Source: a bacterium
Lineage (GTDB): Bacteria > Patescibacteriota > Saccharimonadia > Saccharimonadales > UBA4665
Direction: 5' to 3'
Assembly: GCA_021783725.1 (NCBI GenBank)
Contig: JAJXTN010000001.1
Coordinates: forward strand, 1 to 64,000
DNA: 64,000 nt
Shown: positions 1 to 64,000 of the stretch, in pieces
Layout: every line of letters begins with the position of its first letter
How positions within the stretch are numbered: position 1 is the stretch's first letter
Translations under genes and position numbers: made by a program
Notes under the pieces: generated by a model
Told to the model about the DNA's origin: nothing
The model's database searches: none
Seen by the model: the letters and a program-made list of their open reading frames with translations, nothing else

Positions 1-114
1 ATTGATGCCTGGTTAGTTAAGTATCACTCTTACCGGCCACATAAGGCCTTAGGCTACTTGACACCCAATGAATACAAAGCCAAACTAGAAGCTAACGAAG
101 TGGCGCTCATGTAG
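1..114 (+). mobile_element. 3' end of an IS transposase (integrase core), partial
   Basis: The open frame runs in from outside the window and ends with TAG at 112-114, giving 37 residues. It contains YRPHKALGYLTPNEY, the typical end of the rve/DDE integrase core of IS3- and IS481-type transposases. The catalytic residues lie upstream of the window, so activity cannot be judged. It marks the left edge as a mobile-element boundary and fits the accessory look of the next 6 kb. The exact IS family is not resolved. Confidence 0.8.
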
Positions 115-131
115 TGAACCTCCACAATAAA

Positions 132-160
132 TTGACATAACATACTGAAAGTGTTATCAT
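132..160 (+). promoter_or_regulatory. consensus sigma70-type promoter downstream of the IS end
   Basis: TTGACA at 132-137 and TATCAT at 155-160 are separated by exactly 17 bases. The next ATG, at 167, begins 6 bases after the -10 box, so the transcript would be leaderless like many others here. The promoter may lie in or next to the IS terminal sequence. Confidence 0.7.
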
Positions 161-166
161 AAGTAT

Positions 167-442
167 ATGAGTAAAGGTGAGTTATGCTCGAAAACGCGAA
201 ACGCTGTCCACGAAATATTTGATGCTGGCCAGCAGCGGAATGCTGAGCGTTCGCATTTGCCTTCGGCTGCCATGCTATCCGAGGCGCTTGATCGCACCGT
301 CGCGCAACATGCCGAGATTCAACAAAGAATTGCAAGACTTGCTGGTTGTGGTATTGAGTTTATTATTGACGCAGCTTCTGTTCGAGAAACCTGCGTGTCC
401 GAAAATTGTCCATTTTCTCCAAACGGTCCCGGCTCTGTATAG
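167..442 (+). pseudogene. probable remnant of a small (MerR-like?) regulator
   Basis: A 91-codon frame starts 6 bases after a strong promoter. It begins MSKGEL and later has QHAEIQQRIARL followed by C-x4-NCPF. This is reminiscent of the coiled coil and Cys-containing C-terminus of MerR-family regulators, but the helix-turn-helix part is not recognisable. At the T-tract near 412-415 a one-base shift would change the end from NCPFSPN to NCPFLQTVPAL, closer to the usual ending. The family is inferred from weak similarity; it could simply be a non-functional frame beside the IS. Confidence 0.3.
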
Positions 443-571
443 TTGCGAAGTACGCATGCTAGGGGGGCATAATCAGATCTGCTAAAGCTATTTGTTTGTA
501 AGTAAATTCATATCGAACTTGAAAATTGTTTGATAGACTGTTGCTGTAAAAATGATATCGAAAGGCTGTAC

Positions 572-964
572 GTGAAAGCAATCATCGATACTGCAAAAAT
601 TGACGTCGAGACTAGACTTTCGACCCTATGGACTACGGTAATGTTTCTGATGATTACCATAGATGTTCTTGGATTATATATACCAGGAGCTCAAGAAGAA
701 GTGCTAAAGACTGCCGGCAAAACTCCTGTCGATCAACTTATGTTGGGGGCGGCGGTAATGATGGTGTTGCCAATCACTATGATCTTCCTATCACGAGTGC
801 TAAATCAAACTGTAAATCGTTGGGCGAATATCATCGTCAGCCTAATCACAATTGTATTTGTTGTAGGTAGCTACTCGGCACAGCTACATTATTATTTCTT
901 GGGGGCAATCGAAGTTTTTACCATGCTAGCGATTATCTGGTCCGCCTGGAAGTGGCGACAATAA
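572..964 (+). CDS. DUF6326-like four-helix membrane protein
   Basis: This small membrane protein (130 residues from GTG 572) has about four hydrophobic helices after a short polar start with the sequence DVETRLSTLW, which resembles DUF6326 family proteins of unknown function. I prefer GTG 572 because a GAAAGG-type ribosome site lies just upstream. A longer frame from TTG 530 adds an unlikely Cys-rich leader. It lies one base before the next membrane gene, so the two are probably co-transcribed. No catalytic motif is visible. Confidence 0.65.
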   Translation: MKAIIDTAKIDVETRLSTLWTTVMFLMITIDVLGLYIPGAQEEVLKTAGKTPVDQLMLGAAVMMVLPITMIFLSRVLNQTVNRWANIIVSLITIVFVVGSYSAQLHYYFLGAIEVFTMLAIIWSAWKWRQ

Positions 965-965
965 A

Positions 966-1523
966 ATGACAATCGATATTTCCGATAAGCGAAGAGCAGT
1001 TTATGTCGGAATCATGATTCTGCTAGCATACGGTGTTTTGGTTGGCGGTCTTACCCAAGCAAAGCTACCCGTATTGCTCGCCGATGCAGTCAGCGGCTTG
1101 TCGGTTATCGGGATTGCTGTATTGATGTACCCTTTGTTTAAACCCTTCAATAGACCGGTTACGCAAATATATCTGGGACTGAAATTAGCTGAAGGACTGC
1201 TGATGATTATCGCCGGATTTGTTTTCCTTATGTCTCCCAGCGCCAGAGGAACGATATATGACCACATCCAGATATGGCCCTTCATACTCGGCGCCTTTAT
1301 CTTCTATTATTTACTATATCTTAGCCAGCTGATTCCCCGATTTATAGCTATATGGGGCCTACTAGGGACAACCGCGTTAGCCCTATCGACTGGATTGAAA
1401 CTTTTCGGTCATAGCATACCGGTAGTCGACTATTTTCTGGTATTGATCATTGCCAACGAGTTGTTCCTTGCAGTATGGCTATTCGTAAAAGGCTTTAGCT
1501 TTAAGCACGTCTCGGTCAAGTGA
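966..1523 (+). CDS. DUF4386-like membrane protein
   Basis: The 185-residue protein has six or so predicted transmembrane segments and loop sequences (KPFNRPVTQIYLGLKLAEG) resembling the DUF4386 family, whose function is unknown. ATG 966 begins one base after the stop of the upstream gene. The two form a tight pair of small membrane proteins, as often seen beside transcriptional regulators. It ends with TGA at 1521-1523, showing that UGA is a normal stop in this genome. Confidence 0.65.
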   Translation: MTIDISDKRRAVYVGIMILLAYGVLVGGLTQAKLPVLLADAVSGLSVIGIAVLMYPLFKPFNRPVTQIYLGLKLAEGLLMIIAGFVFLMSPSARGTIYDHIQIWPFILGAFIFYYLLYLSQLIPRFIAIWGLLGTTALALSTGLKLFGHSIPVVDYFLVLIIANELFLAVWLFVKGFSFKHVSVK

Positions 1524-1546
1524 TAATCCTTTGATATTATAAGTTT

Positions 1547-2098
1547 ATGAGAAAAGTGTTTCTATTTATGATGGTCACGCTCGACGGCTACTTTGAAGGC
1601 CCAGATCACGATATAAGTTGGCATAATGCCGGTGGCCAAGAATTTTCCGATTTTGCCAATAATCAACTCGACGAAACAGATACACTAATATTTGGACGAA
1701 GGACTTATGAATTGATGGCTGATTTTTGACCATCTGAAGAAGCTATTAAAATGGAACCTGGTACGGCCACCAGAATGAAAAGCTTCAAAAAGGTCGTATT
1801 TTCAAGAAAACCAATAATTACCGATTGGCAAAACGTCGAATCAAGCACAAATGTAGTCGAGAAAATGCAAGAACTTAAAAGTCTACCAGGCAAAGATATC
1901 GCCGTACTGGCCAGTTCGAACTTATGTCTTACGCTTATCGAAGCTGGTCTACTCGACGAGATTAGACTTATGATTAACCCGATTATTATCGGCAAGGGCA
2001 CGCCACTATTTGGCGGCACAGACAGACTACTTCAGTTCACTCTGAAAGATTCTAGAACTTTTAAATCAGGTAATGTTCTGCTGACTTATACCTGCTAG
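1547..2098 (+). pseudogene. dihydrofolate-reductase family protein (RibD C-terminal type) broken by an in-frame TGA
   Basis: One continuous frame runs from ATG 1547 to TAG 2098, interrupted only by TGA at 1727-1729. The N-terminal part has FLFMMVTLDGYFEGPDHD and FGRRTYELMADF. The part after the stop begins PSEEAIK and ends with INPIIIGKGTPLFGG, both typical of YwjB/YyaP-like DHFR-fold proteins. At the interrupted site the family normally has FWP, so a TGG-to-TGA change is the simplest explanation. ATG 1547 follows TATTAT (1535-1540) by 6 bases. It could be inactive, or read through at low level. Confidence 0.8.
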
Positions 2099-2220
2099 TC
2101 AGGATATAATTCTCATCATTAAAGCTATGCAGTTAACCTTGAATAGTTTAGTGAAGTAATAATCCAAATCCGTTACAATCATCTTGAAATATCTATGACG
2201 AATTGTGCTAACATGAGCTT

Positions 2221-3129
2221 ATGATTGACAGTTATGCTTCTTCGTTGCTATCTGATAGATATGGTTTGGCAAGCAAACTTATTAAACCGGCTACTGTAGG
2301 TTTGGGCGAGAGTACATTCATTGTGATTTCCGAAAGCGATACGTCATCAGTGCTGAAATATTATAATATTTACACGCGTGCTGAGAGTATTGCAAAGTTA
2401 CATAACTATCTTGCTGAACAAGGAGCGCCTGTTCCTCATGTAATCCTTAACAGAGAAGGTGACCTAGTATGTAAGCAAGGCAAAAAATACGCAGTGTTAT
2501 ATACGTTCTGTAAAGGGGTAGCTATCGGATGGACAGAAATATCTAGTAAGCTATCGCCAGAACTTTCGCGTGATTTAGCCCGCATAACATCTAATCTACA
2601 TGCTGTTCTCCTAAAAGATAGTGAATCAGTTAATCCACATATCAATATCTTAGAATACAAGTCTTCAGACCTTGCAATATCTTCCACATTAAATAAGACA
2701 AAACTTCGCAGGTCAATAATTCATGGTGATATAACTAGAGAGAACGTGCTCCTAACAACCGATCGGAATGCGGTGAATGCCATAATCGATTTCGATGATG
2801 CAAAATACGGATACCTGGCATACGATATAGCCGTTCTGCTCACTCAAATTTATGTCACAAAAACCTGGGGAATAGACATGCATGGTATCGCTGATTTTAT
2901 GTCGGCATACTCCTCAGAATTACCATTAAATAAGGAAGAGCTTGAAAGTATTTACACTTTTATGGTACAAAAAAATAATGAGCTAATCACTGAATGTAAT
3001 CAAAAACTTGCGGAACATATTGAAAATCAAGAAACGCTACTTTCAATACACGATTCCGCAAGTCAAAAACTAAAACTTCTTGAACTACACCAAAGTGAAC
3101 TTCAGACTATTCTGAACGGTCACGAATAA
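2221..3129 (+). CDS. APH/choline-kinase-like phosphotransferase
   Basis: This 302-residue protein has the aminoglycoside-phosphotransferase/protein-kinase-like fold. It shows the catalytic loop IIHGDITRENVLL (H168, D170, N175) and the metal-binding IIDFDD (D190). The family phosphorylates small molecules such as antibiotics, choline, homoserine or sugars; the substrate cannot be told here. The last 60 residues form a Leu/Glu/Gln-rich, probably coiled-coil tail. ATG 2221 lies 6 bases after TAACAT (2209-2214). The gene is in the A/T-rich accessory block, just before the adenylate-kinase-like giant. Confidence 0.75.
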   Translation: MIDSYASSLLSDRYGLASKLIKPATVGLGESTFIVISESDTSSVLKYYNIYTRAESIAKLHNYLAEQGAPVPHVILNREGDLVCKQGKKYAVLYTFCKGVAIGWTEISSKLSPELSRDLARITSNLHAVLLKDSESVNPHINILEYKSSDLAISSTLNKTKLRRSIIHGDITRENVLLTTDRNAVNAIIDFDDAKYGYLAYDIAVLLTQIYVTKTWGIDMHGIADFMSAYSSELPLNKEELESIYTFMVQKNNELITECNQKLAEHIENQETLLSIHDSASQKLKLLELHQSELQTILNGHE

Positions 3130-3209
3130 GCACGTGTAGCGGTAATAGTTTACGTCGAGAAAGTTCATTTTGAGTTAGCTCAATTTCGTCCAATACTCCG
3201 TCAAATCGG

Positions 3210-6056
3210 ATGGAATATATCTCAGTTGGCCAGATTTCACGCGATCTACCCCCAGATGATGAGCGTCGTCAGTATGTAGACCGACTTTATAAAGAACACA
3301 ACCAACCCGTTGGTAGCCCAGATTTCTTTATCGAATTAGTTAGGCCGGCCATTAAAAAAGCTAGGGATGAGCGTAAAGGCATCATCCTCGATGGTCTACC
3401 CAAGAAACCCGAGGAGATAGAACCACTGAACAGGCTCCTCGAAGAAGAAGGCATCAAAATTGATGGCATTGTGATATGTGAAGTTTCCCCATTTACCGCC
3501 CTCCAACGTGTGATAGACAGGGGCCCTCGTGAAGGCGGTCTCGATACGGTCGACACGGCCATCAATCGTGGCGCAGCCTACTGGAAAGCAATTGACGCCT
3601 TCAGAGGAAAACTTGGCGGGTTCCTTGGAATCAAGATTGTAAATGTCGACACAGAGAACATTGACCCTAAAACCGCGGTTCGCAAGGCCAACGAAGTACT
3701 TAACTCCATAAGACTGAAGGAAGCTAATGCTAACGTCATAGATATAAAAACGAGAGAAATCACGCTGGAACACTCCGAGTTATATCAAATTTTGCAATCA
3801 CTTGAAAAACGAGACAGCAAAGAAACCTTAGGCTTATTAGCTAAAATTTTTGTTGATGAAAAACATCAATCTTTTATAGACAAGATTTTAAATGCCGAGC
3901 CCGGCACAGAACCGTCTGACGTAAGTCTAGAGATGGTCTCGGCAATGCCTGAATTCAAGCACTTACCATTATCTGCCAATCGTTACGCAGATATGCTAAT
4001 AAGGAATATCTATGAACCCTTAAGAAATCTTGCCAATGTCATCCCCAAAGAAGTTAGACTAAGATCTAATGGCCAATTGGATATTAAAACACTAAACATT
4101 GTCATCAGAGAGGCGCTTGTTGCAAAGGAAATTATTCGTTGCTACCAAGGAAAGGCTAATAATGTTAAGAATGCCGATGAATTTGTTAACCAAGAATTTG
4201 ACATTCGCAAGGCCGATCTTGAGTATACCGAATCATTCTTGCGCAAAGCCGGTGCCCTAACCGACGGTATGACGCTAAGAACATTAATGATGATACAGCC
4301 ACGATACTGGAATATATTTACTTCCAGCGCTTTACTTGGGTCAGTTGACGGTAATTACCAAAAAAATATTAATAGTCTACCGGGGTCGCACCATTCACTA
4401 TCGGTGCCGATTGATCTGCCAAGACGCATGATAGCCAACTCAATAGGCGAATACCAGCCATTTATAGAGGCCGTTTCCACGAGCGAAAGGAGCGGCTTCG
4501 ACACTAGTCTCGGTTTTTTACATGTTGTAGGTATGGACGAGTCTGGCAAGTCGTTTCAAATCGAGTGGCCACTACTTATGCAAGACTCCCGCTTGGCAAT
4601 GCACCCCAATGCACTACTTAGAGACATGTTAGCCCGAGGGCATGCAATATATTTCAACCACGATTTTTGGCACAACATCGTGCCGGTCTATGCCGAGAGC
4701 TTCAACCTTTACCATCCACATGCACCGATTGCATACGGAGGTCTAATGCCAAACTATTTAGATTTTGGCAAAAATTTACGAGCCGAAAAGGAAGAATATG
4801 AAATTTTTGTCGCGATGGCCCATGCTCAGGCTCAACAATATCGAATGCAGCATGATCCGGACTATAAGCGATCACAAATTGAAGCGGTATTAACAATCAT
4901 CAATGATATCCCCCATCTACGACAACAACTCTTACAAAGTGATGGCGAAATATTTGCCGATGACGTCGCTAAATACTTTATGACGGTAACTGTCGGGAGG
5001 CTATTGAATATTATCCCTGCGGATTCAGATGACCTTCTGCCTGTCGTCGATAAGCTTGAGCAAAATCCAAGTCTCTCGCAGGACATATTGAAGTCGGACG
5101 TATTAAAACTACTCTTTACCCAGAGGATGGCTCTGGCGACAAAAGACAGCAGGCTAAGTTTTATGCAAGACATAATTTCTGAAGCAGAAGTTGAGGACAC
5201 TATTAAAGAAAGAATCATTGAAAGCCTGCTCCCGACAATTAATAATATTGAACGCAAACCAGCATTGTCGAATGAGCTTATTGAAGAGCTTTGCAAGTAT
5301 AATCCAATCATCTCTATCGCATTGCGCTATATTGAACCTGACAATATTTATGCCGAGTCTGGTTCAATGGCGTTATACAAGGCACTTACCGACATAGGTC
5401 TTGGAAAACTTATCAATAGCGATGAACAACACATGAATCTACGTGGGCTACCTTTACTCAGATGGCTAGCGATTATCGCGCCCCAGAGAGATCCGCTCAA
5501 GGGCCACATGGAAAAAGTACATGGCAAGCCTGGCATAATCTTTGGCAACGAAGTGATACAGCCCGCTGAAGTAGTCAGGCGACACACCGAAACGATTACA
5601 CAGAATCAAGCTATATATGAGTACCGAAAGTGGGCTAGAGAATTTGGCCAAACGCTCGCAGTTAATATTTATGATTTACTGCTTCATGATGGTCAGGCCA
5701 ACAACAAGGATCAGCGTACCGCCCTCTACATTCTCTCCAATTATAATGGAGTAGACGGCGTTCATCGCCAAGTTATAAACAATGGGATAAGAAAACTAGA
5801 TCTAATGCTAGACGATCTCGTAAATGCAAAATATTCACTTCAGCCTTCAGATGTGAAAGAGATTTCAGATCTAGTTGATGTTTGTGGCGCCTACAGTCCG
5901 GAGCTTAGCGAAACAATCGGCGAAATAATTAAACGATATTCCTTCCTCCAACAACAAGAAGTGGCCTACCAAGCATTCGCAAGTACAAATTATAGCGATT
6001 CTAAGTCAGCTATAGAAAGTGCAACTATGGATTTGCTGAGTAGCGAGTCCGACTAA
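3210..6056 (+). CDS. 948-residue protein with an N-terminal adenylate-kinase-like domain lacking the P-loop
   Basis: Residues 1-160 follow the adenylate-kinase pattern after the P-loop: YISVGQISRD (family HISTGDLLR), GIILDGLP (residues 57-64), a partner-strand segment and RVIDRG. The Walker A strand that should precede them is absent. The frame is closed by TGA 39 bases upstream and only about 80 bases separate it from the previous gene. The remaining 780 residues are mostly helical, with a His/Tyr/Pro-rich patch (YFNHDFWHN) near residue 485, and I do not recognise them. Nucleotide kinase activity is unlikely without the P-loop; a binding or scaffold role is possible. Confidence 0.7.
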   Translation: MEYISVGQISRDLPPDDERRQYVDRLYKEHNQPVGSPDFFIELVRPAIKKARDERKGIILDGLPKKPEEIEPLNRLLEEEGIKIDGIVICEVSPFTALQRVIDRGPREGGLDTVDTAINRGAAYWKAIDAFRGKLGGFLGIKIVNVDTENIDPKTAVRKANEVLNSIRLKEANANVIDIKTREITLEHSELYQILQSLEKRDSKETLGLLAKIFVDEKHQSFIDKILNAEPGTEPSDVSLEMVSAMPEFKHLPLSANRYADMLIRNIYEPLRNLANVIPKEVRLRSNGQLDIKTLNIVIREALVAKEIIRCYQGKANNVKNADEFVNQEFDIRKADLEYTESFLRKAGALTDGMTLRTLMMIQPRYWNIFTSSALLGSVDGNYQKNINSLPGSHHSLSVPIDLPRRMIANSIGEYQPFIEAVSTSERSGFDTSLGFLHVVGMDESGKSFQIEWPLLMQDSRLAMHPNALLRDMLARGHAIYFNHDFWHNIVPVYAESFNLYHPHAPIAYGGLMPNYLDFGKNLRAEKEEYEIFVAMAHAQAQQYRMQHDPDYKRSQIEAVLTIINDIPHLRQQLLQSDGEIFADDVAKYFMTVTVGRLLNIIPADSDDLLPVVDKLEQNPSLSQDILKSDVLKLLFTQRMALATKDSRLSFMQDIISEAEVEDTIKERIIESLLPTINNIERKPALSNELIEELCKYNPIISIALRYIEPDNIYAESGSMALYKALTDIGLGKLINSDEQHMNLRGLPLLRWLAIIAPQRDPLKGHMEKVHGKPGIIFGNEVIQPAEVVRRHTETITQNQAIYEYRKWAREFGQTLAVNIYDLLLHDGQANNKDQRTALYILSNYNGVDGVHRQVINNGIRKLDLMLDDLVNAKYSLQPSDVKEISDLVDVCGAYSPELSETIGEIIKRYSFLQQQEVAYQAFASTNYSDSKSAIESATMDLLSSESD

Positions 6057-6138
6057 GTTAAGCTCGGCTACAAGCGCAGACCTTTTAAGTATCTTACAAT
6101 CAAATAAGTAAGGATGGTCAGGTGCTGAAAAAATGGTT

Positions 6139-6390
6139 TTAGCGGTGGTTGCAGCCCATCCAACAGCACGGGCGACGGATACCTTCTAATAGTTCAGTGA
6201 TCGTTCGGTCGATGTGGTTTTGACGAGTTTCCGGCTTCTTGGTCGATATCGTCCAACAGATCCACTCATTGCGGGCTAGGGGAGTCAAATCCTCCCAGCG
6301 CTCTAGAGCCGATTCGTCGGCAATCAGAGCTTGATACAAGTCATGCGGAACTTTGTGAACAACACCTTCAGCGATAGTAGTTTTAGTCAT
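6139..6390 (-). CDS. YdeI/OmpD-associated-like small protein
   Basis: The 83-residue protein matches the C-terminal region of the YdeI/bacteriocin-protection family: LERWEDLTPLARNEWICW, then NHIDRTITELLEGIRRPCCWMGCNHR. The CCWxGCxHR ending may bind a metal. Function in the family is poorly defined; members have been linked to stress and bacteriocin tolerance. It lies alone on the minus strand between the accessory block and a VOC gene. Confidence 0.7.
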   Translation of the reverse strand: MTKTTIAEGVVHKVPHDLYQALIADESALERWEDLTPLARNEWICWTISTKKPETRQNHIDRTITELLEGIRRPCCWMGCNHR

Positions 6391-6539
6391 ATAGACATTT
6401 TACCTCCGAAAATGATTTTTGCTAAGCAATGCTCTCCAACGTTAACCGCAAACCAAACCCATTCCTAATCAGGACTTTTGCATTCATTAATTGCTGTTGT
6501 GTATATGACTTTGAAAACACTTAATAGTGGTTCAGAATA

Positions 6540-6917
6540 ATGAATATGAAGATAACTAATTTACTGTTCTGGGTTCAAGAGAATCGCCTATCAGAGAAAT
6601 TCTATGCCAAGCTCGGTTTCAACATAGTCGAATCCGATGACACCCATTCAACCGTTTCGCTAAATGGATTCAAAATCATACTAGTAAACATGCGCGACGA
6701 AGAAACGTTTTCGAAAGATTCAATGGCGCCAGAGAAGGGCCGCGGAATGTACGTTTACTTAGCTTGTTACGACGTCGATACTACATATAACTCACTTAAA
6801 GCCAAAGGTATCCAGCCAGCTACTGAACCAAAAGATTGGGACTGGGGCAACCGTGAGTTCATCGTCAAAGATCCCGACGGTTACAAATTATGCTTCTGGT
6901 CACCGATAACTAGATAA
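6540..6917 (+). CDS. VOC-superfamily (glyoxalase/bleomycin-resistance-like) protein
   Basis: This protein of 125 residues, or 123 if the second ATG (6546) is used, has the paired beta-alpha-beta-beta-beta fold of vicinal-oxygen-chelate proteins. It starts ITNLLFWVQENRLSEKFYAKLGF and ends with GNREFIVKDPDGYKLCFW, the conserved end with a metal-ligand Glu or its equivalent. Members include glyoxalases, dioxygenases and antibiotic-binding proteins; the ligand here is unknown. Confidence 0.75.
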   Translation: MNMKITNLLFWVQENRLSEKFYAKLGFNIVESDDTHSTVSLNGFKIILVNMRDEETFSKDSMAPEKGRGMYVYLACYDVDTTYNSLKAKGIQPATEPKDWDWGNREFIVKDPDGYKLCFWSPITR

Positions 6918-6998
6918 GATCTATCGACTTCAATGCTAGGTTGGGCTCATAAAAGTGCCATAATGTAATTAGCCGCTAAGTTAATTGAAAGGATATCG

Positions 6999-7238
6999 AT
7001 GATCACATTTTATGCAATTTTGGGAATAATTCTATGGGTCGCTTTGGCCTTTTGGCCGGCCGTTATCGCCAAACGCAAAGGTTATAGTTTTGGCCTATTC
7101 TTACTCTTAGCGCTAGTAATATCATTTATATTTGCCTACATTGTTGTCGCTCTACTAGAGGACAAGAACGAAACCGCCGAAGCAAAGGCTGATGACCAAG
7201 CGGCTGAAGAAATACTCGACAAACAAGAAGACCAATAA
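6999..7238 (+). CDS. small two-helix membrane protein with acidic tail
   Basis: A 79-residue protein with two hydrophobic helices (about residues 4-21 and 30-52) separated by a basic AKRKGYS turn, followed by a Glu/Asp/Ala-rich cytoplasmic-looking tail. Unusually for this window it has a Shine-Dalgarno-like GAAAGGAT about 5 bases before ATG 6999. It lies 8 bases upstream of the hydrolase gene and probably shares its transcript. Function unknown. Confidence 0.6.
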   Translation: MITFYAILGIILWVALAFWPAVIAKRKGYSFGLFLLLALVISFIFAYIVVALLEDKNETAEAKADDQAAEEILDKQEDQ

Positions 7239-7246
7239 ACTATCAT

Positions 7247-7807
7247 ATGAACAGATATCTAATACTCCACGGAACCGACGGTTCACCTGACTCCAATTGG
7301 TTTATGTGGCTAAAAGGCAAACTGATTGGTCAAGGCCATGAAGTCTGGCTACCGCAATTGCCGAACTCCGACACGCCAGATGCTAAAGCCTATACCGAAT
7401 TTCTATTAGCCAATGATAAATTTATATTTGATGAAAATGCCGTGCTAATAGGCCATTCTTCGGGCGCTGTCGAAATACTCCATTTACTCCAGAATTTACC
7501 GACAGATACTAAAGTTAAAACTGCCGTGTTAGTTAGTGCCTTCAAAAATAATATCGGCTGGGACGCACTAGATGGACTGTTCGTCGAACCATTTGATTTC
7601 AAATCCATGAAACAGCATTGCCCACAATTCATCTTTATTCATTCCGACGATGATCCGTATTGTCCGATTGAGCACGCCGAATACTTAGCCAAGGAGACCC
7701 AAGGTAAGTTAATCAAATTCGAAGGTCAAGGACATTTCAACACCGAACTAGGCCCACAATACAAGCAATTCCCAGAAATCTTAGATATCATCCATGATAT
7801 TGGCTAA
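7247..7807 (+). CDS. RBBP9/YdeN-like serine hydrolase (alpha/beta fold)
   Basis: The 186-residue protein fits the small RBBP9/YdeN alpha/beta-hydrolase group. An N-terminal LHGTDGSPDSNW strand-loop leads to the nucleophile elbow GHSSGA, then an acidic residue in HSDDDPYCP and the catalytic His in GQGHFN near the end. Substrates of the family are mostly unknown (ester or peptide hydrolysis). It follows the small membrane gene by 8 bases. Confidence 0.75.
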   Translation: MNRYLILHGTDGSPDSNWFMWLKGKLIGQGHEVWLPQLPNSDTPDAKAYTEFLLANDKFIFDENAVLIGHSSGAVEILHLLQNLPTDTKVKTAVLVSAFKNNIGWDALDGLFVEPFDFKSMKQHCPQFIFIHSDDDPYCPIEHAEYLAKETQGKLIKFEGQGHFNTELGPQYKQFPEILDIIHDIG

Positions 7808-7827
7808 AATTGTTATCTCGAGATCGG

Positions 7828-9030
7828 TTACGGTAAATAAGAGTAGCCGTGTCGGAGTTTCCACAGGAAATATTTCTCTAGGAATATCTTACTGAAATCA
7901 TTAAAGACATTTGGAACCATTAGTGCAAATATTCGTGGCTTGAACAAAGAATTGCTAACGAGTAGGACTTCTTTGTGGCCAGCATCCATGACGCACAAGC
8001 CGGCAATTTTACCCCATGGTTTTCGTTTGAAATTAGTTTTGCCGCGTAGTGCTTTGACAACATTCTCAGCCACTATCTTGCCAGTCTTGTCACTCGGATA
8101 GCCGGTCTTCGGTGAGCCGAAAGGCACAGTCCCGGGCGCGAAAGGTGGCTTAACATCTACCGCCAATCCGGCACCCCAGACATTCGGATATTTAGCATGT
8201 TGATAGCTATCTTGAACGGATAAGAAATGGTTATCGGGCGTTTCCAACTTTGGCGAGTTGGTCACGAAATCGACGCCAGTGAATGGTACCATCAACATCG
8301 TGAAACGACTGGCCAACTTTTCACCGGTACTCAATACGACTTCATCAGCTGTTACATGGTCGATACCGACTTCGGTTCGATAATGAATTTTAAAAGTATC
8401 CATAAACTTACGCAAATAGAATTCACCGAGTGGCATACCATCAATACCGAAATGCCCAAGATAAGGCTCGGGTGTCACCCAGTACAGTTCGACTTGTTTG
8501 CGGATTTTCTGCTCACGCAACCATTTCTCGACGTTAAATAAGAATTCGTAAGCGGCGCCCATACAGCTAGCTTTCTGGGTCGCGCCGATAACTATTGGAC
8601 CCGGGTTTTTCTTGAATTCCTCAAGTTTTGCCCTTGTTTCTAGGGCGCCATCGACCGATCCAATATAACTACAATGTTCGCTTACGCCAGGAACGATATC
8701 TCGATTGAGTTTGGGACCAGTGGCAATGACAAGCTGGTCATATGTATTGCTCCCGTTAAGTGTCACGACCTCTCGCTTGTCGGGGTCAACACTTACAGCC
8801 GTGTCGACAACAAAATTTATGCCCCGCTTGTCAAAAACTGGCCTGCGCGGCACTAAGCAATCTTCGACTTCTCGGCGCCCAATTGGCACCCAAATTAAGG
8901 AAGGGAAATATAGTGAATTTTCTTGACGATCGATAACTGTCACTTCAACGTCATTTTTAAGTTTGCGTTTAATTTCCAGTGCAGCAGTTGCACCAGCAAA
9001 GTTTGCACCAACGACCACAACATGTTTCAT
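7828..9030 (-). CDS. sulfide:quinone-oxidoreductase-like FAD flavoprotein
   Basis: This 400-residue member of the two-dinucleotide-binding-domain flavoproteins begins with the FAD-binding VVVGANFAGATAAL and has the second-site strand IVIGATQKASCMG. Cys120, Cys156 and Cys346 are spaced like the three redox cysteines of sulfide:quinone oxidoreductases, and the C-terminal stretch could sit on the membrane. Such enzymes oxidise sulfide or persulfide and pass electrons to quinone. NADH dehydrogenase-like alternatives lack this Cys trio. No sulfur genes lie next to it. Confidence 0.7.
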   Translation of the reverse strand: MKHVVVVGANFAGATAALEIKRKLKNDVEVTVIDRQENSLYFPSLIWVPIGRREVEDCLVPRRPVFDKRGINFVVDTAVSVDPDKREVVTLNGSNTYDQLVIATGPKLNRDIVPGVSEHCSYIGSVDGALETRAKLEEFKKNPGPIVIGATQKASCMGAAYEFLFNVEKWLREQKIRKQVELYWVTPEPYLGHFGIDGMPLGEFYLRKFMDTFKIHYRTEVGIDHVTADEVVLSTGEKLASRFTMLMVPFTGVDFVTNSPKLETPDNHFLSVQDSYQHAKYPNVWGAGLAVDVKPPFAPGTVPFGSPKTGYPSDKTGKIVAENVVKALRGKTNFKRKPWGKIAGLCVMDAGHKEVLLVSNSLFKPRIFALMVPNVFNDFSKIFLEKYFLWKLRHGYSYLP

Positions 9031-9179
9031 ACCAACATCCTTATTTGTATTATCTGTTTGTTACTAAGTTAATAATATGAACATCAATCAATTCCATGTC
9101 TGTGACACAACTCACAGCTCGTAATCGGTAAATTATGTTCATGCTTGCGTTTGACATCCATAAATTATATAATATAACT

Positions 9180-9482
9180 ATGAAAAGTTCTGAGAATCAC
9201 CAAATTAATATCACCCTAGAACCTGGAGAAGCTGTAACTCAAACAGATTTTGATGTCGCGCTAATCACGGGTGCTCGAGCCTGCGTCAGATGGCGCCGCA
9301 ATCTTCTGGCAGAAAATCTGCTACCCGAGACCGACGCTTTGAAATGCTATATGGAAGGCGTATTTGAGCCGCCGGACGCCACATTTTTGTGCCAGGATAG
9401 CCGATGCGCCCCAGGAGTGCTCCAACAAGCCGCCTCCAGACTAGCCACCGCCGTCAACATCAACCAAGCCAACCTTGATTAA
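9180..9482 (+). CDS. hypothetical 100-residue protein
   Basis: No family is recognised. I start it at ATG 9180 because TATAAT at 9168-9173 lies 6 bases before it; an upstream ATG at 9135 precedes the promoter. The protein is soluble-looking with conserved-looking ACVRWRRNLLAENLLPE and four cysteines, two of them in LCQDSRCAP. Cys spacing could suggest metal binding, but this is not established. It is followed by an independently promoted ASCH gene. Confidence 0.5.
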   Translation: MKSSENHQINITLEPGEAVTQTDFDVALITGARACVRWRRNLLAENLLPETDALKCYMEGVFEPPDATFLCQDSRCAPGVLQQAASRLATAVNINQANLD

Positions 9483-9547
9483 ACCCCAATTCCAATCCTA
9501 AACTTTCAATAACTTGGCTAATGTCTGATTTTTGCTATCATAATTTA

Positions 9548-9913
9548 ATGCAAGAAATTGGCATCACATCAGATTTACTGGCCGACATACTAGCTGGGCG
9601 CAAAACAATAGAAGTCCGGCTCGGTAAACCTAAGTTCATCAAGCTGAGAGTTGGTGACAAGCTCAGTTTACGCGAGGACATCTGGGAACATGGCCAGCTT
9701 ATCGAATCACAACCGGACCAAGCAGTCATTCGCATCACCCAGCTTTTATACTTCGAATCATTTGCCGAATTGTTCAGCGCGGTGTATTTCAAATCGGCTC
9801 TACCTTCAGCTAATAGCGTCGAGGACGCCATCGACCGATATTATCAATATTACTCGCCAGCCGACGAAGCCGAGTACGGAGTCATAGCCATCACTCTCGT
9901 CATCGAACCATAA
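9548..9913 (+). CDS. ASCH-domain protein
   Basis: The 121-residue protein has the ASCH/PUA-like beta-barrel signature GRKTIEVRLGKPKFIKLRVGD near its start. ASCH domains bind RNA or modified nucleosides, and some act as amidohydrolases on acylcytidines. ATG 9548 is chosen over 9521 because TATCAT at 9536-9541 (with TTGGCT at 9514-9519, spacing 16) puts transcription start at or next to it. Confidence 0.7.
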   Translation: MQEIGITSDLLADILAGRKTIEVRLGKPKFIKLRVGDKLSLREDIWEHGQLIESQPDQAVIRITQLLYFESFAELFSAVYFKSALPSANSVEDAIDRYYQYYSPADEAEYGVIAITLVIEP

Positions 9914-10091
9914 TCACAGATTGAATCAATCGATATAACTGTTGGATAATCATTCAACAAACCAAAAATAAAAGCAAAGATGATAATTGCGGTCTAGTCT
10001 CAACAAAGCATCTAACAAATACAAGTCTGCTTGAGAACAAAAAATATTACATAGCGAACGTTATCGGATGTGATGACTTACGGCTGACCAA
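9914..10091. other. gap without a recognisable gene
   Basis: The 178 bases are A/T-rich. I see no RNA gene, clear promoter or terminator in them. Confidence 0.4.
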
Positions 10092-10100
10092 GTGAGAATT

Positions 10101-10301
10101 ATGGCGAAGAATCATTCGGTGGATACCAAATCTATTGAAGGCTTAAAGCGCGAAAACCTACGTTTAGCTACCGAAAACGCCCGATTAGCCAATCAGCTCA
10201 CTCCTACTCAGACCGACATCGACTTCGCCTACCAGACACCCAACATTAATCCAGTATTGCTTCACCGGATATCACCTAACCCAAATTTTCATTTAGCTTG
10301 A
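10101..10301 (+). CDS. possible small leucine-zipper-like protein
   Basis: This 66-residue frame is of uncertain reality. LKRENLRLATENARLANQL has Leu every seventh residue, suggesting a short coiled coil, followed by a Pro/Asn-rich end. No good promoter or ribosome site precedes ATG 10101, and it lies in otherwise unassigned sequence just before a strongly promoted membrane gene. Confidence 0.3.
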   Translation: MAKNHSVDTKSIEGLKRENLRLATENARLANQLTPTQTDIDFAYQTPNINPVLLHRISPNPNFHLA

Positions 10302-10323
10302 ATAGACTTGATATAATGTCACT

Positions 10324-11394
10324 ATGAATAAAATAAAACAGTCAGATAAGTATAGATCTATTATCCGGAGAGCCGGTCTATGGAATAAAGTATTCGGCTG
10401 GTTATGGCTAGCCAATGGTTTGATGTTCGCTTTCTTGTTTGCGTATTCGACGATTTCTCATTCGGTGTTTGCAAATTTATTTAGTCTGGTAACCATCTTT
10501 GGTAGTTCGGAAATAAATTTGGCTGTCATAGCCAGTTTGATATTTGGAGTTGTATTTCTGTATGGCGGAACTTATGTTCGCCAATTTAGGGGTAGTCTCA
10601 TCGGTGTCTTTCTGTTTATTTGTGGCGTGATATCCTTGACCCAGTATAAAAGCTTAATCCCGTTAATCCCCGCCATTATGTCATTCTATGGCATGTATGC
10701 TTTCTATAAACTTAGTCGGCAGGGTGAGCTTGAGTATCAAGAAAACCGCCAACCGTGGTGGGGATTTTCTCTACGAGAGCTAGGCTTAGGTCTGCTATTC
10801 ATCGTATTTAGCCTAATCATGTTGACTGTCGGTTTGGGGAGGACCCACAGCACCACTTCTGGTGTATCGGCCAGTCATAAATACTTCGACAACGCCCAAT
10901 GCTCGGGTGGCACTTCGCCTGCTACTGGCTGTTTGTACATATCCACAAAAGATCACTATCAAGTGACTTTCCTGCCAACCAAGCGTAGCCCGACTTTGTT
11001 TGACAGTGGGCAAGCCATTGTATTCCACTCGACAGCCTACTTAACGTCGGCCGCCACTGGAGAATACGGAGTTGATGTTTTTACTTTTAATAAAGATGTT
11101 ACGACTAGCACGCTGTTTAAACTTCAGGAAAGTCGTAACGACGCCAATATTTCTTGTGGGACAAACCCGACCACAGACCAGCTGACTACATACATTGGTC
11201 TGCCAGCGATCATTACTGACGTTGCCGGAACTGATTCTATAGAGAATGTTGATTGCCATTACTTCAGTACAGCCCTAGCCAAGAACGATAAAGTCTATGT
11301 CATATATGGCAAGGACCTCAATCTAGTCAATGGTCAGCGAGTTACCCTTGATAGTTTCAATACTTTTTTGGCTAGTTTCAAGCTAACCAATTAA
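10324..11394 (+). CDS. membrane protein with a C-terminal extracytoplasmic domain, unknown
   Basis: The protein has 356 residues: about five hydrophobic helices in the first 175, then a soluble Ser/Thr-rich domain of about 180 residues with cysteines in QCSGGTSPATGC and later at NISCG and VDCHYF, probably outside the membrane. I do not recognise a family. ATG 10324 follows TATAAT (10312-10317) by 6 bases, so the mRNA is probably leaderless. The paired cysteines could form disulfides, which would suit the VKOR encoded at 29336. Confidence 0.6.
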   Translation: MNKIKQSDKYRSIIRRAGLWNKVFGWLWLANGLMFAFLFAYSTISHSVFANLFSLVTIFGSSEINLAVIASLIFGVVFLYGGTYVRQFRGSLIGVFLFICGVISLTQYKSLIPLIPAIMSFYGMYAFYKLSRQGELEYQENRQPWWGFSLRELGLGLLFIVFSLIMLTVGLGRTHSTTSGVSASHKYFDNAQCSGGTSPATGCLYISTKDHYQVTFLPTKRSPTLFDSGQAIVFHSTAYLTSAATGEYGVDVFTFNKDVTTSTLFKLQESRNDANISCGTNPTTDQLTTYIGLPAIITDVAGTDSIENVDCHYFSTALAKNDKVYVIYGKDLNLVNGQRVTLDSFNTFLASFKLTN

Positions 11395-11422
11395 TCAAAG
11401 ATAAGTTCAATCCCGCTTTTGG

Positions 11423-11428
11423 TATAAT
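11423..11428 (+). promoter_or_regulatory. -10 box TATAAT that sets a non-AUG start
   Basis: TATAAT lies 6 bases before ATT 11435, the same spacing that separates -10 boxes from ATG or GTG in many genes of this window. It argues that the iron-permease-like frame begins at that ATT. Confidence 0.55.
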
Positions 11429-11434
11429 GTATAT

Positions 11435-11926
11435 ATTAAAAATTTCTTAAGCCAAATATCAATCAAAATTTCACGAGGTGCCGGCTCGGTGACGGCTTTT
11501 ACTTCAGCTATTGGGCTAGTAATAATATGGCTGGCTCTAGGCCCTTACTACGGTTATTCCGATACTTGGATGATAGCAATTACAGTGATTACTGACGTAG
11601 TGATTTTCCTAATGGTGTTTTCGATTCAAAATACCCAGAACCGGGACAGTAAAGCCGTTAGGCTTAAGTTAAATGAGCTGATTACAGCTGACAAAAAAGC
11701 CCGCGACACATTCATAGGTCTAGAGAATTTGACTGACGATGAGCTGGAAGCTTTGGATAGTGAGTTTCAATTACTGGTATCAAAACTTGAGGTTCACCCA
11801 GCCATGCATAAATTGCACAATAAAATCACTGAAGCCAAAGCCAAACGGCTAAGCTTCTCCGAGCAGGCCGAACATATCGTCGACACCGTACTGAACCCTT
11901 TCAACGGTAAACATGATGACCAATAG
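11435..11926 (+). CDS. low-affinity iron permease-like membrane protein, probable AUU start
   Basis: The protein matches the low-affinity iron permease (Fet4-like) family: IIWLALGPYYGYSDTWM, then FLMVFSIQNTQNRDSKAVRLKLNELI, with two transmembrane helices and a cytoplasmic helix. The first ATG/GTG/TTG-type codon is GTG 11489, but homology-like sequence (KISRGAGSVTAF) continues upstream to ATT 11435. That codon lies 6 bases after a TATAAT. Starting at ATT gives about 163 residues. Real bacterial iron transport by this family is not firmly shown. Confidence 0.7.
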   Translation: MKNFLSQISIKISRGAGSVTAFTSAIGLVIIWLALGPYYGYSDTWMIAITVITDVVIFLMVFSIQNTQNRDSKAVRLKLNELITADKKARDTFIGLENLTDDELEALDSEFQLLVSKLEVHPAMHKLHNKITEAKAKRLSFSEQAEHIVDTVLNPFNGKHDDQ

Positions 11927-12112
11927 TACCAAACAGCGGTAGATCCTATATGGTTTGCGGTCTGGCTGTATCGTATCTATTGTTTTTCATGAAGGCCACC
12001 AAGAATAGCATAATTCACCTCCGTTTACTCAATAACAACCGGAACAGATAATAATCATAAGAAGTAATATTATTGTTATAATTACTTGTTTATTGTATTA
12101 TTAGCTTATTCT

Positions 12113-12739
12113 ATGACTAATCCTCATGAGTTAGTGTTGATTATGGGCGTTGATGGATCCGGTAAATCAACGTTGATTGATAATTTAAGTAGCAGGCTTG
12201 GTTACACACCTTTAGCTCCGTCTAGCTCTCCCGAATCAATCGAATTCAAAATAGATCATCTCGAAGAACCGGTTACTATTGAAATGATTGATCGTCGAGA
12301 AATGCTTTTCGATAAATTAAACTTGGTATTTGAAAAATTGGTCGGCGATGAGCTTACCGAACATCCGGTTGCTACCTCAGGCTCGGGGCTTATCACCGCT
12401 ATTAGCCATGCGGCTATGCGACGGATAGTCAGTGCTCGTGACTATTCAGTTGCTGACATCGTCGATGAATGGCAAGCTTCCGATGAGCCGAAACCCGATA
12501 AGATAGTTTTCATGCATGCACCAGACGAAGTGATTCGCCAAAGAATCATAAAGAGGCAGCTCAAAGGTCAGCATCACGAAAAATTTTGGGGCTTCAACTC
12601 GCCGTTCTATTTAGCCCAATACCAGAACGCTCTACGGGCTACAGTAGATGAATTATCAGCCAATTACTCAACATTAAGTATCAACACATCGATCATGACG
12701 GCTGGCGAGGCCATTGAGCTATTCGGCCAACAACCATAA
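12113..12739 (+). CDS. thymidylate-kinase-like P-loop protein
   Basis: This 208-residue protein begins with LVLIMGVDGSGKSTLIDNL, a complete Walker A. It ends like dTMP kinases: IVFMHAPDEVIRQRIIKRQ, a lid-like Lys/Arg/His segment KGQHHEKFWG and a final helix. The DR(Y/F) motif for the TMP site is not evident, so the substrate is uncertain. ATG 12113 follows TATTAT (12096-12101); a TTG at 12086 is too close to another TATAAT. A terminator follows. Confidence 0.65.
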   Translation: MTNPHELVLIMGVDGSGKSTLIDNLSSRLGYTPLAPSSSPESIEFKIDHLEEPVTIEMIDRREMLFDKLNLVFEKLVGDELTEHPVATSGSGLITAISHAAMRRIVSARDYSVADIVDEWQASDEPKPDKIVFMHAPDEVIRQRIIKRQLKGQHHEKFWGFNSPFYLAQYQNALRATVDELSANYSTLSINTSIMTAGEAIELFGQQP

Positions 12740-12750
12740 CACCAATATAA

Positions 12751-12777
12751 AAGGGGCCTCAATATTTAAGACCCCTT
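12751..12777 (+). terminator. terminator-like hairpin
   Basis: AAGGGG (12751-12756) pairs with CCCCTT (12772-12777) across an A/T-rich loop, just after the kinase-like gene. The A/T-rich flanks on both sides mean it could serve either strand. Confidence 0.5.
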
Positions 12778-12797
12778 AAATTACTAATTATTTACAG

Positions 12798-12998
12798 CTA
12801 CTGTGGCATTTTTTGGGCATTTAACCTAAAACGTCTTTTTTGGCTAAAACTAGTTTGCAGCAATTCGGCTTCCATTCCGTCAACTGATTCCGAAAATATA
12901 TCGTCACGCGGCTGGTATATGCTATACAAATAAAAGTTGTGGTGCACTTTTGGATGTTTTTGGTGTCGGCTCTTAGTTAAATGGTATGAATGTGACAT
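12798..12998 (-). CDS. possible small basic protein
   Basis: A 66-residue frame, rich in His, Lys and Arg at both ends (SRHQKHPKVHHNF, QKRRFRL), with no recognised family. Reading on the minus strand, AAAGGA lies about 12 bases before ATG and a TATAAAT-like box lies further up, so expression is possible. It sits convergent to the kinase-like gene, sharing its terminator hairpin. Confidence 0.4.
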   Translation of the reverse strand: MSHSYHLTKSRHQKHPKVHHNFYLYSIYQPRDDIFSESVDGMEAELLQTSFSQKRRFRLNAQKMPQ

Positions 12999-13180
12999 GG
13001 TGTCTCAATCCTTTCAATTTAATTTATAGAACACGGCCTAGCCCTTTTAATGAAAACGTCAATTATATGAGTTTACATTCTAATATCTAGCCTAACAACT
13101 AATAGCTTAACTCCTTACAAATAATAATTCTGTGCGAAATGTCACGAACTCTTTTAGGTGCTTGAGACATAATGTAAGTT

Positions 13181-13864
13181 ATGGTCAAATTCAAGCTGTC
13201 GAGATTTTCCAGTCGCAAAATCAAAAACAACAGCATAGTCGCTCATTTTAAGGACGGACTACAAAACAGCTACACCAAAGACGACACTATCATCAACGGG
13301 ATTGACGAACCGAACGGCGTCTTTTTGATTAAGTCCGGTTTCGTTAAAGCTTACTCGATAGCTTCCGACGGCCAATCCAAATTGTTGTCAATCCACGAAG
13401 CTGGCGAGCTCATTCCTTTGCCTTGGGCCCTAGACGGTGCCCATACCACTGGCGTGTATTACACTGCCATGACGGATGTAACGGTTTTACGAGCTCCCAA
13501 GGACAAGCTACGCTCGGCAATGACCAAGAATCGCTGGTTATTTCAAGAAATATTAAAACAAGCAGTCAGCGTTATCGCAGTCTACACACAGAGAATTCAA
13601 ACCTTGGAAAATCGGTCGGCCAGAGAAAGAGTCATCGCCGAATTAATCTATCTGGCTGAAAGATTTGGTGAGCAACAAGCCGGCGCCACTATCATCAGCG
13701 TACCGTTAACCCATCAAGATATCGCCGATTGTACTAACATGACCCGTGAAACAGCTAGTCGCGCTATCGAATCATTATCGAAAACAGCGCTAATTAATCA
13801 GAAAGATCATTTATTTATCATCTTGGACCTCGCTAGACTCCAAGCTGAATTGGAAAACTCATAA
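13181..13864 (+). CDS. Crp/Fnr-family transcription regulator
   Basis: A 227-residue regulator: residues 15-120 form a cyclic-nucleotide-binding-like beta-barrel (NGVFLIKSGFVKAYSIASDG, HEAGELIPLPWAL), then a dimer helix and a winged helix with LTHQDIADCTNMTRETASRAIESL, the recognition helix. No Fnr-type N-terminal cysteine cluster is visible, so iron-sulfur oxygen sensing is unlikely; the ligand is unknown. ATG 13181 follows CATAAT (13168-13173) by 7 bases. Candidate targets include the next gene, but no operator was identified. Confidence 0.85.
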   Translation: MVKFKLSRFSSRKIKNNSIVAHFKDGLQNSYTKDDTIINGIDEPNGVFLIKSGFVKAYSIASDGQSKLLSIHEAGELIPLPWALDGAHTTGVYYTAMTDVTVLRAPKDKLRSAMTKNRWLFQEILKQAVSVIAVYTQRIQTLENRSARERVIAELIYLAERFGEQQAGATIISVPLTHQDIADCTNMTRETASRAIESLSKTALINQKDHLFIILDLARLQAELENS

Positions 13865-13924
13865 CGGCTCATTGTGCTGTCAGTCTATTTACAAAAGTTT
13901 ACTATTATGGTATATTTGTACACT

Positions 13925-14716
13925 ATGTCTGAAATCGTTCACTCTACTACACCTAGACCGTTGCCTGAACAAACCCGCGTGCCTTTCGTGGCAATAGTTA
14001 GTGGTCCTGATTATTCCGGGAAAAGAACACTTTTGACCGACCTCGAATATGGCAAGCTAAAACATCTTAAAGGCTTCCGCTTAGCCGACGACCAGCACGA
14101 CGATTATGGTTACGGTGTTAGTCGATTCCAAAATGATCGCTTGATAATGCCATATATAACCGTACCGGCACCCGACAAGTACAAAGCCGAAGATAAATTC
14201 AAAGACTCGGACAACATGTCTGAGCAAGATGACGAGCTACTACGCATCGGCATCGAATCGGAAATCATGCAACGCATTCAAGACGCTTTCCCTTTAGGCT
14301 ACCAGCTACTGGAGCTGCTTCGACGCGACGCAGAATTCGACTCTGGCATCATTATCCCAAGGCCTGTAATAATAAGTGGCAAGGGTCCCTTCATCGAGAC
14401 CATCCGCAAAGTCCATCATGATCCAAGGTCAGATTATGATGCCAAAGATTTGCGGGCCGACACCGACTACTCAAAAGCTTGGCTAAAGAATCGTGTCCAA
14501 TTATTGGCAATCGCCACCCACACCGAAACTACTTTTCATCGCGGTATGTCCAATAAAAAATCTCTCCAATTAGCCGAAGAAGAGGCCAAGAAAATTGAAG
14601 ACAGTCACGCCGGCTTACTTCCGAATGAATCGATCGTTACGCTCAATGGTGATCGCGATCAGCGACGCGATACTTTACTAGCAGTTATTGCCAGCCGATT
14701 ACAACGGACAATTTAA
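13925..14716 (+). CDS. P-loop kinase-like protein with altered Walker A
   Basis: A 263-residue protein whose start FVAIVSGPDYSGKRTLLTDLE resembles thymidylate kinases, but the Mg-coordinating Ser/Thr directly after GK is Arg (GKRT). A later stretch, VIISGKGPFIETIRKVHHD, fits the region holding the acceptor-site Arg. The C-terminal half, with FHRGMSNKKSLQLAEEEAKKIEDSH, is unfamiliar. With the gene at 12113 it makes two divergent nucleotide-kinase-like proteins around a Crp-type regulator. Catalysis is doubtful. Confidence 0.55.
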   Translation: MSEIVHSTTPRPLPEQTRVPFVAIVSGPDYSGKRTLLTDLEYGKLKHLKGFRLADDQHDDYGYGVSRFQNDRLIMPYITVPAPDKYKAEDKFKDSDNMSEQDDELLRIGIESEIMQRIQDAFPLGYQLLELLRRDAEFDSGIIIPRPVIISGKGPFIETIRKVHHDPRSDYDAKDLRADTDYSKAWLKNRVQLLAIATHTETTFHRGMSNKKSLQLAEEEAKKIEDSHAGLLPNESIVTLNGDRDQRRDTLLAVIASRLQRTI

Positions 14717-14721
14717 TCGTC

Positions 14722-15450
14722 CTAACCGGCGATATCAATTCGCATGAATGATTCGGCTAATTGGTAACCGGCCTGCCGACCAATTAACTCAGCGTGCTCG
14801 CGCATCCGATTCTCAACTAAATCGATGTCAACCACTTGGCTGGCATGAGCTTTGAGCGCCGCTATTTTTATGTCAAAACTATTTGATACATCAACGACAT
14901 AATTATTTTGGTCAAAATTGATTAGTAACACGGTGGCCGTTTTGTGTGGCAATAAACCGGCTTCAAACAGTTCAGGGAAGGCTAAATGATCACGGGCAAG
15001 CGGGAAAACAGCATCAAGCGTCGCCTGGCCGGCCGCCCGGTGATCGGGGTGATTAATGAAGCCTCTGGCCGGTGAATAAACCATCGTTGGATCCATGGTT
15101 ACCACCACATCGGGTCGGACCCGACGAATTACTTTAACGATATCACTTTTTAGTTTCATAGTAATTTCCAGCTCACCATCAGTGTAGTTTAGAAAGTCGA
15201 CGCCTTTGCCGCCAATTATTTTAACTGCCTGCTGTTGTTCTTTTTGGCGCAGTTTGACGAGTTGGGCAGGCGTCATATCGGGCTGGTCTGAACCCTTACT
15301 ACCATCAGTCAATATCAAGTAGTGAATTTCAGCTCCAGCTTTGGCGAATTTGGCCAATGTCCCAGCCGCTCCAAAATCTAAATCATCCGGATGGGCGGCG
15401 ATTCCCAAGATTATTTTCGGTTTCAAATCACCAAATTTCAACTGCGACAT
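14722..15450 (-). CDS. PIG-L/LmbE (MshB/BshB-type) deacetylase
   Basis: A 242-residue zinc-dependent N-deacetylase of the PIG-L family: IAAHPDDLDFGAAG (H20, D22, D23, with Asp as catalytic base), then a middle His in NHPDHRAAGQATLDA. This group includes MshB and BshB1, which deacetylate GlcNAc-inositol or GlcNAc-malate in mycothiol and bacillithiol synthesis. It also includes enzymes for antibiotics and glycans. It is divergent from a MshC-like ligase with only 47 bases between the starts, which favours a thiol role. Confidence 0.8.
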   Translation of the reverse strand: MSQLKFGDLKPKIILGIAAHPDDLDFGAAGTLAKFAKAGAEIHYLILTDGSKGSDQPDMTPAQLVKLRQKEQQQAVKIIGGKGVDFLNYTDGELEITMKLKSDIVKVIRRVRPDVVVTMDPTMVYSPARGFINHPDHRAAGQATLDAVFPLARDHLAFPELFEAGLLPHKTATVLLINFDQNNYVVDVSNSFDIKIAALKAHASQVVDIDLVENRMREHAELIGRQAGYQLAESFMRIDIAG

Positions 15451-15484
15451 GCCAATATTCTAACATTGTCGCTAAGGCATCGGG

Positions 15485-15490
15485 TAGAAT
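15485..15490 (+). promoter_or_regulatory. -10 box TAGAAT for the MshC-like gene
   Basis: TAGAAT ends 7 bases before ATG 15498. It selects this start over two upstream candidates (15357 and 15489) that would precede or overlap the promoter. Confidence 0.55.
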
Positions 15491-15497
15491 GGTTGGG

Positions 15498-16664
15498 ATG
15501 AAGTTATATGACACTGCCAAAAAAGACTACGTAAACTTTGAACCAAGCGATCCGGTAAGCATATATGTTTGCGGTATTACACCTTATGACTCGGCTCATT
15601 TAGGCCATATATTCACTTTCATGACCTATGACTTGCTTCAGAGGCGACTCGAAGATTTGGGGCATACCGTCCACTTGGTACGCAACATCACTGATGTCGA
15701 TGAGCCGATCTATGTTAGAGCTAAGGAACTAGGCATAAGCTATACCGAGCTGGCTGAGCGCGAAACTAAATCGTTTGACGCCATCATGGTCGAGCTGAAT
15801 TTTCGACCACTATTCGCCGCTCCCAAAGCCAGCGATTACATCAATAAAATGGCTATGACCGTTAAGCAACTGCTCGATAGTGGCTTCGGTTATTATGTCG
15901 ATAACGATGTCTACTTCGATGTCTCTAAGTGTACCGACTTTGAAGATTTTTCGGGTTATAGCCAGCGACTGCTTAAAGGTCTCTCAGCGATGCGCGGTGG
16001 TGACCTCGACCGAGCCGGGAAACGTCAGCCATTAGACTTCCTGCTTTGGAAGTCCATTAGTGACTCAACCGACCCGGCCCAATGGGACAGCGTCGTCGGG
16101 CGGGGGAGACCCGGCTGGCACATTGAGTGCTCAGTAATGTCCTCTGAGCTTCTGGGGTTACCCATAGATATCCACGGTGGCGATAGTGATCTGATATACC
16201 CGCATCATAGTGCCGAGATTGCCCAAAGCCAAGGTATGGGCTTAGACACACCGGCAAAATATTGGGTGCATGTCGCGCCACTTTTAAGTGATTGTGAGAA
16301 AATGAGCAAATCTCTGGGTAATCTGGTATTCGCCAAAGACTTACTTAAGGACTACCGACCGCCAGAAATTCGTTTGGCTTTGATGCATTATCATCATCGC
16401 ATTGGTGGCGAATGGCAACCCGGTTATCTCGATGAAGCTCGGAAATTATTAACCGCTATCGATAGAACTTCAACCACCGCCGACAGTCAAACAGCCAAAT
16501 TGATGATTGAAAAAGTCCGGACAGCGCTTGATAACGATCTCAACAACATTGAAGTTATCGAAGCTTTGAACGAATTTGCAGACTCTCCTAAAACATCTGA
16601 TAAGCCCAATCCAGACACAGTTTCAATAGTTAAGCAAACGCTGACACTGCTTGGCCTCAACTAA
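15498..16664 (+). CDS. MshC-like cysteine ligase (cysteinyl-tRNA-synthetase homologue)
   Basis: The 388-residue protein has the class I synthetase core: YVCGITPYDSAHLGH (HIGH-type HLGH 34-37), KMSKS 268-272, and zinc ligands C25, C211, H236 and E240. The CGITPYD version, the RLALMHYHH segment and the short length, without a CysRS anticodon-binding extension, match MshC, which joins cysteine to GlcN-inositol in mycothiol synthesis. CysRS normally has CGPTVYD. A short diverged CysRS is the main alternative. The divergent deacetylase neighbour supports the MshC-like reading; the true substrate is unknown. Confidence 0.75.
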   Translation: MKLYDTAKKDYVNFEPSDPVSIYVCGITPYDSAHLGHIFTFMTYDLLQRRLEDLGHTVHLVRNITDVDEPIYVRAKELGISYTELAERETKSFDAIMVELNFRPLFAAPKASDYINKMAMTVKQLLDSGFGYYVDNDVYFDVSKCTDFEDFSGYSQRLLKGLSAMRGGDLDRAGKRQPLDFLLWKSISDSTDPAQWDSVVGRGRPGWHIECSVMSSELLGLPIDIHGGDSDLIYPHHSAEIAQSQGMGLDTPAKYWVHVAPLLSDCEKMSKSLGNLVFAKDLLKDYRPPEIRLALMHYHHRIGGEWQPGYLDEARKLLTAIDRTSTTADSQTAKLMIEKVRTALDNDLNNIEVIEALNEFADSPKTSDKPNPDTVSIVKQTLTLLGLN

Positions 16665-16714
16665 ATCCGCCTAAACTATTTCATCACCGTAATGAAATTG
16701 TTTATGATTAATCC

Positions 16715-17269
16715 ATGTCCGATATAATCGCCCTGCTTCTGATTGGCTTATCGGTCGGGTTAGACAACTTTGCAGCCTCAATCGCCATCGGCTTAGGCGG
16801 CGTAAAGAAGTCGTTAAGAGTTAGAATTGCCTTAGTCTTTGGTTTATTTGAAGCTCTGATGCCGATTGTCGGCATTATCTTGGGCCAAAAACTAATATCA
16901 CTAATTGGCGGTGAAGCCAATGTTATTGGCGGCACACTACTGGTGTGCACCGGTATCTACCTAGTTATTGCCGCCCTTCGACAAACCGATGACAAGAAAG
17001 TGAAACAAGCCTCGAAAAGCTGGGGTAAACTTATCATCGCCGGTTTCTCAATCAGTATCGATAATTTGATTATCGGTTTTGGTTTGGTCAGTAATCATGC
17101 ATCACTATTAATAATGGCAGTAATTTTTGGAACCATAAGTGTTAGTTTGGCGTTTATAGGCATCGAGCTCGGTAGTCGACTTGGCAGTAAAGTTGAGGAG
17201 TATAGCGAACTACTCAGTGGTGTGATTATCATTCTGGTCGGCTTGGCGATTGGTTTCAAAATATTATAA
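16715..17269 (+). CDS. MntP/YtaF-family six-helix metal exporter
   Basis: A 184-residue protein with six helices in two repeats of three. Each repeat starts with an Asp-bearing helix: SVGLDNFAASIAIGLGG and SISIDNLIIGFGL, the conserved acidic sites of MntP manganese exporters. ATG 16715 follows TATGAT (16703-16708) by 6 bases. Metal choice is inferred from family. It may balance the Nramp importer at 30001. Confidence 0.8.
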   Translation: MSDIIALLLIGLSVGLDNFAASIAIGLGGVKKSLRVRIALVFGLFEALMPIVGIILGQKLISLIGGEANVIGGTLLVCTGIYLVIAALRQTDDKKVKQASKSWGKLIIAGFSISIDNLIIGFGLVSNHASLLIMAVIFGTISVSLAFIGIELGSRLGSKVEEYSELLSGVIIILVGLAIGFKIL

Positions 17270-17337
17270 TTAAAATATCGGCGTCTAGGTTTACAATTTT
17301 GCCATTATTATAATCATTAGTATAATTAGTTGAAGCA

Positions 17338-18429
17338 ATGCGTACCTATTTAGTTCAAGATAATACCAAAATCACGCCGTCAACGCTACTCATCACTCTA
17401 CAGAGGGACGAGCAAGAGAGACATTTAGCGTTTCAGCCGGGACAATATGCGGCGATTAGTTTTGAACACAAAGGCAAATTGTCGCCGGCTCGCTGTTTTT
17501 CAATCGTCAGTTCGCCAACCGATCAAGATATTCTACAATTTGGAATGCGCTTACGTGGTCGCTTTACAACTGCACTAAGCCAACTCCAAAAAGACGATAT
17601 CGTCCACGTCGCCGGACCGTTTGGTGGCTTCGTTTTCGACGCCAGTCGCGACAAAAAAGCTGTCTTACTAGCTGGTGGCATCGGCATCACGCCATTCATG
17701 AGCATCATGGGCTATTTGGCGCGTTTAGATGCCGACAACGACGTCGTCCTGCTGTACAGTTGCCAGAGCCAAGATGATATTCCGTTCCGTGATGATTTAT
17801 TAGCCATCCATAAAGATCACCCTAATTTGAAAACAATTTTCGTGGTCGGTGAAGGTTCGATAGACAAACTACCAGAGACCAACGCTATCAAAGGCCACAT
17901 CACCCCTGAACTACTCGATAAAATTACGGCTAAGGACTATTCGGAGCTCAAATTCTTTGTTTGTGGTCCTCCCGGATTCATGAAAGCCATATCTTCGACC
18001 GTTGCCAAGAAAGGTGTGCCCAAATCAAGAATGTTGACCGAAGCCTTTACTCAGTCGTCGCCCAAACAAACTAGCATTCTGCGTAGTTGGCCAGCCAATG
18101 TTTATGCTCTCGGTACGATAGGCGTTGTACTGGGTAGTTTTGTCGTCATGGTTAGTGATTTATTAAGAACTCTACCGCCGACAACTGTTTTGAAGCCGAC
18201 GGCTACGTCACCGTATTTGCTAACTAATGCTCGCCAGAAACAACTCGACCAATTAGTGAATGCCATACCGCCCTCAGCCAGTGTCATTACGGCGCCGACG
18301 GCTGATCAAACACCAGCCACTCCGACCCCGACAACTACTGCACCGGTCGTCAACTCAACTCCAATCATTATTCCAGCTCCAGCCCCGGTCTGTACTACCA
18401 GTCCGAGCGGTGTCACCACTTGTACTTAG
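17338..18429 (+). CDS. membrane-anchored NAD(P)H-flavin reductase (ferredoxin-reductase type)
   Basis: A 363-residue protein. Residues 1-235 are a ferredoxin-NADP-reductase fold: flavin-binding RCFS (52-55), nucleotide-binding GGIGITP (113-119) and VCGPPGFM (208-215). A transmembrane helix (about 255-277) then leads to a Pro/Thr-rich extracytoplasmic tail ending TTSPSGVTTCT. It would take electrons from cytoplasmic NAD(P)H and hand them to the membrane. It heads an operon with ApbE (3 bases on), a two-heme protein and an anchored protein. The anchor and tail are unusual for this family. Confidence 0.8.
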   Translation: MRTYLVQDNTKITPSTLLITLQRDEQERHLAFQPGQYAAISFEHKGKLSPARCFSIVSSPTDQDILQFGMRLRGRFTTALSQLQKDDIVHVAGPFGGFVFDASRDKKAVLLAGGIGITPFMSIMGYLARLDADNDVVLLYSCQSQDDIPFRDDLLAIHKDHPNLKTIFVVGEGSIDKLPETNAIKGHITPELLDKITAKDYSELKFFVCGPPGFMKAISSTVAKKGVPKSRMLTEAFTQSSPKQTSILRSWPANVYALGTIGVVLGSFVVMVSDLLRTLPPTTVLKPTATSPYLLTNARQKQLDQLVNAIPPSASVITAPTADQTPATPTPTTTAPVVNSTPIIIPAPAPVCTTSPSGVTTCT

Positions 18430-18432
18430 TCT

Positions 18433-19419
18433 ATGAAACTACATAAGTATCATCAGTCGCGACTGGCTGTCGGCAGTGATTGCACCTTATGTTTGGTGAC
18501 TGATTCATCAGAAACCGAGGCCAATCAACTATTCGATAGCCTATGGAAAGTTATCTTCCAGTTCGAAAGACGATTTAGTCGATTCATTCCTAATAGTGAA
18601 CTATCAGTGTTTAATCGCTCAGCTGGGCTCGATATCACCATCTCACCGGAGTTTAAGTCAATCTTACAAGTCGCCAAACAGCTAAGCCTAAAAACTGGTG
18701 GTTTATACAACCCGTTCATTTTGCCGGCCCTACAATCAGCCGGTTATATCCAGTCCCATGTTCCAGCCAACAAACACGACCCCCAAGAAGACTATTCGAA
18801 CCGAAAAGTTGTCGATATTCATAACCTCAAGATTGGCGACACTACCGCGTCAATCCCATATGGAACAGCCCTAGATCTCGGCGGTTGCGGTAAAGGTTAC
18901 TTGGCCGATTTACTAGCTAATGTTGATCTACCTAAATCGATCAAGGGATTTTGGTACTCGATTGGTGGTGATGTCACCGGGCAGGGAATCGATGTCGATG
19001 GCCGACCGTGGACAGTAGTCATCGACGGCGGCCAAAACCAACCGACCGACCAAGTCGGATATATTCACCCAACCAAACGACGTTTTGCCGCAGCCACTTC
19101 AGCCACTACAATCCGGCGTGGCACTCATAAAGGCAAGCACTGGCATCACATTATCGATCCACGCAATCTACAACCGGCCGATAGTGATTGCTATATGGCG
19201 ACAGTGTTTGGCAAATCGGCTGTCGAAGCCGACGTCCTATCGTCATGCGCTATCATTCTAGGGTCCAATCAAAGCCAATCATTCCTAGAGAATCTGGGCA
19301 TAAAGGATGGACTACTAAAATGCTACAGTCCTAAAATCGGCAATTTCATTATTCATTTCGGTAGTGCTATAAATATAGACGATACCAAGTCGTTGAATTA
19401 TAATCATGCCAATGCCTAA
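18433..19419 (+). CDS. apbE: ApbE, FAD:protein FMN transferase
   Basis: The 328-residue protein carries the ApbE family landmarks: FERRFSRFIPNSELSVFN, ALDLGGCGKGYLADLL (147-161), SIGGDV (177-181) and HHIIDPRN. ApbE moves FMN from FAD onto Thr or Ser of extracytoplasmic or membrane electron carriers. No signal peptide is obvious. It sits in the middle of the flavin/heme operon, overlapping the next gene by 14 bases. No FMN-binding target domain (PF04205-type) is seen in the neighbours, so its substrate is unknown. Confidence 0.85.
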   Translation: MKLHKYHQSRLAVGSDCTLCLVTDSSETEANQLFDSLWKVIFQFERRFSRFIPNSELSVFNRSAGLDITISPEFKSILQVAKQLSLKTGGLYNPFILPALQSAGYIQSHVPANKHDPQEDYSNRKVVDIHNLKIGDTTASIPYGTALDLGGCGKGYLADLLANVDLPKSIKGFWYSIGGDVTGQGIDVDGRPWTVVIDGGQNQPTDQVGYIHPTKRRFAAATSATTIRRGTHKGKHWHHIIDPRNLQPADSDCYMATVFGKSAVEADVLSSCAIILGSNQSQSFLENLGIKDGLLKCYSPKIGNFIIHFGSAINIDDTKSLNYNHANA

Positions 19420-20173
19420 AAAATTAACCAGCGTAACATTAATACTGATCAGCGTTCTAGCAATTAACTTTGGCGCACTGCCGCTAGCTAGCGCATCAGC
19501 TATCCCAGCCTCCAAGACAGCTGTTGGCACGGCATCAACTATCGGTGGCACTCCAGACATCCTAGTTACCCCCGTTCAAGGACCGTCAGTCACCCAACGA
19601 CTAACAACCCGCACTGAGCAATCTTGGCCATGGTACATCACTCGAGCCGCCGGTATCGTTGCGGCCATCAGCCTAATCGCTTTAATGTTGTCAGGTATCG
19701 GTCTTATCACCGGACTCACATTCAAGTTTTTGGAACCACTAACTGCCTGGGCAACCCATCGGGCCATAGCCATGGCCTTTGGTGTATCAGTAGTTATTCA
19801 TATCGTAGCTCTGCTGTTTGATAAATTCGTACCTTTCACCATCGCTCAAGCTTTGATACCTTATGCTTCCCAATATCGTACAGTCACTATCGCTGGACAC
19901 CACTTGGGGTCATTATATGTTGCTCTAGGCATTTTCGCTGTCTATGGCATCTTAGCCATCATACTAACCTCACTACTATGGATTGATAAACGACCACGGA
20001 TTTGGAAGCTATTCCACTTCTTATCGTATTTAGTTATGATTTTTGTGTTTTTCCACGCGCTGTATCTCGGCACCGATTTAGCACACGGCATATTCCGTAT
20101 TTTGTGGATAATTTTCGGCGTGGCAGTTGCCATAGCTATCATTTATCGATTAAGAAGGGCAGGGTCAACATGA
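19406..20173 (+). CDS. ferric-reductase-like two-heme membrane protein
   Basis: A 255-residue protein with a signal-like N-terminus (1-31), a short outside segment and about six helices. Four histidines sit in two pairs, H118/H132 and H204/H217 (14 and 13 apart), as in ferric-reductase-like b-type cytochromes that carry electrons across the membrane on two hemes. Flavin and NADPH domains are absent here but are encoded by the first gene of the operon, so the two could rebuild a split reductase. It also resembles MsrQ-type heme proteins. Confidence 0.8.
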   Translation: MPMPKKLTSVTLILISVLAINFGALPLASASAIPASKTAVGTASTIGGTPDILVTPVQGPSVTQRLTTRTEQSWPWYITRAAGIVAAISLIALMLSGIGLITGLTFKFLEPLTAWATHRAIAMAFGVSVVIHIVALLFDKFVPFTIAQALIPYASQYRTVTIAGHHLGSLYVALGIFAVYGILAIILTSLLWIDKRPRIWKLFHFLSYLVMIFVFFHALYLGTDLAHGIFRILWIIFGVAVAIAIIYRLRRAGST

Positions 20174-20763
20174 CCAAAAATCAAATTGTTCGTCATCGCA
20201 ACCGGAGCAAACGTTTTATCGGTTGGACAATTATTTACCTATTAATTTTTGCCGGTTTCGTAGCTATCGTCTATCGTCAAAGCATCAAGGTGAACACCTT
20301 AGATTTTCCAAATGGTCAGATTAATATCGTCACATCCAAAACCAAGTATACGGTCGGGGATACCGTATCATACACCATCAATAATGGCCTAACTAATGTG
20401 ATTACTATCGTCAACAAATGCCCCCAAGAGCCATTGCACGTCTACCAATGGTCTAACAACACCTGGGAAAGAATTCACGACACAGCCGCCACCTCAGCTT
20501 GCACCGGTCAACCTAAGCAGTTTGCTATAACTCCCGGCAGTTCAATGACCAAAAATTTTTCAAGCTGGCCCAATTTATTTAATAAACCAGGGATTTATCG
20601 ATTAGTTGCCTACGCCGATAACTACACCAAGTTGCCATATACCGATTTTCAAGTCGTCGCCCCGCCACCTAAACCGGTGGCCGCTCCAGCTCCACAAATA
20701 ATCTACAAAACTATCATTCAGCAGGTCTTAGTTCCCAGCAATTCTGGACAAACCGATAACTAA
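20170..20763 (+). CDS. membrane-anchored extracytoplasmic protein of the flavin operon
   Basis: A 197-residue protein starting at ATG 20170, which overlaps the stop of the heme gene (ATGA). After a basic start, one N-terminal helix (about 16-36) anchors an outside domain of beta character with two cysteines (NKCPQEP, SACTGQP) and a Pro-rich C-terminus. The domain (YTVGDTVSYTINNGL) looks like an Ig-like beta fold; it may belong to the intracellular-protease-inhibitor-like (BsuPI) or similar group. It could be the flavin-carrying or electron-accepting partner, but no known flavinylation motif is visible. Confidence 0.6.
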   Translation: MTKNQIVRHRNRSKRFIGWTIIYLLIFAGFVAIVYRQSIKVNTLDFPNGQINIVTSKTKYTVGDTVSYTINNGLTNVITIVNKCPQEPLHVYQWSNNTWERIHDTAATSACTGQPKQFAITPGSSMTKNFSSWPNLFNKPGIYRLVAYADNYTKLPYTDFQVVAPPPKPVAAPAPQIIYKTIIQQVLVPSNSGQTDN

Positions 20764-20863
20764 TTAGCTGTAAAGACGCTTTTAAATTAGATTTTTAAAC
20801 AATTTTGTTCATATTTACAACAAAATAGAGTATCTTATTAACCATAAGGAGTATATAAACTTT

Positions 20864-22798
20864 ATGGACGAAGAAAACCGATCGCCTAAATTGGCTGGTA
20901 ACCAAAAGCCAGCATTTGACCCAAACCAAAACTCAAAAGCGACGAACGAATCAGCAAATATTGAGGTAAAAACCTCACAAAACACTACCAACGACGTCAG
21001 TACTGCCAGTGCTGAAGAGCCCTCACCAGCCACCTTCGATAGTCCCACCGAGCCGTCGGCGCCCAAAGCTGAAACCGACAATCACGTCAACAGCGAAACC
21101 GATTCACCGTTAGCTGAAGAGACCATGACCGATGGCACCACCTCGGCCAATCCCGAGCCACAAGAAGTAACGGTAAGCACCGATGATGCCCCCTCAACAA
21201 CCAACGAGTCAACTGCTCCAGTGGCAACCGACAATCAAAATATCAACAATCAACCAGTCGTTTCGCCAGCCAACCGTAGCTATAAAGGCCTAATTTACGG
21301 CCTAATTTTCCTACTACTAATTGCTGTTTTAGGAGTAGTCGGCTATATCGGCAACAAGTCAAAAACAACCTCAAGAACTACTGCTGTTGCAGTCAAGAAA
21401 GACATACCCGTCCTGCAAGTCGCCGAATTCAGCCCATTACCCCACACTTACTACCCGAACATCATTAACGATGCTTTCCAAGTTGATGTCAACTTACAAC
21501 TGTTTGAAGGACTAACCAAATTCGTCAACGACACTACGATAGTTCCAAATTTAGCCGACAGTTGGACCAACCCCGACACGTCGACTTGGGTGTTTAAACT
21601 ACATCCTGGAGTCAAATTCCACACCGGTAAAACCATGACTGCTAGCGACGTCAAGGGAAGTATCGAAGCCATCGAACCAACTGACTACGGCAAGAATTTC
21701 GCCTCGACCATCAAAGCCGTTACTGTCATTGATCCATTAACTGTCAAAATAACTACCAATGGTCCCGACCCAATTCTAGCCAACGAATTAGCCAACCTAT
21801 TCATTTTCGACACCACATCGACCAAAAAAGATGACCCCATCAATGGCACCGGTCCGTACACTCTTAAAAGTGACACACCTGATGCCATCAAACTATCAGC
21901 CTTTGATCAATACTGGGGTGGTCATGTCTATTCTAGAGAAGTTGACTTCTTGGGTTACACCGACCAGAAATTGGTTCCACTGCCGGCATTGCAGAACAAA
22001 TCAATTCAGATTGTTAGGGAAGATTCGTCCAACCCAGCCTTTAGCGCCAAACTAGCCTCATATGGCTACGCCCAAAAGATTTTGCCCGACTATTCAGTTG
22101 CCCAATTAACTATCAACACCCTGCGCAAGGGTTCGCCATTCAATAACCTTAAAGTTCGTCAAGCAATTGCCCAAGCCATCGACGCCAACGCCATAATTAA
22201 AGCCTACTCACCAGGCGCAACCCTAGCCAACCAAGTCATACCCAAAGGCATTCCCGGATACAACCCTAACTTACCATCGACGACCTACTCGGCAGTAGCC
22301 GCCAAAAAAGCTCTAGCCGACGCCGGCTATCCTAACGGTTTTAGTTTTACTTTGACATACTACACTCCCGCTCAAACGATAGCTGATATTGTCACCAAGA
22401 ACATGGCAGCCATTGGAGTCACAGTTAAACAAGATCCTGAATCCGATCAGCATAACTTAGTCAAAATCGCACTCGGCGGTAATACTGATATGTTCTATGC
22501 TAATGTATCGTCTAGCTACGTTGACGCTAGCGATATATTCCAACAATTCATCGGCTCACCGAACTACGACAACCCGGCTCTAGATAAATTAAGCCTGCAG
22601 GCTTCGCAAGAACTAAATCCAACTAAACGTGTGGCGATTCTAGAAGAAATCTCCAAGCAATTCCAAGCCGACCAACCAGCCATTCCGCTTTACCAGTCCA
22701 ATGCTTACGCTATGGCCAACGCGCCTAATGTCGTCTACGCTCGTGACACGATTGGCACAGCCATAGGAGTTTATTTCTGGCAAGTCTACGAAAAATAG
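20864..22798 (+). CDS. membrane-anchored family-5 (peptide-type) solute-binding protein
   Basis: A 644-residue protein. Residues 1-140 are acidic, Thr/Pro-rich and presumably cytoplasmic; a single helix (about 143-163) follows, then a SBP_bac_5 domain with LFEGLTKFVNDT, WTNPDTSTWVFKLHPGVKFHTGK and VRQAIAQAIDANAI. This family delivers peptides or nickel to ABC importers. Here it is anchored by an internal helix instead of a lipid, and no permease or ATPase lies nearby. A Shine-Dalgarno AAGGAG precedes ATG 20864. Confidence 0.85.
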   Translation: MDEENRSPKLAGNQKPAFDPNQNSKATNESANIEVKTSQNTTNDVSTASAEEPSPATFDSPTEPSAPKAETDNHVNSETDSPLAEETMTDGTTSANPEPQEVTVSTDDAPSTTNESTAPVATDNQNINNQPVVSPANRSYKGLIYGLIFLLLIAVLGVVGYIGNKSKTTSRTTAVAVKKDIPVLQVAEFSPLPHTYYPNIINDAFQVDVNLQLFEGLTKFVNDTTIVPNLADSWTNPDTSTWVFKLHPGVKFHTGKTMTASDVKGSIEAIEPTDYGKNFASTIKAVTVIDPLTVKITTNGPDPILANELANLFIFDTTSTKKDDPINGTGPYTLKSDTPDAIKLSAFDQYWGGHVYSREVDFLGYTDQKLVPLPALQNKSIQIVREDSSNPAFSAKLASYGYAQKILPDYSVAQLTINTLRKGSPFNNLKVRQAIAQAIDANAIIKAYSPGATLANQVIPKGIPGYNPNLPSTTYSAVAAKKALADAGYPNGFSFTLTYYTPAQTIADIVTKNMAAIGVTVKQDPESDQHNLVKIALGGNTDMFYANVSSSYVDASDIFQQFIGSPNYDNPALDKLSLQASQELNPTKRVAILEEISKQFQADQPAIPLYQSNAYAMANAPNVVYARDTIGTAIGVYFWQVYEK

Positions 22799-22851
22799 AC
22801 TAGTCTGAAATTTCAGCAATAACATTAAAATGTGGGCGGTCTAAGAATAAA

Positions 22852-24321
22852 TTGCCGAATAATAATCTAAAACCGAAACATCGTCTCAGCTTGCGGTCGC
22901 GTTTCATTGCCGTAATCAGTTTGGTGCTTGCTATAATTTTCATTCTGACAGCCATCGTACTTCTGAGAAACGCCAGAACTACACTAACTCGCAATCTTAA
23001 TAATGCCTCTATGGTATTCTCAGATTTGGCCACTAGACCAATAGGTGACGCTTACAGCACCTACAGTAGTGTTGGGATTTTGCGAGTTCGCGAAGAGGTT
23101 CAAAAATTCACTAAACTAGATTCCAATATTTCGAATGTAACGATTGTCGGCACTGATCAAACCAACTATTTCAATCTTTTAAACAGTGCAGTTGAAGTCG
23201 ATTCAGCTTCAGCCAGCGCGTTTACGACTACTGTTTATAAAAATTCCAGCGGTGCCGACACCCGCATAGTAGTACCATATTTCGACACTAACGGTCAGCA
23301 TCAATTTGCTGTTGCTTATAGCATATCGACTGCTGAGCTAGAATTAAGCATTAAACACGAAATAGAGACCATAGTACTGTTCTCTTTATTGGGACTATTG
23401 ATTGCCGCAGGTGCAACCTACTATCTAATTAACCGCCTATTTCTAATCCCGCTCGAGTCTGTCAGCTTAGCTTCACAAGCTATCAGTGACGGCCAATACT
23501 CTGATCATATTGGTGATGTTCGAAATGATGAAATTGGAGATCTAGCTAGAAGCGTCAATCAAATGGCCACCAAACTAGAGAACGACATTACCAAACTCAA
23601 AGAGCTCGACTCGATGAAAAACGAATTCATTATGATTACGTCACACAACTTACGAACACCACTGACGATTATCGAAGGTTATATGGAAATGTTGAGGAGT
23701 TCCGAATTACCCGAAAAGGTATCAGCCATGCTCGACACAATTGAAAGCGGCCTAAAGACTCTAGCGTCGTTCTCAGAAGACATTTTAACTATCGCTAGCA
23801 TCGAAAGTGGTAATACAACGTTATCCAGCCATAAAATAGAGATTAATGAAATATTTAAGGGTATCGATGAAACTTACAGTTCGGTGGCCGAACAGAAGCA
23901 GATAACTTTTAACTGGCAGGTTCAAGACAGCCAAAAGGTCGTGCTGGTTTCCAAAACCAACATCCGCGGTGTCGTTCGAAATCTGTTGGACAATGCGTTC
24001 AAATTCACCAAACAATCGGGCAGAGTGTCGCTTGAGGTTCAAACCATCAATAATGATTTAATTATTAAAGTTTCTGATACCGGAATCGGCATTGCTCCCG
24101 AAGAAATGCCAAAATTATTCACCAAATTTCACCGCGGAACCAGCACCTACAAATATGATTACCAGGGAACTGGCATTGGACTTTACGCCACCAAATTAAT
24201 CGTTCAAGCTCATAAAGGCAAAGTCACGGCGTCAAGTACGCTAGGCAAGGGATCAACCTTCACAGTCACCCTACCAAACGTAGTAGTGAATAACAATATT
24301 TCGTCGTCTCCAACGGCTTAG
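22852..24321 (+). CDS. two-helix sensor histidine kinase with HAMP
   Basis: The 489-residue kinase (from TTG 22852) has two transmembrane helices (about 17-38 and 171-192) around an extracytoplasmic sensor of about 130 residues. It then has HAMP, HisKA with SHNLRTPLTII (His phosphosite), and the ATPase boxes NLLDNAFKF, DTGIGI and GTGIGLYAT. It lies 53 bases after the solute-binding protein gene and may sense its ligand, but no response regulator is adjacent. The TTG start is the first usable codon; no clear promoter was found. Confidence 0.85.
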   Translation: MPNNNLKPKHRLSLRSRFIAVISLVLAIIFILTAIVLLRNARTTLTRNLNNASMVFSDLATRPIGDAYSTYSSVGILRVREEVQKFTKLDSNISNVTIVGTDQTNYFNLLNSAVEVDSASASAFTTTVYKNSSGADTRIVVPYFDTNGQHQFAVAYSISTAELELSIKHEIETIVLFSLLGLLIAAGATYYLINRLFLIPLESVSLASQAISDGQYSDHIGDVRNDEIGDLARSVNQMATKLENDITKLKELDSMKNEFIMITSHNLRTPLTIIEGYMEMLRSSELPEKVSAMLDTIESGLKTLASFSEDILTIASIESGNTTLSSHKIEINEIFKGIDETYSSVAEQKQITFNWQVQDSQKVVLVSKTNIRGVVRNLLDNAFKFTKQSGRVSLEVQTINNDLIIKVSDTGIGIAPEEMPKLFTKFHRGTSTYKYDYQGTGIGLYATKLIVQAHKGKVTASSTLGKGSTFTVTLPNVVVNNNISSSPTA

Positions 24322-24344
24322 CATCAATCTGCTATCCTTGGCCA

Positions 24345-24900
24345 CTTTCATCATCCCAGACCCCTATGTCGTCCCAGGCTAGACCTGGGATCCAATCAGA
24401 CGTAGCGGATACGCTTCACGCCAATATTGATTTGATTCCAGATCAAGTCTGGAATGACAAGAGGAGTCTGGAATGACCACTGGAGTCTGGAATGACAAAC
24501 ACCCTCCCACTGTCATCCCAGCGAAAGCTGGGAACTCCATATATTCAAGCAATGCTTTTGTTGATTAGAGATTCCAGCCCTAGCTTTCACTGGGGTGACG
24601 ATAGGAACACCAATGGTGTCAGCATTCTGTACTTTCGCTGGAATGACAACAGGGGTATGGAATGACAAGCACAAACAAATTGACGTTCCAAAGTCTCGTG
24701 TCATCCCAGGCTTGACCTGGGATCCAATCGGTTATGGCGTCTGGCGCTCCAGCTACAAAAGATTAGATTCCAGATCAAGTCTGGAATGACAATGTGAGTG
24801 ATTAGATTCCAGATCAAGTCTGGAATGACCGAACGAGTAATTAGATTTCAGGTCTAGTCTGGAATGACAACGGACGTCGGGGATGACGGATGGGCTGGGA
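24345..24900. repeat. cluster of REP-like palindromes (family A)
   Basis: The gene-free 600 bases hold many copies of two related palindromes. One reads ATTCCAGATCAAGTCTGGAAT (21 bases split here as ATTCCAGA, TCAAG, TCTGGAAT) and the other is built on TCCCAGG/CCTGGGA or TCCCAGC/GCTGGGA halves. Halves are inverted about short loops and many are followed by GATT or TGAC. The same family recurs at 43720-44020. They look like dispersed REP/RPE-type elements; several could form hairpins in RNA. No gene is supported. Confidence 0.75.
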
Positions 24901-24924
24901 TGACTGAAAAGGGTGTGGTGGGTG

Positions 24925-26199
24925 CTATTTTTTAATGACAAAGTTGAGCAGCTGGCTACGGGCAAAAACAAGCAGGTAGACGCTAGCTGACAATAATTGA
25001 CCACACATCCAACCCAAACTAACAGCCACCAGCCCGTGACCCGCAAACAGCCAAACAAAACTAACTACCGCCACAGCATTAAAGGCGTTCATCAAGAAAT
25101 AATCGCGAGACCGTTTTTGAATATTCAGCCAAGTATCGCCCAACCAGTTCAAACCTACCAACAAGCCCGATAGCAACAATACTAGAAGTGGTACATAGCC
25201 ATTGACTGCATATTCAGAGCCGTAGATGCTCAATATCGGCCACCCAGCAATCATCAGGCCAACAATTAGCGGAATTAATAATTTGTATTGGTGCTTAAAG
25301 GCGCGGTGAAACAACGCTCGATGACTGGCCACATCATCAGTTTGCGAACAGTCAGCGATTAGTGCTTGCGAGATCGAATTACAGATTAAACTCATTAAGG
25401 CGGCAATCATCATCGGCATATAAAAATAAGCTGCCGATGCCGGACCCAGTTTAGCCAGAACGACTAAAGGTGCGACAGTTACCGGCAATACTCCGAACAT
25501 ACCGCCAAAATAATTACTGACCGCATATGCCCGATGTTTTGTAACTTGTGTAATGTTTGGTCGCAGTGAATGTTCGGCCAACAATCGACCGATAATCATC
25601 AATGAGTTGTAGCCGATACCGACCAACAAACTGCCGACATAGACAGCCGTAATCCCTCGTAACCCAGCACCGACCACCACGAACGGCAAGACTAATCGGG
25701 GGAGGTTAGTAATAATCGATTTTGCAAGAATTAATTTGCCTTTGTGCAATGACACCAGGGTTCCATCCAGCAAAGCACTAATGGCTGTTGACATAACCAA
25801 CAAAACCATCAGTAGTTCCAAACCCAACTCGCCAGTTACGAACTCGAGTTTTCCGACATAGTGGCGAGCCACAATCAAAGCCACTAAGCCACCGATCAAC
25901 GAAGCCAAAGCTACCAACATAAATGATGCCGTAAATAGACCACCGCGATATTTAGATTTTGGTAGAAACCTGATAATTGTGTTGGGCAATCCGAGGTTAG
26001 TGAAGGTCGCGGTCAATACACCGAAACTTACAAAAGCCGTCGCCAAACCAACAATATCGGCACTAAACAACCGAGCGTTGATAATCCAGAATAAAAATAA
26101 TCCGCCAGCATTAATCAGCTGAGCGAGTATCAAAAGATTAGAACTGTGTTTGAGTTCAGAGCTTTTATATTGACCGACGAGTTTGGTGATAGTTGTCAT
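24925..26199 (-). CDS. polysaccharide flippase (MOP/RfbX-type)
   Basis: A 424-residue protein with about twelve to fourteen helices, starting with a segment like those of Wzx/oligosaccharide flippases (LILAQLINAGGLFLFWIINARLF, GLATAFVSFG). Such proteins move lipid-linked sugars to the outer face of the membrane. No glycosyltransferase lies next to it. Its 3' end abuts the palindrome cluster. Confidence 0.75.
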   Translation of the reverse strand: MTTITKLVGQYKSSELKHSSNLLILAQLINAGGLFLFWIINARLFSADIVGLATAFVSFGVLTATFTNLGLPNTIIRFLPKSKYRGGLFTASFMLVALASLIGGLVALIVARHYVGKLEFVTGELGLELLMVLLVMSTAISALLDGTLVSLHKGKLILAKSIITNLPRLVLPFVVVGAGLRGITAVYVGSLLVGIGYNSLMIIGRLLAEHSLRPNITQVTKHRAYAVSNYFGGMFGVLPVTVAPLVVLAKLGPASAAYFYMPMMIAALMSLICNSISQALIADCSQTDDVASHRALFHRAFKHQYKLLIPLIVGLMIAGWPILSIYGSEYAVNGYVPLLVLLLSGLLVGLNWLGDTWLNIQKRSRDYFLMNAFNAVAVVSFVWLFAGHGLVAVSLGWMCGQLLSASVYLLVFARSQLLNFVIKK

Positions 26200-26298
26200 A
26201 GTTAAAGCCCTATAAGGGGTCTCATATCAAGGATAGCATGCTGTCGGTTTTCATTTCGAATCTTCGCCAACTATCAGCAGGTTTGGTATAGTTGCTAA

Positions 26299-26964
26299 GT
26301 GCAGTTTATTAGACGAAACAATAGCCAAGACAGCCTAACAGACATCGTTAAACATCTCAGGGATAGCCTGATAAACCATCGACATGTGTTGTGGTTGGTT
26401 AGTGGCGGGTCAAATATTAGCTTAAGCGTAAAGATTATCAATCAAATTCCGGATGACTTGAGTGCGAATCTGACAATAATGTTAGCCGATGAACGCTATG
26501 GTGAGGTTGACCACCAAGATTCCAACCAACAGCAACTGCTGGACGCCGGTTTCGAACCAGGGTTAGCCCAGATTGTCGACATACTGCAACCGAATATGTC
26601 ATTTTATGATACCGAGCAACGCTTTCGGAGTCTTACAACCAGTTTATTCGACCAAGCCGACATCATTATCGCCCAACTCGGGATTGGCGAAGACGGACAT
26701 ATCGCCGGCATTCTACCCAACAGTCGAGCCGCTCAAGAGGAAACTGATCTTGTGGTTGGTTACTCGTCAAAACCTTACGAACGTTTAACTCTATCATTTG
26801 CGGCCTTAAGACGAGTCGATAGTGCATACGTGTTTGCGTTCGGGCCAGCCAAACTACCAGCCCTCAATAATCTTAAGTCACAAAATCTCAGCCTTGAAGT
26901 TCAACCTGCTCAAATACTTAAACAAATTAATCAAGCTTACGTATATAATGATTTAATAGATTAA
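26299..26964 (+). CDS. pgl: 6-phosphogluconolactonase
   Basis: The 221-residue enzyme has the glucosamine-6-phosphate-isomerase/6-phosphogluconolactonase fold: LWLVSGGSNISL (sugar phosphate loop), IMLADERYGEVDHQDSN and AQLGIGEDGHIAGILPNS (lactonase signature). It hydrolyses 6-phosphogluconolactone in the oxidative pentose phosphate route. Its GTG start (26299) is fixed by TATAGT at 26287-26292, 6 bases upstream. It is followed after 12 bases by gnd and then zwf. Confidence 0.9.
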   Translation: MQFIRRNNSQDSLTDIVKHLRDSLINHRHVLWLVSGGSNISLSVKIINQIPDDLSANLTIMLADERYGEVDHQDSNQQQLLDAGFEPGLAQIVDILQPNMSFYDTEQRFRSLTTSLFDQADIIIAQLGIGEDGHIAGILPNSRAAQEETDLVVGYSSKPYERLTLSFAALRRVDSAYVFAFGPAKLPALNNLKSQNLSLEVQPAQILKQINQAYVYNDLID

Positions 26965-26976
26965 GGAGAGTACGGT

Positions 26977-27882
26977 ATGACTATAGCAATCCACGGACTT
27001 GGCAGAATGGGCATGCAGATTGCTCGCAAACTAGCTGAAAGCGACCACCATGTCATCGCCCATAACCGTAGTCCTGAACCTCGCCAACAAGCCGCAAGCT
27101 ATGGGGCAGTCGATGCCGCCACCAAACAAGCCGTAATTGACGCTTTTAATGGTGAACGGGTAGTCATCTGGATAATGTTGCCAGCCGAAGTTGTTGATAC
27201 GGAAGTGACCGAATGGCTCAACTTACTACCCGCCAACAGTATTATTATTGACGGAGGAAATTCCGATTATCGAAATACTAAACGCTTAAATCAACAAATT
27301 ACTGACCGAGGACACCAACTAATCGACATCGGCACCAGTGGTGGTGTTTGGGGCTATCAAAACGGCTTTTCGATGATGGTTGGCAGTGACGATCAAGCAG
27401 CTTTTGAAGCTGTCGAACCGGCACTGCAAGTATTAGCCGCTCCCGAAGGCGCCTATCACCGCTTTGGACCGAGTGGTAGTGGCCACTTTGTTAAAATGAC
27501 CCATAATGCCATCGAATATGGCATGATGGAAAGCCTAGCAGAAGGCTACCGGGTTCTCAAAGAAGGGCCTTATACTAACCTCGATCTAGCCGCCGCTGGT
27601 GAAGTTTGGCAACATCACAGCGTAATAACTTCCTGGCTAAATGAGCTTAGCCAACAAGCTCTAGCCGAGAATCCCAGTCTAGATGGTATCGACGGCTACG
27701 TTCACGAAAGCGGTGAAGCTCGCTGGACTCTAGAGACCGCCAAAGATCTAGGTATTGAGCTTCCCAGCATTCAAGCGGCTTTTGATGTTCGATTAGCTTC
27801 TCAAACCGGCCAAATTAATTTTGCCACCAAGCTGTTAGCCGCTATGCGCAACAAATTCGGTGGACACGAATTGAATAAATAA
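26977..27882 (+). CDS. gnd: 6-phosphogluconate dehydrogenase (decarboxylating, short form)
   Basis: The 301-residue enzyme matches the short (GntZ/YqeC-type) 6PGDH group rather than the 470-residue form. It has an N-terminal NAD(P)-binding GLGRMGMQIARKL, then IIDGGNSDYRNT, IGTSGGVWGYQNGF and HFVKMTHNAIEYGMME, which includes the catalytic Lys and Asn. It yields ribulose-5-phosphate and reduced cofactor. A Shine-Dalgarno AAGGAG precedes the ATG, as expected for an internal operon gene. Confidence 0.92.
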   Translation: MTIAIHGLGRMGMQIARKLAESDHHVIAHNRSPEPRQQAASYGAVDAATKQAVIDAFNGERVVIWIMLPAEVVDTEVTEWLNLLPANSIIIDGGNSDYRNTKRLNQQITDRGHQLIDIGTSGGVWGYQNGFSMMVGSDDQAAFEAVEPALQVLAAPEGAYHRFGPSGSGHFVKMTHNAIEYGMMESLAEGYRVLKEGPYTNLDLAAAGEVWQHHSVITSWLNELSQQALAENPSLDGIDGYVHESGEARWTLETAKDLGIELPSIQAAFDVRLASQTGQINFATKLLAAMRNKFGGHELNK

Positions 27883-29291
27883 TGTCCGAAGTAATACCTC
27901 TCGAACCAAGCATTATCGTCATTTTTGGTATTAGTGGCGATCTATCGAAACGCTATTTGCTACCGGCCTTATTCCACTTAATCAAAGTTGGCTTGCTAGA
28001 TAGCCAGACTGTCATCGTCGGCGTGTCGAGACAATCAATAACCAATGAACAGCTCTTAGACGGCGTAGATTTACATCACGACGAAGCCACCGAGCCAGCC
28101 GATACTGAAGCCCAACAGCGACTACTCAGTCAACTACGCATGGTCCAATTGGACCTCGATAAACTCGAAGACTACCAACGCCTAAAACAACAGTTAGAAG
28201 ATATAGAAGCCGAGCAGGGAATCTGTATGAATCGACTTATCTATTTATCGATTCCACCCAAAATATATGGCTCAATAGTTGAGCTTATCGGCCAAGCCGG
28301 CATCAACGGTAGCTGTAGTCATGGCAACGCCAAAAGCCGTCTGCTGATCGAAAAACCTTTTGGCTATGACCTTAGTTCAGCCCAAAACTTAATCGATGAA
28401 ACCGGCAAAGTATTTCATGAGGATCAGCTATTCCGCATCGATCACTATCTAGCCAAGGAAACCGTCCAAAACATTTTGACTTTCCGCTTCGAAAATCCCA
28501 TATTTGAAGCCCTATGGAACCATGAACATATTGCCAGCATTGAAATTTTTGCTGGCGAGCAGATCGGAATAATGGGTCGCAAAGTTTTCTACGAACCGCT
28601 TGGAGCTCTGCGCGATTTCATCCAAAGTCATTTATTGCAATTACTGGCGATAGTAACTATCGATCAGCCAGAACAAATTGATAGCCTACATATCCACCAA
28701 AACAAACAGGCTCTACTCGACAATCTCCAGCCGGTCGATATGACTGCCGAAACTCCTAATGCCGTGCGCGGGCAATACCAAGACTACCGTCAAGAAGTTG
28801 AAAACCCCGAATCCAGTACCGAAACTTTTGCCGGTATCAAAACTTACATCAATAATGACCGTTGGCAAGGTGTACCGATAAGCATTTGGACCGGTAAGGG
28901 TCTAGCCGAGAAACGAACTGAAATCGTCGTCACTTTCAAAAGTGGTGACCGTCCGGCTAATCGCTTGATTTTCCGCATCAGCCCCAATGAAGGTATTGAG
29001 ATCGAGCTACTTGCCAAGAAGCCCGGCTATGCGCTCGATTTACAAACCGCCCATATGGATTTCTCGTATGACGAAAGTTTCAACGATTACAGCCATCCGA
29101 ACGCTTATGAGCGGGTGCTCGTCGACGCTATTCGTGGCGACCACACTCTGTTCGCTACCAGCCAAGAAGTATTGGCGGCTTGGCGAGTCGTCCAGCCAGT
29201 TATCGATAAATGGCACGCAAATGCTGATGATTTAATAACTTACGCCATGGGTACCGAGGGCAGTGATTTGGCCAAACCGATTGAAGCATAG
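27882..29291 (+). CDS. zwf: glucose-6-phosphate 1-dehydrogenase
   Basis: The 469-residue enzyme has IVIFGISGDLSKRYLLPALFHL (dinucleotide-binding G-x-S-G-D-L), KPFGYDLSSAQ, and the substrate/catalytic motif RIDHYLAKETVQN. It oxidises glucose-6-phosphate, generating NADPH. Its ATG overlaps the gnd stop (TAATG), implying coupled translation. With pgl and gnd it forms a full oxidative pentose phosphate operon, a likely source of reductant for the flavin reductase and thiol systems. Confidence 0.95.
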   Translation: MSEVIPLEPSIIVIFGISGDLSKRYLLPALFHLIKVGLLDSQTVIVGVSRQSITNEQLLDGVDLHHDEATEPADTEAQQRLLSQLRMVQLDLDKLEDYQRLKQQLEDIEAEQGICMNRLIYLSIPPKIYGSIVELIGQAGINGSCSHGNAKSRLLIEKPFGYDLSSAQNLIDETGKVFHEDQLFRIDHYLAKETVQNILTFRFENPIFEALWNHEHIASIEIFAGEQIGIMGRKVFYEPLGALRDFIQSHLLQLLAIVTIDQPEQIDSLHIHQNKQALLDNLQPVDMTAETPNAVRGQYQDYRQEVENPESSTETFAGIKTYINNDRWQGVPISIWTGKGLAEKRTEIVVTFKSGDRPANRLIFRISPNEGIEIELLAKKPGYALDLQTAHMDFSYDESFNDYSHPNAYERVLVDAIRGDHTLFATSQEVLAAWRVVQPVIDKWHANADDLITYAMGTEGSDLAKPIEA

Positions 29292-29335
29292 CGGGCAAAC
29301 TATCATCTAATAAATTTATTGATATAATGTACCCA

Positions 29336-29941
29336 ATGACTCGAAAAAAATTAACACTTCAGCAAGCCTTGCCCTATATTCTGGTGATTGCCGGTGTGAT
29401 TGGCATCATTTGTTCATTCATGATCACTTACGACAAGATTGCCTTGCTCGAAAACCCCAAATTTATTCCGAACTGCAATATCAATCCAATCATTAGTTGT
29501 GGTAGCGTGCTGTCAAGCAAGGAAGGATCAGCTTTCGGTTTTCCTAATTCATTCATCGGCTTATCAGCCTTCGCCATACTATTGACAATCGGTATGGCGA
29601 TTGTCGCTGGGGCTAAATTCAAACGTTGGTTTTGGTTAGGCTTGAACATCGGTTCGGCTTTTGGTGTAGTGTTCTGTTTGTGGCTGTTCTATCACAGTGT
29701 CTATGTCATTCATGCTTTATGCCCCTATTGCATGGGAGTCTGGGCTATCACTATTACGACTTTTTGGTACGTCAGTCTATATAATGTCGATGAAGGCTTC
29801 ATCAAGCTACCCAAAGGCAAGTCTCAGACCATCTACGCTTGGGTGCGGAAGCATCATATGGATTTGTTAATACTGTGGCTATTAATAATTGGCGGCTTAA
29901 TTCTTAAGCATTTTTGGTACTATTACGGTCATTATTTATAA
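29336..29941 (+). CDS. vitamin K epoxide reductase-like (VKOR) protein
   Basis: A 201-residue protein with about four to five helices: loop cysteines C47 and C55 and the active-site CPYC (C129, C132) after HALCPYCMGVW. VKOR homologues regenerate oxidised disulfide-forming partners at the membrane using quinone. No fused thioredoxin domain, so a separate DsbA-like partner is expected. I start at ATG 29336, not 29327, because the -10 TATAAT (29323-29328) overlaps the earlier ATG and leaves a 7-base gap to this one. Confidence 0.85.
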   Translation: MTRKKLTLQQALPYILVIAGVIGIICSFMITYDKIALLENPKFIPNCNINPIISCGSVLSSKEGSAFGFPNSFIGLSAFAILLTIGMAIVAGAKFKRWFWLGLNIGSAFGVVFCLWLFYHSVYVIHALCPYCMGVWAITITTFWYVSLYNVDEGFIKLPKGKSQTIYAWVRKHHMDLLILWLLIIGGLILKHFWYYYGHYL

Positions 29942-30000
29942 TTTAGCGTTATAATCAAGCTTAAGCTTTAAACAGGCGACATAAAGATCATAAAACATTA

Positions 30001-31371
30001 ATGAAAAACAATCTGCTAACCAAAACCATCGAAGCTCCGGCCGAGATGCTCGAAAGATCAATCGACACTTCGAATGCCATTAGCAAAAAATTCAACGACG
30101 GTAAAGCCGTCAAAATCACCAAAGGCTACTGGCACACCCTCGGTCCCGGCCTAACAACCGGTGCATCAGATGATGACCCTTCAGGTATCGCGACTTATTC
30201 CCAAGCTGGAGCCCAATATGGCTTTCAATTACTGTGGATGGCGGCCATCAGTTTTCCGTTAATGGCTGTTGTCCAAGAAATGTGCGCGCGTATAGGCTTA
30301 GTGACCGGCCGCGGGCTAGCCAGTAATATCCGCCGGGTGTTTTCGCCACGCGTTCTGTATATATGTACAACTCTGTTATTCGCGGCCAACGCTTTCAACA
30401 TTGGAGCCGACTTGGGTGCCATGTCGGCCGCTGTTCAACTGTTATTTCCTAAAATCAGTTATAGCTTTTTGGTGATTGGTTTCGCCATCTTGCTACTCGG
30501 CCTGCAGATCTTCACCCCCTATGAACGTTATGCCAAATATCTCAAATGGCTGGCGCTAGTATTGTTCGCTTATATCCTGTCGGCCATCTTGGCTCATTTA
30601 AACTGGAGTGAAGTACTCAAACACGCTTTCATCCCAACATTCACTAACACCAAAACACAACTTCTACTAATCTGCGGTATTTTGGGTACAACAATCTCGC
30701 CGTATTTATTCTTCTGGCAAACATCTCAAGAAGTTGAAGATCAGATCGTCCAAGGCAAAACAACAATCGCCAGCCGTCAAGGAACTGACAAGCAAGCCGT
30801 CAAGAATATGCGTATCGATGTCTGGTCAGGCATGTTATTGTCAAACCTTGTAATGTTCTTCATCATCGCCGCCTGTGCCGGTGTCCTTTATCCCCAAGGC
30901 ATTACCAATATCGCCACCGCCTCACAAGCAGCTGAAGCCCTCCGACCTTTTGCTGGCAATGCAACTTTCTTCTTATTTTCCATTGGTATCATCGGTACGG
31001 GACTGTTGGCGATACCAGTATTAGCTGGTTCGAGCTCGTATGCCATATCTGAAAGCTTGATGAAGCCGGGCAGTCTTGGCAAGAAGCTTAGTCAAGCTCG
31101 AGCTTTCTACGGAGTAATCATTATATCGATGCTAGTTGGCTTAAGTCTAAACTTCGTCGGCATCAACCCTATCAAAGCGTTAATCTATTCTGCTATAGGC
31201 AACGGACTGGTGGCCCCAGTCGTACTAGTGCTAATTGTTCTAATTAGTAGTAACAAGAAAGTGATGGGTGAGTGGACCAATCGACCACTAACCAAGTTTA
31301 TCGGCTGGGCAACTTCGGGCTTAATGGTTGTAGCCGGCGCTGGCGCCATCTACGCCATCTTTACCGCCTAG
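30001..31371 (+). CDS. Nramp-family divalent metal transporter
   Basis: A 456-residue protein with about eleven helices and the helix-1 signature LTTGASDDDPSGIATYSQAGAQYGFQLLW. It resembles the Nramp metal-binding DPGN but carries DPSG in its place, as in several Nramp-like subfamilies. The helix-6 region (LFLFSIGIIGTGLLAIPVLAGSSS) is also conserved. Uptake of Mn, Fe or, in Nramp-related subgroups, Mg or Al is possible; the altered motif makes the ion uncertain. It is convergent with the ABC permease. Confidence 0.85.
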   Translation: MKNNLLTKTIEAPAEMLERSIDTSNAISKKFNDGKAVKITKGYWHTLGPGLTTGASDDDPSGIATYSQAGAQYGFQLLWMAAISFPLMAVVQEMCARIGLVTGRGLASNIRRVFSPRVLYICTTLLFAANAFNIGADLGAMSAAVQLLFPKISYSFLVIGFAILLLGLQIFTPYERYAKYLKWLALVLFAYILSAILAHLNWSEVLKHAFIPTFTNTKTQLLLICGILGTTISPYLFFWQTSQEVEDQIVQGKTTIASRQGTDKQAVKNMRIDVWSGMLLSNLVMFFIIAACAGVLYPQGITNIATASQAAEALRPFAGNATFFLFSIGIIGTGLLAIPVLAGSSSYAISESLMKPGSLGKKLSQARAFYGVIIISMLVGLSLNFVGINPIKALIYSAIGNGLVAPVVLVLIVLISSNKKVMGEWTNRPLTKFIGWATSGLMVVAGAGAIYAIFTA

Positions 31372-32594
31372 TCGGCTCTAAGCGCTTCTATCGGGTCTTT
31401 GCGAGCGGCTTTGAGAGCCGGGACAGTGCCAAAGATAATTCCGATTGATAAAGATACGCCAGTGGCTATCAGTACAATTTGCCAACTTATTAGTGGTCGC
31501 AAATCAGTCGTTAAGCGCAAGATTAGGTCTATCAAGTAGGCGACGCCGATACCGATGATGCCACCAGTTAAACTCAAGAAACTAGCTTCTATCATGAACT
31601 GACTCAAGATTTGACGATTGGTTGCACCGATGGCCTTACGGATGCCGATTTCGTGCATGCGCTCAGCTACCGACACCAACATAACATTCATAATTCCGAT
31701 GCCACCAACCAATAGCGAGATTGCCGCCGCCCCAGCAATCAGCTTGGTTATCAGATCAAGCACTGTGTTACTGGTCGACAAATTCTGGCTTTGTTGCAAG
31801 ACTGTGAAGTCCGACTGACCACCATGAGCAGCTTTCAGCGATTTCTCAATACTAGCTACAACACTCGATGTTGCTTTAGGATCAGTCGGTTTGGCCAATA
31901 TTTCGAAAGTTGGAGCCGAATTATTGGTTAGATTCTCTGACACATCATACGGAATGAATATGGCACTGTTGAAATCGGCATCCTGACTTAACGGCGTATT
32001 GTCAAACTGGTTGAATATACCTTGTACGATAAATTCTTGGCCCCTAAACAGGAAAGTCCGGCCCAGAGGCACGCTCTCATTGAACAGTTTATCGGCGGCA
32101 TTTTGGCCAAGAACTGCCACATTGTTTTCTGAATCATCAGTTGTGATAAATGTACCGAATGCCAGCGATTGATTAATCAAACTTGGTAAATCAGGTGTCG
32201 TGCCAATCACTAAACCTTGGCTATAGACGCCGTGATCGCCTTTAACCGTTCCAGGAGTGGCACTCAGTGGGGCGGTCGCACCCACACCGTGCGTACCCGA
32301 CACGGTTTTCAAATCCTTACTATTTAATGATGCTGTGACCGAAAAGCTCGACAGCGGATTGATAGAGCCGTTACGGCTGTTAACCAATTGTTGAGGCTGA
32401 ATGACGATTAAATCTTTACCGTAATGATGTATCTGGTTGCTGATTTGGGCTTTAATGCCTTCGCCGATACTGACAATCGTAATAACCGAAGCCACGCCGA
32501 CAATAATGCCAAACATTGTCCAAAAATTGCGTACTTTAGCACCGCGCATCGCGTCTATTCCGGCTTTGAGATGGCCTCTAGTCAATGATTTCAT
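31368..32594 (-). CDS. MacB/FtsX-type ABC permease
   Basis: The 408-residue protein has an N-terminal helix (FWTMFGIIVGVASVITIVSIGEG), a large extracytoplasmic MacB_PCD domain (about 60-270) and three C-terminal helices with GGIGIMNVMLVSVAERMHEIGIRKAIGA, the FtsX/MacB signature. Such permeases work mechanically on substrates outside the membrane (peptides, lipoproteins, toxins) instead of classical transport. It overlaps the ATPase gene by 4 bases and its stop overlaps the Nramp stop. Confidence 0.88.
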   Translation of the reverse strand: MKSLTRGHLKAGIDAMRGAKVRNFWTMFGIIVGVASVITIVSIGEGIKAQISNQIHHYGKDLIVIQPQQLVNSRNGSINPLSSFSVTASLNSKDLKTVSGTHGVGATAPLSATPGTVKGDHGVYSQGLVIGTTPDLPSLINQSLAFGTFITTDDSENNVAVLGQNAADKLFNESVPLGRTFLFRGQEFIVQGIFNQFDNTPLSQDADFNSAIFIPYDVSENLTNNSAPTFEILAKPTDPKATSSVVASIEKSLKAAHGGQSDFTVLQQSQNLSTSNTVLDLITKLIAGAAAISLLVGGIGIMNVMLVSVAERMHEIGIRKAIGATNRQILSQFMIEASFLSLTGGIIGIGVAYLIDLILRLTTDLRPLISWQIVLIATGVSLSIGIIFGTVPALKAARKDPIEALRAD

Positions 32595-33466
32595 GATTTC
32601 TTCCGATCATTCTTGGCAGCTGGTGACTTATCGGCATTTTTCGAAGACTTGCGCTTGGATTTACGACTGGCTTTTTTATCCGGTAAAGCTTTCATTAGAA
32701 CTGACACACCGGCCAGATCATCTTCCTCGGTCGTTTTGGGCAGGTTATACAGTACTTTGCGGGCTCGTGTAGCGACTTGGCCCAATGCGGTTTTCTCATC
32801 ATGGATAATACTGCCATCGTGCATATATACGACTCGCGTGGCATAACGGGTAAGTTCGGGGTTATGGGTCACAAATATAACCGTATTGCCCAATTTATGG
32901 ATATCGGCCAGCAATTCCATCACTAGTCGGCTGTTAGCGCTGTCAAGATTGCCAGTAGGTTCATCAGCAATAATAATCTTCGGGTTGTTAACTAGGGCGC
33001 GAGCTATAGCCGCACACTGGGTTTGTCCGCCACTCAACTGAGACGGCATGTAGTATTCGCGTTGTTGGATGCCGACTCTTTCCAACATTTGTGAAGCTAG
33101 TTTCAGGCGTTTGGTCAGTGTGATGCCTTTATAGGTAAGTGGCAGAGCCACGTTCTCGAGGACGTTCAAGCGGGGGAGTAGATTGTATGACTGAAAAATA
33201 AAACCGATGGTGTCACGGCGAATTCTGGCCGCTCGACTAGACCGCAATCGCGAGACCGGCTTGTTGTCCAATTTATAATTACCGTGACTCGGCCGATCAA
33301 GCAAGCCAATGATATTCATCAAAGTACTTTTGCCACAACCACTAGGACCCATGACAGCCACGAATTCGCCTTTTTCAATCGTTAAATTGACCTCGTCGAG
33401 CGCCAAAGTGGTGGCATCGCCGAAGCCATATAGTTTACTAACGTTATCGAGTTCAATTACTGCCAT
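32591..33466 (-). CDS. ABC transporter ATPase (MacB/LolD-type)
   Basis: A 291-residue ATPase with Walker A GPSGCGKST, signature LSGGQTQCAAIARAL and Walker B IIADEPTGNLDS. The family usually reads LSGGQQQR; here a Cys replaces the Arg. The last 60 residues are a Lys/Ser-rich extension absent from typical LolD/MacB ATPases. It partners the permease downstream. Confidence 0.9.
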   Translation of the reverse strand: MAVIELDNVSKLYGFGDATTLALDEVNLTIEKGEFVAVMGPSGCGKSTLMNIIGLLDRPSHGNYKLDNKPVSRLRSSRAARIRRDTIGFIFQSYNLLPRLNVLENVALPLTYKGITLTKRLKLASQMLERVGIQQREYYMPSQLSGGQTQCAAIARALVNNPKIIIADEPTGNLDSANSRLVMELLADIHKLGNTVIFVTHNPELTRYATRVVYMHDGSIIHDEKTALGQVATRARKVLYNLPKTTEEDDLAGVSVLMKALPDKKASRKSKRKSSKNADKSPAAKNDRKKS

Positions 33467-33581
33467 GTAGTGTCATCTAGTTTAACTCCTTAGCACATCT
33501 GGCCGCAAGCGATTTATAGTATTCTTGCTTGATATAACGCATTTAACCGGCTCGATTGTCACGGCTGACAAGTTGGCTGTG

Positions 33582-33587
33582 TATAAT
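33582..33587 (+). promoter_or_regulatory. -10 box of the tRNA-Ser promoter
   Basis: TATAAT at 33582-33587 lies 16 bases before the mature tRNA 5' end. Possible -35 hexamers are TTGTCA (33556) or TTGGCT (33573), neither ideally spaced. Confidence 0.5.
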
Positions 33588-33603
33588 AACTAAGGCTAAT
33601 TAT

Positions 33604-33693
33604 GGAGAGATCGCATAGTGGTCTAGTGCGCCATCTTGGAAAGGTGGTATAGGGGCAACTCTATCGAGGGTTCAAATCCCTCTCTCTCCGCCA
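33604..33693 (+). tRNA. tRNA-Ser (anticodon GGA)
   Basis: A 90-nt serine-type tRNA with long variable arm. Acceptor GGAGAGA pairs with TCTCTCC (33683-33689), the anticodon loop TTGGAAA gives GGA, and the T-arm is GAGGG-TTCAAAT-CCCTC (33666-33682). CCA is encoded (33691-33693). A terminator-like stem CCCGGT/ATCGGG follows at about 33702-33719. Confidence 0.95.
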
Positions 33694-33700
33694 AATAAAG

Positions 33701-33735
33701 TGCCCGGTCCAATGATCGGGTATTTTATTTGGTTG
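33701..33735 (+). terminator. terminator after tRNA-Ser
   Basis: TGCCCGGT pairs imperfectly with GATCGGGTA around a CCAAT loop, followed by TTTTATTT. Position fits tRNA termination. Confidence 0.55.
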
Positions 33736-33860
33736 ATATGTGAAGCGACTGAACTGCTTCAGTCGCGGGGGATTTGAACAGGCGGAGCGATGTCGAGCAT
33801 GTCTGCGAGACCGCGAGCCGGGCCCGCGAGCAAAATGCGATAGCATTTTGACTTGTGGGG

Positions 33861-33881
33861 CAAATCCCTCTCTCTCAGCCA
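33861..33881 (+). repeat. copy of the tRNA-Ser 3' end (T-loop to CCA)
   Basis: These 21 bases repeat 33673-33693, from within the T-loop to the CCA, with one mismatch (CAGCCA for CCGCCA). The 167 bases between hold hairpins (for example AAAATGC/GCATTTT at 33834-33851) and no believable gene. T-loop-to-CCA is a common tyrosine-integrase attachment site, so this may be an att scar. Confidence 0.7.
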
Positions 33882-33939
33882 TCCCTATTAACTTCTTTTC
33901 CTAAAGTTCGAACCCAGTAGGGGGAGCCATAAGCATTTT

Positions 33940-33968
33940 GACCTCTGTTAATCAGGGGTCTTTTTTAT
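33940..33968 (+). terminator. intrinsic terminator
   Basis: GACCTCTG pairs with CAGGGGTC around TTAAT and is followed by TTTTTTA. It lies at the right end of the tRNA-tail region, ahead of a separately promoted gene. Confidence 0.75.
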
Positions 33969-34013
33969 TGTATATGCTTGCATAATTTTCACACTAGTAG
34001 ATAATTTTTAAAT

Positions 34014-34451
34014 ATGTCGAGCCCTGAGAGCAGAATAAATAATCCGCAAGACCTCGATGACGCCATTGAACTCGCATTCTGGGGCGTTGATTTTGATGAG
34101 CTAGACCCTGAGGATGCACCTTTTGATTCAGATGTGAATCCTACGATTAAAGTCACTCGGTATCTTTCAAGGGAAAAATCAGGACATGACGTACGAAAGG
34201 GCTGTTTCGTATTAATATCCCATTTTGTTGTTGATCTTGCAGAAGAAGGTTACGAAGATACTGAACCTGGTGAAGCGCTAATGATCGAATGGGATGACGG
34301 AGAGAGTCTAATCTACGATATTACCGACAGCACAGCTGGTACTCTTGGTGAATTCGGAGATGTCGGACTCAAAGATATAGACGCACAAGAAATTGCAGCA
34401 TTTAGATACAGTGTAAAAATGGCGCTAGCTTCGGTTACTTCAATTGATTAG
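34014..34451 (+). CDS. acidic hypothetical protein near tRNA-Ser
   Basis: A 145-residue, strongly acidic soluble protein with no recognised family (features: DFDELDPEDAPFDSD, MIEWDDGESLIYDITDS). ATG 34014 follows GATAAT (34000-34005) by 8 bases with TTGCAT at 33978-33983. It is flanked by similar sequences AAAGTTCGAA...CCAGTAGG(G/T)GGAGC at 33903-33928 and 34468-34499, suggesting insertion as a unit beside the tRNA. Its more A/T-rich make-up also fits transfer. Confidence 0.55.
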   Translation: MSSPESRINNPQDLDDAIELAFWGVDFDELDPEDAPFDSDVNPTIKVTRYLSREKSGHDVRKGCFVLISHFVVDLAEEGYEDTEPGEALMIEWDDGESLIYDITDSTAGTLGEFGDVGLKDIDAQEIAAFRYSVKMALASVTSID

Positions 34452-34501
34452 TGTCTTCAAGTGCCTAAAAGTTCGAAGTGTGACCAGTAGGTGGAGCTTG
34501 C

Positions 34502-35215
34502 TTAGCTAATTGTGGTGCCGGCGTTGCCGGCGGCGGCATTGGCGATACTGCCGTCTTGAAGGGCATCGAAAACTATGATTGGCAGGTTGTGCTCCATGGC
34601 CAGGCCCATGGCGGCTTTATCCATGACTTTTATGGCATCGTTGGACACGGCTTCTTGGAAGGAAATGGTGTGTAATTTTGCGGCGTCAGGGAATTGCTCA
34701 GGGTCTTTGTCGTACACGCCGTCGACTTTGGTAGCTTTCAATACAACTTCACACTCTAGTTCAAGGGCTAGCGAAACGGCAGCAGTATCAGTTGTCAGAT
34801 ATGGTCGACCAATACCGCCGGCCACAATCACTACGTGTCCTTTGCCAAGATCAGATATGGCTCGGCGATGGGTAAACTTATCGGCTACTTGATCGGCCGT
34901 GATGTTGGTCAGGGCCCGGGCTGAAACGTCTTCATTATTAAAAATATCGGCCACGGCTAGGGCGTTCATCATGGTCGCCAGCATACCGATGTTGTCGGCC
35001 GTCACTCGACCGATACCATGACCAGCCAACTGCGCCCCACGAGCATAGTTACCGCCACCGACCATAATCACCACTTGAGTGCCGGCGTCTACAACTTTTT
35101 TAACTTCTTTGCCAAGCCAACTCACCAAGTCAGAGTCAATACCACCTTCAAATTTACCAGCTAATTGTTCACCAGATAGTTTGAGTAATACTCGCTTGTA
35201 TATATGTGCATCCAT
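34502..35215 (-). CDS. pyrH: UMP kinase
   Basis: The 237-residue amino-acid-kinase-fold enzyme has VLLKLSGEQLAG at the N-terminus (phosphate-binding Lys and Gly), IMVGGGNYARG, the UMP-site GIGRPYLTTDTAAV and KATKVDGVYDKDP. It phosphorylates UMP to UDP; bacterial PyrH is hexameric and allosterically regulated by GTP and UTP. It stands alone here, not beside frr or tsf as in many bacteria. Confidence 0.95.
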   Translation of the reverse strand: MDAHIYKRVLLKLSGEQLAGKFEGGIDSDLVSWLGKEVKKVVDAGTQVVIMVGGGNYARGAQLAGHGIGRVTADNIGMLATMMNALAVADIFNNEDVSARALTNITADQVADKFTHRRAISDLGKGHVVIVAGGIGRPYLTTDTAAVSLALELECEVVLKATKVDGVYDKDPEQFPDAAKLHTISFQEAVSNDAIKVMDKAAMGLAMEHNLPIIVFDALQDGSIANAAAGNAGTTIS

Positions 35216-35310
35216 CTAAAGTACTAGTCTAGCAAACAATTAACCGAATCTTAAATGTGGCAATAATTATGCTTCTTATTCTGGCTAACCAGCATATAAT
35301 GATAGGCACC

Positions 35311-35556
35311 ATGGCTAAAATATATAATGACGATATTACAGGATTAATCGCTGTTCTAACTGAGCAATTTGATAATCAATTATCAGCCATAGTTGAAGTC
35401 ATTGATGACCGCATAGCTTTTCATTTGAATCCGGTACACCATCAGCTTGATTATTTAACAAAGGAACTCGGTACAGTCAAAACAGTTGTGACTGACACAA
35501 ATATTGATTTGAAACGTCTCTCGATTCGAGTTTCTGGACTGGAAGCCATCTTATAA
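35311..35556 (+). CDS. small coiled-coil-like hypothetical protein
   Basis: An 81-residue protein with heptad-like hydrophobic spacing (LDYLTKELGTVKTVVTDTNIDLKRLSIRVSGLEAIL), probably a coiled-coil oligomer. I choose ATG 35311 because TATAAT (35295-35300) lies 10 bases before it; the ATG at 35257 precedes the promoter. Its TAA is directly followed by the xth ATG, so both share a transcript. Function unknown. Confidence 0.55.
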   Translation: MAKIYNDDITGLIAVLTEQFDNQLSAIVEVIDDRIAFHLNPVHHQLDYLTKELGTVKTVVTDTNIDLKRLSIRVSGLEAIL

Positions 35557-36357
35557 ATGATTAAAGTCTATTCGTGGAACGTCAATGGGATCCGGGCGGT
35601 CAACAATAAGGGACTCTGGGATCCGTTTCTAGCCAAGGAACAACCCGATATTTTGTGCTTGCAGGAGATCAAAGCCAAGCCCGAGCAAATTGATGTAGAT
35701 ATCGACGGCTACGACGCCTTTTGGTATTCGGCCGACAAACCAGGCTATAGTGGCACGGCGCTGTTAAGCAAAGTTGCACCCTTGCAAGTTATCAATGGCT
35801 TCCCGGAATCGACTATTAAGCAGTTCGAAGTTACCGGCGATACTTACGGCGACCCCAACCTCGAGGGGCGGGTGATTGCGGCTGAATTCGAAAAGTTTTG
35901 GCTGGTGACCGTCTATACGCCTAACGCCAAGGACGACCTGAGTCGCATCCCACTGCGGCACAAACATTGGGACCCAGCCTTTTTGGCATATTGCCAACAA
36001 CTAGAAAGTACCAAGCCGGTGATATTTTGTGGCGATCTAAATGTCGCTCACACCGAAGACGACCTAGCCAATCCTAAACCTAATCGTGGCAAAAAAGGCT
36101 TTACCGACGAAGAACGAGCCGGCTTTCAGGCTTTTGTTGATGCCGGATTTATAGACAGTTTTCGAATGTTCAAACAGGGCAATGGGTTCTATACGTGGTG
36201 GAGCCATTTTGCCAATGCTCGAGCCCGTAACGTTGGCTGGCGGATTGATTACTTTTTGGTATCGGCCAAACTTAAATCAAAAGTCGTCGATGCCGCCATT
36301 CATCCCGACATACTTGGCTCCGACCACTGTCCGATATCTGTTACACTAAATATATGA
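35557..36357 (+). CDS. xth: exodeoxyribonuclease III
   Basis: A 266-residue AP endonuclease/3'-5' exonuclease of the ExoIII family: KVYSWNVNGIRAV, DILCLQEIKA (metal-binding Glu), FCGDLNVAH (Asp, Asn) and LGSDHCPISVTL (Asp-His). It repairs abasic sites in DNA. The gene begins right after the stop of the coiled-coil gene and its end overlaps the HAD gene by 4 bases. Confidence 0.95.
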   Translation: MIKVYSWNVNGIRAVNNKGLWDPFLAKEQPDILCLQEIKAKPEQIDVDIDGYDAFWYSADKPGYSGTALLSKVAPLQVINGFPESTIKQFEVTGDTYGDPNLEGRVIAAEFEKFWLVTVYTPNAKDDLSRIPLRHKHWDPAFLAYCQQLESTKPVIFCGDLNVAHTEDDLANPKPNRGKKGFTDEERAGFQAFVDAGFIDSFRMFKQGNGFYTWWSHFANARARNVGWRIDYFLVSAKLKSKVVDAAIHPDILGSDHCPISVTLNI

Positions 36358-37070
36358 ATCGACCGTTTGCGGTGTTCGATATTGACGGGACTTTAATCCG
36401 TTGGCAGCTTTATCATGCTCTGAGTGACGAACTGGTACGTATGGGGGTTATCGACGCTCAAGAATTCACGGTCGCCAAACAGGCTAGAATGACCTGGAAA
36501 AAACGGCGAAGCTCGAGTTCGTTCAGTGATTACGAAGCCGCGTTAATCACCATTGTTGACCGGGCGATTATCGGCATGAAAGTCATCGATTTTGATACGG
36601 CTATAAGTAAAGTCATTTCCGAATATCAAGATCAAGTTTATACCTATACCCGAGATTTAATTAACGACCTCAAAACCAAGAATTATCTATTATTTACTAT
36701 TTCGGCTTCACCATCACCGTTAGTGGCAATGATTGCCAACCATTATGGCTTTGATGATTATCGTGGATCAAAATACGCCACTAATAATGGAGAGTTCACC
36801 GGCAAGAAAGACGTTCTATTAAGCCAACGTAAGCCGGAAGAGCTCAAAAAAATGGTCACCGAGCATCAAGCTAGCTGGGACAATAGTATAGCTGTCGGCG
36901 ACAGTGAAAACGACATACCAATGCTCGAATCGGTGACTACGCCAATCGCCTTCAACCCGACTAAACCCTTATTCGATAAAGCTCAAAGTAGTGGCTGGAA
37001 AATAGTCATTGAACGAAAAAATATGGTTTATGAACTGGAGCCCCGAGATGGATCATTCGTATTGGCATAA
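36354..37070 (+). CDS. HAD-superfamily phosphatase (SerB-like, subfamily IB)
   Basis: A 238-residue HAD hydrolase: FAVFDIDGTLIRW (nucleophile D8 and D10), TISASPSPLV (motif II), and AVGDSENDIPML (motif IV). The subfamily IB layout resembles phosphoserine phosphatase and related small-molecule phosphatases. Substrate not evident. It overlaps xth by 4 bases and the next gene by about 23 bases, implying a repair/housekeeping operon. Confidence 0.85.
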   Translation: MNRPFAVFDIDGTLIRWQLYHALSDELVRMGVIDAQEFTVAKQARMTWKKRRSSSSFSDYEAALITIVDRAIIGMKVIDFDTAISKVISEYQDQVYTYTRDLINDLKTKNYLLFTISASPSPLVAMIANHYGFDDYRGSKYATNNGEFTGKKDVLLSQRKPEELKKMVTEHQASWDNSIAVGDSENDIPMLESVTTPIAFNPTKPLFDKAQSSGWKIVIERKNMVYELEPRDGSFVLA

Positions 37071-37833
37071 ACAGACGGTCGATAAACCGCTTTATCCTGA
37101 TTTACTTTGGAGTCGACCAGAGAATCGAGCTCTAGCCGGTAAGTTGGTCGTAGTTGGTGGTAACGCCCACGGCTTTTCGGCGGCAGCTGAAGCTTACTCG
37201 TCAGCCTTAAAAGCCGGAGTTGGTAGTGTTCGAGTGCTTTTACCTGACAGTTTGCAGGCGACAGTCGGACGAGTGTTCGAAACTGGTGAATACGCCCCCA
37301 GTACACCGAGTGGCAGTTTTAGCCAGAAAGCTTTAGCCGAAGTTTTAGCTTTAGCTAACTGGGGTAACGGCTTATTATTGGCTGGTGATTTTGGCCACAA
37401 TTCCGAAACCGCCATTCTTCTGGAATCATTACTGACAAAATACTCAGGCCAATTAACTATATGTGGCGATGCTTTAGATTATTCCGTCAATAAACCCCAG
37501 GCCTTATTGAGTAGACCCTCTAGTTTGTTAGTCCTCGACCTGACACAATTGCAAAAACTAGCTACCGGAGCTAAGTTCGCCAAAGCTTTTACATCAACTA
37601 TGGATTTCTTGAAAATAATTGAACTGCTTCATGATTTTACGATAGATCATAATCTAAATATCGTTCTAAAACATTTGGATAATATTTTTGTAGCTGTCGC
37701 CGGACAGGTGAGTACCACCAAAGTTAAACCCATCTCGATGGTTAATTTTGCCACCAGTTGTGCTGTTTGGTGGTTGCAGACACCTTCAAAAACCTTTGAA
37801 GCGCTTAGTACTAGTGTGTTGGGTGATGATTAG
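37048..37833 (+). CDS. NAD(P)HX-dehydratase-like (carbohydrate-kinase fold) protein
   Basis: A 261-residue protein resembling the C-terminal domain of YjeF/NnrD: LVVVGGNAHGFSAAAEAYSSALKAGVGSVRVLLPDSL. This domain repairs hydrated NAD(P)H. The C-terminal catalytic segment, normally GTGDVLAG-like, is not clear (KPISMVNFATSCAVWWLQTP instead), so activity may be lost. ATG 37048 lies inside the end of the HAD gene, with GGAG upstream. A start at 37009 is possible. Confidence 0.6.
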   Translation: MDHSYWHKQTVDKPLYPDLLWSRPENRALAGKLVVVGGNAHGFSAAAEAYSSALKAGVGSVRVLLPDSLQATVGRVFETGEYAPSTPSGSFSQKALAEVLALANWGNGLLLAGDFGHNSETAILLESLLTKYSGQLTICGDALDYSVNKPQALLSRPSSLLVLDLTQLQKLATGAKFAKAFTSTMDFLKIIELLHDFTIDHNLNIVLKHLDNIFVAVAGQVSTTKVKPISMVNFATSCAVWWLQTPSKTFEALSTSVLGDD

Positions 37834-37839
37834 GCATTT

Positions 37840-37908
37840 TGGCAATCCCGTTCAAGTCCCATCTTTGCTACCATATAAAAAGCCCCGGCATAAGCCGAGG
37901 CATTTTAT
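37840..37908 (+). repeat. 69-bp repeat, copy 1: tRNA-tail plus terminator hairpin
   Basis: The element carries TTCAAGTCCCATC and TTTGCTACCA, like the T-loop-to-CCA end of a tRNA, although no full tRNA precedes it. A stem GCCCCGGC-ATAA-GCCGAGGC flanked by A and T runs follows (37882-37901). An exact second copy lies at 38054-38122. Confidence 0.75.
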
Positions 37909-38053
37909 GGCACTCGTATTCCGGTAGGTTGGTCTGTCGCGGGTGAGAACTGCCAGTGGCAGTTAGCAAGACCGGAAGCCCGGAGTGATTCATCACCTGA
38001 GCTGAGGTGGGCTCGAGAAATTCGCCCGTAGGCGAATATTTGTGAGTTGCCAC

Positions 38054-38122
38054 TGGCAATCCCGTTCAAGTCCCATCTTTGCTACCATATAAAAAGCCCC
38101 GGCATAAGCCGAGGCATTTTAT
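38054..38122 (+). repeat. 69-bp repeat, copy 2, next to tRNA-Leu
   Basis: Identical to 37840-37908. It ends two bases before the CCA end of the minus-strand tRNA-Leu. Its hairpin, read on the minus strand, is followed by TTTTTAT and can terminate that tRNA. The 145 bases between the copies hold paired segments such as ATTCGCC/GGCGAAT (38020-38038) and no gene. Confidence 0.75.
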
Positions 38123-38123
38123 A

Positions 38124-38208
38124 TGGTGGGCAAGGAGGGACTTGAACCCTCAATCCGTAAGGAACACGATTTTGAGTCGTGCGCGTATACCAATTCCGCC
38201 ACTCGCCC
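38124..38208 (-). tRNA. tRNA-Leu (anticodon CAA)
   Basis: An 85-nt minus-strand tRNA. The acceptor 5' strand GGGCGAG pairs with CTTGCCC, the anticodon stem CACGA/TCGTG encloses the loop CTCAAAA (anticodon CAA), a class II variable arm follows, the T-arm is GAGGG-TTCAAGT-CCCTC, and CCA is encoded. Confidence 0.95.
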
Positions 38209-38306
38209 GAATTATTAATACCCAACCATTAGCTTAATATTCTTAGGCTACAAGGGGTAATTGTACTATACTTACTGCTATAGGGCTAGACACCTTACAT
38301 AATATT

Positions 38307-39608
38307 ATGGCCGAAAATTCTAAACATAATCAACAATTTACCGGATCTACACCACCCTTAAATGTCACACCCGACGCCAGTTCGGCAGCCGATCTAATTC
38401 GTGATAAAGTTTCACGCATTTATGAGGCAGAGCCGTCGGCAACCCAAGAAATTGCTGAATCTGAAGCCGTACATTATCGTAGCCAACACCAACAGTTCAT
38501 GTATGAGCTCAGTAATTCTGGCAAAGATCTGGCGACCATCCAGACCGCTTGGCATGACTATTACCAAGACTTAACTGATGTCCAGAAGCATCAGGTATGG
38601 CAAGAATTCTACGAAAGTCAGTCGGCCATCAACGGCCAGCCCAATCCAGCTGCCGCTGATCCTCAAACTTTATCGCAACACAAACACCAAGCCGCCCACT
38701 CTGAACATCCAGCGAAATCAGCTAAAGCACCGCGACTTAAAGATGTCAGAAGTGTTGAAGATGTCCAGGCGACTATTCGTCATAAAGTATCAGCTGGCGG
38801 TAAACTACAGGCCAAACATCACCTACAATCCCTATTATTTGGGCTAGGTCTGGGAGCGGTTGTACTTCTAATATTTTTGTTTGGCTTCTTCAACGAAGTC
38901 GTCATCGCGCCGTTTATTCAACCTAGTCGAACAGCCACCGCCACACCGATAATTGTTGGCAACGCCAGTGTGCCTCCATCCGCCACTCCAGAAGTTATAA
39001 TTCCTAAAATCAATGTCGAGATACCAGTCAATTATTCCGAAACATCTACCGACGAAGCAGTCATCGAAAATGCCCTTCAGAACGGCATAGTTCACTATCC
39101 GACTACCGCAGTACCTGGACAAAATGGTAACGCCGCCTTTTTTGGCCATAGCAGTAATAATATATTCAACAAAGGTAAGTATAAGTTCGCGTTTGTTTTG
39201 CTACATACCATAGTTACAGGTGATACTTTCTATCTAACCTATAACAGCAAGGTATACGTCTACAAAGTCATCAGTCGAACAGTCGTTGAGCCAACCGAGG
39301 TTGGAGTTCTAGGCCCAGTCAGTGGTCAAACAGCCACTGCCACACTGATCACTTGCGATCCGCCAGGCACCAGCCTGCGTCGCCTAGTAGTCGTCGGTCA
39401 GCAAATTAGTCCCGACCCCAGCACCAATACCAACACTAACAGCGTCACAGCCACGTCTAATTCGCCTACCGAACTACCGGGCAATGGTCCAACGCTATGG
39501 GGTCGATACTATAGAACATCTGTCGGTAAAGGCATTTTGATAGTCATATTAATTCTGGCTTTCGCCATGGTTGTTCGATGGATAAACCAACCCCGTCGCT
39601 TCTCGTAA
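38307..39608 (+). CDS. sortase with long cytoplasmic N-terminus
   Basis: A 433-residue sortase-family transpeptidase: H281 (FFGHSS), C350 (TLITCDPPG) and R358 or R359 form the active site in residues 230-368. A polar, helix-rich 170-residue region precedes the transmembrane helix (174-195), and another helix (about 407-424) follows the catalytic domain. Sortases cut C-terminal sorting signals and attach proteins to the cell surface or build pili. No LPXTG substrate gene was found in this window. The N-terminal extension is unusual and could link to a cytoplasmic partner. Confidence 0.88.
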   Translation: MAENSKHNQQFTGSTPPLNVTPDASSAADLIRDKVSRIYEAEPSATQEIAESEAVHYRSQHQQFMYELSNSGKDLATIQTAWHDYYQDLTDVQKHQVWQEFYESQSAINGQPNPAAADPQTLSQHKHQAAHSEHPAKSAKAPRLKDVRSVEDVQATIRHKVSAGGKLQAKHHLQSLLFGLGLGAVVLLIFLFGFFNEVVIAPFIQPSRTATATPIIVGNASVPPSATPEVIIPKINVEIPVNYSETSTDEAVIENALQNGIVHYPTTAVPGQNGNAAFFGHSSNNIFNKGKYKFAFVLLHTIVTGDTFYLTYNSKVYVYKVISRTVVEPTEVGVLGPVSGQTATATLITCDPPGTSLRRLVVVGQQISPDPSTNTNTNSVTATSNSPTELPGNGPTLWGRYYRTSVGKGILIVILILAFAMVVRWINQPRRFS

Positions 39609-39620
39609 ATAATAGACTGA

Positions 39621-41090
39621 CTACTGAGCAACTAGTGAAGATTGATTAAGATTAGTCGCCGTAGTTGTAGTATTGAACTGATAATAACTCTTGTAGTCTG
39701 GGGCAAAGAACGGCAAATAATTAGCACTAGCACTGGCTAAAGCTTGCTGATTGGCGCCATCGTAATCAAAAACCAAAGTCTTACCATTGGCTACATAAGT
39801 CAGATGGCTATCGTTCATCCAGCTGGCATGAATCTGGGGTTTGTCCAACCCTGGGCTTAAGTTATAGTCATAACCATTACGATTCTCGATATCAAATATA
39901 GCAAACTGATTGGCGTGTTCGGCTACGACGTATTGGGAGTTCGGCGAAAAGCTCAAATAATCAGGGTTAGTGACGTGTAAAACCTGAATTGGCACTACTG
40001 GGTGAGTCGGCTGGAGCCGAAGCTGAGTCAATGGATCTTTGTAGACATAAATTTTATTATCGACGACTGCTCCAGCAGTAACATATAGCGAGCCGCTGTA
40101 ATCATTAATATTTAACAGATAGTTAGAGTTAGCCGTAAAAGTACGAATAATGGATGATTGGCCAGCCTTATACAGCTCAAGCAGTACTTTACCGGTTGGA
40201 GCATTAGTGTCAGTGATGTACAGTACATAATCATTCGCATAGGTTTTATAATCTTGTAAACCATCGATTATCGACACCGGCTTAGGCGCCGATAGTGAGA
40301 CTGTCATCAAGGCTTTAGCGGCCGCATCATAGGCATAATACTGATCAAACTTACTATTATGGAAGCTCAGCTTAGTCGGATTTATCGCAAGAACGTTGTT
40401 CAAATTCTCAGAATTAGCAACTGTTTGACGGTCAATTAATAGATATTCGGTTTTGGCGTCAAAGTTGTGCTGTAATAAGAAATGTTGGTTATCATCGGCC
40501 CATTCTAGTACTTGCCAACTTTCACTACTACTGGCTCTAGTGACGATATTGGCCGGTAAAGTAATCTGGCTAGGGGCTTGGGTCAGATTTTTCAAATCAT
40601 ACACATCGTAAGTCAAGACCGAAGTCGCCGATTGGACCAATAACCAGCGTTTGTCAGGGCTCTGGGTAGTGACTGTCGGCGGGGTCGAGTAAGCCGACAG
40701 TTTAGTCGTTTTTAAGTTAGTCGGAAATAATATCGGATAGTCATAATGTATAACACTCCCGCCCGACACTGTTATACTCCGCGACCAATCTCGATAACCA
40801 GTTTGCGACAATTTGATTTGATATAATCCGGCCGGTAATAACACCCGAGAATTGGTCTGAGCTTTTTTAGTGCCATTGACATATATTTGAGCTGAAGTAG
40901 GTTGGCTAGAGAAAAAAACTAAACCGTTCTGAATCACCGAACCGTTATCGCCGATGCCGAAGCCATATGCCTGATATAACAATATTAAAGTAGCGAACAA
41001 TATTGCCACGCCGACAAAAACATAACCAACCATCAATATGATGTGGTGACGAAATTGTTTTTTCGGGTCTAGATAGTCCATAAAATGCAT
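39621..41090 (-). CDS. membrane-anchored PEGA-domain / beta-propeller-like protein
   Basis: A 489-residue protein with one N-terminal helix (about 16-40) and a PEGA domain (VFFSSQPTSAQIYVNGTKKAQT...LPAGLYQIKLSQTGYRDW). About 350 residues of repeated beta strands resembling WD40/YVTN-type propeller blades follow (for example PDKRWLLVQS, DYLSFSPNSQYVVAEH). It probably acts in the envelope. It converges on the sortase gene. Confidence 0.75.
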   Translation of the reverse strand: MHFMDYLDPKKQFRHHIILMVGYVFVGVAILFATLILLYQAYGFGIGDNGSVIQNGLVFFSSQPTSAQIYVNGTKKAQTNSRVLLPAGLYQIKLSQTGYRDWSRSITVSGGSVIHYDYPILFPTNLKTTKLSAYSTPPTVTTQSPDKRWLLVQSATSVLTYDVYDLKNLTQAPSQITLPANIVTRASSSESWQVLEWADDNQHFLLQHNFDAKTEYLLIDRQTVANSENLNNVLAINPTKLSFHNSKFDQYYAYDAAAKALMTVSLSAPKPVSIIDGLQDYKTYANDYVLYITDTNAPTGKVLLELYKAGQSSIIRTFTANSNYLLNINDYSGSLYVTAGAVVDNKIYVYKDPLTQLRLQPTHPVVPIQVLHVTNPDYLSFSPNSQYVVAEHANQFAIFDIENRNGYDYNLSPGLDKPQIHASWMNDSHLTYVANGKTLVFDYDGANQQALASASANYLPFFAPDYKSYYQFNTTTTATNLNQSSLVAQ

Positions 41091-41173
41091 CTACTAGTAT
41101 GTAGGCACTTGCTTGTAACCACAAGAGGGTTTAAGATGTTTATAAATCTTATGAACAGTGATAGGGTAAAACT

Positions 41174-42193
41174 GTGAGCAAAAAAAACAACATTATCGAA
41201 ATAAATGGTAACCGTTACGATGTCAGCACTGGCAAGGCTATAGACGGTGTCGACAAGACCGTCCAAACCACCAAAAAGTCAACCACTAAGAGCCCGCCCT
41301 CTAGGCATGCCGTCGCGCCAAACGCTCGGTCACACGCACCTCAACCAGCCAAAACGCTACGTCGTGATATTCTGTCGAAACCGCTACCAGCCAACCTGTC
41401 GAGTGGCAAGAAATTGCGCAAAAGTTCACCCATAAAAGTACCCAAAGTAAGCCTGCCAACCAAACTATCAATTGCCAATATTGATGGTCGACGGATTCAA
41501 CACTCCAAGGCTATACCAAAAAGCACGCTCGTAAGTCGCTTCAGTAGCAGTCCGCTGTCTCCCAGCCCACTGGCTTTTAACCCTCCCAGCCCAAGTCCCT
41601 TACAAACAGTAGGCCACGTCGCTAGTCCCAAACTCCAGGCCACACCCAAAGCCGATTTCTTGCAAGAAGCGATTAATAAGGCCACGTCGCACCAACAACC
41701 ACTTTACAAACCTGCTAAATCCAAACGTCAAAAAGTTGTTAAACGAATCGTGGGAGTCAGTGGCTTAGCTTTTGGTCTATTAATACTGATTGGCATAGTT
41801 GGCTTTCAGAATTTAGCCAATTTGAAAATAAATTCAGCTTCGTCGAAAGCCGGTTTCGCCGCCAGCTTGCCAGCTTATCAACCATCCGGCTTTAGTTTGG
41901 GTGATATATCATCCAATCCTGGTCAAGTAGCGGTCAACTTTATCAGTAACAGTGACAATAGTCGAAACTACACGATTACCGAAAAACCGTCAAACTGGGA
42001 TAGTTCAAATTTACGCGACATATTAGTGACCAATTCCGACCCCCAATTCCAGGCAGTTACCAGCAACGGTCGCACCATCTATCTATACGGTCTGAATAAT
42101 GCCACCTGGGTGAGCAACGGCGTCTGGTACACCGTCACTGGCAATGGCTCACTTAGCTACCAACAACTCCTCGACATTGCCAACAGCCTTTAA
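41174..42193 (+). CDS. membrane protein with DUF4367-like C-terminal domain
   Basis: A 339-residue protein from GTG 41174. The first 180 residues are basic, Ser/Pro/Lys-rich and disordered (cytoplasmic). A helix (about 193-213) is followed by an extracytoplasmic domain, PAYQPSGFSLGDISSNPGQVAVNF, like the DUF4367 family found in sigma-factor and cell-envelope proteins. Its function is unknown. The -10 and start spacing (GGGTAAAACT) is weak. Confidence 0.6.
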   Translation: MSKKNNIIEINGNRYDVSTGKAIDGVDKTVQTTKKSTTKSPPSRHAVAPNARSHAPQPAKTLRRDILSKPLPANLSSGKKLRKSSPIKVPKVSLPTKLSIANIDGRRIQHSKAIPKSTLVSRFSSSPLSPSPLAFNPPSPSPLQTVGHVASPKLQATPKADFLQEAINKATSHQQPLYKPAKSKRQKVVKRIVGVSGLAFGLLILIGIVGFQNLANLKINSASSKAGFAASLPAYQPSGFSLGDISSNPGQVAVNFISNSDNSRNYTITEKPSNWDSSNLRDILVTNSDPQFQAVTSNGRTIYLYGLNNATWVSNGVWYTVTGNGSLSYQQLLDIANSL

Positions 42194-42254
42194 ACTAAAC
42201 TGCCCGAACCATTATTCACTTCAGCAAGTCATAGATTCAAGTTATACTTAACTG

Positions 42255-43685
42255 ATGAGCAGCCCGATTCGAACCAGATTTGCGCCGAGTCCGACAGGCT
42301 ATATGCACGTTGGTGGTGTCCGAACGGCTTTATTTGCTTGGCTGTTGGCCCGCCAGACCGGGGGACAGTTCGTACTACGCATCGAAGACACCGACCGAGC
42401 CCGTCATGTCGAAGGCGCCGAACAACATATCATCGATAGTCTTAAAGCATTAGGTCTAAACTATGACGAAGGTCCTGACATTGGAGGCCCATTCGCTCCC
42501 TATCGTCAAAGCCAAAGGCTAGACAGCTACAAACGTTGGGCTCAGCAGTTAATTGATAGTGGTCGAGCTTACGCCGACCCCTATAGCGCCGAAGATATGC
42601 AAAAATTCCGCGACCAAGCTCAAGCCAACAAACAGCCATTTTTGTACCGTAATCATCGCCCCGACAAGCCGCCAGTTTGGGATGGCACAATGCCGCTACG
42701 CTTCAAGAGTGAACCCAAAGCCTACCAGCGAATCGACGCTGTTATGGGGGAGCTCAGCACCGGTCCCGAGACCATCGATGACTTCATCTTAATCAAAAGT
42801 GATGGCTACCCAACCTACAATTTCGCGCACATCATTGACGATACCGAAATGCGGATCAGTCATATCATTCGTGGTCAAGAGTTCTTGGCTAGCATCCCCA
42901 ACTATTTGAATTTGTATGAAGCTTTGGGCTTAACGCCGCCAATCATGGCCACCATGCCGCACATCATGGCGCCTGACGGCAAGAAGAAGCTCGGCAAACG
43001 CGATGGCGCCAAAGACGTTTTGGACTACATCCGAGACGGCTACCTGCCAGAAACAATGCTTAATTTCATCGCCAGCCTCGGTTGGAATGACGGTAGTGAG
43101 CAAGAAATTTTCAGCGTTCAGGAGTTAATCGATAAATTCAGCCTAGATCGCGTCCAACGTAGTGGCGCTAGGTTCGATGAGCAACGCTTGCAGTGGATGA
43201 ATGGCGCCCACATTCGCAATCTAGCCTTGGATGACCTGTACGCGCTTTGTGCGGCCTATTGGCCAGCTGAAGCCAATCAATCCAATGATAACTACAAGCA
43301 ACAGGTTCTAGGCCTAGTTCAAGAACGCCTGAAATTCTTAGCCGAGTTGCCGGAGTTAACTGGCTTTTTCTTCATAGACTTACCAGTCAATCCGGAACTG
43401 ATAACCAGCAACAAACAACTCTCTAAACTATCGCAGGAAGAACTCAAATCGTACCTCGAACAAGCCAAAGCCAGTCTAGAACAGAGTGATTTCAGTCTTG
43501 ATGACCTGACTTCGCGCCTGAACGACTTACTCACGACCACTGGTCAGAAACCTGGTATTCTATTTAGCCTGATCCGCATCGCCACCACTCAAGCACCGTT
43601 TAGCCCCAGCCTAGCCGAGACCTTAGCTGTCCTTGGAAAAGATCGCAGTCTAGCTCGGCTAAACAGCCAAATCAACGCCCTTTGA
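42255..43685 (+). CDS. gltX: glutamyl-tRNA synthetase
   Basis: The 476-residue class I synthetase has RFAPSPTGYMHVGGVRTALFAW (HIGH-type HVGG), HIIRGQEFLASIPNYLNLYEALG and KLGKRDGAKD (KMSKS-type) and a C-terminal anticodon-binding helix bundle. ATG 42255 follows TATACT (42243-42248) by 6 bases. In organisms without GlnRS it also charges tRNA-Gln, later amidated. Confidence 0.97.
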   Translation: MSSPIRTRFAPSPTGYMHVGGVRTALFAWLLARQTGGQFVLRIEDTDRARHVEGAEQHIIDSLKALGLNYDEGPDIGGPFAPYRQSQRLDSYKRWAQQLIDSGRAYADPYSAEDMQKFRDQAQANKQPFLYRNHRPDKPPVWDGTMPLRFKSEPKAYQRIDAVMGELSTGPETIDDFILIKSDGYPTYNFAHIIDDTEMRISHIIRGQEFLASIPNYLNLYEALGLTPPIMATMPHIMAPDGKKKLGKRDGAKDVLDYIRDGYLPETMLNFIASLGWNDGSEQEIFSVQELIDKFSLDRVQRSGARFDEQRLQWMNGAHIRNLALDDLYALCAAYWPAEANQSNDNYKQQVLGLVQERLKFLAELPELTGFFFIDLPVNPELITSNKQLSKLSQEELKSYLEQAKASLEQSDFSLDDLTSRLNDLLTTTGQKPGILFSLIRIATTQAPFSPSLAETLAVLGKDRSLARLNSQINAL

Positions 43686-43719
43686 TAAAAATTTAGTAAT
43701 AATTAACTTCATGTCATTC

Positions 43720-44020
43720 CAGACTTGATGACATTTGGATTAGGTGACTGCGGTGTCATTCCAGACTTGATCTGGAATCCAAACTAACGTAAGCTGGCCT
43801 CTCTTGTCATTCCAGACTTGATCTGGAATCCAAACTAACGTAAGCCGGCCTCTCTTGTCATTCCAGACTTGATCTGGAATCTAAACTAAATGTAATTTGG
43901 AGCGCTGCGCGCCACAGCTGATTGGATCCCAGGTCGAGCCTGGGATGACGCAGTGAAGAAGTCTGTCATTCTGGACGTCTATTGTCATTCCAGATCAAGT
44001 CTGGAATGACAATAGAGTTG
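43720..44020. repeat. second cluster of family A palindromes with a tandem 51-bp unit
   Basis: The 386 gene-free bases hold palindromic halves TCATTCCAGA and TCTGGAATCC several times. A 51-bp block at 43754-43804 is repeated directly at 43805-43855 with at most one change (AGCTGG versus AGCCGG). A TCCCAGG/CCTGGGA copy lies at 43927-43945 and a full palindrome at 43984-44012. Same family as 24345-24900. Confidence 0.75.
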
Positions 44021-44072
44021 GTTTAGATAAAACATTGGGCATAAAGCCATAAGCATTGTTACAATAGACTTT

Positions 44073-45365
44073 ATGATTGATGATGTTAAACCACCGGCCA
44101 AACCCAGCGGTTCACTGCGCGACAAACTCGACAGTCGGAATAGTGAAGTCACCGCCGACCCAACCCCATCAGCCCAATCTGATGAAGTCTTCAAAACACC
44201 CGAAGAAGTTGCCGCCGACCAAACATTAGAAGCCCCAACTTCTGACGAGACTAATCCACCAGAAACAGCCGATAGCCCAACCAAACCGAAATCTAACTGG
44301 AAATCAAAATTAGCTCTGCATTGGCCTCCCGGCAAAAAAGAATCGCTCAGTTTATTGGTTGTTGTTTTATTAATCGCCGGAGGAGTTGGTGGCTGGGTTT
44401 ACGCTCACCCCAAAGCCAAGCCACCAATAGTCGTTAAGAAGGTCGTAATTGTAGCACCCAAAGTTGTCGTTCCGACTACTGTCGCTTCGACCCTGACCGG
44501 CTTGCAGGTTGATCCTAGCGTCAACAAAGGCCCAGTTACCGGTGTAATGATCGAAAACAGCCTCGATGCTCGACCCCAGGCTGGTCTCAGTCAAGCAGGT
44601 GTCGTGTTTGAGGCCATCGCCGAAGCCGGCATAACCCGCTTCTTAGCCCTTTATCAAGATACGGCCCCAGATAATGTCGGACCAATCCGTAGCGCTCGAC
44701 CATACTATGTGCAATGGTTGCTCGGTTTTGATGCCGCTTACGCACACGTCGGTGGTAGCCCCGAAGCCATAAGTGACATCCAAGCCTGGGGAGTCCACGA
44801 CCTCAACCAGTTCTATAACGGTAGCTACTACCACCGAATATCGGCCCGAGCCGCCCCACATAATGTCTACACTGCGATAGCCACGCTTAATCAGTTGGAA
44901 GCCAAAAAAGGCTACACCACCAGTAGTTACAGCGGTTTTCCGCGCAAAGCCGAAACCCCAGCTAAAGTCCCAACCGCTAGAACTATCAATTTGAACATTT
45001 CCGGCCCAACCTATAACGTCGCCTACACCTATGACCCAGCCACTAATAGCTATATGCGTAATCAAGCCGGCGCGCCACACATTGACGCCAATACCAATAC
45101 CCAGATTAAGCCCAAAGTCGTGATTGCCCTAGTTATGTCCTACAGCCTAGAAGCCGACGGCTACCACTCTGCCTACGGCGTCATCGGTAGTGGACCAGTC
45201 TACGTATTTCAAGACGGTTTAGTTACCGCCGGCACGTGGACCAAGACCAGTAGTACAAGCCAGATCACATTTGCCGATAGCAACGGAGCAACCATCAAGC
45301 TCAACCCCGGCCAGACGTGGTTGACGGCAGTCGCCAAGACTTCCGACGTAATATCTGCGCCCTAG
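44073..45365 (+). CDS. DUF3048 (YerB-like) membrane-anchored protein
   Basis: The 430-residue protein has a disordered acidic start (1-85), a helix (about 93-110) and a large extracytoplasmic DUF3048 domain with PVTGVMIENSLDARPQAGLSQAGVVFEA, FLALYQDTAPDNVGPIRSARPYYVQW and AYAHVGGSPEA. The family (YerB) is of unknown function, presumably in the envelope. ATG 44073 follows TACAAT (44060-44065) by 7 bases. It ends 6 bases before the next kinase gene. Confidence 0.85.
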   Translation: MIDDVKPPAKPSGSLRDKLDSRNSEVTADPTPSAQSDEVFKTPEEVAADQTLEAPTSDETNPPETADSPTKPKSNWKSKLALHWPPGKKESLSLLVVVLLIAGGVGGWVYAHPKAKPPIVVKKVVIVAPKVVVPTTVASTLTGLQVDPSVNKGPVTGVMIENSLDARPQAGLSQAGVVFEAIAEAGITRFLALYQDTAPDNVGPIRSARPYYVQWLLGFDAAYAHVGGSPEAISDIQAWGVHDLNQFYNGSYYHRISARAAPHNVYTAIATLNQLEAKKGYTTSSYSGFPRKAETPAKVPTARTINLNISGPTYNVAYTYDPATNSYMRNQAGAPHIDANTNTQIKPKVVIALVMSYSLEADGYHSAYGVIGSGPVYVFQDGLVTAGTWTKTSSTSQITFADSNGATIKLNPGQTWLTAVAKTSDVISAP

Positions 45366-45371
45366 ACAGTC

Positions 45372-46910
45372 ATGAATCATTTGGACAAAATCCGCAATCT
45401 CATCCGCCATCGACTAATTTTGCTAATAATTTTAGAAAACTTACTGATTGTCGGTATCTGGTGGTATGCCCAGACCTACTACATCATCGACACCAGTCTA
45501 CTGGCCTTAATTAGCCTAACCCTAGGCTTGGCTTTGGCCTTAGTGATTGGCTGGCTGTCAGCCGATTATGTTTTGCAACCACTCAAAGCTATCTGGCAAG
45601 CAGTCTTGCATCTTAGCCCGACTGAGCACGGCGTCGCCGCACCAGTGCTGGAAGACGTCAAATTGGGCAGGGAATTGGTCGCTAGTTTAACTAGTCAGAT
45701 TTATCAATTGGGCGATGTCGCCAAAACCGCCACCACCGAAGGTGAAGAGACGGTTAGGGACATGAATCGTAATTTCGTGGCCCACAATATGCCGTTACCG
45801 TTATTCATTCTCGATGATAGCGAAACGATTATTTTCGTCAACGATGCCGCTTCAAAGTACATCGGTATCGCCAGCACCGATCTGTTAGGCAAAAACGTCT
45901 ATATGATTCTTGACATGTCATTCCCCAGCGAGGACACTTTTGATACATGGCTCAAAGAAGTTAAATTACACAAAGCCACCGCTAGTAACAGCTGGGAAAG
46001 AGTCCGTTTGAATATCCGCGACAATCATCCAACGCTGTTGTTCGACCTAGCCGTTTACTATAACCGTGACAATGTTCAGAAAATGGACACTATGCTAGTA
46101 TTATTCGACCACACCAAACAGTACAGTCAAGACGAGCAAGCCGTCAGCTTCATCGCTTTGAGTGTCCATGAACTGCGAACCCCGCTAACTTTATTGAGGG
46201 GTTATATTGAAGTATTAGAAGACGAGCTGGAGGGCAAACTTGACCCCGATATTCAAGACTTTATGCTCAAGATGCGCTCATCAGCCGAGCAACTCACGGC
46301 TTTCGTCAACAATATCCTCAATGTCGCCAGGGTTGATAATGACCAGCTAGAGTTACACTTACAGGAAACTGACTGGCAGAAAGTGCTATTAAGTGCTGTC
46401 GACATGATTAGCTTGCGAGCCAAAGTGCGCGGCATCAATCTAGAATGCAATGTTGCGCCTGATTTACCGACCGTTGGCGTCGACAGCCTCAGTGTTCGCG
46501 AAGTGGTCAATAATCTCATCGATAACGCCATCAAATACAGTGGTCAGAGTACGACTATCAAGATTGATGCCCATATGACTCAAGATGGCATGGTCGAGAC
46601 TACTATTCAGGATTTTGGGCTGGGGATTTCATCGAGTATTATGCCAAACTTATTTACCAAATTTTACCGCGACCATCGTAATCGAGCTCAGATTGGTGGC
46701 ACTGGTCTAGGGCTATACTTAAGCAAGGCCATCGTTACGGCTCACGGCGGCAACCTGTGGGTGCGCAGTAAGGAAGGCGAGGGAAGCACTTTTGGCTTCA
46801 CGCTGGTGCCTTACGCCAAATTAGCCGAGGAACTCAAACACTCTGGTGACAAGGATATGGTCCGTGGGGCTCATGGTTGGATCAAGAATCACTCGATGTA
46901 CCGAAGATAG
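45372..46910 (+). CDS. PAS sensor histidine kinase with two membrane helices
   Basis: A 512-residue kinase: two helices near residues 14-32 and 40-62 with almost no outside loop, a PAS domain (about 140-245, PLFILDDSETIIFVNDAASKYIG), HisKA with SVHELRTPLTLLRGY, and ATPase motifs NLIDNAIKY, FGLGIS and GTGLGLYLS. It likely senses inside the cell or membrane. A CheY-like regulator lies 270 bases downstream, beyond a repeat-rich spacer. Confidence 0.88.
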   Translation: MNHLDKIRNLIRHRLILLIILENLLIVGIWWYAQTYYIIDTSLLALISLTLGLALALVIGWLSADYVLQPLKAIWQAVLHLSPTEHGVAAPVLEDVKLGRELVASLTSQIYQLGDVAKTATTEGEETVRDMNRNFVAHNMPLPLFILDDSETIIFVNDAASKYIGIASTDLLGKNVYMILDMSFPSEDTFDTWLKEVKLHKATASNSWERVRLNIRDNHPTLLFDLAVYYNRDNVQKMDTMLVLFDHTKQYSQDEQAVSFIALSVHELRTPLTLLRGYIEVLEDELEGKLDPDIQDFMLKMRSSAEQLTAFVNNILNVARVDNDQLELHLQETDWQKVLLSAVDMISLRAKVRGINLECNVAPDLPTVGVDSLSVREVVNNLIDNAIKYSGQSTTIKIDAHMTQDGMVETTIQDFGLGISSSIMPNLFTKFYRDHRNRAQIGGTGLGLYLSKAIVTAHGGNLWVRSKEGEGSTFGFTLVPYAKLAEELKHSGDKDMVRGAHGWIKNHSMYRR

Positions 46911-47179
46911 AAGAGACAGACGAACAGATAACAGATAACAGATGGCAGGATATAGGGCAATTTAGCTAGTAGCTAGTAGCAAATGGCAATGAATTAGCTA
47001 TTAGCCATTAACTATGGAATTAGCAATTGGCTGTTAGCGATTTGCTACTTGCTACTTGCTACTATAATGGCCCTTTGCAATTGGCTAATCGCCAATCCTT
47101 ACTCTGTAATCTGTATTCTGTTCGTCTGCTGTCTGCTGACTGTATTTCTGTTCGTCTGTATTTCTGCTAAAGTGTTAGC
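46911..47179. repeat. repeat-rich spacer
   Basis: The spacer holds short iterated words (AGCTAGTAGCTAGTAGC, ACTTGCTACTTGCTAC, ACAGATAACAGAT, TTCGTCTG twice) and divergent AATTAGC/GCTAATT palindromes related to the 94-bp repeats at 49997 and 50814. No gene is supported. Confidence 0.6.
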
Positions 47180-47590
47180 ATGAATCCCGACCAAACTCCG
47201 GCTAGCGATCAGCCAACCGCCGCTAGAAAAATTCTGATTATCGAAGATGAAGTGTTCATTGGCGAACTATATACTCGAGCTCTGACGAAATCTGGCTATG
47301 AAGTCACTCTGATAGGTGATGGCACCAAAGCTTTGCAAGCCGCCGAAACCAATGTCTATGACATAATCTTACTCGATCTGATGATACCGAATGTTACTGG
47401 TATTGAGATCCTGCGCATTTTGCGCGATCCAGCTCGGGTACCACCACTGACTGCCAAAATTATCGTTACCACCAACCTTGAACAACGCGAAGACGTCCGC
47501 GCCGATATCGAGCATCAAGCCGATGGTTATCTCGTCAAAGCCGAACTGACGCCTCACGAGTTGGTCGACTTCATCAACACCGTCAAATAG
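47180..47590 (+). CDS. single-domain response regulator
   Basis: A 136-residue CheY-like receiver: acidic pair ED near residues 22-23, phospho-acceptor D66 (ILLDLMIP), a Thr in IIVTTN and Lys in YLVKAEL. No output domain, so it probably acts by protein contact. ATG 47180 follows TAAAGT (47168-47173) by 6 bases. It is the probable partner of the upstream PAS kinase. Confidence 0.88.
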   Translation: MNPDQTPASDQPTAARKILIIEDEVFIGELYTRALTKSGYEVTLIGDGTKALQAAETNVYDIILLDLMIPNVTGIEILRILRDPARVPPLTAKIIVTTNLEQREDVRADIEHQADGYLVKAELTPHELVDFINTVK

Positions 47591-48022
47591 CCCTATCATT
47601 ATCCCAACTATGCTCTCTTGATCTACGCAACCTGTCATCTTGAGCCCCACCTCGTAGGCTGAGGCAGGCTCCGTCGAAAGATCTATTGAAGCATCCCTCC
47701 ATAGATCTCTCCATTGCAGTCGAGATGACAAATTTTGAGACTAGCAGAGGCTCAACAATTATGTATAATAAGCATTAGCCATGTGTGGGCTTCCTACTTC
47801 GCCAAGGCTTCGTAGGATTCCTCCGCACAGACTTATAATCTGGAAGGTATACTTCGGTCACTGCCATTCCATCACAGTTCAAACTTTAGTTTCCAGCTTA
47901 AAAACTTTGACCCTGAACGGTGTCACTAGTCCTTGCTAGAAGCTCGTATCCAACCCGTTCTCTGACAGCTACAAAGTCTCGTCAGCCTCTTTATTTATCT
48001 CTAAAACCTAGGAGTTTGAACT
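47591..48022. other. gene-free spacer with repeat C and a hairpin
   Basis: It contains repeat C (47633-47730, with TGTCATCT and AGATGACA ends), then a hairpin TCCTAC...GTAGGA (47792-47817) that recurs after tRNA-Glu. TATAAT occurs at 47836-47841, possibly starting the next gene's transcript with a leader of about 170 bases. That leader has several short pairings but no riboswitch I recognise. Confidence 0.5.
47633..47730. repeat. dispersed repeat C, copy 1
   Basis: It begins TGTCATCTTGAGC, carries CGAAAGATCTATT and ATCTCTCCA, and ends TCGAGATGACA, so the ends are inverted. The 74-bp copy at 48333-48406 shares all these blocks but lacks about 24 internal bases. Confidence 0.65.
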
Positions 48023-48295
48023 ATGGAAATCTCTAATTACGCAACTAAAAACATAGAAGTCACATCATTTTATTTTCGCAGTCGCCCAAACAAACAACGC
48101 TTTGAAAGTTATCCACGCCGGATGGTACTCGATGGCCGTGAATACAACTTCATGGAATCTGGCATGCACTATCTAGTCAGCAAAGGACAGGAACTAGTCC
48201 GTCTATTTGATGTCAGCGATGGTCAAAACCAATATCGCTTACGTCTCGACGAACAACAACACTGGACGCTGGTCAATACCAAAACCGCCTCCTAA
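48023..48295 (+). CDS. small beta-rich protein, paralogue 1, upstream of dinB
   Basis: A 90-residue protein related to the next gene. Both share a pattern of a start with YFRSR/YYSARKR, then DGREYNF or NKDYSVG, a G-x-HY-L or GYHH turn, and a final strand pair RLRLDEQQHWTLV or WFRLNFNTSNLHWKLE. It looks like a small single-domain beta fold. It has a Shine-Dalgarno AGGAG before ATG 48023 and a long leader. I do not recognise the family. Confidence 0.6.
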   Translation: MEISNYATKNIEVTSFYFRSRPNKQRFESYPRRMVLDGREYNFMESGMHYLVSKGQELVRLFDVSDGQNQYRLRLDEQQHWTLVNTKTAS

Positions 48296-48332
48296 ATCAT
48301 ATCATCCTGATCTTATCGAGAGCTCCTCAACT

Positions 48333-48406
48333 TGTCATCTTGAGCGAAGTCGAAAGATCTATTAGAAGGTTACTCCACGGATCTCTCCACTACGGTCTAG
48401 ATGACA
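48333..48406. repeat. dispersed repeat C, copy 2
   Basis: TGTCATCTTGAGC, GTCGAAAGATCTATTAGA and TCTAGATGACA match copy 1 at 47633-47730. It lies between the two paralogous genes. Confidence 0.6.
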
Positions 48407-48442
48407 TATCGCACCAACCAATAACCAAGTAAAGGATTAAAT

Positions 48443-48709
48443 ATGAGACAAGCCATAAACGAAGAAGTCAGTGTAGTTATGTACTACTCAGCCCGTAAAC
48501 GCATCGCCTTGCCGCACCTCATCAACTGGCAGAACAAAGATTACAGTGTTGGCGCAATCGGCTACCACCACACTGCTAAAGACGGCCAGACGCTCCATCA
48601 TATCTTTGAACTGGTCGACAAAGACCAAACCATCTGGTTTCGATTGAATTTCAACACCAGCAACCTGCACTGGAAGCTAGAAACCGTCAGCGATGGACTG
48701 GCCGACTGA
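48443..48709 (+). CDS. small beta-rich protein, paralogue 2, directly upstream of dinB
   Basis: An 88-residue paralogue of the preceding protein, with a ribosome site AAAGGA before ATG 48443. Its stop lies 5 bases before the dinB start, so it is likely co-expressed with the polymerase. Possible roles are a cofactor or regulator of translesion synthesis, inferred only from position. It ends with TGA. Confidence 0.6.
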   Translation: MRQAINEEVSVVMYYSARKRIALPHLINWQNKDYSVGAIGYHHTAKDGQTLHHIFELVDKDQTIWFRLNFNTSNLHWKLETVSDGLAD

Positions 48710-48714
48710 ATTAG

Positions 48715-49956
48715 ATGGATCTACAGCTCAACTACAACCAACCGATGATTATGCACATCGATCTCAATAGTTGTTTCGCGATCATCGAACAACAAGCCAA
48801 CCCTTTGATTCGCCATAAACCAGTAGCGATTGCCGCCTACGACACGCCTAGAGGGGCTGTCATCGCTTCATCCTACGAAGCCAAGGCTTTGGGCATTAAA
48901 CTCGGTGTCAACGTCAGGGAAGCCCGCCTGATTGACCGTAATATCATCGTCATGATGCCTGACCCTGACAAGTACTTCGATGCCCACCGTCGCTTCAAAC
49001 AAGTACTACTTAAGTACACCGATGAAGTAACGCCCAAGTCGGTCGACGAATTCGTGGTCGATTTTCGCGGTTCACGGGCGATTCAACTAGGCAAGAGCCT
49101 GCACGACGTCGGAATGGAGATTAAGCAAGATATTAAACAGTCCTTGGGCGACTACGTAACCGTCAACGTCGGCATCGGACCTAACCGATTTCTAGCCAAA
49201 TTGGCCGCCGGCCTCCATAAACCCGATGGGCTAGATATGATTTCAGCCGATAACCTGCGCCAAGTTTATGCCCAATTAAGCCTGACCGATTTACCGGGCA
49301 TCAATGTCCGTTATGAAGCCAAGTTAAATCTGGCTGGCATTTTTACGCCACTCCAATTTTTAGATGCGCCATTATGGCAACTCAAGGACCAAGTGTTCAA
49401 AAGTATCGTTGGTTTCTATTGGTATTTGCGCTTGCGTGGTTTTGAGATTGACACTGTCGATTTCGGCCGCAAAAGCTTCGGCCAGCAATATGCGCTTGGC
49501 AATAAAACCACCGACCCCGAAGAATTATCAAGATTATTAATGAAGTTATGTGAGAAGACTGGCCGGCGTCTGCGCCATGCTGGCTTCGTTGGTGGTGGCG
49601 TCCAGCTATGGATGAACTTCGAAAATCGCCAATACTGGTCCCAAGCCAAAAAACTCCGCAACGACATCTATTCCACTCAAGACATCTTTTTGAACGCCCA
49701 GCGCTTACTCAATAGTGCCGTGATACCAGCTCGAGTCACCAACATCGGTGTTACGGTCTTCAATTTGCATCCGTCGACACCCCTGCAACTAGGTCTCTTT
49801 GATGACTCTAGGCTCGATAATCGATCGCTAGCCCGAGCCGCCGATCTGGTCAATGACCGCTACGGTGAATTCACGGTCGTGCCGGCAATCATGGCCAACA
49901 TGCAAAATGTCATCCTGAAACGGGTCGCTTTTGGCAACATTCAGGACCTTGAGTAG
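48715..49956 (+). CDS. dinB: Y-family DNA polymerase (DinB/UmuC-like)
   Basis: The 413-residue polymerase has MHIDLNSCFAIIEQ (metal-binding Asp; Phe as steric gate), YSPxSVDE-type TPKSVDEFVVDF (second Asp-Glu), VGIGPNRFLAKLAAG and a helix-hairpin-helix/thumb region. The usual DMDxFF reads DLNSCF here. It copies past damaged bases with low fidelity. No beta-clamp-binding end is evident. Two small genes precede it, probably in one operon. No LexA box was identified. Confidence 0.88.
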   Translation: MDLQLNYNQPMIMHIDLNSCFAIIEQQANPLIRHKPVAIAAYDTPRGAVIASSYEAKALGIKLGVNVREARLIDRNIIVMMPDPDKYFDAHRRFKQVLLKYTDEVTPKSVDEFVVDFRGSRAIQLGKSLHDVGMEIKQDIKQSLGDYVTVNVGIGPNRFLAKLAAGLHKPDGLDMISADNLRQVYAQLSLTDLPGINVRYEAKLNLAGIFTPLQFLDAPLWQLKDQVFKSIVGFYWYLRLRGFEIDTVDFGRKSFGQQYALGNKTTDPEELSRLLMKLCEKTGRRLRHAGFVGGGVQLWMNFENRQYWSQAKKLRNDIYSTQDIFLNAQRLLNSAVIPARVTNIGVTVFNLHPSTPLQLGLFDDSRLDNRSLARAADLVNDRYGEFTVVPAIMANMQNVILKRVAFGNIQDLE

Positions 49957-49996
49957 TAAACACGAAAACAATGAGCAATTAGCTATTGGCCAATGA

Positions 49997-50090
49997 CAAT
50001 GAATTAGCAATTAACAATTGGCAATTGCGCCAGTGAATAGTTAATGGCTAATTGCTAAATCATTGCCATTTGGAATTTGCTAATAGCTAA
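49997..50090. repeat. 94-bp repeat B, copy 1
   Basis: It is rich in AATTAGC/GCTAATT and CAATTGGCAATTG, so self-complementary. The copy at 50814-50907 differs at one position only. The pair brackets the methyltransferase gene. Confidence 0.85.
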
Positions 50091-50165
50091 TTCCTATTTC
50101 CTAGTTTCAAATTCCTACTTCCTAACTACTATTTCCTAGTCCCCAATTCCTGCTACCCTATACCT

Positions 50166-50792
50166 ATGCACTACGCCCAACTATTATCGCGTTACCCGAT
50201 AATCTCCGATCAAATTAATCAGCCAGCCTTAGCCGTGGTACTCCGCGAGCTGGAGACCGTCCTAGAGCAGGGAATAGACGGCGATATCGTTGAGTTTGGC
50301 TGCTACATCGGCACGACCAGTGTTTTTATTCGTCGGATTTTGGACACCAGCCAACGGGGCGCTGACCGAAAATTTTATGTCTATGATTCCTTCGCCGGCT
50401 TACCAGCTAAAACTACCGACGATAACAGTAGTGCAGGCATCGAATTCCAAGCCGGTGAATTGACGGTCAGCAAGAAACAATTCATCCAAACTTTTCAAAA
50501 AGCCAATTTAAGCCTACCAATCATCACCAAAGCCTGGTTCGCCGATTTAACTGACCGACAATTACCAACCACTATCGCTTACGCCTTTCTGGACGGCGAC
50601 TTCTATGAGTCGATTATCGATTCATTAAAACTAGTTTGGCCTCGCTTATCAGCCGGTGGAACGATTACCATCGACGATTACAACCGTCCAGCTCTACCGG
50701 GAGTGACCAAAGCCGTCAGTGACTTCTTCGGCACCCAAAACGTCAACCTGCACCATGAACACGGCATCGCCATCATCACCAAAAGCCATTAG
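50166..50792 (+). CDS. TylF/MycF-like SAM methyltransferase
   Basis: The 208-residue protein resembles macrocin-O-methyltransferase-type enzymes: GDIVEFGCYIGTTSVFI (SAM-binding glycine loop), FYVYDSFAGLP, YAFLDGDFYESIIDSL (metal-binding DGD) and GGTITIDDYNRPALPG. Such enzymes methylate sugars or small metabolites. ATG 50166 follows TACCCT by 6 bases. It is the only gene between two 94-bp repeats, so it may have been moved as a unit. Confidence 0.8.
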   Translation: MHYAQLLSRYPIISDQINQPALAVVLRELETVLEQGIDGDIVEFGCYIGTTSVFIRRILDTSQRGADRKFYVYDSFAGLPAKTTDDNSSAGIEFQAGELTVSKKQFIQTFQKANLSLPIITKAWFADLTDRQLPTTIAYAFLDGDFYESIIDSLKLVWPRLSAGGTITIDDYNRPALPGVTKAVSDFFGTQNVNLHHEHGIAIITKSH

Positions 50793-50813
50793 CAATTAGC
50801 CATTAGCTAATAC

Positions 50814-50907
50814 CAATGAATTAGCAATTAACAATTGGCAATTGCGCCAGTGAATAGTTAATGGCTAATTGCTAAATCATTGCCATTTGTAATTTGCTAA
50901 TAGCTAA
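50814..50907. repeat. 94-bp repeat B, copy 2
   Basis: Nearly identical to 49997-50090 (one mismatch, TTGGAATT versus TTGTAATT). The 112 bases that follow, up to tRNA-Glu, contain no gene. Confidence 0.85.
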
Positions 50908-51019
50908 AGTTGGGTTTTATGCAATTTGGAGCCTAATTAACAGATATGATAAGATGTCGTGAGCTGACTCCAATCTGCATCATGTATTCTGCTAAATGCT
51001 AAATGGAGCGCAGCGACCA

Positions 51020-51096
51020 GGCCCCTTCGTCTAGTGGTCCAGGACATCAGGTTCTCATCCTGAAGATCGCGGGTTCGAACCCCGCAGGGGTCACCA
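51020..51096 (+). tRNA. tRNA-Glu (anticodon CTC)
   Basis: A 77-nt tRNA. Acceptor GGCCCCT pairs with AGGGGTC, the anticodon arm TCAGG-TTCTCAT-CCTGA gives CTC, the T-arm is GCGGG-TTCGAAC-CCCGC, and CCA is encoded (51094-51096). Confidence 0.95.
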
Positions 51097-51146
51097 TCCT
51101 ACTTCGCTGAAGCTTCGTAGGATTTACATTTGCAATCAAGTAGGAT

Positions 51147-51179
51147 GCCCTCCTTAGCTTTAGCGACGGAGGGCTTATT
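51147..51179 (+). terminator. terminator downstream of tRNA-Glu
   Basis: GCCCTCC pairs with GGAGGGC around TTAGCTTTAGCGAC and is followed by TTATTAATTTAAT. A separate hairpin ATCCTAC/GTAGGAT (51097-51123), seen also at 47792, lies immediately after the CCA. Confidence 0.65.
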
Positions 51180-51250
51180 AATTTAATCATTCACATTTTT
51201 CCTATCTGTTGCAGGACGGACCCGATACAACTTTTGCTATACTTTAGCTC

Positions 51251-51595
51251 ATGAAAGTTATCAAAAGAGACTCGACTGAAATTCAGAAAGAAGAAGCACA
51301 CGGCGGAACCGGTGCGCGAAAGGTATTTGCTAGTCCCGACCACTTAAAAAGTGCACACTTTGAAGCGATGACCTATGGCTACCTACCTGGCGGGAACAGC
51401 TTTGACTGGCATGATCACACTGATATCGAGGAAATCATGGTCGTCATCAAAGGTGACGGGGAAGTCCATGACGAAGACGGAGTGTACGAATATCACGCTG
51501 GTGATGTCTTTGTGTACCCCGCCAACATCAAACACAAGGTTCACAACCCAACTAATGAAGAACACGAGATGATATTTGTGCGAGTTAAGGTCTAA
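51251..51595 (+). CDS. cupin-domain protein
   Basis: A 114-residue single cupin: FDWHDHTDIEEIMVVIKGDGEVHDEDGVYEYHAGDVFVYPANIKHKVHNP holds both cupin motifs with the metal-binding HxH, Glu and His. Function is not predictable (isomerase, dioxygenase or binding). ATG 51251 follows TATACT (51238-51243) by 7 bases. It is co-directional with the DHFR-like gene 3 bases on. Confidence 0.85.
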   Translation: MKVIKRDSTEIQKEEAHGGTGARKVFASPDHLKSAHFEAMTYGYLPGGNSFDWHDHTDIEEIMVVIKGDGEVHDEDGVYEYHAGDVFVYPANIKHKVHNPTNEEHEMIFVRVKV

Positions 51596-51598
51596 TAC

Positions 51599-52126
51599 AT
51601 GCATGTAACTCTATATATGGCTATGTCAGTTAACGGGTTCATCGCTGACAATGACGATAATGAAGATTTTCTTTCTCACGACGGCTGGGATGCCTTTGTC
51701 GAATTGGCAGAAAAAGCCGGTGTTTTTATGATTGGTCGTAAGACGTATGAAGTTGTTCTTGAGAAATATAAAGATTACGGTTTCATGGATGTGAACGCAG
51801 ACCGAATAATAGTCACTTCGGACGAGAACTTCACTTCACCCGACAACTTCCGTGTCGTACATTCACCTAAGGAGGCTGTGCAATTGGCCGAATCACTAGG
51901 GCATAAACAGGCTCTTCTGACCGGAGGCGCGACATTAAATAGCGCTTTCATGGAAGACGATTTAATCAACGACGTAATCTTGAATGTGGAGCCTGCCATT
52001 GTTGGTCAAGGTAAATCGTTGTTTGCTCCTAGTAATTTTGCAAGAAGGCTACTATTTAAGTCTGTCGATAATCGTGGGGATGGCATTTTGCAATTACACT
52101 ATGAAGTAGGCGAAGTTTTAGGCTGA
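51599..52126 (+). CDS. dihydrofolate-reductase family protein (RibD C-terminal type)
   Basis: A 175-residue reductase-fold protein: MHVTLYMAMSVNGFIADNDD, FMIGRKTYEVV, ALLTGGATLNSAFMEDDLIND and NVEPAIVGQGKSLF, typical of YyaP/RibD-C proteins that use NAD(P)H on pterin- or riboflavin-like substrates. It is an intact relative of the broken gene at 1547. A terminator hairpin follows at 52216-52240. Confidence 0.85.
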   Translation: MHVTLYMAMSVNGFIADNDDNEDFLSHDGWDAFVELAEKAGVFMIGRKTYEVVLEKYKDYGFMDVNADRIIVTSDENFTSPDNFRVVHSPKEAVQLAESLGHKQALLTGGATLNSAFMEDDLINDVILNVEPAIVGQGKSLFAPSNFARRLLFKSVDNRGDGILQLHYEVGEVLG

Positions 52127-52175
52127 GCATTATTCAATACAAATTTTCCGTATTCTAATATTTCTTCTCTAATTT

Positions 52176-52207
52176 GATCCCAATCAATCCCATCAAGCTT
52201 CACCAAT
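52176..52207 (+). repeat. 32-bp direct repeat, copy 1
   Basis: It reads CCAATCAATCCCATCAAG and ends TTCACCAAT. The copy at 52627-52658 matches 29 of 32 bases. The pair flanks one small gene. Confidence 0.6.
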
Positions 52208-52215
52208 ATGCTTAA

Positions 52216-52240
52216 AAGTCTCGAATGCGAGGCTTTTTTT
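52216..52240 (+). terminator. intrinsic terminator
   Basis: AGTCTCG pairs with CGAGGCT (one G-T) around AATG, with a TTTTTTT run. It follows the DHFR-like gene. Confidence 0.75.
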
Positions 52241-52258
52241 GTTTGGTATGCTAAAAGT

Positions 52259-52594
52259 ATGAAAATATCAAAACGAAATTTTTTAGTCATTGCATTGATG
52301 CTCAGCATCGTCTCCATGTTTGTAACATACCCAATGGCGCACAAACCGTATGCAGGCAAGATTGTTTACAAGTTATGTGGAGGTGGTACGATACCAGCTC
52401 CAAATTACAGCCCTGGGGCGATATACAACATGCCATGCATGGCATCAGATCAGTATGTTGAGAAGAATAATGTAGCGCCTTTTTACATCTCCATCGCTAT
52501 TACATCAGTCGTACTCATTGCTCTAATCTATATTCTGATGAACGATAAATCGTCAACAGCCAAAACAAAACGCTCGTCAAATAGAAAGAACTAA
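52259..52594 (+). CDS. small two-helix membrane protein
   Basis: A 111-residue protein with helices near residues 7-26 and 75-94 enclosing a loop with LCGGGTIPAPNYSPGAIYNMPC, two cysteines likely outside. The start at ATG 52259 is set by TATGCT (52247-52252), 6 bases away. No family recognised. It is the only gene between two 32-bp repeats in the A/T-rich patch. Confidence 0.55.
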   Translation: MKISKRNFLVIALMLSIVSMFVTYPMAHKPYAGKIVYKLCGGGTIPAPNYSPGAIYNMPCMASDQYVEKNNVAPFYISIAITSVVLIALIYILMNDKSSTAKTKRSSNRKN

Positions 52595-52626
52595 ATTGCA
52601 CGTCGTTTGCAAATTTAATATCAACT

Positions 52627-52658
52627 GATTCCAATCAATCCCAACAAGTTTCACCAAT
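52627..52658 (+). repeat. 32-bp direct repeat, copy 2
   Basis: It differs from 52176-52207 at three positions. Both copies end in CACCAAT, faintly like an encoded tRNA CCA end, but no tRNA fold is visible. Confidence 0.55.
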
Positions 52659-52728
52659 TAATTAGAACACTTTGTAATGGACTTTTACTTACTCTCGTAA
52701 TAAACGGTGAACGGACTTCTTTAGCAAT

Positions 52729-53406
52729 TTATCGGAATCGTTCCGCTACCTTGACGCCTCTTTTAGCTAATTGACGGTAATACACATTCATAGAAAATTG
52801 CTCTTCACATTCTCCGCAAAACGGGATTAATATATCTGACCGCGTTTGCTTGATTTCTTTTTTGAATATTCGTTGATGAATTTTAGCCGCCCGCATCACA
52901 ATATCCCGCTCTTGAACTTCGTTATAGCGCGACATATTACATGTTGTAAGTGCACAGTGAACACCATCTTCTCCAACAGTGCCATCGCGTTTTAGACCTA
53001 GTAGGTGACCTATTTCGTGAACAATTACAGACTTTGCGTTACCGGGAATAGCCCCTTGTGACATATCTACAAGCGCAATGGATTTATCATACCCAAGACC
53101 GCCATATGCAAGTCCGTGAGCGATAGTCTCATCCATAAATTTCGGGTGACTTGGCTCAAATTCGATAGGCCTACCCGTAAATACAATATTAATATCTGCC
53201 TTACCTGATGGGAAATTATCAAAAGTTGGTGATTTTGTTGAATATGGATCATCTGCGATTTGGATAAGCCTAGATTCTCTAACTACATCGAAGCGACCTG
53301 CAATACGTGATAGGTAGTCTAGGGCAGTATGTGCATCATCTGTGGGGAATACCCCGAAATCTTTATCATGAAGAATTTCCACGTGTACAGTTTCAGCGGC
53401 AATCAT
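52729..53406 (-). CDS. archaemetzincin-like zinc metalloprotease (M54-like)
   Basis: A 225-residue protein with HEIGHLLG (H130, E131, H134), then C-x4-C-x-M (C151, C156, M158) and a late CGEC (C197, C200). This is the archaemetzincin pattern of two zinc sites, but ten extra residues separate the helix from the first Cys and the usual third His after the Gly is displaced (H150 may serve). No signal peptide, so cytoplasmic. Substrates of the family are poorly known. Confidence 0.7.
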   Translation of the reverse strand: MIAAETVHVEILHDKDFGVFPTDDAHTALDYLSRIAGRFDVVRESRLIQIADDPYSTKSPTFDNFPSGKADINIVFTGRPIEFEPSHPKFMDETIAHGLAYGGLGYDKSIALVDMSQGAIPGNAKSVIVHEIGHLLGLKRDGTVGEDGVHCALTTCNMSRYNEVQERDIVMRAAKIHQRIFKKEIKQTRSDILIPFCGECEEQFSMNVYYRQLAKRGVKVAERFR

Positions 53407-53534
53407 GAAGTTATTATATAATAACTATGTAACTATTGCAATTTCTTATCTGTTCTTTGTGGCATAATTTATCAGCATAATTCGCTTATATCAGTGTGGC
53501 TAAGATTGATTTGATTCTAACTAATCCCCGGTCT

Positions 53535-53999
53535 TCAATGTTTAGGAGTTAACTCTCTGTATTGGTTGGGTAAATCGTCCAGTTTGCCGTTTAAGATTAT
53601 TGGTTCTAGGCCGATTATTTCTTCTAGTAATGGCGATTCGGTTGGAGCCGAATTCAAGATGAAAATCGGTTTATTGGAGTTAAAAGCTACGGCCATCTCC
53701 ATCAGCACATTGCCGCCAATGTAGTTAGGTGTGCCGTGCTTTTCATAATTCAATACTAGGATGGCATCACCTTTTTCGACTTCGGCGAAATGACCGCGCA
53801 TCAAAGCCGTTTTCTTATGATAATCATTGGCGTCACCAAACCAGGTTTTGTAATGGTCGACGTTGTAGTCACCAGATTGTTTCATGCGTTCAGCCGTGGC
53901 TGGAATAATGACTTTGAAACCTAGTTTTTCAAGCTCAGTTTGTACGCCGACAGCTTGTTTGTAGAAGCTGGCACTTGAGCAAATAACTATAGTTGGCAT
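53535..53999 (-). CDS. nucleoside 2-deoxyribosyltransferase-like protein
   Basis: A 154-residue Rossmann-like protein: TIVICSSASFYKQAVGVQTELEKLGF at the start, GDAILVLNYEKHG and GGNVLMEMAVAF (Glu-bearing helix), resembling nucleoside 2-deoxyribosyltransferases and related nucleotide hydrolases. It could act in nucleotide salvage, useful for a reduced parasite or symbiont, but the substrate is a guess. Confidence 0.6.
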   Translation of the reverse strand: MPTIVICSSASFYKQAVGVQTELEKLGFKVIIPATAERMKQSGDYNVDHYKTWFGDANDYHKKTALMRGHFAEVEKGDAILVLNYEKHGTPNYIGGNVLMEMAVAFNSNKPIFILNSAPTESPLLEEIIGLEPIILNGKLDDLPNQYRELTPKH

Positions 54000-54040
54000 A
54001 TTTAGTAGTATACCTATAAATATATTTGAAAATAGACTAT

Positions 54041-54673
54041 TCAGTTAGACGATACTGCAGGGGAAACTTCGACTTCGATAGACTCAGTGGGGAGCAGTTC
54101 GAAAAGTTGGACTTTTTTCTGGGTCATCGATACTCGACCAAGTTTTATCAGTCTGGCGAGCGTGGCTCGGACTTCACGGTCTTCCAAGGTTGGAAGATTA
54201 TTATCTGCCAGGCCCTCAACTATCTGTTTGACGCTAATCGCTCCAAGTTGGCTACCAAGGCTATGCAAAATGCTATTTTCACGAAATGGAGTAAGAGCGA
54301 TGTCACTTATTTCCTGACCAGGCTGATCGAAAACCACCCGATTAGTTTGGCCGATGACCTTACCCCATAAAAAGCTACCGACACTTAAACCATCGTAATT
54401 AGCGCTGAAGGCTTTATCTTGAGTTTGGACTGGATTTTGTTCGCGAGTCGTCCAACGACCACTGCCATGTAACTCAAAAGGAATGACATCAGTTTCGATG
54501 CCATTCGGCGGTGTGGCTTGAAGTGTGCCACTTGGCCAGCTCGCGACATCGTTAACTAGAAACTTATATTTCCAAGCTGAATCATCGATACCGGTAGTAA
54601 TTTGAAGACTATCCCGAGGCCGGAGGTCAGAAAAAGATAAATATCGTAGATTTTCGACTAGCTGTTCACTCAT
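54041..54673 (-). CDS. hypothetical 210-residue soluble protein
   Basis: The first 110 residues look beta-rich (SWKYKFLVNDVASWPSG, FELHGSGRWTTREQNP), and the rest is helical with LEDREVRATLARLIKLGRVSMTQKKVQLFEL, which could be a winged-helix-like end. No family recognised. It ends 42 bases from the end of the transferase-like gene on the same strand. Confidence 0.55.
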   Translation of the reverse strand: MSEQLVENLRYLSFSDLRPRDSLQITTGIDDSAWKYKFLVNDVASWPSGTLQATPPNGIETDVIPFELHGSGRWTTREQNPVQTQDKAFSANYDGLSVGSFLWGKVIGQTNRVVFDQPGQEISDIALTPFRENSILHSLGSQLGAISVKQIVEGLADNNLPTLEDREVRATLARLIKLGRVSMTQKKVQLFELLPTESIEVEVSPAVSSN

Positions 54674-54826
54674 AAGACTATCTTTTCAGGTCAATTCCTT
54701 AAAGGCAAGCATAAGTGTCTTGCTTAAATTGGCGGTAACACCGATAATATAGACAGCGAATATATGAAACAACATCAATGACGATCGTTAGTGTGGGCCG
54801 ACGTGTCATAGCGTCGTGAAATTAGC

Positions 54827-56062
54827 ATGAAACTGCCTTGGCAAAAATCCAGTTCATCGAGTAGTACCGGCTCTGTAAAAGGGCTGAATGATAGCCGCCT
54901 GCGATTTGAAGTAATCATTAACAATATTGAAGATGGGGTAGTCCTGATTGATGATCAGGGCACAATTCAATCGTTTAACCCCGGAGCGGCTAATATCAGT
55001 GGCTGGCCGGTCGATGATGCCACTGGCATCAATTACAGCCAAGTTATGCAATTAGTGAATGACAAAGGTGAAGTCATTCCCAATGAGGTCAGTCCTTTTA
55101 CCGAAATCTTTCGGTCCGGTCAGGTTATCCATGACGACAACGCCATCTTGCAGACCAAAGATAAGAAACAAGTACCGGTCAGCCTCAGCATTAACCCCTT
55201 GTTAAATGATTCTGGCCAAGTAACAGCCGCCATCGCCGTGTTCCGCAACGTTACAACCCAAAGAGCCGAAGAGAAGCAACGCGCTGACTTCATCAGCACC
55301 GCCAGCCACGAAATGCGCACGCCCGTAGCGGCTATTGAAGGTTATCTGGCCTTAGCCCTCAACGATAAAGTCTCGACCATCGATAGTCGGGCCCGTGACT
55401 ATCTAGAAAAAGCCCATTCATCAACTCAACACCTTGGACAGTTATTCCAAGACTTATTGACTAGCGCCAAAGCCGAAGACGGTCGATTGACGAGCCATCC
55501 AGCAGTTATCGAATTGGGTGGCTTGCTCGAACAGTCAACCAACGATCTAAGGTTCGTAGCTGAGAAAAAAGGTCTGTTTGTCGAATTCGCCGTTGGCAGT
55601 TCCAATAACACGATTAATGCCCGGCGGACCGAAGGTGGAGAACGGGTCGTCAGGCCACTATACTACACCTACGCCGATCCAGATCGTATCCGTGAAGTCA
55701 TATCCAACTTGTTCGAGAACGCCGTCAAATATACCGATGAAGGTAAAATCACTATTGGTCTAACCGGCGACAATCAAGTTGTCCAGTGTTCAGTTAAAGA
55801 CACCGGTCCAGGCATACCGGCCGAAGATTTACCACATTTATTTCAGAAATTTTATCGAGTCGATAATTCAGCCACTCGAACGATTGGTGGCACAGGTTTA
55901 GGCTTATTCATTTGTCGAAAAATTATTGAACTGTACAATGGACGTGTCTGGGCCGAAAGCGAAGTCGGCAAGGGCAGTAGCTTCTATATCAATCTCCCGA
56001 GACTAAGCACCGAAAAAGCCAATCAGATGATAGCTTCAAGCTCTGGAGCAAAAGATGTTTAA
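54827..56062 (+). CDS. soluble PAS sensor histidine kinase
   Basis: A 411-residue kinase without membrane helices: PAS (about 24-140, FEVIINNIEDGVVLIDDQG), HisKA with STASHEMRTPVAAIEGYL (His), and ATPase motifs NLFENAVKYTD, DTGPGIP and GTGLGLFICRKII. It probably senses a cytoplasmic cue. The response regulator begins 80 bases downstream. Confidence 0.88.
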   Translation: MKLPWQKSSSSSSTGSVKGLNDSRLRFEVIINNIEDGVVLIDDQGTIQSFNPGAANISGWPVDDATGINYSQVMQLVNDKGEVIPNEVSPFTEIFRSGQVIHDDNAILQTKDKKQVPVSLSINPLLNDSGQVTAAIAVFRNVTTQRAEEKQRADFISTASHEMRTPVAAIEGYLALALNDKVSTIDSRARDYLEKAHSSTQHLGQLFQDLLTSAKAEDGRLTSHPAVIELGGLLEQSTNDLRFVAEKKGLFVEFAVGSSNNTINARRTEGGERVVRPLYYTYADPDRIREVISNLFENAVKYTDEGKITIGLTGDNQVVQCSVKDTGPGIPAEDLPHLFQKFYRVDNSATRTIGGTGLGLFICRKIIELYNGRVWAESEVGKGSSFYINLPRLSTEKANQMIASSSGAKDV

Positions 56063-56142
56063 CCGATTAATAGTTTATAGTCATCGTGATACAATGATAT
56101 TTAAAGCATAAGCATAATATAGCGCAAGGGATTATACATACC

Positions 56143-57432
56143 ATGTCAAAGATAATGCTAGTCGAAGATGATAACAATCTACGCGAGATATACGAAGCTC
56201 GTCTGCAAGCCGAAGGCTACACTTTGGTGTCGGCGCGTGATGGCGAAGAAGCTTTAGTCTTAGCCAAGAACGAGCACCCTGATCTAATCATTTCCGATAT
56301 CATGATGCCGAAAATCAGTGGCTTCGAAATGCTTGATATTCTACGCAACACCGACGGCTTGAAAGACGTTAAAGTCATCATGTTGACCGCTCTCGGTCAA
56401 AGCGACGACCAGCAGAGAGCCGATCGCTTGGGGGCCGATCGTTATCTAGTCAAATCTCAGGTTACTCTAGAAGACATTGTCAAAGTTGCCCACGAATTAC
56501 TCCAAGATAACCCTGAGTCTGTTACCCCAGAAGTTCCAGCCACCGTGCCTACGCCCACAACCGACGCACCAGCCATGAGCACGCCACCGGTCGCCTCGTC
56601 CGTTCCAGAGCCGGCTATGGCAGTCGCACCGGAGCCAGTAATGGCCCAGCCAGCTACAATACCGCCAACACCAGTTGTCGTCGATCAGCCACTGGCCACA
56701 CCCCCGACCGAGCCAGTGACACCACCAGTAAACCCGGTGACTGACGCCACCTCACCAGCCTCGGTATCGGCTCCAACCCCAGTCGTCGAACAAGCTAATT
56801 TCGCCCAACCAACAGCCCAAGAGACGGCTGTAGTTGAAGCTGAAATCCAAGATTTCGTCAACGGCCTACCGGCCAGCCCGACTGCCACTAGTGCAGATAC
56901 TAGTGTCGGCACCACACCCACCATCACCGTTCAACCTTCGATGCAGATTGGTCCAGCCAGCTCTCAATCAAATGACGACAAAGTAATGGCTGAAGCGGTT
57001 GACAGTTTGATGGCCGAAACACAATCCGAAACCGATGTGCCGTCGACCGCTCCAACAACCATCGTGCCACAGACTGCTCAACAATTACCCGTACCCAATG
57101 ACCTATCGGGCGCACCAAGCGCCAATGGTAGTGTTGCGATTGCTCACAAAAAAGTTATTTCGCCACTAGATTTACCGCCCAAGCAAGACATAAATACGCT
57201 CGCTGAGTTAGAAGAAGCCAAAATAGCGGCCAATGCTCCACCTCCACCACCAGTAGTGTATACATCCGATAATCTGGCCACCGGCGCTACCACTAGCGCC
57301 CCCCAGCCGACCACCATCACTCCGCCAGCTAGTCCTGCCGTCACGACACCCATCACGGCTGAATCATCAGCCAATCCTACGTCCAGTACCGCTCCTGGGG
57401 ACACGATTGATCCCAACCACATCGCTCTATAG
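56143..57432 (+). CDS. response regulator with a 300-residue Pro/Thr/Ala-rich tail
   Basis: Residues 1-120 are a CheY-like receiver (D9, D10, phospho-acceptor D52 in IISDIMMP, Thr in IMLTAL, Lys in YLVKSQ). Residues 125-429 are Pro, Thr, Ala and Val-rich with no folded output domain and only a few helical islands (KVMAEAVDSLMAETQ). It is the probable partner of the PAS kinase upstream. The tail could recruit partners or act as a flexible scaffold. Confidence 0.85.
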   Translation: MSKIMLVEDDNNLREIYEARLQAEGYTLVSARDGEEALVLAKNEHPDLIISDIMMPKISGFEMLDILRNTDGLKDVKVIMLTALGQSDDQQRADRLGADRYLVKSQVTLEDIVKVAHELLQDNPESVTPEVPATVPTPTTDAPAMSTPPVASSVPEPAMAVAPEPVMAQPATIPPTPVVVDQPLATPPTEPVTPPVNPVTDATSPASVSAPTPVVEQANFAQPTAQETAVVEAEIQDFVNGLPASPTATSADTSVGTTPTITVQPSMQIGPASSQSNDDKVMAEAVDSLMAETQSETDVPSTAPTTIVPQTAQQLPVPNDLSGAPSANGSVAIAHKKVISPLDLPPKQDINTLAELEEAKIAANAPPPPPVVYTSDNLATGATTSAPQPTTITPPASPAVTTPITAESSANPTSSTAPGDTIDPNHIAL

Positions 57433-57507
57433 ACACTTAAAGACTTAGACGATTCAGATTAATATATAGTCTTCTAATTTATGAACTTTTAACCTTATAC
57501 TTAAATA

Positions 57508-58170
57508 ATGCGTATCAATAAGTTCGTAGCCGGTGCCAGTGAACTAAGCCGTCGAGCAGCCGACAGCGCCATTGCTAGTGGTAGGGTATTGGTCAATGGA
57601 CGACTGCCAGTTTTGGGCCAGACCATCCAAACCGGAGATAGCGTGACTCTCGATGGGCGGGAGCTATCCCAACCACAACGCTCATTAACCATCATGCTGA
57701 ACAAACCAGTCGGCTATGTTACTTCCCGCGACGGACAGGGCAGCAAGACTGTCTACGACTTACTACCTAAAGACTATCATCGATTGATACCGATCGGCCG
57801 ACTTGATAAAGACTCTTCAGGGCTACTGCTCTTAACCAATGATGGAGCACTAGCCAATCGCTTAACCCATCCAAGCTTTGGCAAACAAAAAATCTACCAG
57901 GTCGAACTCGACAAAGCTTTGACGACCGAAGACCATCAACAGATAGAACACGGTGTGCGGGTCGAAGATTACACCAGCCGGCTACAACTCAAGCACTTGC
58001 GAGCTAACGTTTGGCAAGTCACGATGTCGGAAGGCAAGAACCGCCAAATCCGCAAAACATTCGCTCGCCTTAACTACACCGTCACCAAACTCCACCGAAG
58101 TGATTTTGGCGAATACCAGCTGGCCGGGTTGGCAGTCGGCGACTTCCGACTAGTCGCTACCGACAAATAG
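57508..58170 (+). CDS. rRNA pseudouridine synthase (RluB/RsuA family)
   Basis: A 220-residue enzyme with an N-terminal S4 RNA-binding domain (MRINKFVAGASELSRRAADSAIASGRVLVNG) and a catalytic domain with GRLDKDSSGLLLLTNDG (catalytic Asp) and EGKNRQIRKTF. It modifies uridines in ribosomal RNA; RluB versus RsuA specificity is unresolved. ATG 57508 follows TATACT (57496-57501) by 6 bases. Confidence 0.92.
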   Translation: MRINKFVAGASELSRRAADSAIASGRVLVNGRLPVLGQTIQTGDSVTLDGRELSQPQRSLTIMLNKPVGYVTSRDGQGSKTVYDLLPKDYHRLIPIGRLDKDSSGLLLLTNDGALANRLTHPSFGKQKIYQVELDKALTTEDHQQIEHGVRVEDYTSRLQLKHLRANVWQVTMSEGKNRQIRKTFARLNYTVTKLHRSDFGEYQLAGLAVGDFRLVATDK

Positions 58171-58231
58171 TGTACATAGAAATATTAATATTCTTCTGTC
58201 AACAGTCCTTATCTGTTATAATGGTCAGTAA

Positions 58232-59596
58232 ATGAGCAGTAAGTTACCTATCGTCGCAATAGTTGGACGCGCCAATGTCGGCAAGTCCAGTTTATTCAAC
58301 ACCATTCTTGATCGGCGTGAGGCGATAGTGGCCCGCGAAGCCGGTACTACCAGAGACAGCATTATGGCCAAAGCCGAATATAATGGTCAGAACTTTTGGC
58401 TGGTTGATACCGCCGGCATGAAAAACCCCGAAGATGACTTCGAATTCACGATTCAAGAGCAAATCCTTCAAGCCGCTGACAGTGCCGACGTCATCTGGGT
58501 GATGGTCGAAGCTAATGTACCGATTACCGAAGATGATCGTCGAGTTGCAAAAATGGCCTTGAAAAGTCGAAAGCCAGTATTCTTAATTATCAATAAGCTC
58601 GATAAAACCAAAAATGCCGATTTAGCCGGCTTCGACCGCTTAGGCATTAAACCAATTATTCGGACCTCAACAACTCAAGGCCTAGGTATCGATCAACTTT
58701 TAGACACTTTGATCGGCGTTATACCGAAAGCTAGTCTAGAGGACGATGACAATCGCTTAAGAATTGCCATCCTCGGACGACCAAATGTCGGCAAATCTCA
58801 ACTATTTAACTCGCTAGCCAAGAAGCAACAAGCCGTTGTCGCCGACCGAGCCGGAACGACCCGAGATATTAACCGCACCATCGTTCGCTATAAAGAGCGT
58901 GAGATCGAATTAATGGATACCGCTGGTATTCGCCGGCCAGGCAAGATCGGGCAGGGGATAGAGCACTTTAGCGTCATTCGGACATTATCAGCTATTGAGC
59001 AAGCGGACTTGGCATTTCTACTGATTGACGTCAACGAGATTGGCGTTCAGCTCGACCAAAAAATTGCTGGCATGGTCAAAGATGCCGGCAAAGGCTTAGT
59101 ACTAGTTGTTAGCAAATGGGATAGCACCGAAGACAAAACGGCTTTTAGTCGTGATGAACTAGCGCCCAAGATTATTCACGATTTTCAATTCGCCCCTTGG
59201 GCGCCACTCATCTTCACCAGCGCTATCACTGGACAGAATGTCACCAAATTATTCGATCTAGCGCTTGATATCGACGCCGAGCGCCATCGACGAATTACCA
59301 CTAGTGAATTAAATCGATGGCTACGCCAAGCAGTCGATGCACATCCACCAGCCGGACTCAAAAATCGTAGCCCAAAACTAAACTACATTGTTCAAGAAGA
59401 CGACAACAAGACCCCAGCTTTCAAGATTTTCGGAAGTCATACCTCATTCTTGCACTGGAGTTATAAGCGCTACCTCGAACACTCGATGCGCGAAAAATTT
59501 GGTTTCGCTGGTACGGCAATTCAATTGTGGTTCATCGAGAAACACATCACCCACAAACACGGAGAAAGTCCGACTTACTCGGGTGGCAAGAAGTAA
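58232..59596 (+). CDS. der: ribosome-assembly GTPase Der (EngA)
   Basis: The 454-residue protein has the two tandem GTPase domains unique to Der: GRANVGKSS, DTAGM and NKLD, then GRPNVGKSQ, DTAGIRR and SKWD, followed by a KH-like C-terminal domain. It is needed for 50S subunit assembly. ATG 58232 follows TATAAT (58217-58222) by 9 bases. Confidence 0.97.
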   Translation: MSSKLPIVAIVGRANVGKSSLFNTILDRREAIVAREAGTTRDSIMAKAEYNGQNFWLVDTAGMKNPEDDFEFTIQEQILQAADSADVIWVMVEANVPITEDDRRVAKMALKSRKPVFLIINKLDKTKNADLAGFDRLGIKPIIRTSTTQGLGIDQLLDTLIGVIPKASLEDDDNRLRIAILGRPNVGKSQLFNSLAKKQQAVVADRAGTTRDINRTIVRYKEREIELMDTAGIRRPGKIGQGIEHFSVIRTLSAIEQADLAFLLIDVNEIGVQLDQKIAGMVKDAGKGLVLVVSKWDSTEDKTAFSRDELAPKIIHDFQFAPWAPLIFTSAITGQNVTKLFDLALDIDAERHRRITTSELNRWLRQAVDAHPPAGLKNRSPKLNYIVQEDDNKTPAFKIFGSHTSFLHWSYKRYLEHSMREKFGFAGTAIQLWFIEKHITHKHGESPTYSGGKK

Positions 59597-59649
59597 TGGC
59601 TTGGCTGCAAAAACGCCCCCAAGTAAGTGACTCAATCCAGTTTTATAGT

Positions 59650-60237
59650 ATGGGCCTGAATAAAACCAAACTAATAGTTGGCTTAGGCAACCCTGGCAAA
59701 GACTACACTGACAGCCGTCACAACATCGGTTTTGCGGTCATCGACGCTTTCGTAACTGCCAATCCCGAATTCGAAACTTGGGTCGATAAGAAAGACCTTA
59801 AATGCTTAATGAGCAGTGGCCGCCTTGGGGATACTAAAGTAATCATCATCAAGCCGTCGACATATATGAATTTGAGCGGCGAAGCCGTGCTGGCGGTGTC
59901 GAACTTCTACAAAATAAGTACTGACAATATGCTAGTTGTTCATGACGAATTAGATGTCGAGTTTGGCCAAATACGCTTGCGGACTGGTGGTTCCAGCGCC
60001 GGCCACAATGGTCTAAAATCAGTCATCAAACTACTTAACGAAAATTTTGGCCGAGTCCGAATCGGCATTGGGCCGAAAGTTCCTGAGACTATCGACAGCG
60101 CCGACTTCGTATTACAAAAGTTTTCTCCTGACCAGCAGGCGCAATTACCAAACCTTATCAAAGAAACCAACGCTATTTTAAGTGAGTATGTCTACGGCGA
60201 ACGTTTACCAACCGAAACCCGCAGCTTCATTATTTAA
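59650..60237 (+). CDS. pth: peptidyl-tRNA hydrolase
   Basis: The 195-residue hydrolase has LIVGLGNPGKDYTDSRHNIGF (catalytic His), KPSTYMNLSGEAV, VVHDELDVEFG and GGSSAGHNGLKS. It frees tRNA from stalled peptidyl-tRNA. ATG 59650 gives the usual short start; ATG 59596, which overlaps the der stop (TAATG), would add 18 residues and suits coupled translation. A TATAGT lies directly before 59650, so another start at CTG 59656 is conceivable. Confidence 0.93.
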   Translation: MGLNKTKLIVGLGNPGKDYTDSRHNIGFAVIDAFVTANPEFETWVDKKDLKCLMSSGRLGDTKVIIIKPSTYMNLSGEAVLAVSNFYKISTDNMLVVHDELDVEFGQIRLRTGGSSAGHNGLKSVIKLLNENFGRVRIGIGPKVPETIDSADFVLQKFSPDQQAQLPNLIKETNAILSEYVYGERLPTETRSFII

Positions 60238-60251
60238 CTATTCTTGAAATC

Positions 60252-60294
60252 AAAAAAAAGACCGACGAGAGGGGGTGGGCACCGCTCGCCGGTC
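60252..60294 (-). terminator. intrinsic terminator of the minus-strand RNA
   Basis: On the minus strand GACCGGCGAG pairs with CTCGTCGGTC, followed by TTTTTTTT (60252-60259). On the plus strand the T-run is missing, so it belongs to a transcript coming from the right. Confidence 0.85.
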
Positions 60295-60647
60295 TATTAT
60301 TGGCGGGAACCGAAGTTCCCGCCCCACCCTTCAACCCACCCCGGCGAAACATCGAAGTCTAAACATATAGTGACTCGTGTCTGCCCCCTTGCGGGAGCAA
60401 CCATTTAGGCTCGCTTTGATCGGGGACCCCAGTAACCTTGCGGTTAGGGGATCTAGTTAAAGGGGTTAGTATGCTTTAGAGCGCTTCCGAGTATAATCCC
60501 GAATTGCCAAGAAATAAGTGGAGGGTAACAACCTATGTTTAGCACGCTCTAAAACAATCTAACGGATTCCTTAAAGCCCTCGAAAGGACTTTTCAGGAGT
60601 TAGAATGGGGGTTATAAGGTACAAGAATCATTATTCATGACTCACGA
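60253..60647 (-). ncRNA. unclassified structured RNA of about 395 nt
   Basis: The gene-free gap between pth and dprA carries, on the minus strand, a consensus promoter (60654-60682), a series of stems and a terminator. From the 5' side: GAGTCAT/ATGATTC; a stem closed by TCTAAC/GTTAGA; a 9-bp stem TTTAGAGCG/CGCTCTAAA (60545-60553 with 60475-60483). Then come CCCC-TAACC-GCAA-GGTTA-CT-GGGG (60427-60450), TGCTCCC-GCAA-GGGGGCA (60382-60399) and GGCGGGAAC-TTCG-GTTCCCGCC (60302-60323). GNRA and UUCG loops occur only in the minus reading. It does not show the conserved words of RNase P, tmRNA, SRP or 6S RNA that I know. Start is estimated from the -10 box. Confidence 0.7.
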
Positions 60648-60653
60648 TTTGCT

Positions 60654-60682
60654 ATTTTAGCAAATGAATGTCGTAATGTCAA
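60654..60682 (-). promoter_or_regulatory. consensus promoter of the minus-strand RNA
   Basis: Read on the minus strand: TTGACA (60682-60677), 17 bases, TAAAAT (60659-60654). Best promoter match in the window, and no protein start follows it. Confidence 0.75.
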
Positions 60683-60810
60683 TACTCTAAAATATTTATG
60701 TGATATATGCAACTAGCTTAAGCTTATGTCTAGCCCGCTTTAGATTAAACAATCATTAACTAATTGGTTGTCGGCTATCCAGCACTTGGAAATGTTTCTA
60801 TCATTCCAAA

Positions 60811-61674
60811 GTGGATATTAATCAACTCAGACCGCAGTCGGATGACTTTCCGCCATCGTTATTAGCGATAGCCAGTCCACCCAAAATTTTGTATCACCGA
60901 GGTGCAAAATTGTCAGATCTACTCATGCGACCACGCTTAGCGATTATCGGTAGTCGCAGTGTATCAATTTATGGCCGGCAAGTTACCACCAAATTAGCTG
61001 GGCAACTAGCCGAGCAGGGGATTGTGATTATTAGCGGCTTGGCCTTAGGCGTTGACGCCATCGCTCACCAAGCAACGCTTGATGCCGGTGGATTGGCCGT
61101 TGCCGTCCTGCCCAGTCCAGTCGACCACCCCTATCCAGCGTCTAACATCAATTTAGCTAACCGCATTCTCGAGCAGGGCGGGGCAATAATCAGCGAGTAT
61201 GCTGATATCGAATATTCCTTTAAGTCGAATTTTGTGGCCCGTAATCGATTGGTGGCAGGCTTAGCCCAAGCCATATTAATCACCGAAGCCGCACTTAAGA
61301 GTGGCAGTTTGCACACCGCCCGCTTCGCCCTAGAGCAGGGCAAAGACGTTTTGGCCGTACCCGGCAATATTACTAGCGTTAGTTCGGTTGGTGCCAACAA
61401 CTTGATAAAAGCCGGCGCCGTACCGGTCACCAGCTACAAAGACGTCCTCCAAGTCATGAATCTGAAGCCTCACCACAGTAAACCCCAGCATACTACCGGC
61501 CGCAACGCCAACGAACAACGCATTATCGATCTTATATTGCAGGGCAAAAATGACGGTGAAGAATTACTCAAACTGAGTCAGCTGACCGTCAGCGAATTCA
61601 ATCAAGCATTAACGATGCTAGAGATCGGCGGCTTGCTTCGTTCGTTAGGCGCCAACCAGTGGTCTTTATATTAA
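60811..61674 (+). CDS. dprA: DNA-processing protein A
   Basis: A 287-residue DprA: Rossmann-like core with LAIIGSRSVSIYGRQVTTKLAGQL, GIVIISGLALGVDAIAHQATL, SEY, FVARNRLVAGLAQAILITEA and KSGSLHTARFALEQG, then a winged-helix end. It loads RecA on incoming single-stranded DNA in natural transformation, consistent with the DNA uptake often seen in CPR bacteria. GTG 60811 is set by TATCAT (60799-60804), 6 bases before. Confidence 0.95.
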   Translation: MDINQLRPQSDDFPPSLLAIASPPKILYHRGAKLSDLLMRPRLAIIGSRSVSIYGRQVTTKLAGQLAEQGIVIISGLALGVDAIAHQATLDAGGLAVAVLPSPVDHPYPASNINLANRILEQGGAIISEYADIEYSFKSNFVARNRLVAGLAQAILITEAALKSGSLHTARFALEQGKDVLAVPGNITSVSSVGANNLIKAGAVPVTSYKDVLQVMNLKPHHSKPQHTTGRNANEQRIIDLILQGKNDGEELLKLSQLTVSEFNQALTMLEIGGLLRSLGANQWSLY

Positions 61675-61762
61675 TTCGACGTCCTGGCTAGTTAACCATC
61701 ATTGACCAATCAAGAGCTTAAAAGTTATTGGAATGCTGTTGGTTACGGTGTAAACTTGTCTC

Positions 61763-61936
61763 ATGAAGCTAATGATTTCTATCGGTATATTTCTAGGCGG
61801 AATGCTAGGTGGTTGGATTGGTGCGCTGATGACCCATAACAACTGGTTTAGTGGCTGGAGTATTTTGCTGAGCGTCGTCGGATCTTTCGTTGGTATCTGG
61901 GCAGGCTATAAGTTTGGTCAGTATATTAGCGATTAA
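61763..61936 (+). CDS. 57-residue membrane protein
   Basis: A short open frame from ATG 61763 to TAA 61936 encodes two glycine-rich helices: MISIGIFLGGMLGGWIGALM and LLSVVGSFVGIWAGYKFG. TAAACT (61751-61756) lies 6 bases before the ATG. Gly-x3-Gly spacing suggests helix packing or oligomerisation. Function unknown; it lies between dprA and topA as an independent unit. Confidence 0.6.
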   Translation: MKLMISIGIFLGGMLGGWIGALMTHNNWFSGWSILLSVVGSFVGIWAGYKFGQYISD

Positions 61937-62054
61937 ATCACCATCCTATAAGCCTTATCACAGCTAATGTTTATATACATGTTAGGCTTGCTATATATTT
62001 GTAACCCGTGTAAGCTTACGCTTTGCAACTAAAGGACGTATACTTAATCAGCGC

Positions 62055-64000
62055 ATGGCAAAAAATCTAGTAATAGTCGAATCCCCAGCTAAGGCAAAAA
62101 CTATCGAGAAGTTCCTTGGCAAAGATTATGTGGTCAAGAGTAGTTTTGGCCATATTCGTGATTTACCTAAAAAAGGTTTAAACATCGACATTGAGCACGA
62201 TTTCAAACCAAATTATGAAGTCAGTGCCGACAAGCGAAAAATCGTTAGCGAACTCAAGAAGGCCGCAGCTGGTAGCGAAGTCTGGCTAGCCAGCGATGAA
62301 GATCGAGAAGGGGAAGCGATTGCTTGGCACTTAACCCAGGCTCTAAAGCTTGATCCAACCAAAACTAAACGTATTGTTTTTCACGAAATCACCAAAACAG
62401 CTATCGAAGCCGCCATTCAAAATCCACGTACCGTCGATGTTAAGCTCGTCGATGCCCAACAGGCCAGGCGAATACTCGACCGGCTAGTCGGCTACGAATT
62501 ATCACCGGTACTATGGAAGAAAGTCCGGACCGGATTGAGCGCTGGGCGCGTACAGTCAGTAGCTGTTCGTCTAATCGTCGAGCGTGAACGCGAGATTCGC
62601 GATCACAACGCCGAAAGCTCTTATAAAGTCACAGCCGTATTTGACGCTAAAGGTCAATCTTTACCAGCTGAGCTCCAATCTAAATTATCAGACTTAGAAG
62701 TCACTCGCGATTGGCTGACGACAGCTAAAGATGCCGCTTTCACAGTGGCCAATATTGCTCAAAAGCCGAGTAGCCGCAACCCTGGTGCGCCATTCACCAC
62801 CAGCACACTTCAACAGGAAGCTAGTCGGCGTTTGGGGTTCAGTGTACGACAGACAATGACTGTCGCTCAAAGACTATACGAATCAGGTCACATTACATAT
62901 ATGCGTACTGATAGCACTACCTTGTCAGGTCTTGCCATCAATGCCGCCAAAGACTACATCGTCAAATCATTTGGTCAGGAATACTACAATTTACGTCAGT
63001 ATAAAACCAAAAGTCAGGGCGCCCAAGAAGCCCATGAAGCGATTCGGCCAACCGATTTTAACAGATTAGAGGCCGGCGATGATGACACCCAAATCAAACT
63101 GTATAAATTGATCTGGCAGAGAACGCTAGCCTCACAAATGGCTGAAGCCAAGCTCGAACGCAGTGAGATGACTATCAATGTCAGTAATCAAACCCAGGTT
63201 TTCGTCGCCAAAGGTGAAGTTTTGAAATTTGATGGTTTTATGAAAGTTTACGGCGGCACTAAAGATGACACCATCTTGCCAAGCGTAAATGTCGGTGACC
63301 AACTGGAGCTCAACGAACTATTAGCCACCCAAACGTTCACCAAACCACCAGCTCGCTACTCAGAAGCCGCCCTGGTTCGGAAGCTTGAGGAACTAGGTAT
63401 CGGCCGACCTAGCACTTACGCACCAACGATTTCGACAGTTCAATCCCGCGGTTATGTCGAAAAATCCGATTTAGAAGGCGAAGAACGAAGTATCATTGAA
63501 CTAAGATTTGTCGACCAACAAATCGTCGAAGCTACCAATAAAGTCATTGTCGGCGCCGACCGCAACAAATTGGTTCCAACTTCGATAGCTGAAGTCACTA
63601 CTGACTTTTTGGTCAAATATTTCCCGACGATTGTTGATTATGACTTTACAGCCCGGGTTGAAGATGATTTCGACAATATCGCCGATGGAAAACAGCAATG
63701 GCAGGCAATGATTGCCAATTTCTACAAAGAATTCCATCCGTTAGTCGAACAATCAGCTGACGTTTCGCGCCAAGAAGTATCGCAAGCCCGAGAAATCGGT
63801 ATTAACCCAAAGACCAATGAACCAATTTTTGCTCGCTTCGGCCGTTATGGACCAATGTTACAGATGGGTGACTCGACCGATGAAGCCAAGAAAGTTACTT
63901 TTGCACCAATGCCCAAGGGCGCAACTATTGATACCGTCAGTCTCGAACAAGCTTTGGAAATGTTCAAGCTGCCTCGAACCGTAGGAACTACCAAAGACGG
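62055..64000 (+). CDS. topA: DNA topoisomerase I (3' end outside the window)
   Basis: The first 648 residues of a type IA topoisomerase. Toprim has VIVESPAKAKTIEKFLG and LASDEDREGEAIAWHL (metal-binding acidic residues). RLVGYELSPVLWKKV, LSAGRVQSVAVRLIVERE and the active-site segment ITYMRTDSTTLS (catalytic Tyr) follow. It relaxes negative supercoils. The frame stays open to the window edge, so C-terminal zinc or basic repeats cannot be judged. TATACT (62039-62044) lies 10 bases before ATG 62055. Confidence 0.96.
   Translation, partial: MAKNLVIVESPAKAKTIEKFLGKDYVVKSSFGHIRDLPKKGLNIDIEHDFKPNYEVSADKRKIVSELKKAAAGSEVWLASDEDREGEAIAWHLTQALKLDPTKTKRIVFHEITKTAIEAAIQNPRTVDVKLVDAQQARRILDRLVGYELSPVLWKKVRTGLSAGRVQSVAVRLIVEREREIRDHNAESSYKVTAVFDAKGQSLPAELQSKLSDLEVTRDWLTTAKDAAFTVANIAQKPSSRNPGAPFTTSTLQQEASRRLGFSVRQTMTVAQRLYESGHITYMRTDSTTLSGLAINAAKDYIVKSFGQEYYNLRQYKTKSQGAQEAHEAIRPTDFNRLEAGDDDTQIKLYKLIWQRTLASQMAEAKLERSEMTINVSNQTQVFVAKGEVLKFDGFMKVYGGTKDDTILPSVNVGDQLELNELLATQTFTKPPARYSEAALVRKLEELGIGRPSTYAPTISTVQSRGYVEKSDLEGEERSIIELRFVDQQIVEATNKVIVGADRNKLVPTSIAEVTTDFLVKYFPTIVDYDFTARVEDDFDNIADGKQQWQAMIANFYKEFHPLVEQSADVSRQEVSQAREIGINPKTNEPIFARFGRYGPMLQMGDSTDEAKKVTFAPMPKGATIDTVSLEQALEMFKLPRTVGTTKD

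Follow-up and report, generated by a model that had tools for sequence, protein, structure and literature searches.

Introduction

OLE, ROOL, GOLLD and raiA are large structured RNAs of bacteria whose functions are unknown and which have been treated together (PMC12286853). Like them, the RNA that we describe here is hundreds of nucleotides long, contains many helices, is highly conserved and is non-coding; unlike them, it is a chromosomal, single-copy RNA that is syntenic across the class Saccharimonadia, and an Rfam scan returned no match to any of them. The RNA also resembles RNase P RNA, tmRNA, SRP RNA and 6S RNA in its size class, its single copy and its near-universal presence in its clade, but it differs from all four in sequence and structure, and RNase P RNA and tmRNA are found at other loci. 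Staphylococcus RNAIII is likewise large and folded; its hairpins include C-rich loops, one of which is carried by the terminator hairpin. A large fold and C-rich loops, with one of these on the terminator hairpin, are features of both RNAs; the likeness is confined to how they might work, as the RNA described here gives no match to RNAIII at E ≤ 10, comes without evidence of ribosome-binding-site targets and is conserved far more widely.

The locus lies within a window of 64,000 nucleotides (positions 1 to 64,000 of contig JAJXTN010000001.1) from a member of the Saccharimonadales, in which an earlier reading of the letters alone (hereafter the sequence-only reading) had pointed out a structured RNA between pth and dprA. 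Here we present evidence that this locus is, quite probably, a single-copy Saccharimonadia gene for a structured ncRNA, with a promoter and a terminator of its own, whose product would act in trans as a housekeeping scaffold that presents the loop word ACCCUCC. In the open-access papers, which were the only literature covered, we found no prior description of this RNA. The RNA class is new; the general kind to which it belongs, the large bacterial ncRNA, is already known.

Results

The ncRNA gene occupies positions 60252–60647 of the window on the minus strand (about 396 nt) and lies in a gap of 573 bases between pth and dprA that contains no credible open reading frame. Its convergent neighbour, at 59659–60237 on the plus strand, is pth, which encodes peptidyl-tRNA hydrolase (PF01195, E = 3e-58), and its divergent neighbour, at 60811–61674 on the plus strand, is dprA (PF02481, E = 2e-67); both neighbours are conserved in relatives. 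The promoter (60654–60682, minus strand) is composed of a −35 element, TTGACA, at 60682–60677, a 17-nt spacer, and a TG-extended −10 element, TAAAAT, at 60659–60654. This σ70-type promoter scores 11/12 and is the sole promoter-like site between 59900 and 60900. We placed the ends of the gene from the promoter and the terminator, the 5′ end about 7 nt past the −10 element and the 3′ end within the run of Ts. What the sequence-only reading had reported of the locus, namely a minus-strand TTGACA-17-TAAAAT promoter, a gap of 570 bases devoid of protein genes, whose flanks Pfam identifies as pth and dprA, and minus-strand stems followed by a terminator with eight Ts, is present as it described.

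Among 216 homologous loci, a set that includes some duplicates from different collections, a promoter-like site scoring at least 10/12 was found at 194, as compared with about 15 expected by shuffling, and the spacer was 17 nt long at 199. Judged by its sequence, the promoter is of the strong, constitutive type. The −10 region also forms a palindrome, TTTGCTA-AAA-TAGCAAA (60650–60666, minus strand), that is well conserved across the family and that may be an operator, or merely an extended −10 element.

The minus strand of 60252–60647 folds at −156 kcal/mol (z = −7.1), as well as which none of 100 dinucleotide shuffles folded, whereas the plus strand of the same interval reaches a z of only −2.3. 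Orientation had earlier been deduced from hairpin loops of the sequences GCAA, GCAA and UUCG; these loops are indeed there and the orientation is correct, but the hairpins that carry them are variable, and relatives do not share these tetraloops. What relatives do conserve is another set of words: the ACCCUCC loop, CUAACCCCUUUAAC, GGGUGGGUUGAAGGG and the terminator loop UGCCCACCC. The layout of the RNA is P1, a variable hairpin, P2′/P3 tipped by P3a, P5 enclosing P6, P7 and P8, an optional P9, and P10 (all helix coordinates below are on the minus strand).

P1 (60625–60643) is a 5′ hairpin of variable sequence whose 4 outer pairs show two-sided changes, with 82% of cells paired, and whose inner 3 pairs are formed in just 48% of cells. 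The segment at 60569–60605 comprises a UUCUAAC strand (60605–60599), for which GUUAG would be an alternative partner, and a variable hairpin. The local helix UUCUAAC:GUUAGA is paired in 98% of cells, with one-sided changes only; within the family this helix and P2′ are both nearly invariant, and distant relatives covary as P2′ (GAGUA:UACUC, ACUAA:UUAGU and GAAUA:UAUUC). The local pairing of UUCUAAC could be an alternative to P2′. Covariation supports both strands of P2′ and P3: on the 5′ side (60545–60563) these are GUUAG of P2′ at 60563–60559 and UGUUUUAGAGCG of P3 at 60556–60545, and on the 3′ side (60465–60483) they are the P3 strand at 60483–60472 and CUAAC of P2′ at 60469–60465. In P3, the main helix, 11 of 11 outer pairs change on both sides among 64 order-wide sequences. 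The P3a hairpin (60516–60534) keeps its loop word, ACCCUCC (60526–60520), invariant and has a stem that covaries (AAGU:ACUU, UAGU:ACUA, AGGU:ACCU and GCGU:ACGC).

P5, a long-range helix, abuts P2′ directly; its 5′ strand CCCUUUAAC (60456–60464) is paired with GUUGAAGGG (60335–60327), and several independent compensations are found in relatives (CCCUUUAAG:CUUGAAGGG, CCUCUUUAAC:GUUGAAGAG, GCCUUUAAC:GUUGAAGGC, CCCUUGAUUAU:AUAAUCGAGGG and CCCUUUAAU:AUUAAAGGG). P6 (60425–60453) and P7 (60381–60400) are variable hairpins that each have a GCAA loop here; the former is poorly alignable and missing from some relatives, and the latter is supported by the fold and by covariation in alignment columns 272–289. 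P8 (60349–60381) is a bulged hairpin with two-sided changes at 8 of its 10 pairs. The 3′ strand of P5 shares the segment 60327–60342 with a G-rich strand, GGGGUGGG, which is possibly a pseudoknot strand. P9 (60302–60323), with a UUCG loop here, is an optional hairpin missing from many relatives. Domain content is thus variable, with P6, P7 and P9 being dispensable.

The 3′-terminal feature (60252–60294) consists of the terminator hairpin P10 (60294–60260), with its 9-nt loop UGCCCACCC at 60281–60273, followed by U8. The stem has 13 positions and one C·U mismatch, and a pattern scanner missed the hairpin because of that mismatch and the 9-nt loop. In P10, 99.5% of cells are paired and two-sided changes occur at 9 of 11 pairs, giving a covariation score of 0.942 as against 0.277 for shuffled data. 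The loop UGCCCACCC is constant across the order, and another family, f11, lacks the C-rich loop. A candidate pseudoknot between GGGUGGG, just upstream of the 3′ strand of P5, and CCCACCC in the P10 loop can pair in 93% of cells, with zero covariation; we regard it as possible.

Covariation was also scored for the fold as a whole. In the family alignment (53 sequences), two-sided changes are found at 35 of the 66 proposed pairs, and the score of 0.285 compares with 0.122 (s.d. 0.005) for shuffled and at most 0.085 for slid alignments. For P3 and P2′ together, in the 64 order-wide sequences, 98.1% of cells are paired, two-sided changes affect 14 of 17 pairs, and the score is 0.678 versus 0.209 shuffled and at most 0.173 slid; the slid controls matter in this test because the alignment had itself been made to fit the model. 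With a model confined to the 5′ domain we recovered 65 of 68 loci; words of the 3′ domain had served to gather most of these. The sequence-only reading had proposed that pair covariation be examined in relatives, and strong covariation is what we observed there, in P10, in P3 and across the family alignment. These compensatory changes reveal selection on the RNA fold, in particular on the core of P2′ and P3 capped by P3a, on P5 abutting P2′, and on P10.

The P3a hairpin loop word ACCCUCC is the sole element conserved class-wide. Of 187 distinct RNAs from the order, 184 contain it, a figure that is slightly favoured since CCCUCC was one of the criteria of collection, and it also occurs in the class-level homologues, which were gathered without that criterion. 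We found no internal partner for the word, with GGAG being present in 85 of the 187 RNAs versus 75 expected. Seven loci (L037, L091, L097, L098, L099, L115 and L119) have the P8 loop UGGAGUUUU in common; contact between it and the CUCCA of the P3a loop is conceivable, GGAG being unenriched overall.

Using blastn, we found the RNA in 86 of 93 genomes and 40 of 41 genera of the family. Across the class, 251 of 295 genomes matched a model of the 3′ domain, mostly with one match apiece; by listing, these are about 246 of 263 genomes in the order Saccharimonadales and 5 of 32 outside it, the order having been assigned by record names. With this model, 17 of the 263 order genomes had no detectable copy, perhaps owing to filters or assembly gaps; the E-values that the models give are approximate. 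Inspection of the hits established true homologues outside the order in 7 genomes, where the RNA sits at the dprA–pth locus, is shorter and is without some of the hairpins; a second match in one genome (L241 in G494) lies away from this locus and was rejected as a homologue. Lengths across the Saccharimonadia range from about 240 to 460 nt. On 112 of 119 named contigs the RNA has pth, dprA or both beside it, and these neighbours invariably run opposite to it; most exceptions are near contig or fetch ends, and the same synteny is found at the family and order loci and in other orders. Almost all of the named records belong to Candidatus Saccharibacteria, oral TM7 taxa 348, 350 and 352 among them. 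Two further records, named Chloroflexi PMG_070 (L109) and Parcubacteria 0813_bin17 (L110), carry the RNA beside pth and/or dprA and are probably mislabelled Saccharibacteria.

Outside the order, a family-trained model that scored only a few candidates in each genome found nothing among 380 genomes sampled from the phylum; this search tests absence beyond the class only weakly, because few candidates were scored and class-level members that came to light later were missed. Phage records and IMG/VR yielded zero matches to the RNA, and, with the locus being fixed, we rejected the idea of a mobile or phage element. Inheritance is vertical, in the dprA–pth gap.

No Rfam 15 family, OLE, ROOL, GOLLD and raiA included, reached its gathering score at the locus in the window, and no Rfam 15 match above the gathering score was obtained at this locus in relatives drawn from several families and orders (L028, L093, L102, L115, L138, L234 and L236). 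A permissive scan (E ≤ 10) gave 4 weak matches, 2 of them to other terminator-like hairpins, and the sub-threshold matches of the window and of one class-level member were to terminator-like or miRNA models only. Thus a comparison with all Rfam models, which the sequence-only reading had recommended, revealed no family match at either the gathering or the permissive setting. Its remarks that the size is in the range of known housekeeping RNAs and that the conserved words of these are missing were both accurate, and of the two explanations it had offered, the one that holds, given the lack of an Rfam match together with strong covariation, is that of a new class.

Discussion

Covariation, a promoter and terminator of its own, and conservation, by which structured ncRNA genes are generally recognized, are all found at this locus. 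The predicted RNA would be stable, trans-acting and of a housekeeping type; we infer action in trans because both neighbours read the opposite way, leaving no downstream gene in cis. By analogy with other large conserved RNAs, the fold would serve as a scaffold that holds the invariant P3a loop, and ACCCUCC would bind a conserved partner, be it a protein or another RNA. Public RNA-seq data are available for TM7x (GSE196744; PMC10768705), and a Tn-seq set has been published for Southlakia epibionticum (PMC10633639) with 40,382 unique sites, or about one in every 20 bp should the genome measure some 0.9 Mb.

The other explanation offered earlier, that of a highly diverged housekeeping RNA, which we take here as RNase P RNA, tmRNA, SRP RNA or 6S RNA, agrees with the size and single-copy conservation of the RNA, and with SRP RNA going undetected in 25 family genomes and this genome having no Rfam-detectable tmRNA. 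We nevertheless consider it very unlikely. RNase P RNA (RF00010) sits elsewhere in this genome, at G000:C7:20049-20562 (193 bits), and full-length tmRNA is present on other contigs in relatives that bear the RNA (for example G006, G074, G009 and G025); indeed, RF00023 exceeds its cut-off in 24 of 30 family genomes, on contigs other than that of the ncRNA. A diverged RNase P RNA or tmRNA is therefore rejected. Moreover, the locus matches none of RF00010, RF00023, RF00169, RF01854 and RF00013 at E ≤ 10, and ARAGORN found no tmRNA there. In this genome the tmRNA model matches tRNA pieces only, a candidate at C7:5062-5356 having turned out to be tRNAs, and the missing tmRNA may reflect an assembly gap. 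As for SRP RNA, RF00169 was found in 0 of 25 family genomes and RF01854 was not found in this genome, and neither was the SRP-RNA-binding Ffh M domain (PF02978), which was present in 14 of 14 control genomes. From these searches SRP seems to have been lost in this lineage. We set aside the idea that the ncRNA stands in for the missing SRP RNA because, with the Ffh M domain not found in this genome, it would have no Ffh to serve. That the product is merely a long transcript, untranslated or arising by read-through, that ends in a terminator and lacks a function of its own is next to inconceivable: the terminator does face the convergent pth, but this idea is refuted by covariation, with compensatory changes in the 5′ and long-range helices, and it is also at odds with the invariant loops, the RNA's own conserved promoter and its retention across the class.

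Two further alternatives concern the C-rich loops. A base-pairing regulator whose C-rich loops block G-rich ribosome-binding sites, in the manner of Staphylococcus RNAIII, would suit the two invariant loops, ACCCUCC and UGCCCACCC, one of them on the terminator hairpin, and CCUCC is the anti-Shine–Dalgarno core. We find this alternative improbable, however, as a Shine–Dalgarno motif occurs at 4 of 58 leftmost starts in the window (long open reading frames with mechanically assigned starts) versus 5.7% at random, the complement GGAGGGT is unenriched (3 versus 4.6 expected, one of them being the RNA's own antisense), and class-wide invariance is unusual for mRNA targeting. With Shine–Dalgarno motifs at background and the loop complement unenriched, anti-Shine–Dalgarno targeting of mRNAs is unsupported. 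The usual 3′ tail of bacterial 16S rRNA is UCACCUCCUUU, and the context of the P3a loop in two distant relatives (L236 and L238) is CUCACCCUCCUUUU, which differs from that tail by a single base, being one C longer. It is conceivable, if unlikely, that the P3a loop mimics the 16S 3′ tail and either titrates or positions some tail-reading factor, for instance one of the KH-domain maturation factors. That no loop word other than ACCCUCC is kept class-wide would fit such mimicry; against it, a seven-base word is weak evidence, the context in the window's own family, UUACCCUCCACU, is less like the tail, and 16S rRNA was not found in this draft assembly, so that the likeness rests on the usual bacterial tail. 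The resemblance of CUCACCCUCCUUUU to the tail suggests, but does not show, a ribosomal role, and we take it as a lead. Its boldest form, which strikes us as a long shot, is a new, near-essential housekeeping RNA exclusive to the Saccharimonadia whose target would be the translation apparatus, reached through a P3a loop imitating the 16S 3′ tail, in a lineage that is apparently SRP-less and sparing with Shine–Dalgarno sites.

Under the preferred reading, that of a trans-acting scaffold presenting ACCCUCC, the RNA looks like an apparently undiscovered core cell component of the Saccharibacteria (TM7), which are tiny parasitic bacteria. Few large RNAs persist as a single copy at a fixed locus throughout a bacterial class, and most of the known ones, among them RNase P RNA, tmRNA and 6S RNA, have proved central. 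The RNA is present in oral TM7 lineages that are near cultivated ones, and in one of the latter gene replacement and Tn-seq work; for cultivated epibionts a method based on natural transformation has been published.
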